From NCBI RefSeq assembly GCF_004117055.1, contig NZ_CP026363.1:3216001-3280000 (forward strand): 64,000 nt of DNA, given 5' to 3'. A program made the translations under genes and the position numbers. The stretch is from Brevibacillus agri. Lineage in GTDB: Bacteria; Bacillota; Bacilli; Brevibacillales; Brevibacillaceae. Numbering within the stretch: the stretch's first letter is position 1; every line of letters begins with the position of its first letter. A model generated the notes under the pieces. That model was given only the letters and a program-made list of their open reading frames with translations, made no database searches and was not told the DNA's origin. Shown one piece after another: positions 1 through 64,000 of this stretch.

Positions 1-1017
1 GGAATGAATGTCGAGTCCTCCAGCCATCACCTTCGGCTGGTTGGCGATGATCCCGACGCTGTGTCCGTCGATGCGGGCCAGTCCGATGACGATGTTGCGG
101 GCGAAGTTCGGCTGCACCTCCATGAAGTCGCCGAAGTCGACGATTTTTTCGATCACCTTGCGCACATCGTACACTTTTGTGCTCTCGGCAGGCACCAGCT
201 CCAGCAGTTCCTCCTGCCAGTCCTTGCCGACTTCCGCTTCCGCCACAGGGGCGCGATCGCGGTTGTTTTGCGGCAGGAAGCCAAGCAGCCTGCGCACGCT
301 TTCGAGCACCTCCTGCTCGGACTCGGCCGTGAAGTGGGCGTTGCCGCTGACGGAAGAATGCACCCGCGCGCCGCCCAAATCTTCCGCGGAAATTTTCTCG
401 CCCGTCACCGTTTCGATGACTTTCGGACCCGTAATGAACATCTGGCTTGTCTTTTCCACCATGAACACGAAGTCGGTAATCGCCGGAGAGTAGACAGCGC
501 CGCCTGCGCACGGGCCGAGAATGACCGAGATTTGCGGGATGACGCCGGAGTAGATCGCATTGCGGTAAAAAATCGTGCCGTAGCCGTCAAGCGAGCTGAC
601 GCCTTCCTGGATGCGCGCGCCGCCGGAGTCGTTCAGCCCGATGAACGGAGCGCCGTTTTTCGCCGCCAAATCCATCACCTTGGCAATTTTCATCGCGTGC
701 ATTTCTCCGAGCGCGCCGCCAAACACGGTAAAATCTTGCGCGAACAAGTAGACGGGGCGCCCGTTGATTTTGCCGTAGCCCGTCACGACGCCTTCGCCGG
801 GCGCTTCCATCTGGTCCAGCCCAAAGTGCGTGGCCCGGTGCTCGACAAACGGATTCAGCTCCACGAACGTGTCCGGGTCGAGCAGCAACTCGATCCGCTC
901 GCGGGCGGTCAGCTTGCCGCGGTTGTGCTGGGCATCAATGCGCGCATCGCCGCCGCCCAACTGGATTTTGAATTTGCGTTCCATCAATTCGTCGATTTTT
1001 TCGTACATATCGCTCAT
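1..1017 (-). CDS. Acyl-CoA carboxylase carboxyltransferase subunit (propionyl-CoA carboxylase beta type), partial
   Basis: This is the carboxyltransferase half of a biotin-dependent acyl-CoA carboxylase, probably propionyl-CoA carboxylase, which moves CO2 from carboxybiotin to the acyl-CoA. The visible 339 residues start MSDMYEKIDELMER and include the crotonase-like glycine motifs GGARIQEG and GPCAGGAVYSP typical of the family. The ATG at 1017 follows a purine-rich site (AGGAAGAAGG). The stop lies beyond the left edge. Members usually have about 510 residues, so roughly one third is missing. It lies 21 bases after meaB and is the last visible gene of the methylmalonyl-CoA operon. An acetyl- or methylcrotonyl-CoA specificity cannot be excluded, but the neighbours favour propionyl-CoA. 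No biotin carboxylase gene is visible. Confidence 0.9.
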   Translation of the reverse strand, partial: MSDMYEKIDELMERKFKIQLGGGDARIDAQHNRGKLTARERIELLLDPDTFVELNPFVEHRATHFGLDQMEAPGEGVVTGYGKINGRPVYLFAQDFTVFGGALGEMHAMKIAKVMDLAAKNGAPFIGLNDSGGARIQEGVSSLDGYGTIFYRNAIYSGVIPQISVILGPCAGGAVYSPAITDFVFMVEKTSQMFITGPKVIETVTGEKISAEDLGGARVHSSVSGNAHFTAESEQEVLESVRRLLGFLPQNNRDRAPVAEAEVGKDWQEELLELVPAESTKVYDVRKVIEKIVDFGDFMEVQPNFARNIVIGLARIDGHSVGIIANQPKVMAGGLDIHS

Positions 1018-1038
1018 CGTCCGACCTTCTTCCTGTCC

Positions 1039-2085
1039 CTATTTCATGATCGCTTTTTCGTAGACTGCCACCAGTTGCTGGACTGCGCTCGTCGGCGACA
1101 GCTCTCCGCTGGCTACAGCCTGTTCAATCGCCGGCAGCAGTTGCGCGACCTGCGGATTGCCGAAAAACGTCGCGCGCAAATAGTCCTGCGCCATGCTGTG
1201 CATCCAGTCGAGCAGTTGCGCCTTGCGCCGGGCCTCGAAGCCGCCTGACTTCACGGTCGTCTCGCGGAACTGTCCGATGACGTCCCATATCTCGGGAATC
1301 CCTTCGCCAGTCACGGACGAACACATGTACGCCTTCGTCTCCCAGCCGGTTGTCGCAGGCTGCAAGTAGTGCAGCACCCGGTTGTATTCGCCCTTGGCGA
1401 TCAGCGCGCGGGTGCGGTTTTCCCCGTCTGCCTTGTGAATCAACAGCGCATCGGCAATTTCCATGATGCCTTTTTTGATGCCTTGCAGCTCGTCGCCCGC
1501 TCCCGTCAGCATCAGCAGCAAAAAGAAATCGACCATCGACCTGACCGTCGTCTCGCTTTGCCCGACACCGACCGTCTCGACCAGAATCACGTCGTAACCT
1601 GCCGCTTCGCAAATCAGCATCGTCTCCCGCGTCTTGCGGTTGACGCCGCCAAGCGTCCCGCCCGTCGCGGACGGCCGGATGAACGCCTGCGGATTGCGCG
1701 ACAACAGCTCCATCCGCGTCTTGTCCCCGAGAATGCTGCCGCGCGTCACCGTGCTGCTCGGATCGACCGCGAGCACGGCGACCCGGTGGCCTTTTTCGCA
1801 CAGCATCGTGCCAAATGCTTCGATAAACGTACTCTTGCCCGCTCCCGGCACGCCGGACACGCCGATGCGAATCGAATTTCCCGTGTGCGGCAAAAGCTGG
1901 CGGATCACCTCCTGAGCCATCTCCATATGGGCGGCGGAGTTGCTCTCGACAAGCGTAATCGCCTGCGCGAGCACGGTCCGGTTGTTTTCGCGCACGCCCT
2001 TTACGTACTGCTCGACGGAGAGGCGCGGGAGGCGGACTTTGGAGGAAAAGTTCAGCGAAGCCTTGCCGTCTCCACCTGCGCTCAT
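1039..2085 (-). CDS. meaB: Methylmalonyl-CoA mutase-associated GTPase MeaB
   Basis: MeaB is a G3E-family P-loop GTPase that loads adenosylcobalamin onto methylmalonyl-CoA mutase and protects it from inactivation. The 348-residue protein has a Walker A motif GVPGAGKST at residues 78-86, and VDPSS and ETVGVGQSE segments typical of MeaB/ArgK. Length is normal for the family. Its ATG overlaps the mutase large-subunit stop as ATGA, indicating translational coupling. The direct linkage to both mutase subunits makes MeaB more likely than a general ArgK-like GTPase. Confidence 0.95.
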
Positions 2086-4265
2086 AGGCCAGCAGCCTCC
2101 AGCCGATGCACAATCTCCTGCAAAACGTGCTGGGCCGCTACCGGAATCACCGTACCCGGACCGAAGATGGCAGCAGCGCCGTGCTCGCGCAAAAACGCGT
2201 AATCTTGCGGCGGAATGACCCCGCCGATGACGACGACGATGTCCTCGCGCCCGAGCTTTTTCAGCTCCTCGACGAGTTGCGGCAGCAGCGTCTTGTGCCC
2301 TGCGGCCAGCGAGCTGAAGCCGATGACGTGCACGTCGTTTTCCACCGCTTGCTTGGCTGTTTCCTCCGGTGTCTGGAACAGCGGCCCGATGTCGACGTCA
2401 AAGCCGAGGTCGGCAAAAGCAGTCGCGATCACTTTGGCGCCTCGGTCGTGCCCGTCCTGGCCCATTTTGGCGATCATGATGCGCGGGCGTCTGCCTTCCC
2501 ACTGCTCGAACTCGTCCGCCATCTTGCGCACGGCTGCCACTTCTTCCGCATCCGCGTATTCCGAGCTGTAGACGCCGCTGATCGAGCGAATGACCGCTTT
2601 GTGGCGGCCGACCACTTTTTCGTAGGCGTCCGAAATTTCCCCGAGCGAAGCCCGTGCCCGCGCCGCTTCAATCGCCAGCGCAAGCAGGTTGCCTTCGCCT
2701 GTGCGCGCGCACTCCGTAATCGCCGACAGAGCCGCCTGCACTCTCGCCTCGTCGCGGTTTTGTCGCAGCTCCTGCAACCGCCGGATTTGCGCCTCGCGCA
2801 CCGCCGTATTGTCGACTTCGAGAATTTCCAGCGGGTCTTCCTTGTCCAGCCGGTATTTGTTTACGCCGATGATCGCTTCTTTCGCCGAGTCGATGTGCGC
2901 CTGGCGTCTTGCGGCCGCTTCCTCGATCTTCATTTTCGGCAGGCCGGTCTCAATCGCCTTGGCCATGCCGCCCAGCGCTTCGATCTCTTCGATGTGCGCC
3001 CACGCTTTTTCCACGAGCTGCGCCGTCAGCGACTCGACGTAGTACGAGCCAGCCCACGGATCGACGACCTTCGTAATCTGCGTCTCGTCCTGCAAAAAAA
3101 GCTGTGTGTTGCGCGCAATCCGGGCGGAAAAGTCGGTCGGCAGCGCGATTGCCTCGTCGAGCGCGTTCGTATGCAGCGACTGGGTATGCCCGAGCGCCGC
3201 CGCCATCGCTTCGATGCACGTCCGCACGACGTTGTTGTACGGGTCTTGCTCCGTCAGGCTCCAGCCGGACGTCTGCGAGTGGGTTCGCAGCGCCATCGAC
3301 TTTTCGTTTTTCGGGTTGAACTGCTTGATGAGGCTCGCCCAGATCAGGCGGGCTGCCCGCATTTTCGCGACTTCCATGAAGTAGTTCATGCCGATCGCCC
3401 AGAAAAACGACAGGCGCGGCGCGAATGCGTCGATGTCGATTCCAGCGGCAAGCCCTGTGCGCACGTACTCCAGCCCGTCTGCCAGCGTGTACGCCAGCTC
3501 GATGTCCGCCGTCGCGCCCGCTTCCTGCAGGTGGTAGCCGGAGATGCTGATGCTGTTGAATTTCGGCATGTGCTTCGAGGTGTAGGCGAAAATATCGGAA
3601 ATGATCTTCATCGACGCTTCCGGCGGATAAATGTACGTATTGCGCACCATGTATTCCTTCAAAATGTCGTTTTGGATCGTTCCGGTCAACTGGTCCTGCG
3701 AGACGCCCTGCTCTTCTGCCGCCACGATGTAAAACGCCATGATCGGCAGCACCGCTCCGTTCATCGTCATCGAGACAGACATTTTGTCCAGCGGAATGCC
3801 GTCGAACAAAATTTTCATGTCGAGAATCGAGTCTACCGCCACCCCGGCCTTCCCGACGTCGCCGACGACCCGCGGGTGGTCGGAATCGTAGCCGCGATGC
3901 GTCGCGAGGTCAAAGGCAATCGACAGCCCTTTTTGTCCGGCCGCCAAATTGCGGCGATAGAAGGCGTTGCTCTCCTCCGCCGTGGAAAAGCCGGCATACT
4001 GGCGCACCGTCCACGGCTGCGTCACGTACATCGTCGGATACGGCCCGCGAAAATACGGCGGCAAGCCCGGCATGTAGCCGAGATGCGTCATGCCTTGCAC
4101 GTCTTCTTTTGTATAGAGAGGCTTGACGGGAATTTGCTCCAGCGTCTGCCAAATCTGCTCATCCAGAAGCTTTTTCGCTTCGGCGGATGCCACATGGTTT
4201 GGAAACAGATCGGAAATGTCCCGGCTGCCACGATACGGCACTTTGGAAAAATCAGGTCTGTTCAT
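2082..4265 (-). CDS. mutB: Methylmalonyl-CoA mutase large (catalytic) subunit
   Basis: This subunit interconverts methylmalonyl-CoA and succinyl-CoA with adenosylcobalamin, the last step from propionyl-CoA to the TCA cycle. An N-terminal substrate-binding barrel is followed by a C-terminal B12-binding domain with the DxHxxG motif, seen as [10 protein letters not shown] (Asp at about residue 604 of 727). An in-frame start at 4316 exists, but the ATG at 4265 (MNRPDFSKV) has a good Shine-Dalgarno (CAGGAGTGAG) and overlaps the small-subunit stop as ATGA, so it is preferred. The gene is coupled to mutA upstream and meaB downstream. Length and motifs look intact. Confidence 0.96.
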
Positions 4266-6388
4266 CGTGAGCTCACTCCTGTCCGCTCCTGAAGTTCTCG
4301 CAGCATCTGATAGCAATTGGAGCGCAAATGGATGCAGTCATCTACGCCAGCCGCCTTGTACGCGGCCAACTGCTCGGCGTCAGGCAAGCCGGCAAGCAGC
4401 ACGGTCATGTCGGCAGCTTCCTGCTTGAGCGCCTGGGCGAGCGGCGGCACCAGTTCGGGATAGCTCGCATCGTCGGAGCAGATGACGGTAATTTTGGCTC
4501 CGGAGGCGAGCGCCGCTTCCTTGGCCTCTGCGGCAGTGCCGTATGCTTGCGGGCGCAAAACCGCAAAGCCTCCGACGGCAAAAAACTCGGCGGCAAAATC
4601 CGCCCTCGCTTTATGCTTCGCCACAGGGCCGACTGCCGCGAGAAAGACGCTCGGGCGCTGCCCGGTCCTGTGCGTATAGTCGTCCGCCTGTTTGCGGAGC
4701 GCTTCAAACGCCTCGGCCGCGCGGTGCGTGCGCAGCGGGGCAATAACGGTCGCTGTTTGCCCGAAGCGGGTCAGCGCTTTGGCGATATCGCCTATGGTCG
4801 CTCCGGCGAGCGCGGCCTGTACCGCATGGCCGACCCACTCTTCTGCGTCGTGCGCGAGCTTTGCCAGCCGTTCGGAAAACGCAGACGGCGCTGTTCTCGC
4901 CCGATGAGCGTGCAGCTCGGCGATGCGCTGTTCATGCAGGGCAGGTGCCGCCTGTTGCGGCAACGGCTGCTCGGACGGATTCGGATACATGTTCGTGCCG
5001 ACGATGCGGCTTTTGCGCTCGGCGATATCTTTTTCCTTGCGCGCGGCGCTCTCTGCAATCACGCTTTGCGGGAAGCCTTCCGCCAGCGCCCGAAGCATGC
5101 CGCCCTTTTCCTCTACCTGCAAAAACAGCTCCCACGCTTTTTTCGCCAGCTCATCGGTGAGCCATTCCACGTACCACGAGCCGCCGGCAGGGTCTGCCAC
5201 CTTCGCCAAGTGCGCCTCCTGCTCCAAAATGATTTGCGTGTTGCGGGCAATGCGCCGGGAAAATTCGTTTGCCGGGCGGATCGCTTCGTCGAACGCCGAC
5301 ACGTGCAGGCTGTCTACCCCGCCGACAATCGCCGAAAACGCTTCCGTCGTCGCGCGCAGCATGTTGACGTACGGATCGTACACCGTTTTCGTCCAGGCGG
5401 CCGTCCGCGCGTGAATCTTCATCTTCTGGGCCTCGGTCGAGCCTCCATAGGAAGCGACGATATTCGCCCAGAGCATTTTCGCGGCCCGCAGCTTCGCGAT
5501 TTCCATGAACACGTCAGAGCCGACGGAAAAAGAAAACTGCATCCGGCCCGCCGCTTCCTCAATCGACAGCCCGCGCTCCAGCATGGCCTGGATGTAGTCG
5601 ACGCCCGTCGCCAGCGAAAACGCAAGCTCGGCAACCGCATGACCGCCGCTTTCGTAGTAGGCGTTGCCTTGGACGAGAATCGTTTTGAGCTGCGGCGCAT
5701 GCTCGCTCGCCCAGCGCGTCATTTTCGCCATGGCGGCAAACGCCGTGTCCAGCGAGTACGGAAGCTCGCCATCTGCGAGCAGCGCTGCCACCGGGTCTTG
5801 GCCGATGCAGCCGCGCAGTTCTCCGGCTTTGCACCCGCTCGCTTCCAGATGAGCCAACACGAGGACAAACACTGGCAAGCCGAGCGGCCCGGATGGGATG
5901 AAAATCGGCAGTTCCTCCAGGTTCAGTCCACGCAGCGCCTCAGCCAAATCCTCCACGGAAAAAAGCGAGACGCCCCCTGCTCCGATGTCTTCTGGCAGCG
6001 CTTCATCCGGGTCCAGTCCTGCCCGTGCCGCCCGGTCGAGGACGAGGTGCAGCATCGTTTGTCCGCGAGCCAAATCCGCGAGGGCCGTTTCGTTAAACGA
6101 CTTGGCGTCCGAGGCCGTCATCTCCTGGCAGACCTCCCAGCGCTGTGCGCCGCCTCCGTACGGACTTTTCGTTCCCCTGACAAATGGCGCCTGGCCTGGC
6201 TCCACGTCTAGCTGTGGCAATGTTGCGACATCTTCCGTCCGGTAGATCGGCTGGCGGACGATTCCTTCATACGTCTTGGTCAACAGTTTGGCATCGAATG
6301 ACGCGCCCTTCAACGATTTTTCTGCGGCTTCCCGCCACTGCTCGTACGTCGGCACGGGAAATTGCGTAAACAGCGTGTCTTTGTTCAC
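4262..6388 (-). CDS. mutA: Methylmalonyl-CoA mutase small subunit
   Basis: This is the non-catalytic partner of the heterodimeric mutase. It is a 708-residue paralogue of the large subunit, but its C-terminal cobalamin-like domain has lost the DxHxxG motif: the equivalent stretch reads [12 protein letters not shown]. That is the normal state for a small subunit. The start is GTG at 6388 behind GGGAGG with 9-base spacing. It lies 33 bases after the biotin carrier gene and overlaps mutB by 4 bases. The heterodimeric arrangement, rather than a homodimeric enzyme, is clear from the two full-length ORFs. Confidence 0.95.
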
Positions 6389-6421
6389 TTGTCCAGACCT
6401 CCCTTCAATCGCGCTTTCCTT

Positions 6422-6958
6422 CTAGGCAAGCTTTACGAGAAACAGCGGCTGACCATGCTCAACCAACTGACCATTTTCCACCAGTACTTGAACGATTTCC
6501 CCTTTTACCTCTGCCTCAATCTCGTTAAACAGCTTCATGGCCTCGACAATACAAACGATGCTTGACGGCTCTACGCGGTCGCCCGCGGAAACGTACGGCG
6601 GAGCATCCTCGGCCGGAGCGGCATAGAAGGTCCCGACCATCGGGGAGGTAATTTTGTGCAAACTTTCCGTCTGTTCAGCGACTGCGGCCGGAGCGACTTT
6701 TTCTGCTACAGCTACAGCCACAGGTTGCGGCTTCGGTTGCTGGACAGGCGCTTTTTCAGGTTGTGGCAAGGCAACGACCGCAGCCGCTTTTTTGCCAGGC
6801 TCCGTCTTTTGCACGTAGGCCGCTTTGTCGGCTGTCGCAGTCTCATTCGTGCGTCGTTTGATGCGCAGGCGGGATTCCTCGTCTTTTACTTCGAGCGATT
6901 CTATGTCCGTCTGCTCCAACAGCTTTACAAGTTCTCTCAATTCATAGATCGTCAGCAC
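6422..6958 (-). CDS. Biotin carboxyl carrier protein (AccB-like)
   Basis: This 178-residue protein carries biotin between a biotin carboxylase and the carboxyltransferase. The biotinyl domain is at the C-terminus with the motif EAMKLFN, the lysine at residue 142, where the classical form is EAMKM. A flexible segment rich in Pro, Ala, Lys and Gln (about 55-95) precedes it, as in AccB proteins. The start is GTG at 6958 behind GGAGG. It is the first gene of the mutase operon, so it probably serves the propionyl-CoA carboxylase encoded at the operon's far end rather than fatty-acid synthesis. A housekeeping accB elsewhere would support that reading. Confidence 0.9.
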
Positions 6959-6994
6959 ACTTATTCCTCCCGTGTTCCGAGTCTGTCTTTTACG

Positions 6995-7010
6995 AACCGA
7001 CTGGTTGGTC
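6995..7010. promoter_or_regulatory. TetR-type operator copy 1
   Basis: The core ACCGACTGGTTGGT (6996-7009) fits the palindrome ACCNACNNGTNGGT that recurs twice more in this intergenic region. It lies about 35-48 bases downstream of the predicted start site. Binding by the adjacent TetR protein is inferred. Confidence 0.6.
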
Positions 7011-7026
7011 TGTGGAGTGTCTACTG

Positions 7027-7042
7027 GACCGACCAGTTGGTC
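7027..7042. promoter_or_regulatory. TetR-type operator copy 2
   Basis: GACCGACCAGTTGGTC is the best of the three copies, with core 7028-7041. It begins right after the predicted transcription start, where a bound repressor would block initiation. Its centre is 32 bases, about three helical turns, from copy 1. Confidence 0.65.
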
Positions 7043-7050
7043 TTTTGCTG

Positions 7051-7079
7051 ATTATAGCAAATATCTGAATAATAGTACA
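7051..7079 (-). promoter_or_regulatory. Candidate promoter of the methylmalonyl-CoA operon
   Basis: On the minus strand a perfect TATAAT lies at 7051-7056, with a weak -35-like TGTACT at 7074-7079, spacing 17. Predicted transcription would begin near 7044, about 86 bases before the biotin carrier start. It is bracketed by TetR-type palindromes, which fits a repressed promoter. The -35 match is poor (3 of 6), so the call rests on the -10 and the context. Confidence 0.5.
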
Positions 7080-7095
7080 GACCAACCAGTCAGTC
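7080..7095. promoter_or_regulatory. TetR-type operator copy 3
   Basis: GACCAACCAGTCAGTC matches the shared palindrome with one outer mismatch (AGT instead of GGT). It abuts the upstream edge of the candidate -35 at 7074-7079, so it could occlude polymerase together with copy 2. Confidence 0.6.
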
Positions 7096-7185
7096 TGCGC
7101 GATACATTTTTAAGCGGACCGTGAAGCGACTATGCCCCTGCTCTCTTGCCAGCAAACGGCGAGTAGCCGCCTGATCCCTCCTGCT

Positions 7186-7833
7186 TTAAAACGACTTGAA
7201 CGGCGTGTCGCCAGACGTCAGGAAAAAACGGTTGAACGCCGGATTTTCCATCGCCTCGGGCTTCAAAACGGAATGCAGCACCATGTCGGCGTAAATGTCC
7301 GCAATCTGCTCGATCGAGTACGTCCCTGTTTTTTGATACCATTTGTAAATCCAGTTGACCATGCCGAAAATCGCCATGGAGACGATCGGCACAGGCAGCT
7401 CCGGCCGAAATTCGCCTGACTGAATCCCGTCCGAGATGACCGTAAACATGATCTTTTTGTAGCGATCCCGCTTCGTTTCAATATCCGTAAAATATTCCGG
7501 GGTCAAAAAGAGGCTTTCCTGATAAAAAATCGTTACCTGTGAGCGGTACAGATCAATCATCATGACAAACGATTTTACGATCGCCTGCAGGCGTTCCGTC
7601 GGCGTATCCCATTTCTCGTAAGCTTCCTCTGCTTTTTCCAGAACGTACGTAATGAATTGGTCGTGAATGATGTAGAGGAGTTCATCCTTGGATTTGAAGT
7701 TGTGATAAAATCCTCCCTTCGAGGTTCCGCTTTCCTTGACGATTTGGTCGACGGTCACCCGGTGGTAGCCATGTGCTTCGAACAAGCGCATGGATGTTTC
7801 GATGATTCGTTCTCTGATTGATTTTTCGCTCAT
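7186..7833 (-). CDS. TetR/AcrR family transcriptional regulator
   Basis: This 215-residue regulator has an N-terminal TetR helix-turn-helix (VDQIVKESGTSKGGFYHNF near residues 27-45) and a helical ligand-binding C-terminal domain. An in-frame GTG at 7842 exists, but ATG 7833 has GGGTGA about 7 bases upstream and gives MSEKSIRER, so it is preferred. It lies directly upstream of the methylmalonyl-CoA operon in the same direction. Three copies of a palindrome in the gap make it the likely repressor of that operon, with an acyl-CoA as plausible inducer by analogy with fatty-acid TetR repressors. The ligand is unknown. A TATAAT at 7851-7856 (minus) may be its promoter. Confidence 0.9.
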   Translation of the reverse strand: MSEKSIRERIIETSMRLFEAHGYHRVTVDQIVKESGTSKGGFYHNFKSKDELLYIIHDQFITYVLEKAEEAYEKWDTPTERLQAIVKSFVMMIDLYRSQVTIFYQESLFLTPEYFTDIETKRDRYKKIMFTVISDGIQSGEFRPELPVPIVSMAIFGMVNWIYKWYQKTGTYSIEQIADIYADMVLHSVLKPEAMENPAFNRFFLTSGDTPFKSF

Positions 7834-7905
7834 TATCTTCACCCGAGATCATTATAGCATAGAAATCCGTTTCTCAATGGCAGATTGCGCGAACAGCAGC
7901 CGGGC

Positions 7906-7945
7906 AGGAAAAACGCCGATTTTTCATCGGGCGAAAAATCGGCGT
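7906..7945 (-). terminator. Intrinsic terminator after the VanY-type gene
   Basis: A 13-bp perfect stem (ACGCCGATTTTTC at 7913-7925 with its complement at 7933-7945) has a 7-base loop. On the minus strand it is followed by TTTTT, so it ends the carboxypeptidase transcript before the TetR gene. Confidence 0.85.
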
Positions 7946-7964
7946 CGCGTTTTGCGGATGATCG

Positions 7965-8885
7965 CTATTCGCTTGCGGAAGCTGGAACCACGCCCAAATA
8001 CTCTTCCAGGGTGATGCCTTGCGCTTTGATTTCCTTGGCGATTTCTGTCCCGACATAACGCAAATGCCACGGTTCGTACATGTAGCCGGTAATCGCCTCT
8101 TTGCCTTCCGGGTAGCGGATGATAAAGCCGTATTCCTGAGCGTGCTCGGCAAGCCACTTCGCTTCTTTTGTGTCCGCAAAGCAGCTCGTCGCGGCGCATT
8201 TGCCGTCGATGCCGGAGACGTCGATCGCAAGTCCCGTCTCATGCTCGCTCGTGCCAGGCACGGCGCTGTACGTGCGCGCCTTTTCTACTCCGTCTTTTTG
8301 CACGTAGTGGTTGAACAGCGCTTTTTGATAGGTGTGGGAGCGGTAGGCGGATACGCCCGCAAGCGAGACTCCGTCTGCTTTCGCCGCAGCAAACAACGCT
8401 TCCAGTGCCGCTGCTGCCTCTTTGCGCAGCTTCCGCTTCTCGCTCTTTTTCGGGAGCAGGTAAGGCACATTCGGGAAAACGAGGTCGGTTGGCGTGTAGT
8501 TTTCCGGGAGCTTGCGCTGCTTGTTGACGAGAACGGCCATGCTCGCTGGCTCGGCGACTACCTCGATATCCGCAAGCATCGCCTCGGTGTCTGCGGCCGC
8601 TGTGGCAGGCGGCTTTTTCGGCGGTTGCGCTTCGGTTTGCTTTGCCTCATCCGGCTTGGCCTCGGCCGGCGGCGCGGTTTTTGCAGAAGGTGCCGGCTGC
8701 TGATCCGCCGGCTTGCTCTCCTCTGGCTTTACGCTCTTCTGCTTCGTCTGTTCCGGCGCTGTCGCGGGCGGAGCCGTTTTTTCCTGCGGAGCAGGCCCGG
8801 CCAAGCCGCTGCACCCCGACAGCGCAAGAAGCGCTGCCGTTACCAGTATGATCGGATGGTTTGTACAATTGGCAAAACGTTTCAT
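7965..8885 (-). CDS. D-alanyl-D-alanine carboxypeptidase, M15B (VanY) family lipoprotein
   Basis: This is a zinc carboxypeptidase that trims the terminal D-Ala from peptidoglycan stem peptides outside the membrane. A lipoprotein signal ends in LALSGC (Cys25). It is followed by a Pro/Ala/Lys/Glu-rich linker to about residue 100 and a VanY domain with the zinc and catalytic motifs SEHETGLAIDVSG and EPWHLRYVG. At 306 residues it resembles the YodJ/DacY proteins of bacilli. The ATG at 8885 follows AAAGGACG. It is monocistronic with its own terminator. No vancomycin-resistance partner genes are nearby, so a housekeeping cell-wall role is more likely. Confidence 0.92.
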   Translation of the reverse strand: MKRFANCTNHPIILVTAALLALSGCSGLAGPAPQEKTAPPATAPEQTKQKSVKPEESKPADQQPAPSAKTAPPAEAKPDEAKQTEAQPPKKPPATAAADTEAMLADIEVVAEPASMAVLVNKQRKLPENYTPTDLVFPNVPYLLPKKSEKRKLRKEAAAALEALFAAAKADGVSLAGVSAYRSHTYQKALFNHYVQKDGVEKARTYSAVPGTSEHETGLAIDVSGIDGKCAATSCFADTKEAKWLAEHAQEYGFIIRYPEGKEAITGYMYEPWHLRYVGTEIAKEIKAQGITLEEYLGVVPASASE

Positions 8886-9064
8886 CTTGACGTCCTTTCG
8901 AATCGGGCCCGGCTACAAAGTCAGCCCAAAAGGTGTTGGGTACGTCCTGCAAAGCGGAAGTACGTACCCATTATGACATAAATCGGGCCCGTTTCGTTAC
9001 AGGAACGTTGTCTGTATCGGCAAAAAATCATCATGCCACCCCGAGCGATCGGTTGTCATACGTA

Positions 9065-9991
9065 CTATTCTTCTTTTTTCGCAAAGTACGTAGCGAGCAC
9101 CGACCCGGACAGATTGTGCCAGACGCTGAAAATGGCGCTCGGCACGGCTGCCAGCGGGTTGAAGTGAGCGGCTGCAAGCGCGGCGCCGAGACCGGAGTTT
9201 TGCATCCCTGTTTCCAGCGTGACCGCTTTGCGCTTGGCCAGGTTCAGCCCGAACAGCTTGGCGAAGAAATAGCCGAGCAAGTAGCCGAGTACATTGTGCA
9301 GGATGACGACTGCGAAAATCATCATGCCCGTTTCGACGATTTTGCCTTTGTTGAGAGCGACGACGATTGCGACGATCAGCACAATCGCGATGGTGGATAC
9401 GAGCGGCAGCGCTTTTGCACTCGCCTCCGCCTGCTTGCCGAAAAACGCCTTGACGATGACACCGAGTACAATCGGCACAATCACAACCAGGACGATATCG
9501 AGAAACAGCGACTTCGCATCAATCGCCATCCACTTGCCGGCCAAAAGCGAGATGAGCGCAGGCGTGGCAATCGGCGCGATCAGCGTGGACACGGCGGCGA
9601 TGGACACACCGAGCGCCACGTCCCCTTTTGACAAATAGGTCATGACGTTGGACGCCGTTCCGCTTGGACAGCAGCCGACCAAAATGACGCCGACGGCAAT
9701 ATCAGGCGGAAGCTGCAACGTAACCGCGAGGATGAACGCGAGCGAAGGCATAATCAAATAATGGCCGACGACGCCGATCAGCACATCGACTGGCCTGCGA
9801 AACACTTCGCGAAAATCTTCGGACGACAATGTCAGCCCCATCCCGAACATAATGCTCCCGAGTAAAAACGAAATGTAGCCTTTTCCTCCGACGAACGCTT
9901 CCGGCATGAAAAAACCGAGAATGGCAAACAGGATCACCCATAGCGAAAACGTGCTGCCGACAAACTTGCTGATTCTCTCCACAGTATGCAT
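9065..9991 (-). CDS. Bile acid:sodium symporter (BASS) family transporter
   Basis: This 308-residue membrane protein has nine to ten hydrophobic segments and BASS/SBF signatures, including FGMGLTLS near residue 50 and GCCPSGTASNV in the conserved crossover region. Such proteins import organic anions with sodium; bacterial members move compounds such as ketopantoate or bile acids, and the substrate here is unknown. The ATG at 9991 is preceded by AGGAGAGAG. A perfect TATAAT at 10045-10050 (minus) may be its -10, without a convincing -35. It stands alone between the VanY gene and a solute-binding lipoprotein. Confidence 0.88.
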   Translation of the reverse strand: MHTVERISKFVGSTFSLWVILFAILGFFMPEAFVGGKGYISFLLGSIMFGMGLTLSSEDFREVFRRPVDVLIGVVGHYLIMPSLAFILAVTLQLPPDIAVGVILVGCCPSGTASNVMTYLSKGDVALGVSIAAVSTLIAPIATPALISLLAGKWMAIDAKSLFLDIVLVVIVPIVLGVIVKAFFGKQAEASAKALPLVSTIAIVLIVAIVVALNKGKIVETGMMIFAVVILHNVLGYLLGYFFAKLFGLNLAKRKAVTLETGMQNSGLGAALAAAHFNPLAAVPSAIFSVWHNLSGSVLATYFAKKEE

Positions 9992-10182
9992 GTTTCTCTC
10001 TCCTACTCTTTCTCTATGTTTTACGGCTATTTAAAATATTTTTGATTATACTGCACGTTTTTTGATTCTTCTATCCTTTTCGACCATTCTATCTATACTT
10101 AAAACCTATACAGCTATAGCCTGCGCGTCTTCGGGTTCCGCCCTAGAGCACAGCCGCTTCGTGCGCCGTGCTGCCGCCTTTT

Positions 10183-11766
10183 TTATTTTTGCAAACTCAC
10201 CTGATCGAGCATCAGATAGCCTGCCGGACTGATGGAAAAGCCCTGGATGTCAGTGCTGATGACGGCGAGGTTTTCCAGGTTGCGGATCGGTACGAGCAAA
10301 GCGTCGCGCAACTCCAGCTCCTGCGCCTTGGCGTAGATCGCAAGCCTTTTGGCCGGGTCTGTCTCCACTCTTCCGGCGTCAAGTAGCCTGTCCAGCTCCG
10401 GGTTGCTGTACTGAAAGCTGTTTCCGGCCCCGCCGCCCTGGGTGTGAAACAGGTTGTACTGATTGTAGTCCGCATCGCCTGTCGCATTGCCCCAGCCGCT
10501 GACGAATATTTCGTGCGTCCTCGTCTTCTCGATCTGCGTGACAAAATCGGCGTAGCTGACCACTTCGAGCCTGGCATCAATCCCGATGCCTTTTAGCTGC
10601 GAGCGGATCACCTGCGCGACCATAACGCGGTCGTTGCGGTCATAGGTCAGCATGCGGATGGAAAAGCCGTTCGGATAGCCGGCTTTGGCGAGCAGCTCCC
10701 GCGCTTTGTTCAAGTCGTACGGATAGCTTTTGACGGAAGGACTGTAGCCGAACACTTTCGGGCCGAGCGGCGAATTGGCCTGCGTTCCTACGTTGTTGTA
10801 CACGCCTTTGATGATCGCGCCCGTCTCGATGGCAGAGCTGATCGCCTGTCTGACGCGGAGATCGCGCAGCGGCCCCGCCGCCACGTTGAACCCGATAAAC
10901 TCCGTGCCCAACGCCTCGCTGCGGTAGACGCGCAGACGATTGGACGCGGACAGCCGCTCGATGTCCTGCACCGGAATGGACTCGGCCACATGGGCCTCGC
11001 CGTTTTCGACCAGCGCAATCCGCTTCGTGTCGTCGGCGACGACGCGGAAGACGACGCGGAAGACGACGCGATCGAGCTTCGGCTGATCGCCCCAATAGTG
11101 CGGGTTTTTGTCCAGCACGATCTGCCGGCCAGGCTCCCAGGAGCGAAACAGAAACGGCCCTGTCCCGACAGGGTGCGCGGAAAGCTCGCGGCCGTACTCG
11201 TCGATGGCTTTCGGGCTGATGATGCTGCCTTCGTGACTGGCCAAAATGGACAGCAGCGGCGCAAACGGCTTTTCCAAAAGAAACTGCACCGTGTACGGGT
11301 CGATGATTTTGACTTCCTTGATCTTGTCGAACATCGCAGCCCGCGGAGAAGCCGTTTTTGGGTCCATCACCCGGTCCAGCGTCTTTTTGACCGCTGCAGC
11401 GTCAAACGGCGTACCGTCGTGGAAGAACACGCCCTGACGCAGCTTGAACTCCCACACCAGGTCGTTCACCTGCCTCCAGGAGAGGGCAAGCTGCGGCGCG
11501 ATCACCATGTTGGCATCCCGCTTGACCAGCCCCTCGTAAACTTTTTGGTGCACCACACTGGCTGCATTGATGGTAGAAATGAAGTGCGGGTCGAGATTGG
11601 TCGCATCAGACATGCGGGCGACGACCAAGGTGCCTCCCTCAGCCCCCGCTTTTGGTGGCGGGCTCTCGTTTTCCGCAGGCGGTTCCACCCCCATGGAACA
11701 GCCCGCAAGCATCGTCGCTGCGAGCAGCAGTCCAAGCAAGCTGTGGAAAAGTCTCTTTCGGATCAT
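10183..11766 (-). CDS. ABC transporter solute-binding lipoprotein, family 5 (peptide type)
   Basis: This 527-residue extracellular lipoprotein has a signal ending in MLAGCS (Cys23) and a full SBP_bac_5 domain starting LVVARMSDATNLDPH. Family 5 receptors capture oligopeptides, dipeptides, nickel or glycosides for ABC import. No permease or ATPase genes are adjacent, so it may be an orphan receptor sharing a transporter encoded elsewhere, possibly the Opp system at 20-24 kb. The ATG at 11766 follows a weak site (GAGAGAG). An 11-base perfect direct repeat near 11040-11065 encodes VVFRVVFRVV, an in-frame slippage-type duplication inside the coding sequence. Confidence 0.88.
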   Translation of the reverse strand: MIRKRLFHSLLGLLLAATMLAGCSMGVEPPAENESPPPKAGAEGGTLVVARMSDATNLDPHFISTINAASVVHQKVYEGLVKRDANMVIAPQLALSWRQVNDLVWEFKLRQGVFFHDGTPFDAAAVKKTLDRVMDPKTASPRAAMFDKIKEVKIIDPYTVQFLLEKPFAPLLSILASHEGSIISPKAIDEYGRELSAHPVGTGPFLFRSWEPGRQIVLDKNPHYWGDQPKLDRVVFRVVFRVVADDTKRIALVENGEAHVAESIPVQDIERLSASNRLRVYRSEALGTEFIGFNVAAGPLRDLRVRQAISSAIETGAIIKGVYNNVGTQANSPLGPKVFGYSPSVKSYPYDLNKARELLAKAGYPNGFSIRMLTYDRNDRVMVAQVIRSQLKGIGIDARLEVVSYADFVTQIEKTRTHEIFVSGWGNATGDADYNQYNLFHTQGGGAGNSFQYSNPELDRLLDAGRVETDPAKRLAIYAKAQELELRDALLVPIRNLENLAVISTDIQGFSISPAGYLMLDQVSLQK

Positions 11767-11823
11767 GGTGGACTCTCTCGCATCCTTTCCCTGTAAGCCT
11801 GTGAGGCGCGCTTGTTTTGGATG

Positions 11824-11909
11824 AGAAAACTTGGCTGCGCCAAGCCATTGCCTTAGCCTTCGTTGCCCTTATACTGGATAAGAATCTTATCCATTCTTAA
11901 ACTGTACAA
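11824..11909. repeat. Dispersed palindromic element, copy A
   Basis: This segment contains AGAAAACTTGGCTGCGCC with the palindrome CTTGGC-TGC-GCCAAG, then CCTTAG, CTTATCCATT and CTGTACA. The same blocks in the same order recur at 25766-25857. Both copies lie immediately beyond the terminator of a minus-strand gene. It codes for nothing obvious. Confidence 0.55.
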
Positions 11910-11951
11910 AAAGACCGCCCTTCCCAAAAAAATCCACAGAGAATGGCGGCC
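11908..11951 (-). terminator. Intrinsic terminator after msrAB
   Basis: On the minus strand GGCCGCCATTCTC pairs with GGGAAGGGCGGTC (one mismatch, two G-T pairs) and is followed by TTTTTG. It lies 36 bases after the msrAB stop. Confidence 0.7.
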
Positions 11952-11986
11952 CGATCCTCGCGATGCGCAAGGAACAGCAACTGGCG

Positions 11987-12958
11987 TTATTTGTTTTCAA
12001 ACAGCTTTTTATACTCGCCGAAGCCTTCCTCTTCCAGTTTGTCTTTTGGAATGAAGCGCAGCGCCGCAGAGTTGATGCAGTAGCGCAAGCCGTTTTCCCC
12101 CGGGCCGTCCTCGAACACGTGCCCGAGATGGGAGTCCGCGTGCTTGCTGCGCACCTCTGTGCGAATCATGTTGTGGGACAGGTCAATGTGCTCGGTAACG
12201 TTCTCGCTTTGCAGCGGCTTCGTGAAAGACGGCCAGCCGCAGCCCGCATCGAATTTGTCCAGCGAGGAAAACAGCGGCTCGTTGGAAACGATGTCGACGT
12301 AGATGCCCTCTTCCTTGTGATTCCAGAACTCGTTGGCAAACGGGCGCTCCGTGCCGTTGTTTTGCGTCACTTCGTACTGAATCGGCGTCAGTTTCTTTTT
12401 CAGTTCTTCCTGCTTCTGTTTGTCGCGCCACGCTTCCTTGATGAACTTCGCCCTGCCGGACGCCGCCTTGTAATACTGATAGCGCAGCGGATTTTTCTTG
12501 TAGTAGTCCTGGTGATACTCCTCCGCCGGGTAAAACGGCTTGGCAGGCAAAATCAAGGTCGCAATCGGCTTCTGAAAACGCCCGCTTTGCGCAAGCTCGT
12601 CGCGTGACTGGATCGCCAGCCGCTCCTGCTCGGGGGTGTGAAAGAAAATCGCCGGAGCGTAAGACTGTCCGCGATCTCCGAATTGGCCGCCTGCATCTGT
12701 CGGGTCGATCTGTCTCCAAAACATTTGCAGCAGCTCCTCGTAGGAGATGAGCGCAGGATCGTACGTAATCTGTACAGCCTCAAAATGCCCGGTCGTCCCG
12801 GAGCATACTTGTTCATAAGTCGGGTTTTCCACATGTCCGCCTGTATAGCCGGACACAACCTTTTCAATTCCTGGCAGCTTGTCAAACGGGCTGACCATGC
12901 ACCAGAAGCAGCCACCTGCAAAGGTTGCGGTTTCAAACCGGGAATGTTCGCTGTTCAT
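11987..12958 (-). CDS. msrAB: Bifunctional peptide methionine sulfoxide reductase MsrA/MsrB
   Basis: This fusion repairs both S- and R-epimers of oxidised methionine in proteins. The MsrA domain comes first, with the catalytic motif GCFWC (Cys17). MsrB occupies the C-terminal half with RYCINSAAL, the catalytic Cys near residue 294. The paired CxxC zinc ligands of many MsrB proteins are absent, as in the zinc-free subgroup. At 323 residues the fusion is complete. ATG 12958 has AGGAGG 8 bases upstream. It appears monocistronic, with a terminator directly downstream. There is no signal peptide, so it acts in the cytoplasm. Confidence 0.95.
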
Positions 12959-13059
12959 GCCATTCGCCTCCTGAAATATACGACAGCTTCGCTAAGTCGA
13001 TTGTACATGGTTTGCAAAATGAAAGTCCACTCCGTAGCTGTCGCAAACAGCAACCGGGT

Positions 13060-13088
13060 AAAAAAAGACCCCGTCTGGACGAGGTCTT
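13060..13088 (-). terminator. Intrinsic terminator of the peptide-utilisation operon
   Basis: AAGACC (13065-13070) pairs with GGTCTT (13083-13088) and the stem extends through GTC/GAC to a short loop. On the minus strand it is followed by TTTTTTT. It sits 26 bases after the M20 peptidase stop and ends the opp-peptidase transcript. Confidence 0.85.
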
Positions 13089-13113
13089 GAAATGGGGGAA
13101 ATGAAATTTGCGC

Positions 13114-14514
13114 TTACGCTTCCACTTCTTTTTCAGCCCCGGACAGCGCCTGGGCAAAGCCGGAGAGCATCACGACCATGTGGGCAATGCCTTCCTCAAA
13201 GTCTTTCAGACGGATAGATTCGTTCGGAGCGTGTACCTTGCAGCCGACCCAGCCTACACCTGTGCTGACGACGGGCAGTTGAAGTTGCTCCCCGAAAATG
13301 TACATCGGGCCAGTTCCTGCCGCATTTGGCGCGAGCACAGGCTCGTTTTCATAAATAACCCGTGCGGAATCGAGCACATGGGCGACGAACGGATGTCGGA
13401 AAGCGGAGCGGTACGCTTTTTGGCCGTTAATCATCGTGACGGAAATGTCGTCGAAGCCGTGCTTTTGCAGATGAGCCTCGACGCAGCGCAGGATGTGGTC
13501 CGGGTCTTGGCCTGGGACGAGGCGGCAATCGACCTTGGCTTTTGCCACCTTCGGCAAAACCGTTTTCGCGCCTTCGCCCGTGTAGCCGCTGTCCAGCCCG
13601 CAAATCGTCATCGTCGGATGGAACACCATCGCTTCACGCGGGTCTACCCCTTTTGCCGCCGTAATCAGCGGGCGCTTCAAGCCGTATAGCTGCGCCGTCG
13701 CTTCCTCGCTGAACGGCAGCGCGGCCACGACCTGCTTTTCCTCTTCTGTCGGCTCCACGATCCCGTCGAAAAAGCCTTCTACCAAAATTTCGTTTTGCTG
13801 GTTTTTCATCGTCGCCAGAGCTTGCACCAAGCGCCACGCCGCGTTGTCGACATACGCGCCCACGGAGGAATGCATGTCGATGTCCGCGCCTACGCACGTC
13901 AGCTCCAAATACGCCATACCTTTGATTCCGGCGACCATGCTGATGCGCTCAGCCTCGTCTTTTCCGCCGAACTCCCAGATGCACGCATCGGCTGCAAACA
14001 GGTCTTTGTACTTGCGCAAATACGGCTCCAGGTTCGGGCTGCCGATCTCTTCCTCGCCTTCGATCAAAAACTTGATGTTGCACGGCAGGCCGCCCAGCTT
14101 TTGCTGCAAGATTTTGATCGCGGAAAGCCGCGCCACGAGGTCGCCCTTGTTGTCTGCCACTCCGCGCGCGAACAGCTTGCCGTCGATCTCGGTCGGCGTG
14201 AACGGCTCGGTCTGCCACTCGTTGAACGGCTCTGGCGGCTGAACGTCGTAGTGGTTGTAGTAGAGCAACGTTTTGCTCGCGTCGCCTTCGCTGCCCGCTG
14301 CAAAAAAGGCGTAGACGACCGGATTGCCGCCCAGGTCGTCGAGAACTTTTGTCTCGCCGCCCGCCTCGCGAATCATCTGCACCACGTATTCCACCGTCTC
14401 CGGGATCGCTTTATGCTGCGCGGACACTGTTGGAAAGCTGGCGTATTGCTTCAGTCGGTCGACAGCCTCCGGCAATATTTCCTGGACGTAGCCCAATACT
14501 TGTTCCTTGTTCAT
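13114..14514 (-). CDS. M20 family metallopeptidase (dipeptidase)
   Basis: This 466-residue cytoplasmic zinc peptidase has the M20 metal-site motifs YYNHYDVQPPEP (ligand His-x-Asp), GVADNKGD (bridging Asp) and EGEEEIGS (catalytic Glu). It has the usual dimerisation domain in the middle. Such enzymes cleave di- and tripeptides, and some act as carboxypeptidases. ATG 14514 follows GAGGAGG. It is the last gene of the Opp cluster, 36 bases after the S9 peptidase, and would finish digestion of peptides taken up by Opp. Exact specificity cannot be read from sequence; an acyl-amino-acid substrate remains possible. Confidence 0.9.
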   Translation of the reverse strand: MNKEQVLGYVQEILPEAVDRLKQYASFPTVSAQHKAIPETVEYVVQMIREAGGETKVLDDLGGNPVVYAFFAAGSEGDASKTLLYYNHYDVQPPEPFNEWQTEPFTPTEIDGKLFARGVADNKGDLVARLSAIKILQQKLGGLPCNIKFLIEGEEEIGSPNLEPYLRKYKDLFAADACIWEFGGKDEAERISMVAGIKGMAYLELTCVGADIDMHSSVGAYVDNAAWRLVQALATMKNQQNEILVEGFFDGIVEPTEEEKQVVAALPFSEEATAQLYGLKRPLITAAKGVDPREAMVFHPTMTICGLDSGYTGEGAKTVLPKVAKAKVDCRLVPGQDPDHILRCVEAHLQKHGFDDISVTMINGQKAYRSAFRHPFVAHVLDSARVIYENEPVLAPNAAGTGPMYIFGEQLQLPVVSTGVGWVGCKVHAPNESIRLKDFEEGIAHMVVMLSGFAQALSGAEKEVEA

Positions 14515-14550
14515 GGTACGCTCCTCCTCAAGACCGAATGGGTGGTACGA

Positions 14551-16569
14551 TTACTGCTGCAAGCTCGGCACCTTCGGCTCCATGTACGTCGCGAACCAGT
14601 CTGCGGTGTACTGCAATCTGAGGACGCGCTGCTCCGGGTCGCCGCTGCGGGACAGCTCGTGGCTGGCGCCGGGGAAGCGGACGAAAGACACGGGAGCCTT
14701 GCCTTGATGTTTCAGCGTGATGTAAAGCTGCTCGGCTTGGTCGATCGGGCAGCGGTGATCCTGTTCTCCGTGCATAATCAACAGCGGCGTCTCCATGTTG
14801 GCGACGAGGCGGATCGGCGAGTGATGCCACATTTTTTCCGGGTTGGTGAACGGATTCGCCTGAATTTCCTCTGCGCTGAAGTAGTAGCCGATGTCGCTCA
14901 CGCCGTAAAAGCTCATCCAGTTGCAAATGCTGCGATCTGTCACCCCGGCCTTGAAGCGGTTCGTCTGCCCGACGATCCAGTTGGTCATAAGGCCGCCGTA
15001 GCTGCCGCCAGCTACCCCGAGGCGCGACTCGTCCACGAAGTCGAACTGTGCGCACGCGTAATCGACCGCGCTCATCAGGTCGAGGTAATCTTTGCCGCCG
15101 TAATCGCCGCAGCACGCCTGCATGAAGCGCTCGCCGTAGCCGAAGCTGCCGCGCGGATTCGTGTAGAGCACCGCGTAGCCTTTTGCCGCCAAAAGCTGAA
15201 ACTCGTGGAAAAACGTGTTGCCGTACATCGAGTGCGGGCCGCCGTGGATTTGCAGGACGAGCGGGTACTTTTCGCCTGGCTGGTAGCCGACCGGCTTCAA
15301 AATCCAGCCGTGCACGTTCCAGCCGTCTTGTGCGGTAAACTCGATTTCTTCCGGCACGGACAGTTCCACATCCGCAAAAAAGTCGCGGTTCAGCTCTGTC
15401 AGACGTCGCTCGGCTCCTGTCGTCAAATCAATCTGGTACAAATCGCCAGGGATGAGCGGATCGCTAATGGCCGCGATCACCGTCTGCTGCTGCTCGTGGA
15501 AGGTAAATCCGTACACGTTGCGATTGCCGCCGACGATGCGCGTCGCCTCGCCACCGAGCGACACGCGGTAAATGCCGGAGTTGCCGCGCTCGCTCACGAT
15601 CACGTACAGCGCGCTTCCGTCCTCTGTCCAGACCGCGCCCGGATTCGGATGTCCCGGGGAGCGCACGTCGCCAATCGTCGAATCGCCAATCTGCACATCC
15701 CAGTCTGCCGTCACGCACGTCTGCTGGCCGCTTTCCAAATCGTAGACCCATACTTTCTTTTGCGTCGCATTCAGGTAGGTTTCAGACACGCTGCCAATAT
15801 AGGCGAGCTTTTTGCCGTCCGCCGACCAGGTTGGATAAAAGAAGGTTCCGTTGCTGCTCGTCAGCTTTTTCCATTCCCCTCCCGCAATCGGGATGAGGTA
15901 CACATCGAGGCTGTGCTGCATGTCGGGATTTTCCGTGCGGTTGGCCGTGATCGCCAGCCATTGTCCATCCGGCGACCAGGAGCCGACCGTATGGTGGTAC
16001 GGGCCGTCCGTGAGCGCCGTGATTTCTCCCGATTGCACATCGACCAGTGCCAGTTGCCGGGTTTTTTCGTACAAGTAGCCGTGGTCGTCGGACTTGTATT
16101 TCATCCGCTCCACGTGGATGACTTTCGGGGCAGTCGCTTTCTTTTCGCCTTCGCCTTCGCGGTCGTGGAACGTCTCACCGCGATCCAGCAGGGCAGAAAA
16201 CGCGATGTAGCGGCCATCCGGCGACCAGATCGGAGTGCTTGCTCCTGCCTTGCAGAAAGTGAGCTGGCGCGGCTCGCCTCCGGTAGCGTCCATCAGCCAC
16301 ACCTGTGACGTGCCGGAACGCTTGGAGACGAACGAAAGCTGCGAGCCATCCGGCGACCAGCGCGGATACGTGTCGCGCACAGCGCCTGTCGTCAGCGCCC
16401 GCGGCTCTGCCGCTGCCAGCTCTCTTACGTACAGATGGTTGCGGTACGCATGTTCCTCGTCAATCGAGGTTTCTACGTAGACGACGGTGCGCCCGTCCGG
16501 AGACAGTTGGGGATCGCTCGCGTACTTCAGTTGGTACAAATCTTCTGCGGTCATTCCTCGTTTGGTCAT
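14551..16569 (-). CDS. S9 family peptidase (acylaminoacyl-peptidase/prolyl oligopeptidase type), copy 1
   Basis: This 672-residue serine peptidase has an N-terminal beta-propeller with TolB/WD-like repeats (many SPDGR/SPDG motifs) and a C-terminal alpha/beta hydrolase. The nucleophile motif is GGSYGG; the GGPHSMYG oxyanion segment and a later LIMHGEQDHRCP (Asp) and ASHELS (His) complete the triad. There is no signal peptide, so it is cytoplasmic. An in-frame GTG at 16578 exists, but ATG 16569 lies 8 bases after AAGGAG and is preferred. It begins 5 bases after the stop of the upstream S9 gene. It is clearly diverged from that neighbour, so the pair probably has complementary specificities. Confidence 0.92.
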   Translation of the reverse strand: MTKRGMTAEDLYQLKYASDPQLSPDGRTVVYVETSIDEEHAYRNHLYVRELAAAEPRALTTGAVRDTYPRWSPDGSQLSFVSKRSGTSQVWLMDATGGEPRQLTFCKAGASTPIWSPDGRYIAFSALLDRGETFHDREGEGEKKATAPKVIHVERMKYKSDDHGYLYEKTRQLALVDVQSGEITALTDGPYHHTVGSWSPDGQWLAITANRTENPDMQHSLDVYLIPIAGGEWKKLTSSNGTFFYPTWSADGKKLAYIGSVSETYLNATQKKVWVYDLESGQQTCVTADWDVQIGDSTIGDVRSPGHPNPGAVWTEDGSALYVIVSERGNSGIYRVSLGGEATRIVGGNRNVYGFTFHEQQQTVIAAISDPLIPGDLYQIDLTTGAERRLTELNRDFFADVELSVPEEIEFTAQDGWNVHGWILKPVGYQPGEKYPLVLQIHGGPHSMYGNTFFHEFQLLAAKGYAVLYTNPRGSFGYGERFMQACCGDYGGKDYLDLMSAVDYACAQFDFVDESRLGVAGGSYGGLMTNWIVGQTNRFKAGVTDRSICNWMSFYGVSDIGYYFSAEEIQANPFTNPEKMWHHSPIRLVANMETPLLIMHGEQDHRCPIDQAEQLYITLKHQGKAPVSFVRFPGASHELSRSGDPEQRVLRLQYTADWFATYMEPKVPSLQQ

Positions 16570-16574
16570 GCCCC

Positions 16575-18368
16575 TCACTCCTTTTCACTATGGGAAGGCT
16601 GTAGATGCTGCAAGAAAAACTGCGTAATGCTCTGGTTCAGCGTGATGTGGTTGGCGAGCTTTTCCGTGAAATGACCCTCGTCCTCGAAGACGTGCAGCGA
16701 AACCTGCTGCCCTCTGGCCTGCATATCCGCCACAAGCTGTTCTGCCTCGCTTACGGGTACGCGGGTGTCGTTGCGCCCGTGGAAGACGAGCAACGGCGCC
16801 TTGATCTTGGCGGAGTGATTCAGCGGCGCGATCTCTTCGAAGAAATCGTCGTCCTCGCCCAAATATCCGTACTCGACCTCGCGCAGCTTTCTCCGCCATT
16901 CCCCGGTGTTTTCCAGGAACGTGCGGAAGTGCGAAATGCCGACGATATCCACTCCGGCAGCCCACAGGTCGGGGTAATGGGTCAGAGCGGCCAGCACCAT
17001 GAAGCCTCCGTAGCTGCGTCCCATGATACCGATTGCTTGCGGGTCGACCGTGTCTTTTTGCGACAGGTCTTTGACCAGCCAGGCGAGATCGGCGACAGAG
17101 TCCATCCGTTTGCGGCGATCGTCGAGCTGCACGTACTCCCGGCCGTAGCCCATGCTGCCGCGCACATTCGGAGCCACGACGGTGAAGCCTTGATTGGCCA
17201 AATATTGAAAAACCGGATGATACTCGGCGCGAATCTGGCTCTCCGGCCCGCCGTGGACGTAGACGACGACAGGGCTTTTGCCCGTTTTTTCCTTGCTGTA
17301 CAGGAAGTACGGAACTTCCAGGCCGTCGAACGAACGGAACGTACACAGCTTTGGCTCGACCAGCTTGTCCTGGATCGTCCGCGCCACGCCGATGCTCGTC
17401 ACGCGCGCGCTTGTTTTTTCGCGGAGCGAGTACGTCCATATATCGCCGGGCAAGGTCGGGCTTTTCAGCGCAAAGGCAAGCTGCTCATCCGCCCGGAAAG
17501 CCAATCCGGCAATTACTCCGCCAGGCACGTTTTCCGCCAACTCCCAGCGCTCTTCGGCCAGCGAGTAAACGCCCAAAACGGAACGCCCGCCCTGATTGAC
17601 GGTAAAAGCAAGCAAATCCTCGTCGGGCGAGAGCTTCGCTTCCTCGATATCCCACTTCTCGATATGAACGAGCTTCACCAGCTCTGCATCTGCCAGCGAA
17701 AAGCGGCAAAGCGCCATCGTATTGTCGTCGCGGTCTGTGACGATGTAGCCGTGCTCGCCGTCCTTCGTCAATTGCAGCGACTGGAAGCGCGCCTGCTTGC
17801 TGCAAATCGGCAGCTTCTTCGCCTCTCTGCTCTTTAGATCGAGCAGGTAGAGCGCGTTGTCGATATTCGTTTCCTGCACGGTAAAAATCAGGCCGTTGCC
17901 ATTCGGCAGCCAGGCGATCGGGTCGCAGCGCCCGTCAAAGCGATACACCTCTTCATAGACACCGCTATCCACGTCTTGCACGTACAGGTCGAAGCAGCGC
18001 GGATGCCTGCGGTTGCTCGACCAGGCGATCTTTTTGCTGCAAGGCGACCAGCCACCGAAGTAGTGGAAACATTGCGGCGCATCCGTGAGCGGCTTGACGG
18101 CAGCCCCTTTGTCCGTCAACAAAAAAAACTGCTGCCGTTCGTCGCCTTTGTTGTCCATGCCTACGACGGTTTTCGTCCCGCACGGCGAATGCCCGAAATC
18201 GACCACTCTGTCAGGCAAAAAGCTCACCTGGCGCGCGCTCTGGCTCGCTTCGTCCCAGCGCCACAACTGGGCGATGCCTGTCAGCTTGGTCAAAAAGGTC
18301 AGCTCGTCTGTCTGCGGCACCACTTTCAACTGATAGGCGGACTTCACTTGCAAATAGTCCATAATCAA
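16575..18368 (-). CDS. S9 family peptidase (prolyl oligopeptidase type), copy 2
   Basis: This 597-residue protein has a beta-propeller N-terminal region and an alpha/beta hydrolase with GRSYGG as nucleophile motif, YVHGGPESQ as oxyanion segment, and VFHGRNDTRVP (Asp) and DEGHF (His). It lacks a signal peptide. The start is uncertain: TTG at 18368 is 7 bases after GGGTGA, while ATG at 18362 is 13 bases away. It lies between the OppA gene and the other S9 gene, 120 bases after the OppA stop and beyond a terminator-like hairpin, so its expression may depend on read-through or a weaker internal promoter. The role inferred is digestion of imported peptides. Confidence 0.9.
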   Translation of the reverse strand: MIMDYLQVKSAYQLKVVPQTDELTFLTKLTGIAQLWRWDEASQSARQVSFLPDRVVDFGHSPCGTKTVVGMDNKGDERQQFFLLTDKGAAVKPLTDAPQCFHYFGGWSPCSKKIAWSSNRRHPRCFDLYVQDVDSGVYEEVYRFDGRCDPIAWLPNGNGLIFTVQETNIDNALYLLDLKSREAKKLPICSKQARFQSLQLTKDGEHGYIVTDRDDNTMALCRFSLADAELVKLVHIEKWDIEEAKLSPDEDLLAFTVNQGGRSVLGVYSLAEERWELAENVPGGVIAGLAFRADEQLAFALKSPTLPGDIWTYSLREKTSARVTSIGVARTIQDKLVEPKLCTFRSFDGLEVPYFLYSKEKTGKSPVVVYVHGGPESQIRAEYHPVFQYLANQGFTVVAPNVRGSMGYGREYVQLDDRRKRMDSVADLAWLVKDLSQKDTVDPQAIGIMGRSYGGFMVLAALTHYPDLWAAGVDIVGISHFRTFLENTGEWRRKLREVEYGYLGEDDDFFEEIAPLNHSAKIKAPLLVFHGRNDTRVPVSEAEQLVADMQARGQQVSLHVFEDEGHFTEKLANHITLNQSITQFFLQHLQPSHSEKE

Positions 18369-18460
18369 GGTTCAATCACCCTTTCCTCGTAAGTTGCGTG
18401 TGTATGTAGGTGGATCTTGGCTGACGAATCGTTGCGTGGGGATGACCGTGTAGAAAAAGG

Positions 18461-18489
18461 GAAAAAAGAGGAGAGACTCCTCTTTTTTC
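18461..18489. terminator. Terminator hairpin after oppA
   Basis: A perfect 13-bp stem (GAAAAAAGAGGAG at 18461-18473, complement at 18477-18489) has a 3-base AGA loop, with T tracts on both strands. On the minus strand it starts at the oppA stop codon, so it probably sets oppA level relative to the downstream peptidases. Confidence 0.85.
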
Positions 18490-20123
18490 TATTTTTTCGT
18501 TGCCCAACGCGCACTTGGGAAAGCGTTGACCGGATATGTCAAACCTTCCAAGTTTGGTTTAACCAAGTAGTTTTGCTGATAGTGGTAAATCGGAATGAAC
18601 GGCATGTCATCCATCAGGACCGCTTCGGCTTTATGCAGCAATTCCATCCGTTTGTTCGGATCTTGCTCGACTTTTGCCGCCATGTTGAGTTGATCGTACT
18701 CCTTGTTCACCCAGCCAGTGCGGTTGTTCGGGCTGTCGCCCAAATAGTAGTCGAGGTTAAACGCCGGGTCGCTGATTTGGCCTACCCAACCCATACGAGC
18801 CATTTGATAGTTCTTTTGTTTCGTCGTGTCGAGGTACACTTTCCACTCTTGGTTCATCATCTTCACTTCTACGCCCAGGTTTTTCTTCAACATTTCCTGA
18901 ATCGCCTGCGCTACTTTTTTGTGGCTCTCATCTGTGTTGTACATGAGCGTTACTTCAGGCAGAGTAGACCAGCCCTCTTCCTGCATGCCCTCTGCGAGCA
19001 GCTTTTTCGCTTCTGCCACGTCTTCTTTGAAGTAGTCGCCGCCTTCTTCGCGGAAGTCTTTGCCTGTCGGCGTGATCGCTCCGCGCGGTACCATCGAGTA
19101 AGCTGGCGTTTCTCCGCCCTGGCTGACCATTTCGGTCAACGCTTTGCGGTCGATTGCCATTGCGAAAGCACGGCGGACCTTTTTGTTGGTGAACGGCTCT
19201 TTCGTTACGTTGAACATGTACATGTACGTGCCGTAGTATGGAACGGATTTGTAGTCAGGGCTTGATTTTTCCTGGGCGAGAATGTCAGAAGGCATCTCTT
19301 TGTTGAAATCAAGCTCGCCGCTTTTGTACATCTGGTAGGACGTCGTGGCATCGTTCACCATTTTCCAGGTGATCTTCTCCATTTTTACGTCGTCCTTGTT
19401 CCAGTAATGCTCGTTCTTTTCAATGACCAGCTCGGAGTCATGCTTCCAGGAAACGAGCTTGTACGCGCCGTTGGAAATGTACGTTTCCGCATCGGCTGCC
19501 CATTTTGGATTGGCTTCGGCCAGCTTTTTGTTGATCGGATGCCAGTAGCGGGTTGCGAGCATTTTGTCGAAGTAGGAAGTTGGCGCTACCAGTTCGATTT
19601 CCAGCGTTTTTTCGTCTACAGCCTTGATGCCGACGTCTTCTGCTTTTCCAGTCCCTTTGTTGTAAGCCTCTGCTCCTTTAATGTAGTAGAGCAGATAGGC
19701 AGTCGTGGAAGCAGTCGCCGGATCAATGTGCTTCATGAACGTATAGGCGAAATCTTCTGCCGTCACCGGCTCGCCGTTCGACCACTTCGCATCGTCACGC
19801 AAAATGAACGTGTACTTCAACTTGTCGTCGGACAGCTTCACTTCTTTTGCTGCGCCCAGGATCGGATTGCCCTCTTTGTCCTTGGTGTACAGCCCTTCGC
19901 CCAGATGATCCATAATCCAGAACGAGGTCGTATCTGTGGAGGTGAGCGGGTTCAAGTCAGGCGGTTCTGACTTGGCGTTGAACACGACTTCTTGTTTGAC
20001 CGCAGCAGTTGGAGCACCTGTAGCGGCACCTCCGTTGGTTGCTGTCCCGCCGCTGCCGCCGCAGCCAGCAAGCGCTGGCACCACGAGCGACAGAGACAGG
20101 GCAAAAGCAGCTAGTTTCTTCAC
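18489..20123 (-). CDS. oppA: Oligopeptide ABC transporter substrate-binding lipoprotein OppA
   Basis: This 544-residue extracellular receptor delivers oligopeptides to the OppBCDF transporter. The signal peptide ends in LAGCG (Cys21 lipidation), followed by a Gly/Thr/Ala linker and a complete SBP_bac_5 domain (SEPPDLNPLTSTDT near its start). The start is GTG at 20123 behind GGGGGAACC. Unlike the B. subtilis order oppABCDF, the receptor gene comes last here, 36 bases after oppF. A strong hairpin right after it may raise its mRNA level relative to the peptidase genes. A dipeptide rather than oligopeptide preference is possible. Confidence 0.92.
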   Translation of the reverse strand: MKKLAAFALSLSLVVPALAGCGGSGGTATNGGAATGAPTAAVKQEVVFNAKSEPPDLNPLTSTDTTSFWIMDHLGEGLYTKDKEGNPILGAAKEVKLSDDKLKYTFILRDDAKWSNGEPVTAEDFAYTFMKHIDPATASTTAYLLYYIKGAEAYNKGTGKAEDVGIKAVDEKTLEIELVAPTSYFDKMLATRYWHPINKKLAEANPKWAADAETYISNGAYKLVSWKHDSELVIEKNEHYWNKDDVKMEKITWKMVNDATTSYQMYKSGELDFNKEMPSDILAQEKSSPDYKSVPYYGTYMYMFNVTKEPFTNKKVRRAFAMAIDRKALTEMVSQGGETPAYSMVPRGAITPTGKDFREEGGDYFKEDVAEAKKLLAEGMQEEGWSTLPEVTLMYNTDESHKKVAQAIQEMLKKNLGVEVKMMNQEWKVYLDTTKQKNYQMARMGWVGQISDPAFNLDYYLGDSPNNRTGWVNKEYDQLNMAAKVEQDPNKRMELLHKAEAVLMDDMPFIPIYHYQQNYLVKPNLEGLTYPVNAFPSARWATKK

Positions 20124-20159
20124 AATGGTTCCCCCTGTATAAAAAGATGTAAAATCGTA

Positions 20160-21107
20160 CTACCGATACAAATGGCAGGCGACCCAATGGTTGGGCGCCG
20201 CCTCGATCCACTCCGGCACCTCTTGTGCGCATTGCTCGGTTGCTTTCGGGCAGCGCGTCCGGAAGACGCAGCCGCTCGGAGCATTGGCAGGGCTCGGCAA
20301 ATCCCCCTGCAAAATGATGCGCTCCCGCTTGATCGTCGGGTCGGGAATCGGGATCGATGACAACAAGGCTTGCGTATATGGATGCAATGGTTTGGCGTAA
20401 AGCTCGAAGCTCTCGGCCATTTCCACCATTTTCCCTAAGTACATGACGCCAATTTTCGTCGAGATATGCTTGACCATCGACAGGTCGTGGGCGATGAACA
20501 GGTAGGTCAGCCCTTTGTCCTGCTGCAAATCTTCCAGCAGATTGACGACCTGCGCCTGGATCGACACATCGAGCGCAGAAATCGGCTCGTCGGCGATGAT
20601 AAATTCCGGCTCGACCGCCAGTGCCCGCGCGATGCCGATCCGTTGCCGCTGACCGCCGGAAAACTCATGCGGAAACCGGCTGGCGTGCTGCTTGGAGAGA
20701 CCGACCAGCTCCAGCAGCTCCTTGACCCGATCGGCGCGCGCCCCGCGCGACAAGCCGTGGATGTCCAAGCCTTCTGCGATAATATCCATGACCGTCATGC
20801 GCGGATTGAGACTGGCCTGCGGGTCCTGGAAGATCATCTGCACATCGCGGTTGAACTGCGCCGAGTCTTTTCCTTTTAATTGGTGTACATTTTTGCCCTT
20901 GAACAAAACTTCGCCGTCTGTCCGGTCGTACAGGCGAATCATCGTCCTGCCGAGCGTCGACTTTCCGCAGCCGCTTTCCCCTACCAGCCCGAGCGTCTCT
21001 CCCCGCTTGATCGAAAACGTGACCCCATCTACCGCCTTGAGCTGGATGCCGTTGCCGATCTCGAAATGTTTCTTCAAATTTTTTACTTCCAGCAATGACT
21101 CACTCAT
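20160..21107 (-). CDS. oppF: Oligopeptide ABC transporter ATP-binding protein OppF
   Basis: This 315-residue ATPase of the peptide importer has Walker [10 protein letters not shown] near residue 43, signature [15 protein letters not shown], Walker B FIIADEP, and the C-terminal Cys-containing oligopeptide/dipeptide extension ([15 protein letters not shown]), which in this family can carry an Fe-S cluster. ATG 21107 immediately follows the oppD stop (21108-21110). It pairs with OppD as heterodimeric motor. Confidence 0.94.
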
Positions 21108-22127
21108 CTACGTCTGCCTCCCTGCTGCTACGAGCTCATCCAGCTTGGGCGCCCGAGGATCATGCAACCAGCATGCTGCCTGGTGTGCATTTTCAAACAC
21201 GCTAGCCTCTGGCATCTGCTGCTCGCATATTTCCATCGCAAACTGGCAGCGCGGGGCAAACGGGCAGCCTTTTGGCGGATGGAACAAGTCTGGCGGCGCG
21301 CCTTCGATCGGCACGAGCCGTTCTTTTTCCTCGCCATCAATACGCGGCAGCGAGCGCATCAGCCCCCATGTGTACGGGTGCTTCGGATTGGCGAAAATGT
21401 CCTCGACCTTGCCCGTCTCGACGACGATCCCTGCGTACATGACGACAGCGCGGTGCGCGATCTCCGCTACGACCCCCAGATCGTGCGTAATCATCACGAT
21501 AGAAAGCTGCTGCTTGGCTTGCAGTTCGCGCAGCAAATCGAGAATTTGCGCCTGAATCGTCACGTCGAGCGCCGTAGTCGGCTCGTCGGCGATCACCAGC
21601 TTCGGATTGTTGGCCAGCGCGATGGCGATGACGACGCGCTGGCGCATGCCGCCGGAAAATTCGTGCGGGTATTGATCGACCCGTTTTTCCGGATCGGGAA
21701 TGCCGACCAGCCGCAGCATTTCCATGGCCTTTTGCCGCGCTTCTTCCTTCGTCACCTGCTGAGAGCGCACGAAGCCTTCCACGATCTGGGCTCCTACCTT
21801 CATCGTCGGGTTCAGTGCGGTCATCGGGTCTTGGAACACCATCCCGATTTCGGCGCCGCGCAAGGCGAGCAACTCTTTTTTGCTCAGGCTCGTGATGTCT
21901 TTTCCGGCAAAGCGGATGCGCCCGTCGACGATCCGTCCCGGCGGATTCGGGATCAAGCCCATGATCGCCTGGGCGGTCACGCTCTTTCCGCAGCCGCTCT
22001 CTCCGACTACAGCGACGGTTTCGCCGCGGTCGACGTGAAACGTGACGCCGCGCACCGCCTGTACTTCTCCCCCGTATGTCTTGAAATGTACCCGGAGGTT
22101 TTCTACTTGCAGCAATTGCTCTGTCAT
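21108..22127 (-). CDS. oppD: Oligopeptide ABC transporter ATP-binding protein OppD
   Basis: This 339-residue ATPase partner of OppF has Walker [10 protein letters not shown], signature [15 protein letters not shown], Walker B LVIADEP and a C-terminal Cys-rich extension ([15 protein letters not shown]). ATG 22127 lies behind AGGAGG, 28 bases after oppC. The extension and gene order assign it to the peptide/nickel family; DppD is the main alternative name. Confidence 0.94.
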
Positions 22128-22155
22128 GCCCGGTTCCTCCTATCCTTGGGCGCGG

Positions 22156-23100
22156 TTACTCACGAATCCGCGGGTCGAGTGCGTCCTGCAAGCCATCGCC
22201 GAAAACGTTGAAGGCGAACATCGTCAGCGAGATCATCAAAGCCGGGAAGAACAGCCTCCACCAGTCTCCGGTCAAAATCACGCCCAGCGCATCGTTCGTC
22301 ATCGTCCCCCAGCTAGCGATGGGAGCTTGTACCCCCAAGCCGAGAAAGCTCAGGAACGATTCGGCAAAAATCGCCGACGGAATGGTGAACGTCAGGTTGA
22401 CGATAATGACGCCAATCGTGTTCGGAATCAGGTGGCGCAGCAGGATGCGCGGAAATTTTGCCCCGAGCACCTGGGCCGCCATAATGAACTCCTGGTTTTT
22501 CAACTGCAAAATCTGCCCGCGCACGAGCCGGGCCATCCCGGTCCAACCAGTTGCCGACAAGGCGATGATAATCGTCAAAATTCCCGGCTCCATGACGACC
22601 ATCAGCATGATGACGACCAGCAAGTACGGCAAGCCGTACAGCACCTCGATCAGACGCATGATGATCGTGTCGATGCGGTCGCCGCGTTTTCCCCGGCCCG
22701 CCATGTATCCGGCAATCCCTCCGATCGTGACCCCGATCACGAGGTCGATCAGCGCCGCTGTGACGCCGATGATGAGCGAGATTCGCGCTCCGTACCAGGT
22801 GCGGGAAAACATGTCCCGTCCAAGCTCGTCCGTCCCGAACCAATGCTCGGCGGATATTTCCTGATTCGCGGTCAAAAGGCTCTGGTCCGAGTAGCTGTAC
22901 GGCACCAGATGCGGCCCGACGATGGCCATGACCACCATCAGCACGATGAGCGTAAAGCCTACCATCGCGAGCTTGTTGCGGACGAGCTTGCGCGTCACCT
23001 GTTGAAAATGGGTCAGGCTCGGCCGCATCTGGACAGCTTGCCCGTCTGTTTTTTGTGCTCTTGGTCGAAACAGCTCATTCGCTGCTTGTTCTGCCGCCAT
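22156..23100 (-). CDS. oppC: Oligopeptide ABC transporter permease OppC
   Basis: This 314-residue inner-membrane permease has an N-terminal extension of about 30 residues, the OppC_N segment and six predicted transmembrane helices. The EAA loop that contacts the ATPases is at MAAQVLGAKFPRILLRHLIPN. ATG 23100 is preceded by GGGGGAGG and lies 3 bases after the oppB stop. It forms the pore with OppB. Confidence 0.93.
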   Translation of the reverse strand: MAAEQAANELFRPRAQKTDGQAVQMRPSLTHFQQVTRKLVRNKLAMVGFTLIVLMVVMAIVGPHLVPYSYSDQSLLTANQEISAEHWFGTDELGRDMFSRTWYGARISLIIGVTAALIDLVIGVTIGGIAGYMAGRGKRGDRIDTIIMRLIEVLYGLPYLLVVIMLMVVMEPGILTIIIALSATGWTGMARLVRGQILQLKNQEFIMAAQVLGAKFPRILLRHLIPNTIGVIIVNLTFTIPSAIFAESFLSFLGLGVQAPIASWGTMTNDALGVILTGDWWRLFFPALMISLTMFAFNVFGDGLQDALDPRIRE

Positions 23101-23103
23101 TGG

Positions 23104-24036
23104 CTACCTCCCCCTGCTCGACAATTTGATGCGCGGATCAATGAACATGTACGCCAGGTCAATCAAGAAAATAATCAGCACGAGAATCGCGCTGTAAAAC
23201 ACCGTTGTTCCCAAAATGACCGGATAATCCCGGTTGAAAATACCGTCCACGAAATATTTCCCGATACCCGGCACCGCGAAAATTTTCTCGACGACGAACG
23301 TTCCGGTCAAAAGCCCGGCCACCAGCGGACCGAGGAACGTGACGACCGGCAAAATCGCGTTGCGAATGCCGTGGCGGACTACAATCAGAAAAGTCGGAAT
23401 CCCTTTTGCCTCCGCTGTCCGTATGTAGTTCTGGTTCATGACTTCGATCATGCTCGTCCGCATGTAGCGCGTGATGATCGCGAGCGGCCCGAAGGCAAGT
23501 GCCAGGGAAGGCAACACGGAATGCTTCCAGCTTGCGAGCGTCGCGACCGGGAACAGTGGCCACTTGATCGCCAGATAGTTAATCAACAGCGGCGCCATGA
23601 TGAAGCTCGGTACCGCAATCCCCAGGACGGCCATGACCATCGCCGCATAATCAATCCATGTATTTCGGTTTAATGCCGCAATTATTCCGAATATCAGTCC
23701 AAAAAAAAGCGCAATGACGATTGCCTGCATCCCGATCAGGGCCGACGCCCCGAACCCGTCTTTAATCATATCGTTGACCCCGCGTGTCTCTGATTTGATC
23801 GAAGGGCCCAGGTCCAGCATCGCCAAGCTTTTCAGATAAGACAAATACTGCATCGGCAGCGGCTCATCCAGATGGTACTTGGCGCGCAAGTTGAGCAAAA
23901 TTTGCTCCGGGAGCTGATCGGATTCCGAGGCGAACGGATCGCCCGGGATCATGTGCATTAAGGAAAACGTCAGCGTAACGATAATCCACAGCGTAACGAC
24001 CATCATCAAAATTCGTTTTAACAAGTAACGCGCCAT
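23104..24036 (-). CDS. oppB: Oligopeptide ABC transporter permease OppB
   Basis: This 310-residue permease has a start typical of OppB (MARYLLKRILMMVVTL), six transmembrane helices and the EAA loop YIRTAEAKGIPTFLIVVRHGIRN. It is the first gene of the opp-peptidase operon. A near-consensus promoter lies at 24136-24164 on the minus strand, and its leader carries one copy of an 18-bp direct repeat shared with the divergent regulator side. Confidence 0.93.
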   Translation of the reverse strand: MARYLLKRILMMVVTLWIIVTLTFSLMHMIPGDPFASESDQLPEQILLNLRAKYHLDEPLPMQYLSYLKSLAMLDLGPSIKSETRGVNDMIKDGFGASALIGMQAIVIALFFGLIFGIIAALNRNTWIDYAAMVMAVLGIAVPSFIMAPLLINYLAIKWPLFPVATLASWKHSVLPSLALAFGPLAIITRYMRTSMIEVMNQNYIRTAEAKGIPTFLIVVRHGIRNAILPVVTFLGPLVAGLLTGTFVVEKIFAVPGIGKYFVDGIFNRDYPVILGTTVFYSAILVLIIFLIDLAYMFIDPRIKLSSRGR

Positions 24037-24112
24037 TTTCTTCTTATTCCCCCTATCCAGGCTTGCAAAAAACGTGCTTCTCTCTCGTTCGGCCCCCTTT
24101 AACGGAAATTAA

Positions 24113-24130
24113 CCTAAAACATTCCTTAAA
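24113..24130. repeat. 18-bp direct repeat, copy 1 (candidate operator)
   Basis: CCTAAAACATTCCTTAAA covers about +1 to +17 of the predicted opp transcript. It differs at one base from the copy at 24252-24269 in the same orientation. The position suggests repressor or attenuator binding by the divergent regulator. Confidence 0.6.
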
Positions 24131-24135
24131 TCAAC

Positions 24136-24164
24136 AATATAGTGATATCTGTATTTAATGTCAA
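24136..24164 (-). promoter_or_regulatory. Promoter of the opp-peptidase operon
   Basis: On the minus strand TTGACA (24159-24164) and TATATT (24136-24141) are separated by 17 bases, close to the sigma-A consensus. Predicted start is near 24129, giving a leader of about 93 bases before oppB. Confidence 0.75.
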
Positions 24165-24251
24165 TTCTGATTTTTTGTTTTACTCATAATTTTTTTCATC
24201 GGTTGCAACTCGCCTGTTCTAATAGTAAACTACGCTAATACGGAATTTTTC

Positions 24252-24269
24252 CCTAAAACATCCCTTAAA
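24252..24269. repeat. 18-bp direct repeat, copy 2 (candidate operator)
   Basis: CCTAAAACATCCCTTAAA lies 139 bases from copy 1 and downstream of a possible regulator promoter, with TTGCAA at 24203-24208 and TAAACT at 24226-24231, spacing 17. It could mediate autoregulation. Confidence 0.6.
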
Positions 24270-24424
24270 CGCCTTTTGCTCACGTGCTGGATTTCCTTTG
24301 CTTGGGCTGGGTATTTATGGCATTGGCATCAAGAATATAACGATACGATAATGCCGAAAAGAGGATCGATCCACTTCGTGACGAATAGGTTATCCCGTAC
24401 TTTACCGTTTAGTTGGAGGACATG

Positions 24425-25741
24425 ATGATTATAAGAGTCGGCTTAGTAGGTCCGAAAGATTCCGTGGAATTGATGAAAAAGGTGGGACGAGAGTTCGCAG
24501 ACCGCCTCGTCCTGATTCCGTTTGTTTACCAGCGCGCGGAGGAAGCGGCTACGATCGTGGTAGAAAACGAGCCGGAGGTAGATATCTGGTTTTTCTCCGG
24601 GATTGGCCCCTACTCGATGGCGAAGCAGCATTTGCACAAGCAAAAAGCTTTTTATCCGCAAATCAACGCCAGTGTGCTGACGAAGGTGCTCCTGGAATTG
24701 GTGTACCGCGACGGGCTATCGCTGGATCGCGTCAGCTTCGATACCGTATCAGAAATGCATTTTCGCGAAACGCTGGAGGAGCTTGGGCTGACGTGCGAGC
24801 AGCCGTATCTCAATCCGTACCAGGAGTTCCGGCTCACCAACCACCTCGTCGCCTATCACACGGCTCTCGTCCGGGAAGGAAAAGTAGACGCCTGCGTCAC
24901 CGGGATGCTGTCCGTGACCGAAGAACTGCAGCGCCAAGGGATCAAGGTGTACCGGATGGGCTTCACCCGTCTGACGTTCCGCGAAATTTTCAAGCAAATT
25001 TTGCAGGAGGGCGAGACGCTGCACTTCAAACGGTCGCAAATCGCCGTGCAACTGCTGGAAGTATCCGATATGGACAAGCTCGCCAATGAACCTGCAAACG
25101 CTTACGATTTGCGCCGCCTCGACCTCAAGCTGCAGGAGATCGTGCTCGACTACACCGAATCCATCTCGGGAAGCTTCGTCTCGTTGGGCAACTACAAGTT
25201 CATTTTGTTTTCTACACGCGGCTCGTTCGAAGACAACCCGGCGTTCCATCCGACGTGCCTGCTGGAAAAAATCATGCTGCTCACCAACTCGACAGCCAAT
25301 ATGGGCATCGGCTTTGGCGTCACCGCGCTGGCGGCCGAACGCAACGCGCAGCTCGCGCTCGTCCACGCCAAAAAGCACGGAAACGCCGCGATTCTCGTCG
25401 ATCACGACGGCTCCATCGAAGGCCCCTTGCGCCAGGCCAAAAGCATCAGCTACGAGTACTGGACAGAGGACAAGGAGAGCAGCGAAGGACTGAAAAAGGC
25501 CGGGGTCAGCATTACGACCTTGAACAAAATCATTTCGGTGCAAAAGGCGTTGGGGCAAAATTACATCAGCGCGGCGGAAATGGCCGAATGGATGGGCATG
25601 ACGCCGCGCAATGCCAGACGGATTTTGAGCGATCTGGCGGAGCACAACGTCATCGAGCAGATCGGCGAGGAAACCCCGACCAATCGCGGACGCCCGCGCA
25701 AAATTTACCGCGTTCTCCCCGCTTTATCGGACAGCCCGTAA
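24425..25741 (+). CDS. Transcriptional regulator with sensor domains and C-terminal winged helix
   Basis: This 438-residue protein has three parts. Residues 1-200 form an alpha/beta region starting IIRVGLVGPKDSV that resembles the receptor part of PrpR-like sensors. A middle part (about 225-350) has IGFGVTALAAERNAQLAL and resembles a degenerate nucleotidyl-cyclase/GGDEF-like fold without the catalytic motif. The C-terminus (about 365-435) is a winged helix (SAAEMAEWMGMTPRNARRIL, then RGRPRKIY). ATG 24425 is 5 bases after GGAGG; ATG 24422 and TTG 24413 are also in frame. It is divergent from oppB and probably controls the opp-peptidase operon. I cannot name a characterised orthologue. Confidence 0.75.
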   Translation: MIIRVGLVGPKDSVELMKKVGREFADRLVLIPFVYQRAEEAATIVVENEPEVDIWFFSGIGPYSMAKQHLHKQKAFYPQINASVLTKVLLELVYRDGLSLDRVSFDTVSEMHFRETLEELGLTCEQPYLNPYQEFRLTNHLVAYHTALVREGKVDACVTGMLSVTEELQRQGIKVYRMGFTRLTFREIFKQILQEGETLHFKRSQIAVQLLEVSDMDKLANEPANAYDLRRLDLKLQEIVLDYTESISGSFVSLGNYKFILFSTRGSFEDNPAFHPTCLLEKIMLLTNSTANMGIGFGVTALAAERNAQLALVHAKKHGNAAILVDHDGSIEGPLRQAKSISYEYWTEDKESSEGLKKAGVSITTLNKIISVQKALGQNYISAAEMAEWMGMTPRNARRILSDLAEHNVIEQIGEETPTNRGRPRKIYRVLPALSDSP

Positions 25742-25765
25742 GTACAATCGTCCGCATGCCCGATT

Positions 25766-25857
25766 AGAAAACTTGGCCGCGCCGCCAACGGCTTGGCGCA
25801 GCCTTAGTTGCACGAATGCTCGATAACCAGCTTATCCATTGTTATCTGTACAGTACA
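25766..25857. repeat. Dispersed palindromic element, copy B
   Basis: AGAAAACTTGGCCGCGCC, then GGCTTGGCGCAGCC, CTTAG, CTTATCCATT and CTGTACAGTACA follow the same order as copy A at 11824-11909. It lies between the regulator stop and the terminator of the EamA gene. Confidence 0.55.
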
Positions 25858-25916
25858 AAAAACCAGTCTGAGACACGGTGCGCGTTTGAAGCGATGCCGT
25901 GGCGGACTGGTTTTTT
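25855..25916. terminator. Long hairpin terminator downstream of the EamA gene
   Basis: AAAAACCAGTC (25858-25868) pairs with GACTGGTTTTT (25905-25915), with a second inner stem CACGG/CCGTG. Oligo-T runs occur on both strands, so it can end both the minus-strand transporter transcript and the plus-strand regulator transcript. Confidence 0.8.
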
Positions 25917-25945
25917 GCCGTTTGGTTTTTGGCTTTTGTATGGTT

Positions 25946-26863
25946 CTAAACGTTGCAGCGATTCGGACGATCGGCGAGCCTTTGCGCCGCCGCCTGCGCG
26001 GACCGCTTCGAGCGCACGCTGGCGACGACGACGCCTGCGACGATCAAAAGAGAGCCGCCCGCCTGGATCGCGGTCACCTGCGAGCCAAGCAGCAAAAAGC
26101 CGACGAGCATCGCCACGAACGGCTGCAAGTTGAGAAAAATCGCCGCCTTCCCTGTCCCGACAATTTTCAACTGCGAATTCCAGACGATCCCGCAAACGCC
26201 TTGCATGAGAATCGCGGTGACGATCAGCATGCCCCACGCCCACGCTTCATGGCTGATGTGCGCCGTGGAATCGAGCGTCAGCATCGCCGCAGGCGTCAAA
26301 AACAGCGTCCCGACCGTCGTCGAATACACCGTCGTAATGAACGGCTGCATCGTCTGCGTCAGCTTGCGAATGATAATCATCGACGCCGAGAACGTCACCA
26401 TCGCAATCACGATCAACAGCACGCCTTTGGAGATGGAGAGGCCCGCTCCAATCCCCACGACGAAAAAAGTGCCGAGCAAGGCGATGCCCGAACCGATTTT
26501 CATGCGCAGCGTAAACTGCTCCTTCAAAAACAGCGAGGCCAGAACGGCTGTCACAATCGGCGCCAGCGACAGGATCAGCGAGGCGGTCGTGGCGTCTGTC
26601 GTCAGCAGGCCGTTGAAATACGCCGTCTGATTGGCCAGGGTGCCGATGAGTCCGAGCAAGACGAGCAGCCCCAGCTCGCGCAGCGTAATTTTCACGAATT
26701 TTTTCGTCAGCCAGGCGTACAAAATCAAAAACAGCGACGTGAAAATCAGCCGGACATCGGCGAGAAACAGCGGAGGAAACTCTTTGACCAGCATGCTTCC
26801 GAACACAAAGTTGCTTCCCCACAGCGTCACACAAAAAAGCAGCAGCAAGTATGAACGAATCAT
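25946..26863 (-). CDS. EamA/DMT family transporter
   Basis: This 305-residue membrane protein has ten hydrophobic helices in two EamA repeats. The N-terminal FCVTLWGSNFV and the second-repeat segment near SASMIIIRKL are typical of the drug/metabolite transporter superfamily. Members export amino acids, nucleosides or drugs; the substrate here is unknown. ATG 26863 is preceded by AAGGA. It is monocistronic, with a strong terminator behind it. Confidence 0.88.
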   Translation of the reverse strand: MIRSYLLLLFCVTLWGSNFVFGSMLVKEFPPLFLADVRLIFTSLFLILYAWLTKKFVKITLRELGLLVLLGLIGTLANQTAYFNGLLTTDATTASLILSLAPIVTAVLASLFLKEQFTLRMKIGSGIALLGTFFVVGIGAGLSISKGVLLIVIAMVTFSASMIIIRKLTQTMQPFITTVYSTTVGTLFLTPAAMLTLDSTAHISHEAWAWGMLIVTAILMQGVCGIVWNSQLKIVGTGKAAIFLNLQPFVAMLVGFLLLGSQVTAIQAGGSLLIVAGVVVASVRSKRSAQAAAQRLADRPNRCNV

Positions 26864-26967
26864 CGTTTTTTCCTTCTTTCACCCGTTACATGATGGAATC
26901 CCGTATGCAATCGTACATGAGAAGGCCAAAAAAGTCCATGTGCAGATGAGCCATACTCTGCCCCAAT

Positions 26968-27894
26968 TTATGTCTGGCGGCAAGCCGGGGAACCAAGGTT
27001 AAAGACGGAGTGGGCAATCAGCTCGTAGGAGCGCAGCCGTTTGGCGTAATCCGGAATGTCGGTGATGACCATGATTTCCGCTGCTTGATAGCGCTCTGCC
27101 AGTTCTTGCAGCTTTTCCCGGACAAAAAGCGGATCGCCCGCGATCGGCGGCCTGCGGAACGCGGCGCTGCTCGCTTGCGCACAGGCGCTCGCCTCCTCCA
27201 TCGTCTCGGCGCAAATGACGCCGACGGCAACGATGACCTCCGGCTTTGGCTGCCGGACGGACGGCTTGTAGTCTCGCTTGTACGCGGCAATGACGTCCTC
27301 CCCTTCCGCTTCGCTCATAAACAGGCCGAACGCGTAGCCTGCCCCGTTTGCCGCGGCGTAGCCCGCGCTTTTTTGATTGGTCCCGAGCAACCATAGCTGC
27401 GGCGGCTGTGGCGGGAGCGGTCGGGCGAGGACAGGCTCGCCCTCGACGGTGAACGCGTGGCCCAGCAAGGCAGCCAGTTGCGCGACAAGCTCCGGCATCC
27501 GGCCAACCTGCTGCAAAAAATGGTCGTTCAACGCCATCGTCGCATGCGCAGAGCCTCCCGGCGCGCGGCCGACGCCAAGATCGATTCGTCCAGGGTACAA
27601 GGTCGAAAGCAGATGAAAAGCTTCGGCCACTTTGTACGGCTTGTAATGCGGCAGCAGCACCGCTCCCGACCCAATCCGGATGCTGCTCGTCTGTGCCCCG
27701 ATATGCGCGAGCAAAACTTCCGGCGCAGACGAAGCCAATCCGGGCATGTCGTGATGCTCGGACACCCAGTAACGGCAGTAGCCGAGCGCTTCAGCGGTTT
27801 GGGCCAGCAGCACTGATTGCCGCAGGGCAACAGCCGGATCGACTCCCCCGTAGATGGGCGACAAATCCAGCACGCTTAGTTTTTCTAAAGTCAT
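26968..27894 (-). CDS. LLM class flavin-dependent oxidoreductase (MsnO8 family)
   Basis: This luciferase-like TIM-barrel monooxygenase or reductase would use FMN or F420. The 308-residue protein begins MTLEKLSVLDLSPI and contains RYWVSEHHDMPGLASSAPEV and LGVGRAPGG, diagnostic of the MsnO8-type subgroup. A longer in-frame start at 27954 exists, but ATG 27894 has AGGTGG upstream and matches the family's usual start. It is monocistronic. The substrate is unknown. Confidence 0.88.
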   Translation of the reverse strand: MTLEKLSVLDLSPIYGGVDPAVALRQSVLLAQTAEALGYCRYWVSEHHDMPGLASSAPEVLLAHIGAQTSSIRIGSGAVLLPHYKPYKVAEAFHLLSTLYPGRIDLGVGRAPGGSAHATMALNDHFLQQVGRMPELVAQLAALLGHAFTVEGEPVLARPLPPQPPQLWLLGTNQKSAGYAAANGAGYAFGLFMSEAEGEDVIAAYKRDYKPSVRQPKPEVIVAVGVICAETMEEASACAQASSAAFRRPPIAGDPLFVREKLQELAERYQAAEIMVITDIPDYAKRLRSYELIAHSVFNLGSPACRQT

Positions 27895-28153
27895 ATGTGC
27901 ATTCCACCTAACTGCCTTGTTCTTTTGCCAGGCGCCTCTATGTTTTGGCAGCAAAGTCGATGGGACTGCTTGCCGCCTATGACGTTCCAGCGATCGGGCC
28001 TGTCTTGTTCACTATAGCGCTATCCGGTGCGATTCCACAACGATCCAGATGGCAACTGTTTCGACAAATGCGGCGTCCGGCTGTTTGCCTGCCAGTCTGG
28101 ATGCTGACGTGAACGTTGGCGTGAATACTACTACTAGCAACTCTCACAACATA
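27895..28153. other. Intergenic region upstream of the luciferase-like gene
   Basis: No credible gene is seen. On the minus strand TATAGT (28013-28018) with TTGTGG 18 bases upstream could be the oxidoreductase promoter, but the match is modest. Confidence 0.4.
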
Positions 28154-28192
28154 AAAACAGGCCAGCCCCCTTTCGGCAGACTGGCCTGTTTT
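28154..28192 (-). terminator. Intrinsic terminator after the acyltransferase gene
   Basis: A 12-bp perfect stem AAAACAGGCCAG (28154-28165) pairs with CTGGCCTGTTTT (28181-28192), with a 15-base loop. On the minus strand it ends in TTTT and lies 12 bases after the stop. Confidence 0.85.
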
Positions 28193-28204
28193 GTGCGATT
28201 CCGT

Positions 28205-30364
28205 TTATGGCTGCGCTTCTTCCGCTTCCTGCGGTTCTTTTTGCGCATGCTCCTGCTTGTTGTCCTCCTGAGCCGCTGGCTGTTGCTGTTGCGGCTTTTC
28301 CTCATTTGGCTTCGGTGCTTGCGCCTCGCTCTCCTTGTCCGCTTCGGTCGGAGCGAGCGCGCTGGCTACGAGCAGCGCGTACGCCCGTGCGCCCTCGGAG
28401 TTGAGATGCACGCCGTCCTTGTAAAAGTACGAGTTTTTCCCGGCGCTGGCCGCATGCCAGTCGATCAGCTTGACGTTCGGATGGGTTGCCTCCACATCTG
28501 CCAAAGTCTGGTTGACAACGCTTTCCCAAGGCTTCGGAACCCGCGTGTTGATGACGATAATTTGCTCCACGCCATTCAATGCCTTTAGCAGCTTATCCAG
28601 TTGGCCTTTGCTAAAGGAGCCATTCGTCCCCAGCTCGATGATGACGCGATTGCCGAGCCGCCCTTGCGCTTTCAAGGCGGCAATCGTGTCAGGCGCTTGC
28701 GACATTTGCCGACCGACCTTGCCGTCAATTACGATCCCGGGCAAAAGCTTTTCCAGATACGGCTCCACGTCGAGCATGACCGAGTCGCCGATGGCAGTAA
28801 TTCCTTTGCCGGATTGGACAGCGACGGCTGGCGCATCCGAAGCTTTCGGCTGTTTGGAATCGGCGGAATTGTCCTGATTTTGCGCGGGCTTGGTGCTGTC
28901 CGCAGCAGGCTTGGTTGCGTTTGGCTTTGTTTCGTTTTTCGGCTTTGCCGCCGTCTGGCTATCTGGCTTCGGTGCCGGGTCTGGCTTCGGTGCCGGGTCC
29001 GGCTTCTTCACAACGGCTGGCACTTCCGGGCCGTACGGTTTTCCGGCGCGCTCGGCAGCCTGTTCCTTTTGTCCCGCAGCGTCTGCGGCGGAGGCCGACT
29101 CCACCGGCTTTGGCTGCGGGGAGCTGTTGCCAGCGGTAGCGCCGGAAGTCAAGGTCGCGACTCCAAAGTAAATGACGCACAGCGCGAAGGCGCATCCTGT
29201 GGCGAGGATGCGGGTAGAACGCTTGGAAGCCCCCCGCTTTTTGCCCGAGCCGACGTTCGCCCACAGTCTGCCCAGCGCGCCGTGGCGAATCGGTTCCTCG
29301 ACGTATTTCCAGGACAAGGCGGCCAGCACGATGCAAGCGACAAGTTGCAGAGCGGCGCGCACGACCGCGATCACGCCTCCGTCCTCCATACCAGTCGGAC
29401 TCGTGAGCACGATTACGGGATAATGCCACAAATAAATGCCGTACGAGCGCACGCCGAGCCATTTGAGCGGCTTGCAGCCCATCACCTTCGCCAGGGCGCT
29501 TGCCGGATGGGCGAGGACGGCTACCAAAAGCGCGCTTACAATCGACAGCAGCACCAGCCCGCCCTGATACAAAAAGTCATCGTACTGGTTCGTTTTCCAG
29601 ATCGACAGAAGCAAAATCGCGAGACTCGCGGCTCCGACCACGTCCAGCGTCAGACGCGCCTTGCCGGAGATGTTCGTGGTCAGCTTGCGACTCGGCCACA
29701 TCATGGCCAGAGCAGCACCGATCAAAAGGGCGAACACCCGTGTATCGGTTCCGTAGTAAATCCGGCTCGGGTCTTCTCCCGGCACATACAGCACGACCAT
29801 CAGGATTGCCGAGAGTGCAGCCAGGCCGAGCGTCAGCATCACGAGCGGGCCGCGGCGTTTGACCACGGACAGCCCGAGCGCGACCAGGAGAGGCCAGATC
29901 AAGTAAAACTGCTCCTCTACAGCCAACGACCAGAGGTGACCGAGCGGCGAAGGCGGGCCAAACTTTTCAAAATACGATACTTCGGAAAAGACCAGCCACC
30001 AGTTGCTGACGTAAAAAACAGCCGCCCACACATCCCCGCGCAAGCGTCCCATTTGCTCCGGGACAAACAGCGCGACGCTCATCACGACGACGACCATCAG
30101 CAGCAACAGTGCCGGCAACAGCCGTCTGGCCCTGCGCAGCCAGAAGTCTTTCATATCCAATCGCCCGTGCCTGCTCCACTGGGCAATCAGCAAATCAGTA
30201 ATCAGGTAACCCGAGAGGACGAAAAAGATCCCGACTCCGAGCAGTCCTCCCGGCGCCCAATTGTAATTCAAGTGATAAATAATGACTGCGAGTACCGCCA
30301 GTGCCCTCAGCCCGTCGATTCCGGGCATGTAACGGCTGTTGGAAGCCTTGATCGGTTCAGGCAT
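28205..30364 (-). CDS. OatA-like acyltransferase: membrane acyltransferase-3 domain plus SGNH domain
   Basis: This 719-residue membrane protein probably O-acetylates cell-wall polymers. Residues about 10-350 form an acyltransferase-3 domain with about ten helices (IDGLRALAVLAVIIYHLN near the start). A further helix near 385-405 is followed by a low-complexity linker rich in Pro, Lys, Ala and Asp with repeated PKPDPAP units. An SGNH hydrolase-like domain follows (AIGDSVM, ELGTNGS, and DGVHLNSEG for the Asp-His pair), then a Gln/Glu/Pro-rich tail. The arrangement matches peptidoglycan O-acetyltransferase OatA. ATG 30364 has AGGAGG 7 bases upstream. Secondary-wall or lipid targets are possible. 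Confidence 0.9.
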   Translation of the reverse strand: MPEPIKASNSRYMPGIDGLRALAVLAVIIYHLNYNWAPGGLLGVGIFFVLSGYLITDLLIAQWSRHGRLDMKDFWLRRARRLLPALLLLMVVVVMSVALFVPEQMGRLRGDVWAAVFYVSNWWLVFSEVSYFEKFGPPSPLGHLWSLAVEEQFYLIWPLLVALGLSVVKRRGPLVMLTLGLAALSAILMVVLYVPGEDPSRIYYGTDTRVFALLIGAALAMMWPSRKLTTNISGKARLTLDVVGAASLAILLLSIWKTNQYDDFLYQGGLVLLSIVSALLVAVLAHPASALAKVMGCKPLKWLGVRSYGIYLWHYPVIVLTSPTGMEDGGVIAVVRAALQLVACIVLAALSWKYVEEPIRHGALGRLWANVGSGKKRGASKRSTRILATGCAFALCVIYFGVATLTSGATAGNSSPQPKPVESASAADAAGQKEQAAERAGKPYGPEVPAVVKKPDPAPKPDPAPKPDSQTAAKPKNETKPNATKPAADSTKPAQNQDNSADSKQPKASDAPAVAVQSGKGITAIGDSVMLDVEPYLEKLLPGIVIDGKVGRQMSQAPDTIAALKAQGRLGNRVIIELGTNGSFSKGQLDKLLKALNGVEQIIVINTRVPKPWESVVNQTLADVEATHPNVKLIDWHAASAGKNSYFYKDGVHLNSEGARAYALLVASALAPTEADKESEAQAPKPNEEKPQQQQPAAQEDNKQEHAQKEPQEAEEAQP

Positions 30365-30577
30365 GGTGGCGGCCTCCTCTGCTGTTTGTTTGGCGAGTCC
30401 GTACTTCCACTTGCTTGTGCGTCAGATCCTTGCCATTCGAAAAAACCATTGCTTTGTTCTTGCTTACCGTGCTCGCCATGCAGCTCATCTGCACTCTCCC
30501 CTTTTAATTCCGTTCTGTTTCGTTATTAGTTGACGGGGGCAGTCATTACACATCGGGAATTGCGTGCTATATGAATG
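30365..30577. other. Intergenic region upstream of the acyltransferase
   Basis: No gene is supported here. The segment carries the AGGAGG site of the acyltransferase and presumably its promoter, which I could not place with confidence. Confidence 0.4.
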
Positions 30578-30623
30578 CAAAAACCCCAGGTTTCTTAAAG
30601 GTTGGCTGAAGAAAACGGGGGTT
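30578..30623 (-). terminator. Intrinsic terminator without a confident upstream gene
   Basis: On the minus strand AACCCCCGTTTTCTT pairs with AAGAAACCTGGGGTT (two mismatches) and is followed by TTTTTG. It implies a minus-strand transcript coming from the gene-poor 30.6-31.0 kb segment. Confidence 0.6.
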
Positions 30624-30727
30624 GGTCTCGTTCATTATCTGCAATGGAAAATGAATCCTCCAATCATCATTGCCCGTATTCAGGATGTGGTGCCCTACGT
30701 ACTTTCCGTAATGTGTGCGCCTTCTTC

Positions 30728-30883
30728 TTATGTATGGCTGTTTCCCCTCTTTCCTTCCTGATTTTTGTGCGCAAACCAGACTTTTCCAATGATGTGGACG
30801 AAGCCTTCGCTGCATCGGTGCCGACCGGATTTTTGCAAGAAAATCTGATCGGCCCAAATCAGTTGCCCGGTCACCTTTTTCAT
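30728..30883 (-). CDS. Possible small basic protein, unknown
   Basis: A 51-residue minus-strand reading frame begins MKKVTGQLIWADQIF and is rich in Lys, Arg, His and Gly. A perfect TATAAT lies at 30921-30926 (minus) upstream, and a terminator lies downstream at 30578-30623, so the segment may be transcribed. The start has only a weak purine site (AGAAGG). I recognise no family. It could equally be a degraded gene or a non-coding RNA. Confidence 0.25.
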   Translation of the reverse strand: MKKVTGQLIWADQIFLQKSGRHRCSEGFVHIIGKVWFAHKNQEGKRGNSHT

Positions 30884-31112
30884 GCCTTCTGCTTTGTGCC
30901 CGGCAACCTCTTGTATCCTGATTATAAGACGCACAAAGACAAAAACGCGTTACAAATTGTTTACATTCCCTGCCGATTTTTTCCGGGAAATCACAGGCGC
31001 CAAAAGCTGCGGCAAAAGACAGGGAGCAGCGCTTCTGTCTTCAGCCAAATGGCCTGGTTTTATGCGCATTTTTCCGGGCGGCATGCCTCTTTTTTCCGGG
31101 CCGGACAGACGC

Positions 31113-31144
31113 AAAAAGCTGACGGCGCGTTTCCACCGTCAGCT
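31113..31144 (-). terminator. Intrinsic terminator after the small membrane protein gene
   Basis: AGCTGACGG (31118-31126) pairs perfectly with CCGTCAGCT (31136-31144) around a 9-base loop. On the minus strand it is followed by TTTTTGC. Confidence 0.8.
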
Positions 31145-31280
31145 CCACTATGTACTGCTATCGAATCAGGATGTCCGATACACATCAGGCCCGCATGGGA
31201 TGTTTTGTCCAGATCATTCTGATCCGGTATAGGTGCAACCAGGATTCGTCCATGGCTTGGCAGAGCCATGGTTTCGAAAA

Positions 31281-31553
31281 TTAAATGTGATGAGTAAACA
31301 AATAGTTCAGGAATAGTCCCCCGCTGATGACCGCGATGACCATACAGACGATGCCGCTTTTCACCCGCTGGGATACAAGACGCATAAAGCCAATACAGAA
31401 GAAAGCGCCGGTCACCAAAAAATAGGAGATTCCGATCCAAAACAAATTCCAAGGTAAGCTTGCAAAATCCACGTTACCCAAAAGTGAACACCATCCCTGT
31501 CCCAATCTACTTTCATTTTTGCATGGAGGATACTCCATTATAGCATTTTTCAC
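31281..31553 (-). CDS. Small hydrophobic membrane protein, unknown function
   Basis: The frame encodes up to 90 residues. The C-terminal 62 residues contain two clear membrane helices (around WIGISYFLVTGAFF and VCMVIAVISGGLF) joined by a short basic loop (RLVSQRVKSG). The start is uncertain: the first ATG overlaps a TATAAT-like element (31538-31543, minus), so a later start such as GTG near the VDFASLPWN segment may be used. A strong terminator lies 137 bases downstream, which supports a real transcript. No family is recognised. Confidence 0.5.
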   Translation of the reverse strand: MKNAIMEYPPCKNESRLGQGWCSLLGNVDFASLPWNLFWIGISYFLVTGAFFCIGFMRLVSQRVKSGIVCMVIAVISGGLFLNYLFTHHI

Positions 31554-31660
31554 GCTCTCTTCGCCGGTTTCGCTCAGATCGTAACAGAAGTGTCATACAT
31601 TTGCAAAAGCAAGCCTTGTTTTTCCGGCTCTGTTTTCTCGGCTTCGCCGTCGGGGTTTTT

Positions 31661-31946
31661 GGCGCGGGACGGATGGCGCTGTGCCTGGGCTTGGCTGCTG
31701 CGTGCTGGTCAAGACTGCTTACGAGCGGCATGAGCTGCCTGCACCATGGCTCGCTTGCCGCGATGCCGCTGTCCTTTTTCGCCTGGTCGCTGTTCATGGC
31801 GCGGGACGGTTGGCGCTGTGCCGGGGCTTGGCTGCTGCGTGCTGGTCAGACTGCTTACGAGCGGCATGAGCTGCCTGCACCATGGCTCACTTGCCGGGAT
31901 GCCGCTGTCTTTTTTCGCCTGATCGCTGTTCATGGCCTGGGACGGC
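31661..31946. repeat. 137-bp tandem repeat, two copies plus a start of a third
   Basis: Copy 1 begins at 31661 and copy 2 at 31798, both with GGCGCGGGACGG; a third start appears at 31934 (GGCCTGGGACGG). The copies differ by a few substitutions and a one-base deletion, which breaks any common reading frame and argues against a coding repeat. Confidence 0.8.
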
Positions 31947-32002
31947 CAAAACGCGACGCGCAAAAGCACGCGCTGGCGAGCGCCGATTCAAACAGGCGCG
32001 GC

Positions 32003-32074
32003 GACTGACCGTTGGACTGACCGTTGGACTGGCCGTTGGACTGGCCGTTGGACTGGCCGTTGGACTGGCCGTTG
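32003..32074. repeat. 12-bp minisatellite, six units
   Basis: Two units of GACTGACCGTTG are followed by four of GACTGGCCGTTG, contiguous and without gaps. In one minus-strand frame they would encode NGQS repeats, but no convincing gene surrounds them. Confidence 0.9.
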
Positions 32075-32085
32075 GGCGGCGCCTT

Positions 32086-32152
32086 GGTATTTTGGTATTT
32101 TGGTATTTTGACGCTTTTGTGCTTTGGTGATTTGGTGATTTGACGCTTTGCC
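32086..32152. repeat. 8-bp simple repeats
   Basis: Three GGTATTTT units (32086-32109), two GGTGATTT units and two GACGCTTT units follow each other. They lie 130-195 bases upstream of the copper oxidase start. Confidence 0.8.
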
Positions 32153-32279
32153 ACTTTCCCGCTTTTCCCGCCGCAGAAAAAGCCGCTTTTTTTCCTCCCC
32201 GTCCCTCGCGCCTTCATGGTTTCTCCACATTCCTTTGCTACGCTTTTTTCGAAAGTGCGCAAAGGAGGACGCCAGAATC

Positions 32280-33902
32280 ATGAACAAATCATCGTTACGA
32301 AGCACAGCCTTCCCGCTTTTGCTGGGCGGTCTGCTGCTTCTGTCCGCCTGCTCGACCGAGCAAGCGACGACCGCGGGCCACGCCGGGCACGACATGGGAG
32401 CCGACCAAAGCGCGACGCAGCAACCGGCTGCTCCCTCCCAACCGATGACTGCGTCAGGCGACAATGCCATGGAGGTGCTGACGGGCAATACGTTCACCCT
32501 CACGGCAAAAGAGAGCATGCTGCACCTCGACGACCAGACGATGAAAACAGCCTGGACCTACAACGGAACCGTCCCTGGACCGCAGCTTCGCGTCAAGCAG
32601 GGCGAGACGATTTCCGTCACCTTGAAAAATGAACTGCCGGAGCCGGTGACGATCCACTGGCACGGGCTGCCTGTGCCAAACAACATGGATGGCATCCCCG
32701 GTGTCACGCAAAATGCGGTGAAGCCAAACGAAAGCTTCACCTACCGCTTCAAGGTCGACGTGGCGGGAACGTACTGGTACCACTCGCATCAAAACAGCTC
32801 CAGGCAGGTCGACAAAGGGCTGTACGGCTCGCTCGTCGTCGAGCCGAAAACGCCGGAGCCAGCAGACAAAGACGTCACGCTCGTCCTCGACGAATGGATG
32901 CAGGACGACAGCATGGCCGAAATGCACGGTGGCGGCGGCTCGATGGCAGGCATGAACCACGGTGCTGACCACGCCGCTCCCGCCACCTCTGCTGCGAGCG
33001 GCCACGACATGGCGAACATGAGCGACGCGAAAATGATGCCGCTCATGTACACGATCTTTTCCGTCAACGGGAAGACGGGACCTGCCATCGCTCCGCTGCG
33101 CGTGAAGGAAGGCGAAAAAGTCCGCATCCGCCTCATCAATGCCGGGTATTTGTCGCACAAGCTGAACCTGCAAGGACATGCGTTCCAAATCGTTTCCACG
33201 GACGGGCAGCCGTTGCACAATCCGCCGCTCACGAGCGGACAGTTGCTCAACATCGCCCCCGGCGAGCGCTACGATCTCGAATTTGTAGCGAACAACCCGG
33301 GAACATGGCTGCTGGAGGAGCGAAGCGACAACCCTGGCGCCAAATCGCTTGCCGTGCCTATCGTCTACGAAGGCTACGAAGCGGCGCAGGCCAAACCGGA
33401 GTCGGGTCAACTCCCGGTCATTGATCTCACCCGATACGGCGAAGCGGCCCAAAGCAGCTTTTCGCTGGAGCAGCCGTACGATATCACATACCGAATGGAC
33501 TTGAACACCGACTCGCGCGACGGGCAGATGGTGTTTACGATCAACGGCCAAACGTTCCCGAACGTCCCTCCGCTGGATGTAAAAAAAGGCGACCGGGTCA
33601 AGGTGACCATCGTCAACAACTCGCCGGAGGACGTCCACCCGATGCATTTGCACGGACACTTCTTCCAGGTGCTGAGCAAAAACGGCCAGCCCGTGTCCGG
33701 CTCGCCGCTGGTCAAGGACACCTTGAATGTGCTGCCAGGCGAGTCCTACGTCGTCGCCTTTGCGGCTGACAATCCCGGCGAGTGGATGTTCCACTGCCAC
33801 GACCTGGGGCATGCGGCCAAAGGGATGGTGTCCGAGGTCAAATACGCGGGCTTCCAGCGGGACTTCGTCGTCGATCCGACCGTCGGCAACATGCCGGAGT
33901 AA
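32280..33902 (+). CDS. Multicopper oxidase, lipoprotein (laccase/CueO-like)
   Basis: This 540-residue extracellular copper enzyme has a lipoprotein signal ending in LLSACS (Cys24). The copper ligands are all present: HWHG, HSH, HPMHLHGH and HCHDLGHAAKGM, the last including the type 1 Cys and axial Met. A His/Met-rich insertion around residues 250-290 (MHGGGGSMAGMNHG and HDMANM) resembles copper-binding loops of CueO-type cuprous oxidases. A longer frame runs back to 32148, but ATG 32280 lies behind AAAGGAGG and starts the signal peptide. A role in copper tolerance or oxidation of phenols is inferred; no copper exporter is adjacent. Confidence 0.93.
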   Translation: MNKSSLRSTAFPLLLGGLLLLSACSTEQATTAGHAGHDMGADQSATQQPAAPSQPMTASGDNAMEVLTGNTFTLTAKESMLHLDDQTMKTAWTYNGTVPGPQLRVKQGETISVTLKNELPEPVTIHWHGLPVPNNMDGIPGVTQNAVKPNESFTYRFKVDVAGTYWYHSHQNSSRQVDKGLYGSLVVEPKTPEPADKDVTLVLDEWMQDDSMAEMHGGGGSMAGMNHGADHAAPATSAASGHDMANMSDAKMMPLMYTIFSVNGKTGPAIAPLRVKEGEKVRIRLINAGYLSHKLNLQGHAFQIVSTDGQPLHNPPLTSGQLLNIAPGERYDLEFVANNPGTWLLEERSDNPGAKSLAVPIVYEGYEAAQAKPESGQLPVIDLTRYGEAAQSSFSLEQPYDITYRMDLNTDSRDGQMVFTINGQTFPNVPPLDVKKGDRVKVTIVNNSPEDVHPMHLHGHFFQVLSKNGQPVSGSPLVKDTLNVLPGESYVVAFAADNPGEWMFHCHDLGHAAKGMVSEVKYAGFQRDFVVDPTVGNMPE

Positions 33903-33957
33903 CAACATTCGCGCTTGCACCCGCTACGGCAAAAACGAAAACCGCTACGCACAAAAA

Positions 33958-34001
33958 AAGCAGGACGCCATCCATCTGGCTCCTGCCTTTTTGCTTTTTG
34001 G
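33958..34001 (+). terminator. Intrinsic terminator after the multicopper oxidase
   Basis: GCAGGA plus an inner GCC pair with GGC and TCCTGC, followed by CTTTTTGCTTTTT on the plus strand. It lies about 60 bases after the stop and also separates the convergent helicase gene. Confidence 0.8.
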
Positions 34002-34105
34002 AACAGAAACGACGGAAGCGCCGTTTCTTCGCAAAGCGCCGCACGTGCGCCCCGCTGGACTTTTGCACCTAGCCAAAAGCGGTCTTGCCCAAAGCTTGAG
34101 CTCGC

Positions 34106-36070
34106 TTACACAACCTCGCTCGCAAGCGTCTCGCGCCATTGCACGCCTGCGGGAAAGACGCTCTGCACGTGCTTTCGCAACTGTTCGTCTCTCCACAACT
34201 CCGGGCTCAGTATGGAGACGATGCCTCTGTCCTCGCGGGTGCGAATCAGGCGGCCAATCCCTTGGCGCAGTCGCAGCAACATGTACGGCAGGTCGACCTC
34301 TTCCATCGGCGACGCTGCGCTTTTTCGCTTGGCGGCAAACACCGGATCGTTCGGCGGAAACGGCAGCGACCAGATGATGACGTTCGAGAGAGACGGCCCC
34401 GGCACATCCAGCCCTTCCCATAGCGAGACGGCGCACAGGATGCTTTCCTCGTCGTTTTGAAAACAGGAGATCAGGTGGCTGATTTCCGCGTCGCCTTCGT
34501 ACAAAAAGCGCATCGAGGCACACGCAGGGTACGCTTCCGCCGCGTTTTTGAACTCCCGCATTTCTTCCAGGGAGGAAAACAAAAGCAGCGCGCGTCCCCC
34601 GGTTTTTTGCAGCAAGGCGACAGCCAGCTCCATTTTTTCGGCGAACGGCTGCGTACAGGACAGCGGCGGAACGAAAGCTTCCATCTGCTCCGCGTAGTCG
34701 TACGGGGAAGCGACGGAAAACGACAAGTAGTCTTCAATGCCCAGGCTGTCCGCGATGTAGGCAAACGAATTTTCTACCGACAAAGTCGCAGACGAGAAAA
34801 CGATCGGCATGTTTTGCGAGAAAACGCGCTCCCGGAGCACTTCCTGCACCATTTTGGGCATGACGACCAAGGTCGGGCCTGTCCACTCTTCGCTCATCCA
34901 GGAAATGACGTGATCGGGCCGCTGGAACAGGCCGAGAGCGAGCTGCATCATTTCCAGATGCTCCTCGACGATCCGCAACTGAAAGTCGTCCAGCGTGTAC
35001 AGGCCGCTCTCCAGCGCCAGCTCCTCTTCAATCGAGCCAATCAGGCTCGTAAAGCGGTGAATGGCTGCAATCAGTTCGGGATGAAACACGATTTCCTTGC
35101 GCGCGGAGCCCGCGACTGGCTTGCTCTCGGCGTTCAAGCGCGAAAACAGTTCCTCGCTCTGGATGATCGCTTCTTCGATGGCGACGGCCAGCGACTCCCT
35201 GATCTCTCCTTGCAGCAGCCGCGTAATGATCTCTTCAAAAACGGCGTGGTTCAGCTTGTAGGTCAACGCCTTTTGCGCGGCAGGCTCCAGCAAATGCCCT
35301 TCGTCAAAAATGACGGAGCTGTGGCTCGGCAAAAGCGGAAGCTGTCCGCCCCGCTTTCTCGCCTCGTACGTCCAGACGTGCTCCATGTAAAAATCATGCG
35401 AACAGATGATGAGATCGGCAGACTTGCGGTAGTGGTCGCGCGACAGCGTCTGTCCGCACCGATGCTGCCTGTCGCAGACAAAGCAGTCCTGGAACGCATC
35501 CCAGTTCATCTTCGCCCACTGCTGGTCGTTCAATGCCGCGTAAGCGCTGCGGTCCCCGTACGGATAAAACGACTGGAGCGCTTCGTGCGTGTGCACAAAA
35601 GACGGCAGCCCCTCGTAAATTTCCTGGAAAACTTCATCGCCATCCAGTTGGTGACGGGCCTCGTCCAGCTTCCGCAAGCAAATATACTGGTCCGGCGATT
35701 TTCCCAGTCGCGCGTCAATCGTCAGGTTGAGGTGCCTGGCCAGCTTGGCGATGTCCCCTTCCGGCTTCACGAGCTGCTCGATCAGCGACTCGTTGGCACA
35801 GGCGATGATCGCCGGCTTTCTCGTATAGCGGGCATAGCAGACCGCGTACAGCAGGTAGGCGAGCGTTTTGCCCGTCCCGACTCCCGCCTCGGCGAAAATC
35901 GTCCGCTTTTCCTGGAAGGCCCGTTCAAGCTGAAACGCCATGTAGATTTGCTCATCGCGGACCTCGAAGCCCGCCTCTGGCAACGTATCGTAAAAAACGT
36001 CCGCTACCCAGTCGCTCACCTGCGGGATGAACGGCTGGGCCGGATCGTGGGCAAAAGGATACCGTTCCAC
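34106..36070 (-). CDS. DinG/XPD-type ATP-dependent DNA helicase (iron-sulfur)
   Basis: This 654-residue superfamily 2 helicase unwinds DNA 5' to 3'. Walker A is AEAGVGTGKT at residues 60-69, and the DEAH-like box is DEGH. Four cysteines between these motifs (YICLRKL, then DCFVCDRQHRCG) match the Fe-S cluster position of XPD/DinG helicases. The C-terminal helicase motifs include WEGLDVPG and the QGIGRLIRT arginine-finger box. No exonuclease domain precedes the helicase, unlike B. subtilis DinG, so it resembles YoaA-type proteins more. It is monocistronic. A role in repair of structured or damaged DNA is inferred. Confidence 0.9.
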   Translation of the reverse strand: MERYPFAHDPAQPFIPQVSDWVADVFYDTLPEAGFEVRDEQIYMAFQLERAFQEKRTIFAEAGVGTGKTLAYLLYAVCYARYTRKPAIIACANESLIEQLVKPEGDIAKLARHLNLTIDARLGKSPDQYICLRKLDEARHQLDGDEVFQEIYEGLPSFVHTHEALQSFYPYGDRSAYAALNDQQWAKMNWDAFQDCFVCDRQHRCGQTLSRDHYRKSADLIICSHDFYMEHVWTYEARKRGGQLPLLPSHSSVIFDEGHLLEPAAQKALTYKLNHAVFEEIITRLLQGEIRESLAVAIEEAIIQSEELFSRLNAESKPVAGSARKEIVFHPELIAAIHRFTSLIGSIEEELALESGLYTLDDFQLRIVEEHLEMMQLALGLFQRPDHVISWMSEEWTGPTLVVMPKMVQEVLRERVFSQNMPIVFSSATLSVENSFAYIADSLGIEDYLSFSVASPYDYAEQMEAFVPPLSCTQPFAEKMELAVALLQKTGGRALLLFSSLEEMREFKNAAEAYPACASMRFLYEGDAEISHLISCFQNDEESILCAVSLWEGLDVPGPSLSNVIIWSLPFPPNDPVFAAKRKSAASPMEEVDLPYMLLRLRQGIGRLIRTREDRGIVSILSPELWRDEQLRKHVQSVFPAGVQWRETLASEVV

Positions 36071-36235
36071 TTCAGACCTGCCTCCATTATGGTAAAAGAA
36101 TCATCGAGCAATGATGCCAAAGTGTAATGATGACATGACTTGTGGAGAAACACAAGACGTCAGGAGCGAAAAAATCGCGATTCGTGGTAAGATGAAAGAG
36201 GAACACCGAAGGAAAATGTAGGAGTGAATGCGACA

Positions 36236-36595
36236 ATGGACAAGGTCATGTTTATCGAAATCGGAATGGGGATTGATCTCCACGGGCAAAACGTCACGAA
36301 AGCAGCCGTTCGCGCTGTCCAAAACGCGATCCATCACAATTCAATGCCAGGGCTGCGCTCCGTGCTGCCCGGAAACGATATTCACAATATGAAGGTCAAC
36401 GTCCGCCTCGCTGTGCCAGCCGACCGCGACAAGCTCGATCTGGACACCGTGCGCGCCGAATTGCCGTACGGAGAAGTGTCGTTTGAGGTCGTGGACGGCG
36501 GCATGCTGACGTCAAGCGGCGTCGTGATCGCGGAAAAGGATGACAAGAACGATCTGGCTTACGTCGTCATTGCCTCTGTGGAAGTAGGCTACTAG
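36236..36595 (+). CDS. Lin0512 family protein
   Basis: This 119-residue protein begins MDKVMFIEIGMGIDLHGQNVTKAA and matches the conserved Lin0512 family of small alpha/beta proteins with unknown function. An upstream in-frame GTG at 36224 overlaps the Shine-Dalgarno, so ATG 36236, 11 bases after GGAG, is preferred. It is a single gene, transcribed away from the helicase. Confidence 0.8.
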   Translation: MDKVMFIEIGMGIDLHGQNVTKAAVRAVQNAIHHNSMPGLRSVLPGNDIHNMKVNVRLAVPADRDKLDLDTVRAELPYGEVSFEVVDGGMLTSSGVVIAEKDDKNDLAYVVIASVEVGY

Positions 36596-36649
36596 GCTAG
36601 GCCGAGCCGGATTGGGCTGGGCTGGGCGACACGAAGGCGGTCAAGCTGC

Positions 36650-36964
36650 CTAAAGCGAATCGGGATGGTGCTGATAGCGTTCGAGGTCAATCTCCCCTGC
36701 CTCGGAGACTGCTACGCCTTCGCCTTCCAGCAGCATTTTTTGCAAATTCATGGAATCGCGGTCCTGCAATCCGATTTTGCCTTTGGCATTGATGACCCGA
36801 TGCCACGGAAGCTTGTATTTTTGCGACATGGAGTGGAGAATCCGCACAATTTGTCTGGCTCCGCGCGGACTTCCCGCCAAGGCGGCGATCTGTCCGTACG
36901 TCATGACGCTACCCGGCGGGATGCTGGCGATGATTTTTACGGCTCGCTCTGTAAATTCGGTCAT
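36650..36964 (-). CDS. Alkyltransferase-like protein (ATL, MGMT family lacking the acceptor cysteine)
   Basis: This 104-residue protein has the DNA-binding half of O6-alkylguanine transferases. The active-site PCHR motif is PWHR at residues 53-56, so the alkyl-accepting cysteine is replaced by Trp, the hallmark of ATL proteins (E. coli YbaZ type). The SPRGARQIV recognition helix with the arginine finger is intact. ATLs bind alkylated guanine and flag it for nucleotide excision repair instead of removing the alkyl group. It stands alone between a terminator and the Lin0512 gene. Confidence 0.92.
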   Translation of the reverse strand: MTEFTERAVKIIASIPPGSVMTYGQIAALAGSPRGARQIVRILHSMSQKYKLPWHRVINAKGKIGLQDRDSMNLQKMLLEGEGVAVSEAGEIDLERYQHHPDSL

Positions 36965-37003
36965 TTCCTGCGCTCCTATCTTTCTTGTAAAAAGATGACG
37001 TTG

Positions 37004-37044
37004 AAAAAGGCTTGTGACGGTTTCGCCATCACAAGCCTTTTTTC
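37004..37044. terminator. Intrinsic terminator after pepF
   Basis: A 14-bp perfect stem (AAAAAGGCTTGTGA at 37004-37017, complement at 37029-37042) has an 11-base loop and T runs on both strands. It ends the pepF transcript before the ATL gene. Confidence 0.85.
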
Positions 37045-37079
37045 CTGTTTGCCTGCGCGAACGGCTGGCCCGGCTACAA

Positions 37080-38879
37080 CTAGAACAGCCTTTCCAGTTC
37101 GTCTACCAGGCTGCCCACGTAGGCGACAGCGTCGCGGATCGGCTGCGGCTGGGACATGTCCACTCCCGCCTTTTGCATCAGTTCAAGCGGCTTCAAGGTG
37201 CCGCCCGCCTTCAATACTTCCAGCCAGCGATCGACGGCTGGCTGTCCTTCCTCTTTGATGCTCGCTGCCATCGCGGTGGAAGCGGTCAAGCCCGCCGCGT
37301 ACGTGTACGGGTACAGCCCCATGTAGTAGTGCGGCTGGCGCATCCACGTCAAGCTGGCTGCCTCGTCAAGCTCCACGGCGTCTCCCCAGAACTCCGCCAA
37401 CACTTGCCCTTTCCATTCCGACAGCTTTTTTGCCGTCAGCGGCACGTCGTTTTGCGCCGCCTCGTACACTTTGCGCTGCATGCGGCCTTCCAGCAGGTGC
37501 GTCACGAAGTTGTGGTAGTACGTATTCATCAGTTGCAAAATCACCCAACGCTTGAGGCGCGGATCGTCGGACTGCGCCATGATGTGCTGCCCCAGAAGCA
37601 GCTCGTTGATCGTCGACGGCGCTTCGATAAAGTACAAGGACGGACGCGAATTGGTATAGCTTTGCTCGCGGGTCGCCAGCGTGAAATGGCCGCAGTGCCC
37701 CAGCTCGTGAGCCAGCGTGAAGGCGCTGCGCATGTTGCCCGACCACGTAATGAGGATGTAGGAGTGGTTGCCGTACGGTGTCGTGCAAAACGCTCCTGTC
37801 GATTTGCCCACGTTGTCCACGTAGTCGATCCAGCGTTCGTTCAACGCCTTTTCCATGATTGCGGAGTATTCCGGTCCCATTACTTGCAAAGCAGACTGAA
37901 TCAGGCGGCCCGCTTCCTCAATCGTAATCGGCGGGCTGAATTCCGGATCAAGCGGCGCCTTCAGGTCGCAGAATTTCAGCTTTTCAAGCCCCAGCTCGCG
38001 CGCCTTCAGCTTGGCGTAGCGGCGCATGTGCGGCGCCAGCTCTGTGCCGATGATATCGAGAATGTTGTGGTACATGTCCAGTGTTACTTGCTGCGTGTGC
38101 AAGAGCATGTCAGTCACTGTCTCGAAGCCGCGCAGCCTGGACAGCACGGTTTGCTTTTTCACCTCAGTGGCGTACACAGCGGCAAACGAGTTTTGGTAGG
38201 CAGCAAGCGTGTTTGAAAACGATTCGTAGGCAGCCCGGCGCAGCGTCGTGTCCGCAGACATTTCGTAGTCGGCTTCAAACAGGGCAAAAGACACCGGGCG
38301 CTCTGCTCCGGCCCCGTCCTGCACGGGCGCAAATGACATATCGGACAGCTTCCCGCGCTGGTAGATCGTGTACGGAGCGCCGAATACTTCGCCGAGTGCG
38401 GCAAGCGACGCTTCGGTTTCCGCAGACAGCCGATACGGCTTGGTTTCCAGCAGATCGGAAAGGCTTTTGCGGAAAGGCGCAAGACCCGGCTCTTCTTGCA
38501 GGAACTTCTCGATCGTGCCGTCCGGCAAGGCCAAAATTTCCGACGGCACAAACGATAGCTCTGCGTTCAGCCTGGAGACGACGTCACCGACACGCGCGGA
38601 ATTTGCCTGATTTTGCGGATTGGTTCCGTCCTCGGATGAGCGCAGACGGGCATAGGTAGCCGCAAGATTGGCGCGAACCTCGATCGCTTCTTTTGCTTCC
38701 AGGCAGGCCAGCAATGTTTCTGCGCCTGTGTGCAGTTGCCCTTTGAAAGCCGTTACGGCCGGCAGTTGGCTGATAATCTCGTCCAGCTCCTGCTCCCACG
38801 CTGCTTGACTGGCAAATAAGTCATCCAGGTTCCATGTATATTCCACGGCTACCTGGTCACGCGTCTGTCTCGTCTTCAC
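37080..38879 (-). CDS. pepF: Oligoendopeptidase F, M3 family
   Basis: This 599-residue cytoplasmic zinc endopeptidase cleaves peptides of roughly 7-17 residues. The metal site is HELGH at residues 391-395, followed by EAPSTINE carrying the third ligand. N-terminal helical repeats and total length match PepF. ATG 38879 follows AAGGAGG. It is monocistronic with its own terminator. In this window it adds an endopeptidase step to the peptide-degrading set at 13-24 kb and 39-50 kb. Confidence 0.94.
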   Translation of the reverse strand: MKTRQTRDQVAVEYTWNLDDLFASQAAWEQELDEIISQLPAVTAFKGQLHTGAETLLACLEAKEAIEVRANLAATYARLRSSEDGTNPQNQANSARVGDVVSRLNAELSFVPSEILALPDGTIEKFLQEEPGLAPFRKSLSDLLETKPYRLSAETEASLAALGEVFGAPYTIYQRGKLSDMSFAPVQDGAGAERPVSFALFEADYEMSADTTLRRAAYESFSNTLAAYQNSFAAVYATEVKKQTVLSRLRGFETVTDMLLHTQQVTLDMYHNILDIIGTELAPHMRRYAKLKARELGLEKLKFCDLKAPLDPEFSPPITIEEAGRLIQSALQVMGPEYSAIMEKALNERWIDYVDNVGKSTGAFCTTPYGNHSYILITWSGNMRSAFTLAHELGHCGHFTLATREQSYTNSRPSLYFIEAPSTINELLLGQHIMAQSDDPRLKRWVILQLMNTYYHNFVTHLLEGRMQRKVYEAAQNDVPLTAKKLSEWKGQVLAEFWGDAVELDEAASLTWMRQPHYYMGLYPYTYAAGLTASTAMAASIKEEGQPAVDRWLEVLKAGGTLKPLELMQKAGVDMSQPQPIRDAVAYVGSLVDELERLF

Positions 38880-39072
38880 TGTGTCTGCCTCCTTATGATT
38901 CCTACAATAAAATGTTTTCTATTATTCAAGTTTGATTCTCGTTTGAATTTTCCTCCCATTCCAAAAAATAAATAAACGAAAAATGTCGCGAAAACTTCCG
39001 TAATCTGTCTGTTTCTGCGCTTTCCAAGGAAATTTTTTCAAAATGACTAGCGAGCAACTCCCGTTGTGCAGG

Positions 39073-39078
39073 TATAAT
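39073..39078 (+). promoter_or_regulatory. Possible -10 element of the M29 aminopeptidase gene
   Basis: A perfect TATAAT lies 39 bases upstream of the start. No convincing -35 is found at 16-18 bases, so the promoter call is tentative. Confidence 0.4.
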
Positions 39079-39116
39079 AGAGAGGTGCTGAACGCAAGTG
39101 AAAAGGAGGCTTTCCT

Positions 39117-40343
39117 ATGTCTTTCGAGCTTTTGTTTGACCGCTATGCCGATCTCGCCGTAAAAGTCGGCGTCAATGTACAGCCGATGCAAACACTGGTT
39201 GTGACTGCTCCGCTCTCCGCTGCTCCGTTCGTGCGCAAGGTGGCGCGCAAAGCGTATGAAGCAGGAGCCAAACACGTACATATCGACTGGACCGATGACG
39301 AGCTGACCCGCATGAAATACGATCTCGCGCCGGATGAAGCTTTTGCCGATTATCCGCAGTGGAAGGCAAAAGGGCTGGAGGAGATGGCCGAAAACGGAGC
39401 GGCGTTTTTGTACATCAACTCGACCAACCCGGATTTGCTCAAAGGTGTCAAGCTGGAGCGAATCGCGACTGCGAACAAGGCAGCGGGACAAGCGTTGCGG
39501 ACGTTCCGCAACTACACCATGTCGGACAAGGTAAGCTGGAGCGTAATTGCTGTCCCGTCGCCGGAATGGGCGGCCATGGTGTTTCCTGACTTGCCCGCCG
39601 ACGAACAGGTGCCTGCCCTGTGGGACGCGATTTTCCGGGCGACGCGCGTGGACACGGACGATCCTGTTCAGGCGTGGCACGAGCATCATGCCACGCTGAA
39701 CAGCAAAGTAGAGCAACTGAACGCCAAGCAGTACCGCTACCTCCACTACGAGGCGCCGGGCACGCAATTGACCATTGAGCTGCCTGACCGTCACATCTGG
39801 ATCGGCGGCGGTAGCGTGAACGAAAAAGGCGCGTCGTTCATGGCGAACATGCCGACCGAGGAAGTGTTCACCGCGCCGAAAAAAGACGGCGTGAACGGAA
39901 CCGTCCGCAGCACGAAGCCTTTGAGCTATCACGGCAATGTGATTGAAAATTTCACCTTGACGTTCGAGCAGGGCAAAATCGTCTCGGTCAGCGCGGAAAA
40001 GGGCGAAGAAGCTTTGAAGCAACTCGTTGCGACCGATGAAGGCTCGCACTATCTCGGCGAAGTCGCGCTGGTTCCGCACCAGTCTCCGATCTCGTTGTCC
40101 AACATCATTTTTTACAACACGCTGTTTGACGAAAACGCCTCGAATCACCTCGCGATCGGCAGCGCCTACTCGGTCAACATCGAAGGCGGCGCAGCGATGA
40201 GCCAGGAAGAGCTGGCAGCCCGCGGCATCAATACGAGCCTGGTGCACGTCGACTTCATGATCGGCTCCGCAGAGATGAACATCGACGGCGAGACAGCGGA
40301 CGGCGTGCGTGAGCCGCTGTTCCGCAACGGCAACTGGGCGTAA
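39117..40343 (+). CDS. M29 family aminopeptidase (AmpS/aminopeptidase T type)
   Basis: This 408-residue dinuclear-metal exopeptidase removes N-terminal residues from peptides. The start MSFELLFDRYADLAVKVGVNVQ is characteristic of M29 enzymes. Metal ligands are expected in the C-terminal half, where LGEVALVP, NASNHLAIGSAY and LVHVDFMIGS are conserved family segments. ATG 39117 follows AAAAGGAGG. It is monocistronic, divergent from pepF, with a strong terminator behind it. Confidence 0.93.
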   Translation: MSFELLFDRYADLAVKVGVNVQPMQTLVVTAPLSAAPFVRKVARKAYEAGAKHVHIDWTDDELTRMKYDLAPDEAFADYPQWKAKGLEEMAENGAAFLYINSTNPDLLKGVKLERIATANKAAGQALRTFRNYTMSDKVSWSVIAVPSPEWAAMVFPDLPADEQVPALWDAIFRATRVDTDDPVQAWHEHHATLNSKVEQLNAKQYRYLHYEAPGTQLTIELPDRHIWIGGGSVNEKGASFMANMPTEEVFTAPKKDGVNGTVRSTKPLSYHGNVIENFTLTFEQGKIVSVSAEKGEEALKQLVATDEGSHYLGEVALVPHQSPISLSNIIFYNTLFDENASNHLAIGSAYSVNIEGGAAMSQEELAARGINTSLVHVDFMIGSAEMNIDGETADGVREPLFRNGNWA

Positions 40344-40376
40344 GCCAAATGAGCCGAACGGCACGCTTTCAGCCAA

Positions 40377-40427
40377 CCAAAAAGAGGATCAGGCCCTGTC
40401 GGGAGCCATGATCCTCTTTTTGGTTGC
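40377..40427. terminator. Bidirectional terminator between the M29 gene and cdaS
   Basis: AACCAAAAAGAGGATCA pairs with TGATCCTCTTTTTGGTT, a 17-bp perfect stem with oligo-T in both directions. It serves the two convergent genes. Confidence 0.88.
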
Positions 40428-41039
40428 CTACGCAGGCGTGATGATCGGATACAGCCTGCCTTGCATGGCAAAGGACGCCTTTCCCGTCTCCTCGGAGACG
40501 ACGATCACCAGCGCGTCGCTCTGCTCGCTCAGGCCCAGGGCGGCGCGGTGCCGTGTCCCGAGCTTTTTTTCGCCGACGGCAATGTGCGACAACGGCAGGA
40601 CGTTCGCCGCAGAAACGATCTGATTGTCCCGCACGTACACCGCCCCATCGTGCAGCGGACTGCCCGGAAAAAAGATCGACTCCAGGAGCGAATAGCTCAA
40701 AACAGCCCCGATGGGAATGCCCGCCTGCAAATGCTCGGCCAGGGAGTCGTCGCGCTCGATGACGATCAGGGCCCCTTGGCGTTTTTCGGCCAAATGCTGC
40801 ACGGCAATCGTCAAGTCTATGTATTTTTCCGTGTACGGCGCGAGATAGCATTGCAAGTAAAACGAGGCAGCCACTGTCTCCAGCCGGCTAAATCTGCTGC
40901 GTATATGGTCGAACGTACCGAGCAAGCAGCCTTCCTCTTGGTCGAGGGCGAGCAGACTTTGCTCCATCGCCTGGGAAATGCTGAGCAGCTCTTGCTTCAG
41001 CTCGGCTTTCAAGGAAGATGAATCGCAGTTTACGTGCAC
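40428..41039 (-). CDS. cdaS: Sporulation-type diadenylate cyclase CdaS
   Basis: This 203-residue enzyme condenses two ATP to c-di-AMP. The N-terminal 75 residues are the two-helix autoinhibitory region seen in CdaS. The DisA_N domain has DGA at residues 131-133 and GTRHRAA (RHR at 163-165), both essential motifs. The start is GTG at 41039 with GAGAGG/AGGAGG upstream. It differs from CdaA, which has membrane helices, and from DisA, which has DNA-binding domains. In B. subtilis CdaS is made in the forespore; I found no clear sigma-G promoter here. It follows pxpA by 187 bases on the same strand. Confidence 0.92.
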   Translation of the reverse strand: MHVNCDSSSLKAELKQELLSISQAMEQSLLALDQEEGCLLGTFDHIRSRFSRLETVAASFYLQCYLAPYTEKYIDLTIAVQHLAEKRQGALIVIERDDSLAEHLQAGIPIGAVLSYSLLESIFFPGSPLHDGAVYVRDNQIVSAANVLPLSHIAVGEKKLGTRHRAALGLSEQSDALVIVVSEETGKASFAMQGRLYPIITPA

Positions 41040-41226
41040 GCAGGAAACCTCTCCCTCCTGTGTTCTCGACTACCCGACTGCTCCTTGCCTTGATTGTTCC
41101 CCATCCCGTGCGCTTTCATCCTGCTATCCTCATGCGAAAGAGCCTGGCGCGCCTCGTCGCAAAAGAAAGCGGGTCAGATGGAGGAAAGCGCCCTTTTTCC
41201 CAGAAAAACAGGCGGATTACCCTTCC

Positions 41227-41991
41227 TTATGACGAGCGGATGCAGCGAATAAAGACGCCCGCCGCTTGCAGCGCCTGGCGAATGCTCTCTGCAAATGCAA
41301 GCGCGTGCGCACCGTCCCCGTGAATGCAGATGGTGTCCGCGCGAATCGGCACGTCGACGCCTTGCAGCGACTGCACCTTGCCTTCTGTCACCATGCGCAC
41401 GACCTGGGCTAACGACTCGGCTTCGTCGGCGATCAGCGCGTCTGGCTGCGTCCGCGGCGTCAGCGTGCCATCCGCCTGGTACGTCCGATCTGCAAACACT
41501 TCGTGCGCGGTGCACAGCCCGATTTTTTCCCCGGCCCGCGTCAATTCGCTGCCAGCCAGTCCGAACAGAACGAGCTCCGGATTGACCCGGTAAACCGCCT
41601 CGGCGATCGCCTCGGCCAGCGCGGGACGCGTCGCTGCCATGTTGTACAAGGCTCCGTGCGGCTTGACGTGCTGCATGACGCCTCCTTCTGCCTGGACGAA
41701 CGCTTGCAGCGCGCCAATCTGGTAGACGACCAGCTCGTAGGCGTCCTGGGCGGAGATGTCCATGTTGCGGCGGCCGAACCCGACCAGATCGGCCAGTCCG
41801 GGATGCGCCCCGATTGCCACCCGGCTCTCGATGGCCAGCTTCACCGTTTTTCGCATCGTGGAAGGGTCGCCCGCATGAAAGCCGCAGGCGATGTTCGCGG
41901 AGCTTACATGCTGCAAAATCGCCTGATCGTTGCCCAGTCGATACGCCCCAAAGCTCTCCCCCATGTCACAGTTCAAATCGACAACCTTCAT
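41227..41991 (-). CDS. pxpA: 5-oxoprolinase subunit A (LamB/YcsF family)
   Basis: PxpA is the catalytic subunit that, with PxpBC and ATP, hydrolyses 5-oxoproline (pyroglutamate) to glutamate. The 254-residue protein starts [17 protein letters not shown] and contains the family motifs [12 protein letters not shown] and [10 protein letters not shown] longer frame from 42006 includes the Shine-Dalgarno itself, so ATG 41991 (GGAGG 8 bases upstream, ATGA overlap with pxpC) is preferred. It is the last gene of the regulon. Confidence 0.95.
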
Positions 41992-43016
41992 TTGCTCTGC
42001 CTCCATCCCGCGTTGATTTGGATTCCCAGCTTGATTTGTTGCAGCTCGGTTTCTTGCTCGTACAGCGCCTGCTGGGCTTTACGCAAAGACACTTCCTGAA
42101 ACTGCACGCTATCGCCCGGCCGCAACTGCGCCAAAATCGGCAAGTCAACGGTCGCCACATGGCCGATTTTCGGGTAGCCGCCAACCGTTTGCCTGTCCGC
42201 GAGCAAAATGATCGGCTGGCCGTTCGGCGGGACCTGGATCGTGCCCGTAGAGACGGCGGCGGAAATCAGTTCCAGCGGCGACTCCAGCGCAAGCTGCGGC
42301 CCTTCCAAACGATAGCCCATTCTGTCGGATTGCGCCGCGAGCTGATACGGCGTCGCGAAAAACTGTCGGCGGCTCTCCTCGGAAAAATAGCCGAACTCCG
42401 CTCCGCGCATGACCCGGACGACCGCGTCTTTTTGGTACGGAAAAACATGCTGCGGGACAAACCAGTCCATCTCGCCGCAACCAGCGTTTCGCGCTTTGCT
42501 TTTCGCTTGCAACTGCTCTGCGAAAAACAGCGCCAGCTCGCTCGGCTTGCCTGGCTCGAGTCGGTCTTTTTCCCGGAGCGTCCTGCCCCATGCCCCGCCA
42601 AAGCCCGCCCGGACATTCGTGCTGCGGCTGCCCATGACGAGCGGAACCTCCCAGCCGCCCGCAATGGCAAGGTAGGCGCGACAGCCTTTTTTGGCATGGG
42701 CAAACTTCAGCGTGCTGCCTTTTTTCACCCAGACAGGACGGTTGCTGTGGATGCGCACGCCGTCTATAGCAGGCTGCATGTCCGCTCCACACACGGCCAA
42801 GAGCGCATCCTGGTGAAACAACAGCACTGGCCCTTTTACCGTCAGCTCCAGAACGGCGGCGTCCGGCTCGTTGCCGACGAGCATGTTTGCCATGCGCATC
42901 GCCAGCGTGTCCATCGCCCCGCCGACGATCACCCCGTGCCGCTGGTACCCGTATCGGCCCAAATCTTGAACGGTCGTGTACAAGCCTGGTGATAGGACTT
43001 CGATGCTCATGGTCAT
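41988..43016 (-). CDS. pxpC: 5-oxoprolinase subunit C (biotin-dependent carboxyltransferase-like, KipA family)
   Basis: This 342-residue subunit forms the ATP-dependent kinase part of 5-oxoprolinase together with PxpB. It contains [18 protein letters not shown] near the start and a later [14 protein letters not shown], both family signatures. ATG 43016 overlaps the pxpB stop as ATGA. An upstream in-frame start at 43034 lies inside pxpB and is less likely. Homologues were once called KipA or allophanate hydrolase subunit 2. Confidence 0.94.
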
Positions 43017-43726
43017 GGCCCGATCTGCCCCCATTTCCCGTATTGTTCCTCCGAGATCGGACAGAAGCGGACTCTGTCGCCTGCGCGCAGCAAGCTCGGC
43101 GGCTGTTCTTCCGGGCGGAACAGGCGCTCCGGTGTCCGGCCAATAATCTGCCAGCCCCCCGGACTCTCAATCGGGTAGACGCCCGTCTGCTCTCCCCCGA
43201 TTCCGACGCTTCCCGGCGCAATCGCGGTTCGCGGCGACTGCCTGCGCGGGGTGGCAATGCGTTTGTCCAGTCCGCCCAAATACGGAAAGCCAGGAGCAAA
43301 GCCGATCATGTGCACGAGATACTCCTGCCCGGAGTGAATGCGGATCAGTTCATCCGGGGTGATGCCGTGATACGCGGCCACATCCAGCAGGTCAGGGCCA
43401 AACGCGCCGCCGTAGCAGACGGGAATCTCCACCAGCCGCGGCTTCGTCTGTTCATCCGCGCGAATGTGCACAAGCTGCCCCGCGAGCAGCGCCTTGAACC
43501 GCTCGTACGGCATGTCCGCTGCGCGCGGATCGTACCACGCCACCGGATCGTAATACACCGTGACAGACGTGTACCCCGGTACGTATTCGACCATTCCCGG
43601 AAGCGGGTGCTCTTCGAAATAGTCGGCGAGCGCCTTTACTTTTTGCTGTGTCGCCTGGTCAATGGCGTCTCCGAGCTTGATGACAATTCCCGAGTCGCCG
43701 AGTGGAAAAAACGCGACTTGCTCCAA
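43013..43726 (-). CDS. pxpB: 5-oxoprolinase subunit B (KipI family)
   Basis: This 237-residue partner of PxpC contains the family motifs IGFAPGFPYLGGL and SVGIGGEQTGVYP. The start is TTG at 43726 behind AGGAGGGG. It is the first gene of the pxpBCA block. A candidate internal promoter and operator lie upstream (43750-43790), after a terminator-like hairpin that follows pcp. KipI-like inhibition of a sporulation kinase is an older alternative role; the complete BCA set favours oxoprolinase. Confidence 0.94.
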   Translation of the reverse strand: MEQVAFFPLGDSGIVIKLGDAIDQATQQKVKALADYFEEHPLPGMVEYVPGYTSVTVYYDPVAWYDPRAADMPYERFKALLAGQLVHIRADEQTKPRLVEIPVCYGGAFGPDLLDVAAYHGITPDELIRIHSGQEYLVHMIGFAPGFPYLGGLDKRIATPRRQSPRTAIAPGSVGIGGEQTGVYPIESPGGWQIIGRTPERLFRPEEQPPSLLRAGDRVRFCPISEEQYGKWGQIGP

Positions 43727-43751
43727 CCTGCTCCCCTCCTATTCCATTTTT

Positions 43752-43768
43752 GTTCCGATAATCGGTAT
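43752..43768. promoter_or_regulatory. IclR-type operator candidate upstream of pxpB
   Basis: GTTCCGATAATCGGTAT matches 6 of 8 palindrome positions and shares GTTCCGA-n-TCGG with the perfect palindrome upstream of the M14 gene. On the minus strand a promoter-like TTTACT-17-TATACC lies beside it. Confidence 0.5.
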
Positions 43769-43796
43769 AATCATTCCGAATTTTAGAGTAAAGGAA

Positions 43797-43817
43797 AAGA
43801 GGAGTTGTCCTCCTCTT
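43797..43817 (-). terminator. Terminator-like hairpin between pcp and pxpB
   Basis: AAGAGGAG (43797-43804) pairs with CTCCTCTT (43810-43817) around a 5-base loop. On the minus strand it is followed by only a short T run, so it may be partial. Confidence 0.5.
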
Positions 43818-43821
43818 CGTA

Positions 43822-44469
43822 TTAGCTGATTTGTCCGCCGCCTTCGACGATGTCTTGCTCCAGGCGCACCGCTGTTTCGATCGCGACTTGCAGTCCTTTG
43901 GCGATCGTCTCCACCGACATGCTCGGCTGGCCGGGGTGCTTCGCTGCCTGCTCGGGCAAGTACGGAATGTGGAGAAAGCCGCCGCGGATCGCCGCGTTTT
44001 GCTGCGCGAGCGTATGCATCAGTCCGTAAAAAAGGTGGTTGCACACAAACGTTCCTGCCGTTTGGGAAACGGAAGCGGGAATGCCGTTCGCCCTCATTTC
44101 CTTGACCATCGCTTTGATCGGCAGCGTGGACCAGTAAGCCGCTGGCCCGCCTTCCACAATCGGGGTGTCGATCGGCTGGTTTCCTTCGTTGTCGGGAATC
44201 CGCGCATCGTTAACATTGATCGCCACGCGCTCGACGGTAATGTCCGGCCGGCCGCCAGCCTGTCCAATGCAGAACACGAGATCAGGTTCCGTCTCGCGAA
44301 TCGCTTGCTGCAAAAGCTCGATGGACTTGCCGAACACCGTTGGCACTTGTCTTGTTTCGATGCGATACCGTTCCGACCGGACGTCAGCCAGTCGCTTGAC
44401 CGATTCCCACGCCGGGTTGATCGGCTCGCCGCCAAATGGGTCAAAGCCTGTTACCAAAATGGTTTTCAT
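43822..44469 (-). CDS. pcp: Pyroglutamyl-peptidase I
   Basis: This 215-residue cysteine peptidase (C15) removes N-terminal pyroglutamate from peptides and so produces 5-oxoproline. The catalytic Glu lies in the early [11 protein letters not shown]...NPAWE region and TVERVAIN; the nucleophile is in [12 protein letters not shown]; the His is near [14 protein letters not shown] 44469 lies behind AGGGGAGAG. It sits directly upstream of pxpBCA, which consumes its product. Confidence 0.95.
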
Positions 44470-44506
44470 CGTCGCTCTCCCCTGTCCCTGCTATCTGTTT
44501 TATGAA

Positions 44507-45277
44507 TCAGCTTCGCCTCGCTCGCCTCCAGCCCAGCGCCGTGGAAATGCGCTCTGCGGCAGCCGTCAAATGGGCGATCAGCGTTGGCAGCCGCTCCTCG
44601 GTGAACCGCTCCTGCGGTCCAGCGATGCTGATGCCTGCATGCAGACGACCCATGTGGTCAAAAATGGGCGCTGCGACCGCTACCGTATCGTTTTCCAACT
44701 CCGAATAGCTGATCGTGTACCCTTTTTCCCGCGCATCCGCCACTGCTTTGCGCAACTCGTCCCTGTCCGTGATCGTCCCGCGTCCAATCGGCGCAAGCTC
44801 CACTTCGCGCAAATACTGCTCTCTTTCCTTTTCTTCCAGAAAAGACAAAATAATTCGCGAACAGGCCCCGGCGTACAGAGGCGATCTGCGCCCGATCTTC
44901 GTATAGAGCCGTACCGGGTGTGGCGTATCGAGCTTTTCGATATAGATCGCTTCTTTTCCGTCCCGGACGATGAGATTGACCGCCTCTTCCACTTCGTCCC
45001 GCAGGGCGCTCATCACGGGCAAAGCGAGCTGGCGAATATCCAGCCGCTCGGACACCAACTGGCCGAACTGCAAAAACAACAGCCCGAGCGAAAATTTGCC
45101 GTCCTCGCCCCTCTGCAAAAAGCCCATTCCTTCGAGCGAGCCGATCATGCGATGGATCGACGTTTTCGGCATGTTCGTCAGCTCGACCATCTCGTTCAAG
45201 CTCAATCTGTCGTGGTCGATGAACAGATTGAGCAGCTCCATCGACTTCACGACCGTTTTGTTCTGGTTTTGTATCAT
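44507..45277 (-). CDS. IclR family transcriptional regulator
   Basis: This 256-residue regulator has an N-terminal winged helix (LSLNEMVELTNMPKTSIHRMIGSLEGMGF) and a C-terminal IclR effector domain. An in-frame ATG at 45316 lacks a Shine-Dalgarno, while ATG 45277 has GGAG at good spacing. It is embedded in the 5-oxoproline operon between the transporter pair and pcp, so it is very likely the local regulator, with 5-oxoproline or a related compound as candidate ligand. Palindromes at 50622-50638 and 43752-43768 are candidate sites. Confidence 0.88.
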   Translation of the reverse strand: MIQNQNKTVVKSMELLNLFIDHDRLSLNEMVELTNMPKTSIHRMIGSLEGMGFLQRGEDGKFSLGLLFLQFGQLVSERLDIRQLALPVMSALRDEVEEAVNLIVRDGKEAIYIEKLDTPHPVRLYTKIGRRSPLYAGACSRIILSFLEEKEREQYLREVELAPIGRGTITDRDELRKAVADAREKGYTISYSELENDTVAVAAPIFDHMGRLHAGISIAGPQERFTEERLPTLIAHLTAAAERISTALGWRRARRS

Positions 45278-45365
45278 GGACTTCTCCATCCCCGCGATCT
45301 GGTTGTTTTTGTCCATATTTTATCATTATTGTTGCCAGGAGGAAAAAACAACAGATGGTTTTTGC

Positions 45366-46319
45366 CTACAGCGAGACCAGATACAAAAGGATGATGTTGA
45401 ACGCAAGCAAAACGAGCGCTGTCGGGAACTGCACGCGAATGACGTGGTTTTTGTCTTTCAAGTCGAGCAGCGCGGCGGGCACGATGTTGAAGTTCGCTGC
45501 CATCGGCGTCATGAGCGTGCCGCAGTAGCCCGCGAACATCCCGATTGCCGCCAGATGGTTCGCATCGACGCCGAACTGGCCGATCAATAGCGGAATGGCG
45601 ATGCCCGCCGTCATGACCGGGAAAGCCGCGAACGCGTTGCCCATAATCATCGTGAACAGGGCCATGCCTACGCAGTAGGCGAAGACGACCCAGAACAAGG
45701 AATGCGTCGGAATAACGTGCGCAACCAGATCAGAGACGACCGTCCCGACACCTGCGCTGGTAAAAATCGTTCCGAGCGTAGCCAGCATCTGCGGCAGCAC
45801 AGCCGCCCAACTGATCGCTTCCAGCAAGCGCCGCGATTCTTTGACAGGTGTCAACGGGTTGCTTTTGGTCAGCGCCATCCCGACGAGCAGCGAGATCAAC
45901 GTCGCAAGCCCCAGCGAGACGAGCGTAATGTTTTTCTGGTCGAGCACGAACAGCTCGCCGATTTTCACGTCCTTGAAGCCGAGACTGCCGACAATCGTCA
46001 ACAGCGGAATCAACAGCGCTGGCACGAACAGCCAGTTGCCCAGCCGCTGGCGGTTCTGCCTGCGCTCCTCAGCGGAGGCTTCGCCGTAGCTTCCCACCTT
46101 CAAGCCGCCCAAGCCGACGATCAGCACCATCACAATGACTAAAAGTCCCATGGCAAAAGGCGGGATGATACTGCCGAGCAGCAAGGAAATCCCGTAGAGC
46201 GCATAAAAAAGGCCAGAGGTGAAGCGGCGCGGATTTTTCTTGTCCACAAACGTAAACAGGCTGCCGCCAAGCGCAATCAAACCGAGAAATACATAGATCG
46301 CTTCCATCGAAATCCACAT
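45366..46319 (-). CDS. DUF979 family membrane protein, probable 5-oxoproline transporter subunit
   Basis: This 317-residue protein has nine to ten membrane helices. It always pairs with a DUF969 protein, and such pairs are linked to pyroglutamate genes. ATG 46319 has AAGGGGG upstream and begins right after the DUF969 stop (46323-46325). The association with pcp and pxpABC makes import of 5-oxoproline or pyroglutamyl peptides the best inference. Confidence 0.85.
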   Translation of the reverse strand: MWISMEAIYVFLGLIALGGSLFTFVDKKNPRRFTSGLFYALYGISLLLGSIIPPFAMGLLVIVMVLIVGLGGLKVGSYGEASAEERRQNRQRLGNWLFVPALLIPLLTIVGSLGFKDVKIGELFVLDQKNITLVSLGLATLISLLVGMALTKSNPLTPVKESRRLLEAISWAAVLPQMLATLGTIFTSAGVGTVVSDLVAHVIPTHSLFWVVFAYCVGMALFTMIMGNAFAAFPVMTAGIAIPLLIGQFGVDANHLAAIGMFAGYCGTLMTPMAANFNIVPAALLDLKDKNHVIRVQFPTALVLLAFNIILLYLVSL

Positions 46320-46322
46320 CGG

Positions 46323-47027
46323 TTATTCCCCCTTGCCTGTCGATGTGTGCTTGCTGTTGCGCTGTCCCAGCCGTCGGTCCAGCTTGCGGTCGAGCAAAAT
46401 CAGGCGGATGCTGTGCACGACGAACGCGGCAATCGCGGTCGGAATGGCCCACATCGCCATTTGCAGCGGATCGGACGGAATGTTGTTCTGGTCGAAAAAG
46501 CCTTTCATCAATAAAATTGCGCCAATCGCGATAAACACGTCCTCGCCAAAAAACACGCCGATGTTGTCGGCCGCTGCAGAGTGCGCGCGAATATTTTGCC
46601 GCACGTCGTCGGGGAGGTCTTTGCCGTACTTCGCCTCCGCCGCTCCTTCTGCCATCGGCGCGACGAGCGGCCGCACCATTTGCGCATGGCCGCCGATCGA
46701 GGTCAGGCCAAACACGGCAGCGACCTCGCGGATAAAAAAGTAGACGTTAATGATGCGGCCTGCCGTGGCGGCCTTGATTTTGGAGACGAGCGCTTCTGCC
46801 TGTTCGCGCAGTCCAAAGCGCTCCAATAGCCCGATGACGGGCAAGGTGGCGATAAAAATCGCCATGTAGCGGTTCGTTGTAAACGCCTTGCCAAATTGCT
46901 CGATGATCTCATACAGCGGCTGCTTGGCGAGCAGTCCGGTGGCAAGCCCCGCGACCGTCACCACCAGTAGCGGGTTGAGCCGCACGATGAAGCCGATAAT
47001 CACGATTGCAACACCAATCAAAACCAT
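46323..47027 (-). CDS. DUF969 family membrane protein, probable 5-oxoproline transporter subunit
   Basis: This 234-residue membrane protein has about five to six helices and the conserved segment VFGLTSIGGHAQMVRPLVAP (near residues 114-133), typical of DUF969. It is coupled to the DUF979 gene. ATG 47027 follows GAGAGGAG, 31 bases after the M14 gene. The two proteins together resemble a split ion-transporter fold. Confidence 0.85.
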   Translation of the reverse strand: MVLIGVAIVIIGFIVRLNPLLVVTVAGLATGLLAKQPLYEIIEQFGKAFTTNRYMAIFIATLPVIGLLERFGLREQAEALVSKIKAATAGRIINVYFFIREVAAVFGLTSIGGHAQMVRPLVAPMAEGAAEAKYGKDLPDDVRQNIRAHSAAADNIGVFFGEDVFIAIGAILLMKGFFDQNNIPSDPLQMAMWAIPTAIAAFVVHSIRLILLDRKLDRRLGQRNSKHTSTGKGE

Positions 47028-47058
47028 GTTGGTAGTCTCCTCTCAAATGAGCGCTAAT

Positions 47059-50000
47059 CTAAAGCGGGCGCTTGCGGATGAGGCCGATGCGAATGGTGCC
47101 ATCTGCCTCGTGCTCCCGGATTTCCTCTATTGTTACTTTCCGATTTTTCATCCAGTCGGCAATCGCCTGGTGGACCACATGGTGGGCGTGTCGGCACGCT
47201 TGCAATTCTTTGCCATACACCGTCTCGTCGTTGACCTCTGTCATCAGGTCGGCTGTCACCCACTCCGGGAAGCGCTCGATCAGATCATGAGAGTTGCGGT
47301 TAATCGGGCTGTCCCGAGTGTAGGCAATGCTTCCGTTCGACAGCTCAATCGGAAAATGCTGCGGGTCAAAGTCATGGCCCCATCTGCGGTATGTGGCGAG
47401 CCAATCGACGTTGTCCTGCGCGACAGCCGCGTCCTGGTGCAGCGAAGCGGTGAGGGCTGCGCGCAGCGAAGTGTAGGCTTCGCGCTGCTCGGGGGTCGCC
47501 TCTGTCAGCGCGCGCCAGATCGTGTACATCCGCGCGCTCGGAATCCAGTACGAAACCGGGAAGCGCGGCGGGCTGTTGTAGCCGCTGAACGGCTGAATCC
47601 ATTCGTGCGACGGAATCCCGTGGTCGTCGAGCACGATGTCAGGCGCCCAGCGCTCCCATACTTTCGGATAAATCCGGCTCTCGCCAAACGGCACGCCGCT
47701 TTGAAACCGATACTTGGCAAATTCCAGTCCGCATGCGTTGTAGCGGGCGGCGTGGTGCTTCCAGCACGGGTTGTCCTGCGCAAGCTGCGCGTGCAGCGCG
47801 GCTCCGTCGACGTTTTCCAGCGGGATGATGACGAGGTTGACCGCCTCCAGGACAGAAGGATCGTCTGCAAGCTGGGCGATCATTTGCAAAGCGGCGTTCG
47901 TGCTCGATACTTCGTTGGCGTGGTGCCTTGCGTTGATGAAAAACGTCGGCTTGTACAGCGCGTGCTTGGCCGTGCTCGTCGCAAAGCTGTGCTGCGCTTT
48001 TCCGGCGAACAGCTCGACGGCCCAAATCCAGCGGCCGTTCAGCGAAAAATCGAGCGGCACGACCTGTCCGGGCACTTGCTCGCGGTGTTGTGCGAGCCAC
48101 TGCTCCACGTCCTCGCCTGTGAAAACGTCCTCCCAAAGCGACTTTCCCTTGGAAGCTTCTGTAGTAGCCTGCTGCGCGATTGGCTGCTGGTCGGCAGGCT
48201 GCGCTTGTGATTGCGCCATGGAAAAGCCCAGCCATGCCTGGCACTGCTCTCTCAGCGTAGCGTCCGCAATCCCTTCGAGCGTAACCGACCAGTCGGTTTC
48301 TTTGCGGCAAAGCCCGGTCGCTACCGCATCCCGAAACGGCATCCCCGCAAACGGGCGGATGACCGTCGCCGCGCCGCTCGCGTCGACCGCCGTGATCGCA
48401 TGCTCCGTCGGAAAGGCGTACAAAGCGATCCGCGCCCACGGCTTGCCGCCCTGTTCGACGTGCATGAACGGCACGATTCCGCCAGGTGCGTCCCACTCCG
48501 GGTCCCCGACCTTTTTCCCGTGGTTGTGCATGGCGTGCAACGTGTAAAAGTAAATATCTTCGTGCAACGCTTCCAGGACGGAGCTGTTCTCCTCCAGATG
48601 CGGCAGCTTTTTCTCCACGGCATCCATCCCGACGTGGCATTCCAGCCGGGAAAACTTCGGCACGCCAGGATTGCCCCCTACCTGCCGGAAAATCATCGGC
48701 AGCACCTGCTCCTGGTACCATTGCCAAAAGCGATACGGATTGGTTGCAAACGGTTTCCTCGCAAGCTCGTTTTGCGTCTGCGCTTCCTTTACCCGGACGC
48801 CTGCAAACGGAACGAGCACACGACCGCGCTGCGGCTGATCCGGCATGTACGGCCTGCTCTCTGCCCAGCCTTCCCAGCTCCAGTCGGCAAGCACCTCTTT
48901 CGACTCGGCAAAAGCACACACGGAAAACATCGGAGCGGCAGAATCTTCTGCAAGCTGCAGGCGAATGCGTTCGAGCGGAAGCGACAGGCTGTCGGCCAAA
49001 ATCGCATCAAACGGATACAGCTCCTGCAAAAAGCGGTGAACCAGGTCGAAGTGCTTGTCCGCTGGCCGAAACGCCCTCGCCCGCAGTTCGACGCTGTGCA
49101 CGTCTTTGAGCTGGACGATTTGCGGCAACACCTCCTGCATGGCCCAGTTCAGCCCCGACTTGTTTGCGTCGCGAAACGCGAACCAGACTTCGACGCCGTA
49201 GCGCTCCCTGCATTGCCCGGCCAGCTTTTTCGCCCACGCCGCAAACGTCTGCTCGCTCGCCGTGGTCGTCACTTCGATCTCCAAAGCGGCTCCCCCGGAA
49301 TGTTCGGCATGCTTTTGCACAACGGCCAGCAAATAGTCTTCCATCTCTGCTAATTCGCCCGGATCGCTCCACTCCGCCGTCCAGACAGGCAGCTCTTCCG
49401 TAACCGCAAGCGGCACGGGGCCACCCGCTCGTCCACCGCCGCCCACATACTGCTCCCATACTTCTGTGGGGCGAGCCAAATGCTCCGGTACTTCCAGGCG
49501 CGCGATCTCTGTGCGCTCCCGCAGCGAAAACGTTTGCAAGCCAAGAGACGCGCGCAACGACAAATCTTGGCTGTCGCTCTTTAAGGCGAACAACCGCTGG
49601 CGCCAGCCGAAATGCTGTCCTGCGGAAAGCGGCGCAAATCCGTCTGCGAGCAGCTCGCGCACAAAACCGACCAGATGCAAAGCATCGCTCTCGATCCGCA
49701 ACTGCTTGCCGTCCTCGAAAAGCTCCATACGGCTCTCTCCATGAGCAGCCGGAGCCGTTTTTGTTTCGAAGACAATCTCAAACCGCCCCGCCTCGTTTTC
49801 TTCCCCTGCACACCGCGTCACAGGCGTGCGTACATAGCCCGCAGACAAGGCGAGGCGCGCGCCAAGCTCCACGGCCGCCACCGTCTTCTCCAGCGAGCCA
49901 TCCGGCATGGACAACAACACGTCCAGCGTCGGCAGCAGCTCCCCGTCGTTTTGCTCGTACAGCCCTTCTGTCGTAAACAGTTCGTGCAGCGAAAAAGTCC

Positions 50001-50595
50001 GGGAGCGGTTGTTGCCTGGATTGGTCGCCGTCTTTTCGGCGGTCAACGGAGCCGCCGGTTTTGGCGCAATCAAAATCGCGCGCTGATGGCCGAAGCCCGC
50101 CTGCTCTATTGCATCTTGCCTGTACTCCCCGGATACGAGCGCGCGTGCCGAAAGCAACGTCATTTGCGGCGATGTGCCTGTAATGACGAGAATCGACTCG
50201 TCTTCGCCCTCGCTCACATACAGAATGCCTGCCTCTTTTTCGCCGTTGTCCCGCAGCTTGTGCAGAGCGAGTAGCGCCGCTTTGCGTTCGCCCAAAACCG
50301 AAGCAAGCCATGCCTGCTCGTACCCTACGACGATCCGCAAAGTACGCGGCTTGTCCCCCTGTACCGGGAGAGCCTGTTCATCAAGCTGGTCGAAAATGAA
50401 CAAGTGCTCAAAAATCGGCAGCGGCAAGTCGGTCAGGTGCAAACCGATCCGACTGGCCAGCTCTGCCATCGCGGCAGATTCCCAGCTCGTGCGCTCGGAC
50501 GGAACCGTGATTTTCGAGACGATTCCGTCAGGGGCGCTGCTCCCTTTGCTGGCCCGAAAAAAGCCGTTCGTACTCCACAGCTCGTCTATCCTCAC
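47059..50595 (-). CDS. Giant M14 family zinc carboxypeptidase
   Basis: This 1,178-residue protein has an M14 peptidase domain in the last third: zinc motif HHANE (His892, Glu895), an NVDGAALH segment near residue 935 and a DDHGIPSHEW segment. The N-terminal two thirds hold two related modules, DELWSTNGFFRA... (about 4-200) and HELFTTEGLYEQ... (about 215-340), each with an SPS/VPS-like strand followed by ELASRIGL or ELGARLAL. There is no signal peptide, so it looks cytoplasmic. The start is GTG 50595 behind GGGTGAGG. As first gene of the 5-oxoproline operon it may cleave pyroglutamyl or gamma-glutamyl peptides. Substrate and N-terminal fold are unknown; ordinary M14 enzymes have 300-450 residues. 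Confidence 0.85.
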   Translation of the reverse strand: MRIDELWSTNGFFRASKGSSAPDGIVSKITVPSERTSWESAAMAELASRIGLHLTDLPLPIFEHLFIFDQLDEQALPVQGDKPRTLRIVVGYEQAWLASVLGERKAALLALHKLRDNGEKEAGILYVSEGEDESILVITGTSPQMTLLSARALVSGEYRQDAIEQAGFGHQRAILIAPKPAAPLTAEKTATNPGNNRSRTFSLHELFTTEGLYEQNDGELLPTLDVLLSMPDGSLEKTVAAVELGARLALSAGYVRTPVTRCAGEENEAGRFEIVFETKTAPAAHGESRMELFEDGKQLRIESDALHLVGFVRELLADGFAPLSAGQHFGWRQRLFALKSDSQDLSLRASLGLQTFSLRERTEIARLEVPEHLARPTEVWEQYVGGGGRAGGPVPLAVTEELPVWTAEWSDPGELAEMEDYLLAVVQKHAEHSGGAALEIEVTTTASEQTFAAWAKKLAGQCRERYGVEVWFAFRDANKSGLNWAMQEVLPQIVQLKDVHSVELRARAFRPADKHFDLVHRFLQELYPFDAILADSLSLPLERIRLQLAEDSAAPMFSVCAFAESKEVLADWSWEGWAESRPYMPDQPQRGRVLVPFAGVRVKEAQTQNELARKPFATNPYRFWQWYQEQVLPMIFRQVGGNPGVPKFSRLECHVGMDAVEKKLPHLEENSSVLEALHEDIYFYTLHAMHNHGKKVGDPEWDAPGGIVPFMHVEQGGKPWARIALYAFPTEHAITAVDASGAATVIRPFAGMPFRDAVATGLCRKETDWSVTLEGIADATLREQCQAWLGFSMAQSQAQPADQQPIAQQATTEASKGKSLWEDVFTGEDVEQWLAQHREQVPGQVVPLDFSLNGRWIWAVELFAGKAQHSFATSTAKHALYKPTFFINARHHANEVSSTNAALQMIAQLADDPSVLEAVNLVIIPLENVDGAALHAQLAQDNPCWKHHAARYNACGLEFAKYRFQSGVPFGESRIYPKVWERWAPDIVLDDHGIPSHEWIQPFSGYNSPPRFPVSYWIPSARMYTIWRALTEATPEQREAYTSLRAALTASLHQDAAVAQDNVDWLATYRRWGHDFDPQHFPIELSNGSIAYTRDSPINRNSHDLIERFPEWVTADLMTEVNDETVYGKELQACRHAHHVVHQAIADWMKNRKVTIEEIREHEADGTIRIGLIRKRPL

Positions 50596-50621
50596 CTTGC
50601 CTCACCCGTCTTTCTCATTTT

Positions 50622-50638
50622 GTTCCGAATTTCGGAAC
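50622..50638. promoter_or_regulatory. Palindromic operator candidate for the 5-oxoproline operon
   Basis: GTTCCGAA-T-TTCGGAAC is a perfect 17-bp palindrome, located about +19 to +35 from the predicted start site. A related sequence lies upstream of pxpB. The form fits IclR-family operators such as GTTCCG-n-CGGAAC. Confidence 0.65.
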
Positions 50639-50662
50639 TACTATTTCATATTCAGTAAACAA

Positions 50663-50691
50663 ATCATAAATTCATAATGCTTAAAAATCAA
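50663..50691 (-). promoter_or_regulatory. Promoter of the M14/5-oxoproline operon
   Basis: On the minus strand TTGATT (50686-50691) and TATGAT (50663-50668) are 17 bases apart. The predicted start near 50656 gives a leader of about 60 bases that includes the 17-bp palindrome. Confidence 0.65.
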
Positions 50692-50745
50692 TAGATCATT
50701 TTCAAGTTTCAGAAAAGATAATCAGTTAGGAATGGCCGACACGCA

Positions 50746-50771
50746 GAAAAAAGCAAGCATCTGCTGCTTGC
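50746..50771 (-). terminator. Intrinsic terminator after the YitT-family gene
   Basis: GCAAGCA (50753-50759) pairs with TGCTTGC (50765-50771) and on the minus strand is followed by TTTTTTC. Confidence 0.75.
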
Positions 50772-50815
50772 CTGTCCTGTTTGCGCCTGACTGGCCTAGC
50801 CGGCCACGCTCGCCG

Positions 50816-51700
50816 TTAATGAATATTTTTTTTCTTGAACCGCCCTCCCGATACGTCGTGAATATGGCCGATCGCGAGAAACGCGGATGCGTCGATCTCC
50901 TCCACGATTGATTTGAGCTTGGCTTCCTCCAGCCGGGTGATGACACAGAAAATGACTTTTTTGTCGTCCCCGGAGTAGCCGCCCTCTCCGCGCAAATACG
51001 TAATCCCCCGTCCCAGCCTGGCAGACAGCGCGTCCCCGATTTCGTTCGGATAGTCGCTAATAATCCAGACCGAGCGCGATTGTTCGAGGCCGACCATCGT
51101 CAAGTCGATCATTTTGTACGCGATATAGTAGGCAATCAGCGAGTACATCGCCCGGTCCCAGCCAAAGATGAAGCCCGCGCTGCCGAGGATGAAAATATTG
51201 AAAATCATTACGACTTCCCCGACGGAAAACGGACTTTTGCGCGTCAGCAAAATCGCGACGATCTCGGTGCCGTCCAACGACCCGCCTGCGCGAATCACCA
51301 GTCCGACGCCAATCCCGATAATGATGCCGCCAAAGACGGCAGACAGCAGCAAATCGTCGGTCAAGCTGGGAACGTGGTGCAAAAAATTCGTCCCGAGCGA
51401 CATGACGGCTACCCCAAACAGCGTGGAGATCGCGAACGTTTTCCCGATCTGCTTGTAGCCGACCAACAAAAACGGCAAGTTGAACAGAAAGAGGAAAATC
51501 CCCAGCTTGATTCCGGTCAGGTGTGACATCATGATCGACAGACCTGTGACCCCGCCGTCGATGATCTTGTTCGGCACGAGAAAAATTTCCAGGCCGACGG
51601 CAACCATCAGCGCTCCGACGATAATCGCAAGCGCCCTTGTGACGATTCTTCGCTTTTTGGCCCGCTTGTGGGTAATCGGACCCGTTTTTGCGGCTTCCAT
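50816..51700 (-). CDS. YitT family membrane protein (DUF2179)
   Basis: This 294-residue protein has five to six helices (residues 15-195) followed by a cytosolic DUF2179 domain with RGITYLRGEGGYSG and a terminal VSGGRFKKK tail. B. subtilis has several paralogues of unknown transport role. In-frame starts at 51736 and 51709 exist, but ATG 51700 has AAGGA 8 bases upstream. A hairpin with a T run lies 57 bases ahead of this start. Confidence 0.88.
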   Translation of the reverse strand: MEAAKTGPITHKRAKKRRIVTRALAIIVGALMVAVGLEIFLVPNKIIDGGVTGLSIMMSHLTGIKLGIFLFLFNLPFLLVGYKQIGKTFAISTLFGVAVMSLGTNFLHHVPSLTDDLLLSAVFGGIIIGIGVGLVIRAGGSLDGTEIVAILLTRKSPFSVGEVVMIFNIFILGSAGFIFGWDRAMYSLIAYYIAYKMIDLTMVGLEQSRSVWIISDYPNEIGDALSARLGRGITYLRGEGGYSGDDKKVIFCVITRLEEAKLKSIVEEIDASAFLAIGHIHDVSGGRFKKKNIH

Positions 51701-51756
51701 AAAAATCATCCTTACCCGTTTTTTTCTTTTCTGCATTCAGCTTTCCCCGCTTGCTC

Positions 51757-51805
51757 CAAAAATAGCCAGCCTGCTTTCAGCGGCTAGTAAGTCCTGCGGC
51801 TGGCT
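51757..51805 (-). promoter_or_regulatory. Possible leader terminator/attenuator upstream of the YitT gene
   Basis: On the minus strand AGCCAGCC pairs with GGCTGGCT across about 26 bases and is followed by ATTTTTGG. Because it lies upstream of the coding start and no minus-strand gene precedes it, attenuation is a possibility. Confidence 0.35.
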
Positions 51806-51886
51806 GTATATACGCCCGCTTTCTGACATACGTGTTAGCGAAGGACCTTTTCGCGATCAAACCGTTAGAAGAAGAGGTGTGTTGGC

Positions 51887-52930
51887 ATGGCTCCCTATCC
51901 CTCGCTCGGAAAAAGCCCGATCAATCAACTGTTTCTCGCGTACACAGGCTACAGCATCGGCACGGACGGCACTCCGCACTACCAGTTTTGGGAGTGCACC
52001 GACTTTTTGCCCTTGCTCTTCCATACCGATCCGGTGACCGGATTGGCGGACGGCGGCATGTTCACCGATTTTCTGTTTTTGGCTCTCGGGATTTTGAATC
52101 AGTCGGGGGAAGGCCGCTTTTTGGCGCGCATCGACAAGGCTCCCGCTGGTTGGAACGAATGGTTGCGCTACATGGATGAGCTGTTCCTTGGCGACCGGAA
52201 TCTCGACGCGCTCTGCCAGGCGGTGCGTTGCTCGCCGCTGTCGCGCACGAATGTGTGGGTGGCCCTGCCTTACCCGAATCCGCAGCAGTTTGGCGACGAC
52301 GCCTACCGGATCGAGGCGGTCATCGAGTGGATGTGCCTGTTTCTTACGAGGTGGGCCAAAAAGCCGTGGAACGATTGCCTCTGCCTAAAAGGCTTCTACT
52401 GGCTACAGGAAAGCCTGTACTTCCAAGGGCCCAAGCACGACGACCGCCAAGTCATCCGGGCGGTCAACGACGCGATCCACGGCTGCACGCACGCCGGACG
52501 GATGCTTCGGAGCATCTGGATTCCGTATCAACAGGCGGCTGGCTGGAACGAGTGGGCACAGCTTGGCTTCGACCTCGCTTTTTTGCAACCGAACTACTAC
52601 TTCAACCCGAAAAAAAGCGTGGATGCTTCCGCCGCCGCAAGCGAGGCAGCCGGAATGGGCGTCGAAATCGAGTTTGACCTCGGAGTCACCTACGATCGGG
52701 AAAAACGCGAGCGGCTGCTGGCGTACTTGCGGGCCGGAGCTTCCGGCGGGACAGACGGGCATGGCAATGCTTTCGGGCCTTTTCAATACGACGCGCCGCT
52801 TGCCTGGTACACGGGCGGCTGGTTTTTCGGCAAAAACGGGCGCAAGCAGGCGCTCGTCAGCTTGTACCAGTCAGGCGATCCGCTTTACGACGAGCTTTTC
52901 TCCTTTTTAAACGGAATCGCGCCGCCGTAA
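51887..52930 (+). CDS. DUF4855 domain-containing protein
   Basis: This 347-residue protein belongs to the DUF4855 family, which looks like a glycoside-hydrolase-type TIM barrel. Recognisable segments are YTGYSIGTDG near the start, then SIWIPYQQAAGWNEWAQLGFDLAFLQPNYYF. No signal peptide is evident. ATG 51887 has AGAGGTG upstream. It is a single gene. The substrate is unknown. Confidence 0.82.
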   Translation: MAPYPSLGKSPINQLFLAYTGYSIGTDGTPHYQFWECTDFLPLLFHTDPVTGLADGGMFTDFLFLALGILNQSGEGRFLARIDKAPAGWNEWLRYMDELFLGDRNLDALCQAVRCSPLSRTNVWVALPYPNPQQFGDDAYRIEAVIEWMCLFLTRWAKKPWNDCLCLKGFYWLQESLYFQGPKHDDRQVIRAVNDAIHGCTHAGRMLRSIWIPYQQAAGWNEWAQLGFDLAFLQPNYYFNPKKSVDASAAASEAAGMGVEIEFDLGVTYDREKRERLLAYLRAGASGGTDGHGNAFGPFQYDAPLAWYTGGWFFGKNGRKQALVSLYQSGDPLYDELFSFLNGIAPP

Positions 52931-52965
52931 CGATTCTTGCTTTTTCCATTCCCCGACTTTTGCGT

Positions 52966-52971
52966 TATAAT
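52966..52971 (+). promoter_or_regulatory. Possible -10 element of the SWIM/SNF2 operon
   Basis: TATAAT lies 36 bases upstream of the SWIM gene start, without a convincing -35. Confidence 0.4.
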
Positions 52972-53006
52972 GGAGGGATGACACTTCGTTCGGAGGACCA
53001 GAACAC

Positions 53007-54611
53007 ATGTTGCAAAGAGAGTTGACACGGGAACAGGCAGTAGCGGCTGGAGAGCAAGTCCTGCAAGGAATGGAGAGTGCGATCATCGAGCGTGGCTATT
53101 CGTACTTTTCCGATGGGGTTGTCTTTAATACACGCGTCGAAAACAACCGCATCCTGTGCAGCGATGTGCAAGGCACCCAGGTGTACCACGTCCAACTCGA
53201 CCTGGAAGATGTGCAGGACAGCACCTGTACCTGTCCGTACACCCGTCTTTGCAAGCATATCGCCGCTACTTTTTTTCAAATGTACAGCGTCTTCGAAAAC
53301 CCGCGCCACTTTTTATCCAGGGCGCAGCAACCGCGTCGGGTGAGCTTCACTCCCGCCATGCTCATCCCGAGCTATCGGCCAGTGGCAAGCGATTTGCACG
53401 GGAATGAGGCCGCCCCCGTTTCCTCCCCGCTGACCGCAGCCAGCTCCGTTTCCGACTGGTGGGCGTTTTTCGAAAGCTGGACGCGCAATTTGTTATCCGC
53501 GATGGAATCGTACCGCGCTTCCTCCGAAATGTTTTCCAGCTACCAAAACGTCCAGTCCGTCGCCGCGGGATGGCCACGGGAACGGGCCCAGTTGTTTCAC
53601 ATCCACGCCAATTTGTTTCACCTGCAAAAGTTGCAGCAATACGTCAAGAGCTACCGCCAGTCCAACTGGTATCCGGACTTGGCGCAGACGGCGGAACGGC
53701 TGCTCGAGCAGTTGGAGGGGGCCATCTACTTTGCCGATCGCCAGGCATTGTGGGCCGACCATCGCCCGGCGCTCGCTGAAACGGTGACGATCATCCAAAA
53801 ATGGAAGGAAAACGACACGTCCTCCCTCTACTGGGTCTACGCCTATCGCATGATCTGGTGGTCGCTGCTCACCGACCCGGACTGGATCAAACAAGAGGTG
53901 GCGGAGCTGGAACAAGCCATGCAGACGCCGAATGCGCCCGCAGCCGAAAGCGAAAAATACCGCCTGCTGCGCGCCCACTTTTCAGTCATGGAAAACGAGG
54001 ACGCGCTCGCCCTGCAAGTCTGGAAGCCGATTCGCCGCTTGCCTTTAAGTTTTTACTTGCCCTACATGAAAGCTTTCGCCCGCAATCAGGAGTGGCAGCG
54101 CTTTCTGTTTTGGACGGAGGCGCTGACCGAGTTGATCGGGTCGGCGGAGGCCGCACAATATCGCTTGGTCATCGCCATCTGGCAAGAAGCGATGAAGCAG
54201 GTCGGCCGCTCCGACGAGTGCGGAGCCATGCTGAAAAACTTCCTGCCGAGCAGCTATTCCGAGTACGCCCTGCATTTGTACGAGGAAAAGCAGTTCAAGC
54301 AATGGGTCGATTTGCAAATGTCCTATCAGGTGCCGCTTGCCGACATCTCGTCTGTGCACCTGAAAGAAATCGAGGACGCCGATCCGTCCTTGCTGTATCC
54401 GTACTATGTGCGCGAGATCAACCGCCTGATCCGCGAGCGCAACCGCCCCGCCTACAAAGAGGCGATCAAGCTGTTGAAAAAAGCGCGGGCCACTTACGCC
54501 AAGGCCGAGCAGGAGTCCGACTGGGAGCGCTTCGTGGACAAACTGTCCGCCAAGCACAACCGCCTGCGGGCATTTCAGGAGGAGCTAAGGAGAGGAAATC
54601 TGAACCTATGA
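53007..54611 (+). CDS. SWIM zinc finger protein, SNF2 partner
   Basis: This 534-residue protein has a SWIM zinc finger near the N-terminus: CTCPYTRLCKH, with Cys74, Cys76, Cys82 and His84. The remainder is helical without a recognised domain. ATG 53007 follows CGGAGGACC. It overlaps the SNF2 helicase start as ATGA, so both proteins are made together. SWIM proteins often accompany bacterial SNF2-type ATPases and probably provide DNA or protein contacts. Function in this organism is unknown. Confidence 0.88.
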   Translation: MLQRELTREQAVAAGEQVLQGMESAIIERGYSYFSDGVVFNTRVENNRILCSDVQGTQVYHVQLDLEDVQDSTCTCPYTRLCKHIAATFFQMYSVFENPRHFLSRAQQPRRVSFTPAMLIPSYRPVASDLHGNEAAPVSSPLTAASSVSDWWAFFESWTRNLLSAMESYRASSEMFSSYQNVQSVAAGWPRERAQLFHIHANLFHLQKLQQYVKSYRQSNWYPDLAQTAERLLEQLEGAIYFADRQALWADHRPALAETVTIIQKWKENDTSSLYWVYAYRMIWWSLLTDPDWIKQEVAELEQAMQTPNAPAAESEKYRLLRAHFSVMENEDALALQVWKPIRRLPLSFYLPYMKAFARNQEWQRFLFWTEALTELIGSAEAAQYRLVIAIWQEAMKQVGRSDECGAMLKNFLPSSYSEYALHLYEEKQFKQWVDLQMSYQVPLADISSVHLKEIEDADPSLLYPYYVREINRLIRERNRPAYKEAIKLLKKARATYAKAEQESDWERFVDKLSAKHNRLRAFQEELRRGNLNL

Positions 54612-57469
54612 ACACTGTTACAACCATGGTGCTAACCGCAAAGCTTCTGGCAGACGGCCAGTTCCTTATTGCGGGAGCAGACCCAAGCGGGCAGGCGCTC
54701 GACCCGGATGAGCTCGCCGGAGCGCTTTTTGCCTGGGATGAAGCCTCCTACTACGGCACGTTCGTGGAAAAAAACGAGCAAGGCTTGCTGCTCGGCCCGA
54801 CAGAGGCGCTGGCCTTTTTCGCCTCGCCGCCGTGGCTTTTGCACCGGGCTTATTCCGTCGACAAGCGTTTTCTGGAATACCAGGGCGTCGCCGTGTTCCT
54901 GCAAAAAACGCTGGCCGCAGGCGCCATCGTCCCAGACTTTGCCGCATGGAAGCAAGGACGATTCGGCTGGAGGGCGAAGCAGGCCCCGGCTTCGTTTGCG
55001 CCCTACGGCAACAGGTGGCTTTCGCATGTGTTGGAGGAAGCTGTCCACGCCTTTGGTGAGGTCGGCCGCGCCTGGGATCAGCTCACTGCCCAGTTTCCGG
55101 CGCTGCACGTCATGGGCGACGAGCTGTCCGTCCATTTGCAGGAGACGGAATGGCTGCAATCGATTGGCTGGCTGCCGGATGTGACGCCGTTTCGCACCTG
55201 TTTGCAAATTGTCGAGCCTGCGCACGCCGCCAGCGAATGGCTGCTCCAGGTTTATTTGCAGGATCGGGAAGAACCGGATCGGCTGTTTGTGATCGAGCCG
55301 CATCAGTTCGGCGCTCCAGACGCGCACACCGCGCGCATCCCTCTGGAATGGAAAGAGCACTGGCGGCGTTTTCAAAGCGACCTGGCCAAATGCCGCGACA
55401 TTTTCCCTTGGCAAACGTCCGGCGCTGACGAACCGGACGGGCTGCGCACCCAGCTTACCAATGAGGAAGCGTGGCTTTTCCTGACGTCCTGCAGCCTGCA
55501 GCTCGTCCAGGCTGGCATTCACGTCTTTTTGCCGGCGTGGTGGGAGCAGGTGCGCAGAGTCAGACCGAAGCTCCGGGCGAAAGTCTCTTCCTCTGTCGGG
55601 GCGAGCAGACAGTCTTTTTTGGGCATTTCGCAGGTCATGGATTTCGAGTGGAAGCTCGCGCTCGGTCCTGTCGAGCTGAGCGAGGAAGAGTTTGCGCAGT
55701 TGATCCGCCAGAAGCAGCGGCTGCTGAAAATCAGGGGGCATTGGGTGCAGCTCACGCCTGACCTGTTCGCCGAGCTGCAGGAAGCGCTGAAAAAAACGAA
55801 CGCAAAAAACGGCATGACCTTGCGCGACGTGATGAGCATGCACCTGACCGCAAATGTCGAAGCCGAAGAACCAGCGGACGACGACGATCTCGCTGAACCT
55901 TACCCGCTGACGGTGGAAGTCCAGCTCAACGCGCATTTGCTGGAGCTGATGCACCGCCTGCAGGAAACGAAGCACATCCCGATTTTGCCGCAGCCGGACA
56001 CGTTTTGCGGCACGCTGCGCAACTACCAGTTGGAAGGAAGCTCGTGGATGCTGTTTTTGCGCCAGTTCGGTCTGGGAGCGTGTCTCGCCGACGACATGGG
56101 CCTTGGGAAAACCGTGCAGTTTATCACCTACTTGCTGCATGTGAAGGCGACAAAAACCGCCCAGTCCCCTTCGCTGCTCATCTGTCCCACCTCCGTCATC
56201 GGCAACTGGCAAAAGGAGCTGCAGCGGTTCGCCCCTTCGCTCAACGTGTTCATTCATTACGGGAATACCCGTCCGAAAAAAGAAGATTTTGCTCCGGCCA
56301 TCGAGGGGGTCGATTTGGTCATTACGTCCTATGCGCTGTCCCACCTCGACGAACAGGAGCTGTCCTCCATCACCTGGAATACGATCTGTCTGGACGAGGC
56401 GCAAAACATTAAAAACGCCTATACGAAGCAAGCGTCCGCCGTCCGTGACCTGAAGGCGTGGCACCGGATCGCGCTCACCGGAACGCCGATCGAAAACCGC
56501 CTGAGCGAGCTTTGGTCGATTTTTGACTTCCTCAATCCCGGCTACTTGGGCAGCCTCGGCGACTTTACCCAGCGTTTCGTCCTGCCGATCGAGCGCGACC
56601 GCGACCAGGCGCTGATCCAGACGGTGCAACGGCTCATTCAGCCGTTCCTGCTGCGCCGCACCAAGACGGACCCGGCGATTCAGCTCGACTTGCCGGAGAA
56701 AAACGAAAGCAAGGAATACGTGCCGTTGACCGCCGAGCAAGGCGCGCTCTACGAAACCGCGATCCAGGACATGTTCGCCCGGATGGAAAACGTCTCCGCC
56801 ATGGAACGGCGCGGCCTCATCCTCACGACATTGACGCGGCTCAAGCAGCTTTGCGACCATCCCGCGTTGATCTTAAACGAGATCACTACGGCGGATGAAG
56901 CAAGCCGCTCGCACAAGCTGGAGCGACTGCTGGAACTGGTCGAGGAAATTCGGCAAAAAAAGGAGCGCTGCCTGATCTTTACGCAATACATTGAGATGGG
57001 CAACCTGCTCCAGCGCGTGCTGACGCGCGAAGGCTACGGCCCCGTTTACTTTTTGAACGGCGCCACCAAAAAAGAAAAACGGGACGAGATGATCGCCCGT
57101 TTTCAGGATGCCTCCCTCCCGGATGAGGAGCGCGGCGCCATTTTCATTCTGTCCCTGCGCGCAGGCGGCACAGGTTTGAACTTGACGGAAGCGAACCACG
57201 TCATTCACGTCGATCGCTGGTGGAACCCCGCCGTGGAAAACCAGGCAACCGACCGGGCGCACCGCATCGGTCAGCGGCGGAACGTGCAGGTGTACAAATT
57301 CATTTCGCTCGGCACCATCGAGGAACGGATTGACGAAATGATGGAGCGCAAACTCTCGCTCAGCCAACAGATCGTCGGCAGCGGGGAAGGCTGGATTACC
57401 GAGTTGTCGACGGCCGAGCTTCGCGAGCTGTTCGCCCTGCGCCACGACTGGAGCAATACGAAAGGATAG
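54608..57469 (+). CDS. SNF2/Rad54-family DEAD-box helicase (HepA-like)
   Basis: This 953-residue ATPase has a unique N-terminal region of about 470 residues, then the SNF2 motor: Walker A DDMGLGKT near residue 496, DEAQNIKN (Asp596), GTPIENRLSELW, and the C-terminal RAGGTGLNLTEANHV...RAHRIGQ box. The true start is ATG 54608, since an open frame running further upstream lies inside the SWIM gene. Such proteins remodel or translocate on double-stranded DNA. It is the second gene of a three-ORF unit with the SWIM protein and a small ORF. No restriction or methylase genes adjoin it. Confidence 0.93.
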   Translation: MNTVTTMVLTAKLLADGQFLIAGADPSGQALDPDELAGALFAWDEASYYGTFVEKNEQGLLLGPTEALAFFASPPWLLHRAYSVDKRFLEYQGVAVFLQKTLAAGAIVPDFAAWKQGRFGWRAKQAPASFAPYGNRWLSHVLEEAVHAFGEVGRAWDQLTAQFPALHVMGDELSVHLQETEWLQSIGWLPDVTPFRTCLQIVEPAHAASEWLLQVYLQDREEPDRLFVIEPHQFGAPDAHTARIPLEWKEHWRRFQSDLAKCRDIFPWQTSGADEPDGLRTQLTNEEAWLFLTSCSLQLVQAGIHVFLPAWWEQVRRVRPKLRAKVSSSVGASRQSFLGISQVMDFEWKLALGPVELSEEEFAQLIRQKQRLLKIRGHWVQLTPDLFAELQEALKKTNAKNGMTLRDVMSMHLTANVEAEEPADDDDLAEPYPLTVEVQLNAHLLELMHRLQETKHIPILPQPDTFCGTLRNYQLEGSSWMLFLRQFGLGACLADDMGLGKTVQFITYLLHVKATKTAQSPSLLICPTSVIGNWQKELQRFAPSLNVFIHYGNTRPKKEDFAPAIEGVDLVITSYALSHLDEQELSSITWNTICLDEAQNIKNAYTKQASAVRDLKAWHRIALTGTPIENRLSELWSIFDFLNPGYLGSLGDFTQRFVLPIERDRDQALIQTVQRLIQPFLLRRTKTDPAIQLDLPEKNESKEYVPLTAEQGALYETAIQDMFARMENVSAMERRGLILTTLTRLKQLCDHPALILNEITTADEASRSHKLERLLELVEEIRQKKERCLIFTQYIEMGNLLQRVLTREGYGPVYFLNGATKKEKRDEMIARFQDASLPDEERGAIFILSLRAGGTGLNLTEANHVIHVDRWWNPAVENQATDRAHRIGQRRNVQVYKFISLGTIEERIDEMMERKLSLSQQIVGSGEGWITELSTAELRELFALRHDWSNTKG

Positions 57470-57475
57470 TGTCAG

Positions 57476-57616
57476 ATGGAGCCTGTGAAGGAAACCAAGC
57501 CCTCTTCTCCCCCGGCTACAGAACACGAGAGCAAAGACTTGCCCGAAGCGTGGAAACGCTTTTTACAGGCAGTCCAAAGCCAGTTCTCCGCACAAAAGCC
57601 GCCATCCGCCAAATAA
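57476..57616 (+). CDS. Small conserved-looking ORF (46 aa) after SNF2, unknown
   Basis: ATG 57476 lies 6 bases after the SNF2 stop and the frame ends at TAA 57614-57616, just before a terminator. The 46-residue product starts MEPVKETKPSSPPATEHESK, then DLPEAWKRFLQAVQSQFSAQ, an amphipathic helix-like second half. The purine-rich bases AAAGGATAG overlap the SNF2 stop and could act as ribosome-binding site. I recognise no family. Its position suggests co-expression with the SWIM/SNF2 pair. Confidence 0.5.
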   Translation: MEPVKETKPSSPPATEHESKDLPEAWKRFLQAVQSQFSAQKPPSAK

Positions 57617-57624
57617 ACCACGCC

Positions 57625-57668
57625 AAAAAGTCCGATCCGCCTCGCCAGCCGATCGGACTTTTTTTTGT
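57625..57668. terminator. Bidirectional terminator between the SNF2 unit and the kinase gene
   Basis: AAAAAGTCCGATC (57625-57637) pairs with GATCGGACTTTTT (57651-57663) around a 13-base loop, with long T runs on both strands. Confidence 0.85.
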
Positions 57669-57686
57669 TGCTGTCGCCGCAGCGCG

Positions 57687-59942
57687 TCAAGCGGTATCCG
57701 TCGGCCTGTTCAGCGGCAAATACACTTCGACCTTCGTTCCCTGGTTGGGGGCGCTGGAAAAATGGATGTACCCGTCATGGTACTGAATAATTTTATAAGT
57801 AATCATTAGGCCAAGCCCCGTCCCTTTTTCCTTCGTGCTGTAAAAAGGCTCCCCGAGCCGCTTCAATCGCTCTTCGGACATGCCGCAGCCTTTGTCCACA
57901 ATCTGGATCATGACCTGATCGTGCCCCGAGCGCAGCGCCCGGATGCGTATCGTCCCCCCGTCCGGCATGGACTCCACGGCATTGGAGAGCAAGTGGATGA
58001 ACACTTGCCTGATCTGGCTTTGATCGCACCACAGACACGTCTCTTCGACATCGTCGATCTCGAGCACCATCTGATGTGCCGGCGCTTCCTCCTGCGCGAC
58101 CTGCGTGACGCTGCGCAGCAGTTGCGCCAGATTTTGCGACTCAAACTGGTGGGACCTTTGCTGGGTCAAAAAGACAAATTCGCGCAAAATGCTTTCGAGC
58201 TGGTGAAACTCGGCGAGCATGATATCAAAGTATTCGCTTTTCCACTGGTCGCGCCGCAGCAACTGCACGAAGCCTTTGATCGAGGTCACCGGGTTTCGGA
58301 TTTCATGTGCGACTCCTGCTGCGAGCTGCCCGACGACGTCGATCTTGTCCATTTTGCGCAAAAATTCCTCTGCCTGCACCTGCGCCGTACTGTTGCGGAT
58401 GATGAAGACGATCTGCTCCACCTCGGCCTGCTCGTTTTGCACAGGCGTTCCTTTTGTTTCCAAAATCAGCTTGCTGCCATTGCGGTGCTGGCAGGAAAAG
58501 GTAACCGCCCTGGGAAGCTTCCACTCCATAATTTCCTGAAACGTCTGCCAGACGCGTTTGAGCTGTTCGCTCGGCAAAATGGTTTGCAGATGCTGATGCA
58601 AAAACACCTCCGGGGATACCTCCAAGACGGTGTGAACGGACGGCGACACGTATGTAACATATCCATGGCAATCAATGACCACGATCATATCCGAAATGTT
58701 TTCCGCAATCAGCCTGTATTTCGCTTCGCTTACCCGCTGGGCTTCCTCCGCTTTTTTCAGTTCCGTGATGTCGACACAGGAAGCGATCACTTCCTTCACC
58801 CGCCCATCCCGGAAGATCGGGTGCATGACAGCCAGGTAGCAAACGCCGTTGACGACGCCCTCATAGGTGACGTTTTCTTCGCCGCCCCAGGCCCGCTCGT
58901 AATGCTCTGTCTTGCGCAGCGCTTCCTTGCGGGGCAAGATGTCGCACAACTCGTTCCCTACGACCTGCTCCGGCGTCAAGCCGATCCGGTAGATCAACTC
59001 CCCCGCGCAAAACGTATGGATAAACCGCTCGTCCTGCTTGCGAAATGTAAACGTCATTCCTTGCTGATTGCGCAGCACCTCGCGCAAACAGTTGTGGTTC
59101 TCGCCCGCTCCCTGCTTTGCGCGCGCTGGCGCATCGGCAAACGCCTTGCCCTGTGAGCTCATCTTCGCGACAAGCCCCTCTGCCAGCAGCGGCTCGCAAA
59201 AGTAATTTCCTTGGGCAAGGTCGCACAGAAGCTCCCCCAACAACTCTGCTTGCTCGCGACTCTCGACTCCTGCAGCCGTCGCCTGCAGGCCCATTGTCTG
59301 CGCGATCGCCAATGCGGTTTTGAGCGCAGCCTCTTGCGCAGCGTCGGTCAGCGCTTGCTGGATCAAGGTTGGATCGAGCTTGAGCTTGTCTACAGGAACA
59401 CGCGATAAATACGGGATCGAAACCGGATCTTTTCCGAACTCGTCCAGACTCACCTGCACACCGAACTGCTTGAGCTGGGCGAGGACGCCAATCGTACGCT
59501 CCATATCGCCCCCGGCCAATTCCGTTATTTCCAGCTCCAAATAGCGCGGCGGCAACTGGCTTTCCCGCAAAAACGTCTGGATCGTATCCCCGAATCCGAC
59601 AGACTCGAAAGCATGCGCGGACAGGTTGACCGATACGACCAGCGGCCCGAAGCCGATGTCGATCCATTCCTTGCATTGCGTGCACGCGGCTCGCAGGACC
59701 CATTCCTCCAACAAATGAATCACGCCGCTTTTTTTGGCAAGCAGCAGCAATGTCTGTTGCGGCAAAAGTCCCCACTTTTCATGATGCCAGCGAACCAGGG
59801 CCTCGACCCCCGTCATCCCTGTTGTTCGCAAATCGAAAAAAGGCTGGTAATAGAGTGTGAGCTGCTGGTTCACAATGGCTTGAAACAGATCTTCATCGGT
59901 CTGATTCAGCTCATCCTGGTCGATTGTTTGAATACGAACCAC
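57687..59942 (-). CDS. EAL-PAS-PAS sensor histidine kinase with degenerate EAL domain
   Basis: This protein of about 751 residues has an EAL domain first (GVEALVRW near residue 45, NLSA, ELEITE), then two PAS domains (about 305-425 and 430-535), a HisKA dimerisation helix with VAHEIRNPV (phosphoacceptor near residue 546), and an HATPase domain with HLLSNAVESMPDGG, DKGCGM and GTGLGLMI. In the EAL domain the DDFGTG loop reads DEFGKD and the EGVE motif reads AGVE, so c-di-GMP hydrolysis is probably lost. The kinase half resembles sporulation kinases. The start is uncertain: GTG 59942 follows AGGAGG, while ATG 59963 and TTG 59993 lack good sites. There are no membrane helices. Confidence 0.85.
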   Translation of the reverse strand: MVRIQTIDQDELNQTDEDLFQAIVNQQLTLYYQPFFDLRTTGMTGVEALVRWHHEKWGLLPQQTLLLLAKKSGVIHLLEEWVLRAACTQCKEWIDIGFGPLVVSVNLSAHAFESVGFGDTIQTFLRESQLPPRYLELEITELAGGDMERTIGVLAQLKQFGVQVSLDEFGKDPVSIPYLSRVPVDKLKLDPTLIQQALTDAAQEAALKTALAIAQTMGLQATAAGVESREQAELLGELLCDLAQGNYFCEPLLAEGLVAKMSSQGKAFADAPARAKQGAGENHNCLREVLRNQQGMTFTFRKQDERFIHTFCAGELIYRIGLTPEQVVGNELCDILPRKEALRKTEHYERAWGGEENVTYEGVVNGVCYLAVMHPIFRDGRVKEVIASCVDITELKKAEEAQRVSEAKYRLIAENISDMIVVIDCHGYVTYVSPSVHTVLEVSPEVFLHQHLQTILPSEQLKRVWQTFQEIMEWKLPRAVTFSCQHRNGSKLILETKGTPVQNEQAEVEQIVFIIRNSTAQVQAEEFLRKMDKIDVVGQLAAGVAHEIRNPVTSIKGFVQLLRRDQWKSEYFDIMLAEFHQLESILREFVFLTQQRSHQFESQNLAQLLRSVTQVAQEEAPAHQMVLEIDDVEETCLWCDQSQIRQVFIHLLSNAVESMPDGGTIRIRALRSGHDQVMIQIVDKGCGMSEERLKRLGEPFYSTKEKGTGLGLMITYKIIQYHDGYIHFSSAPNQGTKVEVYLPLNRPTDTA

Positions 59943-60102
59943 GTCCCTCCTAAAGTTTGTCATCAAACGGGACAGCGACAGCAAGTCCCACAATTCCGAA
60001 CTATTCTGATACTTCCTCTCTTTCTACTTTATAGGAAGAATGCGCCCCCTGTCCAGAGAAGGAAAAAGCACAATCCCCCTCTTCTGGCTGGAGGGGGGGA
60101 AC

Positions 60103-60894
60103 TCACGCCTGCAGCGCCGCCTGGCGACGGGCTGCGCGCTCGTCTTCCTTCAGCCGTGGACAGGTGTAGCAGTACTGTCCATCCCCGGTTTGATAGTACA
60201 GGCAGCATTGATTTTTCAGGCGCACCTGCTTGTTCGGGTCGCGCATGTCCTCCACCCAGCGCACTTTGACCGCGAACGGATTTTTGGGCAGCCCGAAGCA
60301 CTCCCCGTCCAGCTCGTCGCAAAGCGCCGCGTAATCGTCGCGCAGCCGTTGGCGGATCGCCTCTTCCCGGGCCTCCTGGACGAAAGTATCGAGATAATAG
60401 TTAAATCTCGTCGGCAGTTGGCCCCAAATCATTTTCAGCGGATTGCCAGTCGCATCAGCCAGCACCTGGAACAACGGCCGGAGCGTATGTCCGTAAAACT
60501 GCCGATACTGCTCGGCGCGCCAGGCAGAACGCGCTGTGCTTGTGCTCGGACCCTCCGCCTTGTGCCACTCGTCCACGACGAAAGAGAACTGGACGTAGCC
60601 ATCCGCGTCGTACAGCTCAATCGTCAACTGGTCGAGCGGTATGCGAATCGCTACGTTCCATACAGACAGCGCGTACTGCAAGCCGAGCCCGAGCCCAGAC
60701 AGCCAACTGGCCGCATAAGTGCCGACAGGCTTTTGGTCATGTGCCTTGATAAGCGGCGCGTACGTCTGCACCAACTGTTCCGCATGTCTGGCTTGTAGCA
60801 GATCGCTTGCCTTGATCGAGAGCAGCGCGTCTGTTCGGTGCGTAGTCGTCAGGTGAAACTGTTCCGCCAAAAACGGTTCATTCCATGTTTGCAA
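60103..60894 (-). CDS. FhuF-like ferric siderophore reductase (2Fe-2S, IucA/IucC C-terminal domain type)
   Basis: This protein of about 263 residues ends in a cysteine cluster, NQCCLYYQTGDGQYCYTCPRL, the CC-x10-CxxC signature of FhuF-type [2Fe-2S] proteins that release iron from ferric siderophores. Upstream sequence resembles the IucA/IucC-type C-terminal fold. The open frame runs back to 60957, but TTG 60894 has GGGGGGAGAG upstream and gives MQTWNEPFL, so it is preferred. It follows the ABC exporter pseudogene on the same strand, and the shared promoter region contains a Fur-like box. Confidence 0.8.
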   Translation of the reverse strand: MQTWNEPFLAEQFHLTTTHRTDALLSIKASDLLQARHAEQLVQTYAPLIKAHDQKPVGTYAASWLSGLGLGLQYALSVWNVAIRIPLDQLTIELYDADGYVQFSFVVDEWHKAEGPSTSTARSAWRAEQYRQFYGHTLRPLFQVLADATGNPLKMIWGQLPTRFNYYLDTFVQEAREEAIRQRLRDDYAALCDELDGECFGLPKNPFAVKVRWVEDMRDPNKQVRLKNQCCLYYQTGDGQYCYTCPRLKEDERAARRQAALQA

Positions 60895-60966
60895 GAGACT
60901 CTCTCCCCCCGTTTTTTGATTGAAAAGCTCGCTTCCAAAACGCCTCCGCCAGCACAAGGACGGGCG

Positions 60967-62377
60967 CTAGCTGGAAAAAGCGTTTTGCGGCTGCTCCAGA
61001 TACGAGCCGAACTGCGCCTGATACAGCCGGCTGTAGATGCCATCCTGTGCCAGCAGTTGCTCATGGTTCCCCTGTTCGGTAATGCCCTGCTCTGTCACGA
61101 CGACGATGCGATCCGCGTTTTTGATCGTCGCCAGCCTGTGCGCGATCACCAGCGTGGTGCGCCCTTGCGACAGCTCCGCGAGCGACTGCTGAATCGCCGC
61201 TTCCGTCTCCGTATCGAGAGCGGACGTCGCTTCGTCCAAAATCAGGATCGGCGGGTTTTTCAAAAACATCCGGGCAATCGCGAGCCGCTGCTTTTGTCCG
61301 CCAGACAGCTTCACCCCGCGCTCCCCGATGATCGTATCCAGCCCTGTCGGCTGCGCACGGATAAAGTCTTCCAGCTTGGCCCGGCGCGCCGCTTGCCAAA
61401 TCTCTTCTTCTGTTGCGTGCTGCTTGCCATAAGAGATATTTTCCCGAATGGTGCCGGAGAACAAAAACACGTCCTGCTGCACGATCCCGATCTGGCTGCG
61501 CAGCGAAGCCAGCGTCATGTTGCGAATATCCAGTCCGTCAATCGTGATGCTGCCTCCGTCAATCTCGTAAAACCGCGGCAGCAGGCTGCACAGCGTCGTT
61601 TTCCCCGCGCCGGACGGACCGACAAAGGCAATCGTCTCTCCCGCGCGTATGCGCAAATCAATGTTTTGCAAAACGCGCGAGCCTTGCTCGTACCCGAACG
61701 AGACGCCTTTGTACTCGATATCGCCCTTCAGCGCCTCTACCTTGACCGCATCCGGAGCGTCTGCGATGTCTGGCGCCGTATCCATAATTTCTATGTAGCG
61801 CTTGAAGCCGGCAATGCCTTTCGGATAACTTTCGATAATCGCGTTGATCTTTTCCAGCGGACGGAAAAAGACGTTCGTCAACAGCAGGAAGGCGACGAAC
61901 TCCCCGTAGGTGAGAGAGCCTTCGATGACAAACCAACTGCCGCAGATCAGCACGAACAAAATAACGAGCCGCATCAGAATATAGCTGACCGAGGCGTTCT
62001 GGGCCATGATTTTGTAGGACAACAGCTTGGTCAGACGAAAACGCTGGTTGTTTTCCGCAAAGCGCTTGTTTTCAAAGCTCTCGTTGGCAAACGCCTGTAC
62101 GACGCGCATGCCGCCGACATTGTCCTCGACGCGCGCATTGAAATCCGCCATGTCTTCGTACGTAGTTCATTCCCGCATTGATGGCATAAAGCGCAAGCAG
62201 CCCAAGACAGGCCCAGACAATCAGCTCCCAGTCTTTGCTCGGCAGAAGCTGATCGACTACCATGTTTACCGCGAGCGGAAATCCCAGCTCCAGAACAGCC
62301 ACGAAGATCGCACAGGTGAAATCGAGTACGAACAATCCACGATAAGGCCGGTAGTAAGAAAAAAATCTGCGAAGCAT
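60967..62377 (-). pseudogene. ABC exporter (ABC transmembrane plus ATPase), internally deleted and frameshifted
   Basis: Two frames belong to one gene. The first (62377 to about 62165) encodes the N-terminal 70 residues of a type-1 exporter membrane domain, MLRRFFSYYRPYRG to NAGMNYV. The second (about 62151 to 60967) resumes at MADFNARVEDNVGGMRVV and carries the rest of the membrane domain plus a complete ATPase (GPSGAGKTTL, LSGGQKQRLAIARM, ILILDEATSALD). Roughly 125 residues usually present between these points are missing and the frame changes at 62155-62165. AAAAGGAGG precedes the first ATG. A shortened ATPase-bearing product could still be made from ATG 62151, but it would lack half the membrane domain. 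Confidence 0.8.
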
Positions 62378-62659
62378 CGCAGCAGCACCTCCTTTTTCAT
62401 TGACAAGCTACATGACACAGCTCCTCACGCTTTTTTTGAAAATCATTTTCATTATAGCTGGATTGGTTGGCAAGATCGATCATCATTTTGCAAAAGAACG
62501 CGTCCCTTGCAGTTTGCAGCACGGCTCGTCCCGCTTGCGGCTGCAAAAGGCCACCCCTTTCTGTTTGGACAGATCACGGCCTCTTTTGCCAATATACTTT
62601 CGGTCCGCAAAGTGGCACGGCGAATCGCCATAGACTGGACAATCGCCTCCTGTGAAAAA
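62378..62659. other. Intergenic region with divergent elements
   Basis: It holds the Fur-like box and promoter of the minus-strand exporter locus. The rest (62460-62659) has open frames in all plus-strand phases with no domain I recognise. It may be a scrambled remnant of the 5' part of the SulP gene. Confidence 0.45.
62437..62451. promoter_or_regulatory. Fur-like iron box
   Basis: TGAAAATCATTTTCA is a perfect 7-1-7 inverted repeat close to the TGATAATnATTATCA consensus. On the minus strand it directly follows a TATAAT (62451-62456), so a bound repressor would block the exporter/FhuF-like promoter. Confidence 0.65.
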
Positions 62660-63039
62660 AACGCGATCCTCATCTTCATGGCACAGCTTCCGCATTTCGT
62701 CGGAGCTTCGGGGACCATGTACGCGATGCTGGCGGGCACGCTTGCACTCCACCAGCTATTATGAGGGAAACAGGTGAAAACGTGTACGCGATTTCCGGGC
62801 AACTGTTTTTCGGTACGATGACGCACTTTGTCGAGCAATTCGATGTTCCAAACGATCTCGGCCAGATTGTCATTGATTTTTCCCGCTCGCATGTCTGGGA
62901 TATGTCAGCCGTAACCGCCATCTCCAAAGTAGTCGCCAAATACCGCGATGCCGATAAATTCGTGCTCATCACGGGATTGAATGAAGAAAGCAAACAGCTT
63001 GTAGATCGGCTTGGAATCACGGTTCCTGCCGGGCATTGA
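62660..63039 (+). pseudogene. SulP-family anion transporter remnant (one helix segment plus STAS domain)
   Basis: The frame at 62660-62764 encodes NAILIFMAQLPHFVGA and MYAMLAGTLAL, the conserved mid-protein helix of SulP transporters. After a stop and frame change at about 62761, the frame 62761-63039 encodes an intact C-terminal STAS domain (YAISGQLFFGTMTHFVEQF, VIDFSRSHVWDMSAV). Some 300 or more residues between and before these parts are missing. ATG 62761 could still yield a 92-residue STAS protein but has only weak translation signals. A terminator follows. Confidence 0.75.
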
Positions 63040-63050
63040 CAGACAGCAAC

Positions 63051-63083
63051 TCCCCCTTTTCGCTCCGTCAAAAGGGGTTTTTG
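63051..63083 (+). terminator. Intrinsic terminator after the SulP remnant
   Basis: CCCCTTTT (63053-63060) pairs with AAAAGGGG (63070-63077), followed by TTTTTG. Confidence 0.8.
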
Positions 63084-63162
63084 TATGCGCCAGACGCGTT
63101 GCTTGTGCCCGTTTCGTTTTTTCCTTATTTCATTTTTGCAATAGTACGATCACATTTCTTTA

Positions 63163-63192
63163 TTGGTCAGCGCCAAAAACCAGTGCTAGAAT
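63163..63192 (+). promoter_or_regulatory. Candidate promoter of the MFS gene
   Basis: TTGGTC (63163-63168) and TAGAAT (63187-63192) are 18 bases apart, and a TG extends the -10. It lies 52 bases upstream of the start codon. Confidence 0.5.
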
Positions 63193-63243
63193 AATCAATA
63201 TCAAATTTCCGGCTTTTCTACTGCAAAGGTTGTGAACAGAAAG

Positions 63244-64000
63244 ATGGAGTTTTCATGGAAGCGTAATTTGTTTGTGTTATGGGTCGGCGTCTTCTTCTGC
63301 AGCACAGCCTACTCGATCTCCATACCATTCTTGCCCATCTTCCTCCATACATCTTTGGGTGTTCACGAGCATTTGGAAGCCTGGTCTGGTATCTCGTTTG
63401 GCATTACCTTTTTGGCAAGCGCCCTGATCTCGCCGTACTGGGGTTCGCTCGCCGACAAATACGGGCGAAAACCGATGTTGATCCGATCCGGTTTTAGCCT
63501 GGCTTTGTTGTACTTCCTGACTTACTTCATTACAGATCCTTACCTTTTCCTGGTGCTGCGCGTGTTTCAGGGGCTGCTCGCCGGCTACGTGCCTGCCGCG
63601 ATCGCGCTGGTAGCGACGAATACACCGGAAAAAAACGTCGGGTACGCTCTCGGGGTGATGGCAACCTCTGGAGCCACGGGCGGGATTGTCGGGCCGCTCG
63701 TCGGCGGGGTAGTCAGTCACCTCTGGGGAAACGCAGAGGCTTTTCTTTTCTCCGGCTGTGTCGTGCTCGTAGCGGCGCTGATCGCGACCTTCCTCGTCAA
63801 AGAGACAAACATGAACCGCTCCGGCAGCCGCTCCAACGTGCGGGAAGACTTGCGGGCTGCCATCGCCAACCGCTCGCTCATGACGATTCTCGGCCTCAGC
63901 CTGATGGTCACGATCTCCGTCATGCTCTTGGAACCGCTGTTGACCGTCTACGTGTTGCAGCTCGGGGCCTCGCAGCAGGAAGCCTCGCTCAGCGCCGGGA
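63244..64000 (+). CDS. MFS transporter, partial
   Basis: The first 252 residues of a major facilitator superfamily transporter are visible, with about seven membrane helices. The loop 2-3 motif is WGSLADKYGRKPML, and RVFQGLLAGYVPA and GPLVGGVVS are further drug/H+ antiporter signatures. ATG 63244 has only a weak purine site (GAACAGAAAG). The gene continues past the right edge. The substrate cannot be stated; multidrug efflux of the 12-helix type is the likeliest reading. Confidence 0.85.
   Translation, partial: MEFSWKRNLFVLWVGVFFCSTAYSISIPFLPIFLHTSLGVHEHLEAWSGISFGITFLASALISPYWGSLADKYGRKPMLIRSGFSLALLYFLTYFITDPYLFLVLRVFQGLLAGYVPAAIALVATNTPEKNVGYALGVMATSGATGGIVGPLVGGVVSHLWGNAEAFLFSGCVVLVAALIATFLVKETNMNRSGSRSNVREDLRAAIANRSLMTILGLSLMVTISVMLLEPLLTVYVLQLGASQQEASLSAG

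Follow-up and report, generated by a model that had tools for sequence, protein, structure and literature searches.

A large predicted M14-fold zinc hydrolase encoded at the head of a Brevibacillus agri 5-oxoproline operon, and its probable link with pyroglutamate salvage

The 64,000-nucleotide stretch of Brevibacillus agri DNA analysed here (the window) contains a 1178-codon ORF on the minus strand, the plus-strand reading of the same interval being interrupted by internal stops. This ORF heads a run of eight co-directional genes in the order M14, DUF969, DUF979, IclR, Pcp, PxpB, PxpC and PxpA (Table 1), and the spacing within the run, computed from the gene coordinates as gaps of 3–95 nt or overlaps, together with the conserved gene order, suggests that the eight genes form one transcription unit. 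A first-pass annotation had described a 1,178-residue M14 protein transcribed with transporter, Pcp and oxoprolinase genes; both the frame and the gene run were confirmed, the single transcript being what the layout predicts. PxpC, in addition to the match given in Table 1, scores 289.8 bits against NF045499, under that model's cut-off of 500. PxpABC is reportedly the subject of a 2017 paper by Niehaus, taken here through PMC11467057. The DUF969/DUF979 pair is proposed (PMC12795558) as a carrier of 5-oxoproline itself and not of peptides. The M14 protein has had no annotation beyond 'M14 family metallopeptidase' or similar.

Table 1. Features of the B. agri locus, in positions of the window
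Feature	Position	Strand	Remarks
M14-domain protein	47059..50595	-	1178 aa, GTG start, operon gene 1
Module 1 (residues 1-166), predicted flavodoxin-like alpha/beta of BcsB type	50098..50595	-	
Module 2 (residues 198-390), predicted second copy of module 1 plus helical stretch	49426..50004	-	
Central module 3 (residues 401-798), universal	48202..49395	-	no Pfam family
M14 catalytic domain (residues 815-1178)	47062..48153	-	zinc ligands H892, E895, H992; E1120; R951
DUF969 membrane protein, half of presumed 5-oxoproline transporter	46323..47027	-	PF06149 E 1.2e-93; PMC12795558
DUF979 membrane protein, other half of presumed transporter	45366..46319	-	PF06166 E 4.9e-121; PMC12795558
IclR-family regulator	44507..45316	-	PF01614 E 7.2e-54, PF09339
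Pcp, pyroglutamyl-peptidase I (C15)	43822..44469	-	TIGR00504, NF009676 above cut-off
PxpB, 5-oxoprolinase subunit	43013..43726	-	TIGR00370 above cut-off
PxpC, 5-oxoprolinase subunit	41988..43034	-	TIGR00724 above cut-off
PxpA, 5-oxoprolinase subunit	41227..42006	-	NF003814 above cut-off
Palindrome	50622..50638	.	26 bp upstream of M14 start codon
Terminator-like hairpin	50751..50773	-	between YitT and M14 gene

At the operon head we found the palindrome GTTCCGAATTTCGGAAC, which matches once in the 64-kb window against 0.07 expected, and whose 15-mer core has its single occurrence in the 5.37-Mb genome at this position. A similar palindromic site precedes the M14 gene in five relatives, and the B. 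agri palindrome is probably an operator for the IclR-family regulator. Terminator-like hairpins in the region number 15 against 13.3 expected, which lends weak support to the one listed in Table 1.

The large B. agri protein is an undescribed, putative zinc hydrolase of the M14 fold. PF00246 (M14) passes its curated cut-off at residues 831–952 (E 2.7e-12) and is the one Pfam family found at E up to 0.1; all 29 aligned members match it as well (best E 1.8e-14). In the AlphaFold model (pLDDT 88.7, pTM 0.90), residues 815–1154 match carboxypeptidases A/B with Z scores of 22–24 over ~250 residues at an rmsd of ~3. The HxxE motif and the additional His that together supply the three zinc ligands, the catalytic Glu E1120 and R951 are conserved in 62/62 aligned domains, and the loss of zinc ligands envisaged in the first-pass annotation was thus seen in none of them. 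E1120 ends strand 1115–1120 of the model, ahead of helix 1128–1150, and by this position we take it to be the counterpart of carboxypeptidase A Glu270. The carboxylate clamp of that enzyme is Asn144-Arg145; the presumed corresponding stretch, residues 956–964, is not conserved in sequence (A960 and K961 vary), and the designation of the protein as a true carboxypeptidase is therefore unproven. The M14 domain could be profile-aligned well with five ordinary M14 proteins only as far as the NPDG motif, its second half being misaligned, so that individual residues are equated with those of carboxypeptidase A by their spacing. A hydropathy scan revealed no membrane-spanning hydrophobic segment in the B. 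agri protein (top 19-residue value 1.22 compared with 2.36 for the DUF969 control), and no secretion signal was seen.

Some of the profile data could be read as pointing to an amidohydrolase that resembles acylases such as AstE/AspA or N-acetylornithine deacetylase, which would remove an N-acyl group or open a lactam-like bond and would not be a peptidase. The AstE/AspA profile weakly matches 12/29 members (best E 4.9e-4) and the N-acetylornithine deacetylase model eight of the 29 (best E 0.0031), a viral structure library searched at E up to 0.001 gave one AstE/AspA-type protein among five matches, the other four being peptidase/zinc carboxypeptidase proteins, and the S. meliloti relative has a gene of the succinylglutamate desuccinylase/aspartoacylase family nearby. 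However, PF00246 is found in every member and the B. agri protein itself matches neither acylase model, and we regard an acylase as quite improbable.

In front of the M14 domain, residues 1–830 gave nothing reliable in Pfam, NCBIfam or PDB sequence searches. The relatedness of the two N-terminal modules, already noticed in the first-pass annotation, was borne out by profile–profile comparison (hhalign), in which module 1 matched module 2 with an E value of 1.6e-13 and a probability of 98; against module 3 the E value was 0.49. Module 1 also matched both BcsB repeats (hhalign E 3.8e-5 and 2.3e-4), with eight control profiles at E 0.048 or worse, and model residues 1–776 matched the BcsB structure with Z scores of 17.2–18.5. 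BcsB has carbohydrate-binding-like domains between its repeats, and counterparts in the B. agri protein may or may not lie within this span, of which 278–290 residues align. No direct BcsB profile match was obtained for module 2 (E 0.16) or module 3 (E 0.69), and the assignment of module 2 to the BcsB type is made through its homology with module 1 plus the structure comparison. With the E limit set at 10, the families listed for the 29 members did not include PF03170 (BcsB), HMMER filters removing most matches above ~0.1 from such a list. These profile and model comparisons make modules 1 and 2 putative flavodoxin-like modules of BcsB type. Taken singly, residues 2–177 (module 1) gave a VIA Z of 8.1 to GH115 4c90_B and residues 201–320 (module 2) a VIA Z of 8.1 to 9fsa. 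A PDB-profile match of module 1 to the O-GlcNAcase NagJ (E 0.71) was set aside as a lead only.

Module 3 carries five residues, K479, W484, R521, Y583 and E679, that are invariant in 29 aligned proteins; its best structure matches, searched within the whole model, are dihydrodipicolinate reductases at Z ~7, a value that can be chance. Each of the 20 relatives examined from Deinococcus and the proteobacteria consists of module 3 and the M14 domain only, and proteins of this build are 560–670 residues long. Module 3 and the M14 domain would together form the catalytic unit. Modules 1 and 2 had been suggested to choose the substrate, yet 8/20 of these relatives, which lack both, still adjoin pxp genes or a fused hydantoinase/oxoprolinase, and modules 1 and 2 are therefore probably not substrate selectors. 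The BcsB-type modules would instead have been added in Bacillota, where they more likely serve in assembly or positioning than in catalysis. A match in Cocleimonas (L035) was rejected as due to chance; its frame, judged from the translation, looks like an aldehyde ferredoxin oxidoreductase and not a relative.

The surroundings of the gene were compared at 60 informative homologue loci, mostly over 8–10 kb on each side (L096 being shortened on one side), the tally leaving out the B. agri window, L102 (a 3.9-kb contig) and L175 from Rhizobium etli, in which the M14 gene is broken in two with PxpABC nearby. Genes for pcp/pxp adjoin at 31 loci, a fused hydantoinase/oxoprolinase (hydantoinase A/B) at 5/60, and DUF969/979 are the sole linked genes at two, so that 38/60 loci are linked in any of the three ways; homologues occurring mostly apart from pyroglutamate genes, which had been named as the outcome against the proposal, were thus not what the survey returned, even by pcp/pxp alone. 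At the other 22 loci the stretch examined is free of all such genes, which counts against the link; these loci include the entire Bacillota branch L091–L097 and 12/20 non-Bacillota loci. M14 relatives stand beside pyroglutamate genes in three phyla, the Pseudomonadota and Deinococcota loci coming from plasmid records only; 21 of the 41 plasmid records matching the core protein were examined, about one per species and not at random, as were two of the six from Enterococcus. Of the 26 matching genomes, six weak ones (G009, G024, G052, G057, G075 and G089; best E 3.1e-7 to 8.7e-4, ordinary M14 stretches) were excluded as carriers, and G116 matched with its surroundings outside the linkage survey. 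No paper joining M14 peptidases with 5-oxoprolinase/pyroglutamate or with BcsB was found in open-access full text.

On this evidence we judge it reasonably likely that the B. agri protein is an intracellular zinc M14 hydrolase of pyroglutamate (5-oxoproline) salvage, placed upstream of or parallel to Pcp, and the enzyme probably feeds the pathway converting pyroglutamate into glutamate. Pyroglutamate-bearing peptides would enter the cell, in many relatives via a dipeptide-type ABC transporter; the M14 enzyme would cut these pyroglutamyl peptides, either freeing 5-oxoproline directly from short ones or trimming them for Pcp; and PxpABC would then open 5-oxoproline to give glutamate. All 28 pcp/pxp-linked Bacillota loci also carry DUF969/979 or dipeptide-type ABC genes. 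In the B. agri operon the DUF969/DUF979 pair appears to occupy the place of the ABC transporter, and as this pair is proposed for 5-oxoproline, not peptides, it does not account for uptake of the M14 substrate, a point against the salvage role. Among 39 genomes of family f1, Pcp is present in 17/17 with the M14 gene compared with 9/22 without it, a co-occurrence whose significance is inflated by species relatedness. Pyroglutamate operons without an M14 gene do occur in this family (seven of the nine M14-less genomes with pcp were examined), which counts against the salvage role, as the unconserved clamp stretch does, and means that the M14 gene is not needed for 5-oxoproline use. Of the pyroglutamyl carboxypeptidase first proposed, the M14 hydrolase and its pyroglutamate linkage are supported, the carboxypeptidase part being left unproven.

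The transporter genes also bear on a general carboxypeptidase trimming the C-termini of imported oligopeptides, with only Pcp freeing pyroglutamate and the linkage reflecting shared peptide uptake. Dipeptide-type ABC genes are frequent neighbours even without a nearby pyroglutamate gene (L095, L098 and several Deinococcus/Rhizobiaceae loci), and proline iminopeptidase-family genes lie within ~10 kb at 5/6 Deinococcus loci. The unconserved clamp stretch argues against such trimming, as do loci from three phyla (L104–L106, L085, L164 and L171) at which the stretch has 5-oxoprolinase genes but no pcp, although pcp may lie elsewhere in these genomes; an ABC importer and PxpABC accompany the M14 enzyme in this way in three Bacillota genomes (L104–L106), in Deinococcus peraridilitoris and in Ketogulonicigenium, which speaks for the salvage role. 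We consider general trimming unlikely. Within the preferred salvage role, we tentatively raise, as possible but doubtful, a second, zinc-dependent and Pcp-independent release of pyroglutamate, acting on pyroglutamyl amino acids as blocked dipeptides, perhaps pyroglutamyl-proline, which Pcp cuts poorly, with the BcsB-type modules building a higher-order complex in Bacillota.

Genes near individual relatives bring in two further substrates. Hydrolysis of gamma-glutamyl peptides or poly-gamma-glutamate, the products joining the pathway by cyclisation, had already been suggested in the first-pass annotation and gained little: two relatives from Enterococcus have a glutamate 5-kinase gene directly upstream, and two from Deinococcus have genes of the glutamine synthetase family nearby, but no gene at the annotated loci is named for gamma-glutamyl polymers, and glutamate released in this way would bypass the need for oxoprolinase, so that we find it very improbable. 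Still slimmer is the prospect of a peptidoglycan-stem peptidase of cell-wall recycling, linked to pyroglutamate via gamma-D-glutamate ends. Stem peptides are substrates of certain known M14 enzymes, the Paracoccus relative has a gene for anhydro-N-acetylmuramic acid kinase in its vicinity, and the D. deserti stretch contains a penicillin-binding protein gene; the Paracoccus kinase excepted, however, no wall-recycling gene is named at the annotated loci.

Bacterial use of free 5-oxoproline is served by PxpABC, which is known, and by DUF969/DUF979, as proposed. If the M14 enzyme supplies 5-oxoproline from peptides, it would fill the preceding step in at least three phyla and give a testable function to a protein so far named only for its family. 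BcsB-related modules on a protein without sign of export also raise the question of what such modules do outside polysaccharide secretion.

Compared with known systems, the B. agri protein shares with carboxypeptidases A/B (PF00246) the fold, the zinc-binding residues and, by position, the catalytic Glu, at 9–16% identity to the M14 domain among the listed structures; it differs in the further modules, 800 residues in all, that precede the M14 domain, in the unconserved clamp stretch, in a second half of the M14 domain without Pfam profile match and in showing no secretion signal. The M14-like AstE/AspA acylases are approached through weak profile matches of other members, not of the B. agri protein. 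Pcp belongs to the same operon and pathway but to family C15, not M14, and has its own separate gene. The N-terminal alpha/beta domains of GH67, GH115 and GH20 resemble the fold of single modules (Z 6.4–8.2), a likeness close to the level of common arrangements, and no glycoside hydrolase domain was found here. With BcsB (PF03170), a cellulose synthase subunit, the B. agri protein appears to have flavodoxin-like modules in common; unlike BcsB, it has no PF03170 match and no visible membrane anchor, is fused to a peptidase and is encoded outside any cellulose operon.

The first-pass annotation had placed a 1178-residue M14 peptidase in the company of transporter, Pcp (pyroglutamyl-peptidase I) and oxoprolinase genes, and both the frame and its company are borne out. 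The minus-strand frame is open for 1178 codons from a GTG start, which is supported because close relatives start at or near the same point, and the plus-strand reading is interrupted by stops; the protein's sole Pfam match, covering residues 831-952 (E 2.7e-12), is to Peptidase_M14. Following it in the same orientation are, in order, DUF969, DUF979, IclR, Pcp and the 5-oxoprolinase subunits PxpB, PxpC and PxpA, with computed gaps of 3-95 nt or overlaps; PxpC lies above the TIGR00724 cut-off and below that of NF045499. A YitT-family gene lies 220 nt upstream; several Brevibacillus loci have this gene and a DUF4855 gene close to the operon, whether or not the M14 gene is there.

Features of the window and of related loci (L-numbers), in the coordinates of each
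Feature	Sequence	Position	Strand
M14 gene	window	47059-50595	-
Palindrome	window	50622-50638	
YitT gene	window	50816-51736	-
DUF4855 gene	window	51887-52930	+
TTCCG-N5-CGGAA-type site before DUF969, M14-less operon	L112	10959	
TTCCG-N5-CGGAA-type site before IclR, M14-less operon	L110	9350	
TTCCG-N4-CGGAA variant	L040	3363	
TTCCG-N4-CGGAA variant	L041	2891	
TTCCG-N4-CGGAA variant	L042	17056	
TTCCG-N4-CGGAA variant	L044	2227	
TTCCG-N4-CGGAA variant	L045	17250	
DsbD-like membrane protein gene	L091	6310-8094	
Helix-turn-helix gene	L091	11851-12471	
Split M14 relative	L175	8947-10551	
pcp in two adjoining frames	L046	8310-8926	
Glutamate 5-kinase-like gene	L082	7964-8740	
Glutamate 5-kinase-like gene	L083	7204-7986	

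To the possible loss of zinc ligands among homologues the answer is clear, as H892, E895 and H992, together with E1120 and R951, are conserved in all 62 aligned M14 domains (46/46 in a smaller set). By order and spacing, these residues correspond to the zinc ligands, the catalytic Glu270 and Arg127 of carboxypeptidase A. The stretch that contains Asn144-Arg145 in carboxypeptidase A varies among relatives (A960, K961), and classical C-terminal recognition is therefore not assured; R1108, conserved in 41 of 46 aligned domains, may serve to bind an acidic group.

The adjacency of homologues to pcp/pxp genes was surveyed at 60 loci, the first 45 scored with HMMs of the genes in the window and of a small number of adjacent genes in relatives, with later plasmid loci included and the window, L102 (short contig) and L175 (broken gene) excluded. 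At 31 loci there were pcp and/or pxp genes, at five a fused hydantoinase A/B and at two DUF969/DUF979 only, and the other 22 had none of these. The corresponding counts were 28, 0, 2 and 10 for the 40 Bacillota loci, 2, 5, 0 and 7 for the 14 from Pseudomonadota and 1, 0, 0 and 5 for the six from Deinococcota. Linked loci are dispersed across the main branches of the tree, and the Bacillota branch L091-L097 is entirely unlinked; by arithmetic, a random 20-kb stretch of the window's genome (a single contig of 5.37 Mb) would contain its one Pcp gene with a chance of about 0.4%. At L091, in this unlinked branch, DsbD-like and helix-turn-helix genes flank the M14 gene and there are no pyroglutamate genes. 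On the Rhizobium etli plasmid of L175 the M14 relative is split over two frames, with PxpABC genes near; at L046 (genome G085) the pcp beside the M14 gene lies in two adjoining frames, and another pcp match occurs elsewhere in the genome. On plasmids of Enterococcus raffinosus (L082) and E. gilvus (L083), a glutamate 5-kinase-like gene directly precedes M14, which is followed by DUF969, DUF979 and pcp, with no pxp genes. Of the six Deinococcus plasmid loci, five (L084, L085, L165, L178, L179) have proline iminopeptidase-family hydrolase genes no more than about 10 kb from M14.

The five hydantoinase A/B genes were identified by likeness to the Phyllobacterium one, and all are cut at the stretch end. 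The Phyllobacterium protein matches PDB chains named N-methylhydantoinase and 5-oxoprolinase; the two that were scanned both fall in Pfam hydantoinase/oxoprolinase families, with no NCBIfam model above cut-off. If these are oxoprolinases, the M14 gene adjoins two unrelated kinds of 5-oxoprolinase.

Co-occurrence was also examined genome-wide. Within the 39 genomes examined from one family, Pcp is present in 17/17 with the M14 gene versus 9/22 without (Fisher p 7.8e-5, kinship uncorrected), and across all 99 genomes in 20/20 versus 27/79 (p 2.3e-8, kinship uncorrected), where genomes with only a weak match to an ordinary M14 stretch (six) were left out of the carriers; PxpB, in 84 of 99, is too widespread to be informative. 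Each of the 28 Bacillota loci with linked pcp/pxp genes contains DUF969/DUF979 or dipeptide-type ABC genes. DUF969/DUF979 is a proposed transporter of 5-oxoproline, for which PMC11467057 gives a structural argument; PMC12795558 describes a Campylobacter jejuni mutant of the DUF969, DUF979 and DUF2891 genes that, in a preliminary test, no longer grew on 5-oxoproline, and PMC13274462 a different transporter alongside PxpABC in Corynebacterium. Seven M14-less operons (L108-L114) were read: L112 has the window's exact gene order but no M14 gene between YitT and DUF969, L113 and L114 have DUF969/DUF979, and L108-L111 have neither an M14 gene nor any scored transporter. From these contents, the M14 gene looks like an accessory that accompanies uptake.

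The M14 start codon is preceded, 26 bp upstream, by the perfect palindrome GTTCCGAATTTCGGAAC. Genome-wide, the 15-mer core of this palindrome is found just once; when two mismatches or fewer are allowed, the 17-mer has one match in the window versus 0.07 expected. TTCCG-N5-CGGAA sites are found 14-35 bp upstream of the M14 start codon used in L033, L034, L036, L037 and L038, and at the head of two M14-less operons; none was found in L039, L088-L090, the remaining M14-less operons or the ABC-linked clade of 12 loci, five of which carry a TTCCG-N4-CGGAA variant between the IclR and ABC genes. The simplest reading is that the palindrome is probably the IclR operator, placed at the head of the operon.

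In the most economical account, pyroglutamyl peptides would be taken up and hydrolysed by the M14 enzyme, 5-oxoproline would be released by that enzyme itself or by Pcp, and PxpABC would open it. ABC genes, M14 and PxpABC occur with no pcp in the stretch in L104-L106 (Bacillota), Deinococcus peraridilitoris and Ketogulonicigenium, the last two verified by HMM, which suggests that the M14 enzyme may release 5-oxoproline directly, unless these genomes carry pcp at another site. Since the window's DUF969/DUF979 is proposed to carry 5-oxoproline, not peptides, substrate entry is the weak point of this account here.

The first-pass annotation had also proposed that two related N-terminal modules choose the substrate. 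Their kinship is confirmed by profile comparison (module 1, residues 1-166, versus module 2, residues 198-390: E 1.6e-13), with module 1 unrelated to module 3 (residues 401-798; E 0.49). Part HMMs detected module 3 and the M14 domain in 21/21 proteins of one set and 16/16 of another, and neither module 1 nor module 2 in 20 Deinococcus/proteobacterial relatives (L084-L087 and the set of 16), an absence that counts against the proposed role, nor in the Bacillota protein of L102; some Bacillota proteins have just one of the two clearly visible. As module 3 and M14 are present throughout and modules 1 and 2 only in Bacillota, the catalytic unit is, judged from sequence, module 3 plus M14, modules 1 and 2 appearing as an addition seen in Bacillota. 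Among 29 members scanned, no Pfam family recurs outside the M14 domain, except for a weak AstE/AspA match in 12 (position not given).

An AlphaFold model built from 29 homologues (mean pLDDT 88.7, pTM 0.90) places residues 815-1154 with carboxypeptidases A and B (Z 22-24, rmsd about 3, about 250 residues). Residues 1-812, modelled separately (pLDDT 88.6, pTM 0.80), match BcsB, the subunit of bacterial cellulose synthase that lies in the periplasm: Z is 17.2-18.5, with 278-290 residues aligned (rmsd 4.8-5.0; best Foldseek E 1.1e-4), and the match extends over model residues 1 to 773-776. Subsequent matches drop to Z 8.6 or less (GH138, GH115, GH67 and GH20 N-terminal domains and an S-layer anchoring domain). 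As an independent test, the module 1 profile was compared with BcsB from Bacillota (ten proteins) and aligned to each of the two flavodoxin-like repeats (E 3.8e-5, 2.3e-4), eight control profiles giving E 0.048 or worse; the module 2 and module 3 profiles gave no direct match to BcsB (E 0.16, 0.69). BcsB is described as a unit that occurs twice, each time a carbohydrate-binding-like region plus a flavodoxin-like domain (PMC11379886), and polymerizes by sheet completion between flavodoxin-like domains (PMC11470070). In public annotation, relatives bear the names 'M14 family metallopeptidase', 'M14 family zinc carboxypeptidase' or 'peptidase M14', and in the open-access literature we found no paper connecting M14 with 5-oxoprolinase, pyroglutamate/pyroglutamyl or BcsB. 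In the M14 protein a known fold takes on a new architecture and, probably, a new place in a known pathway.
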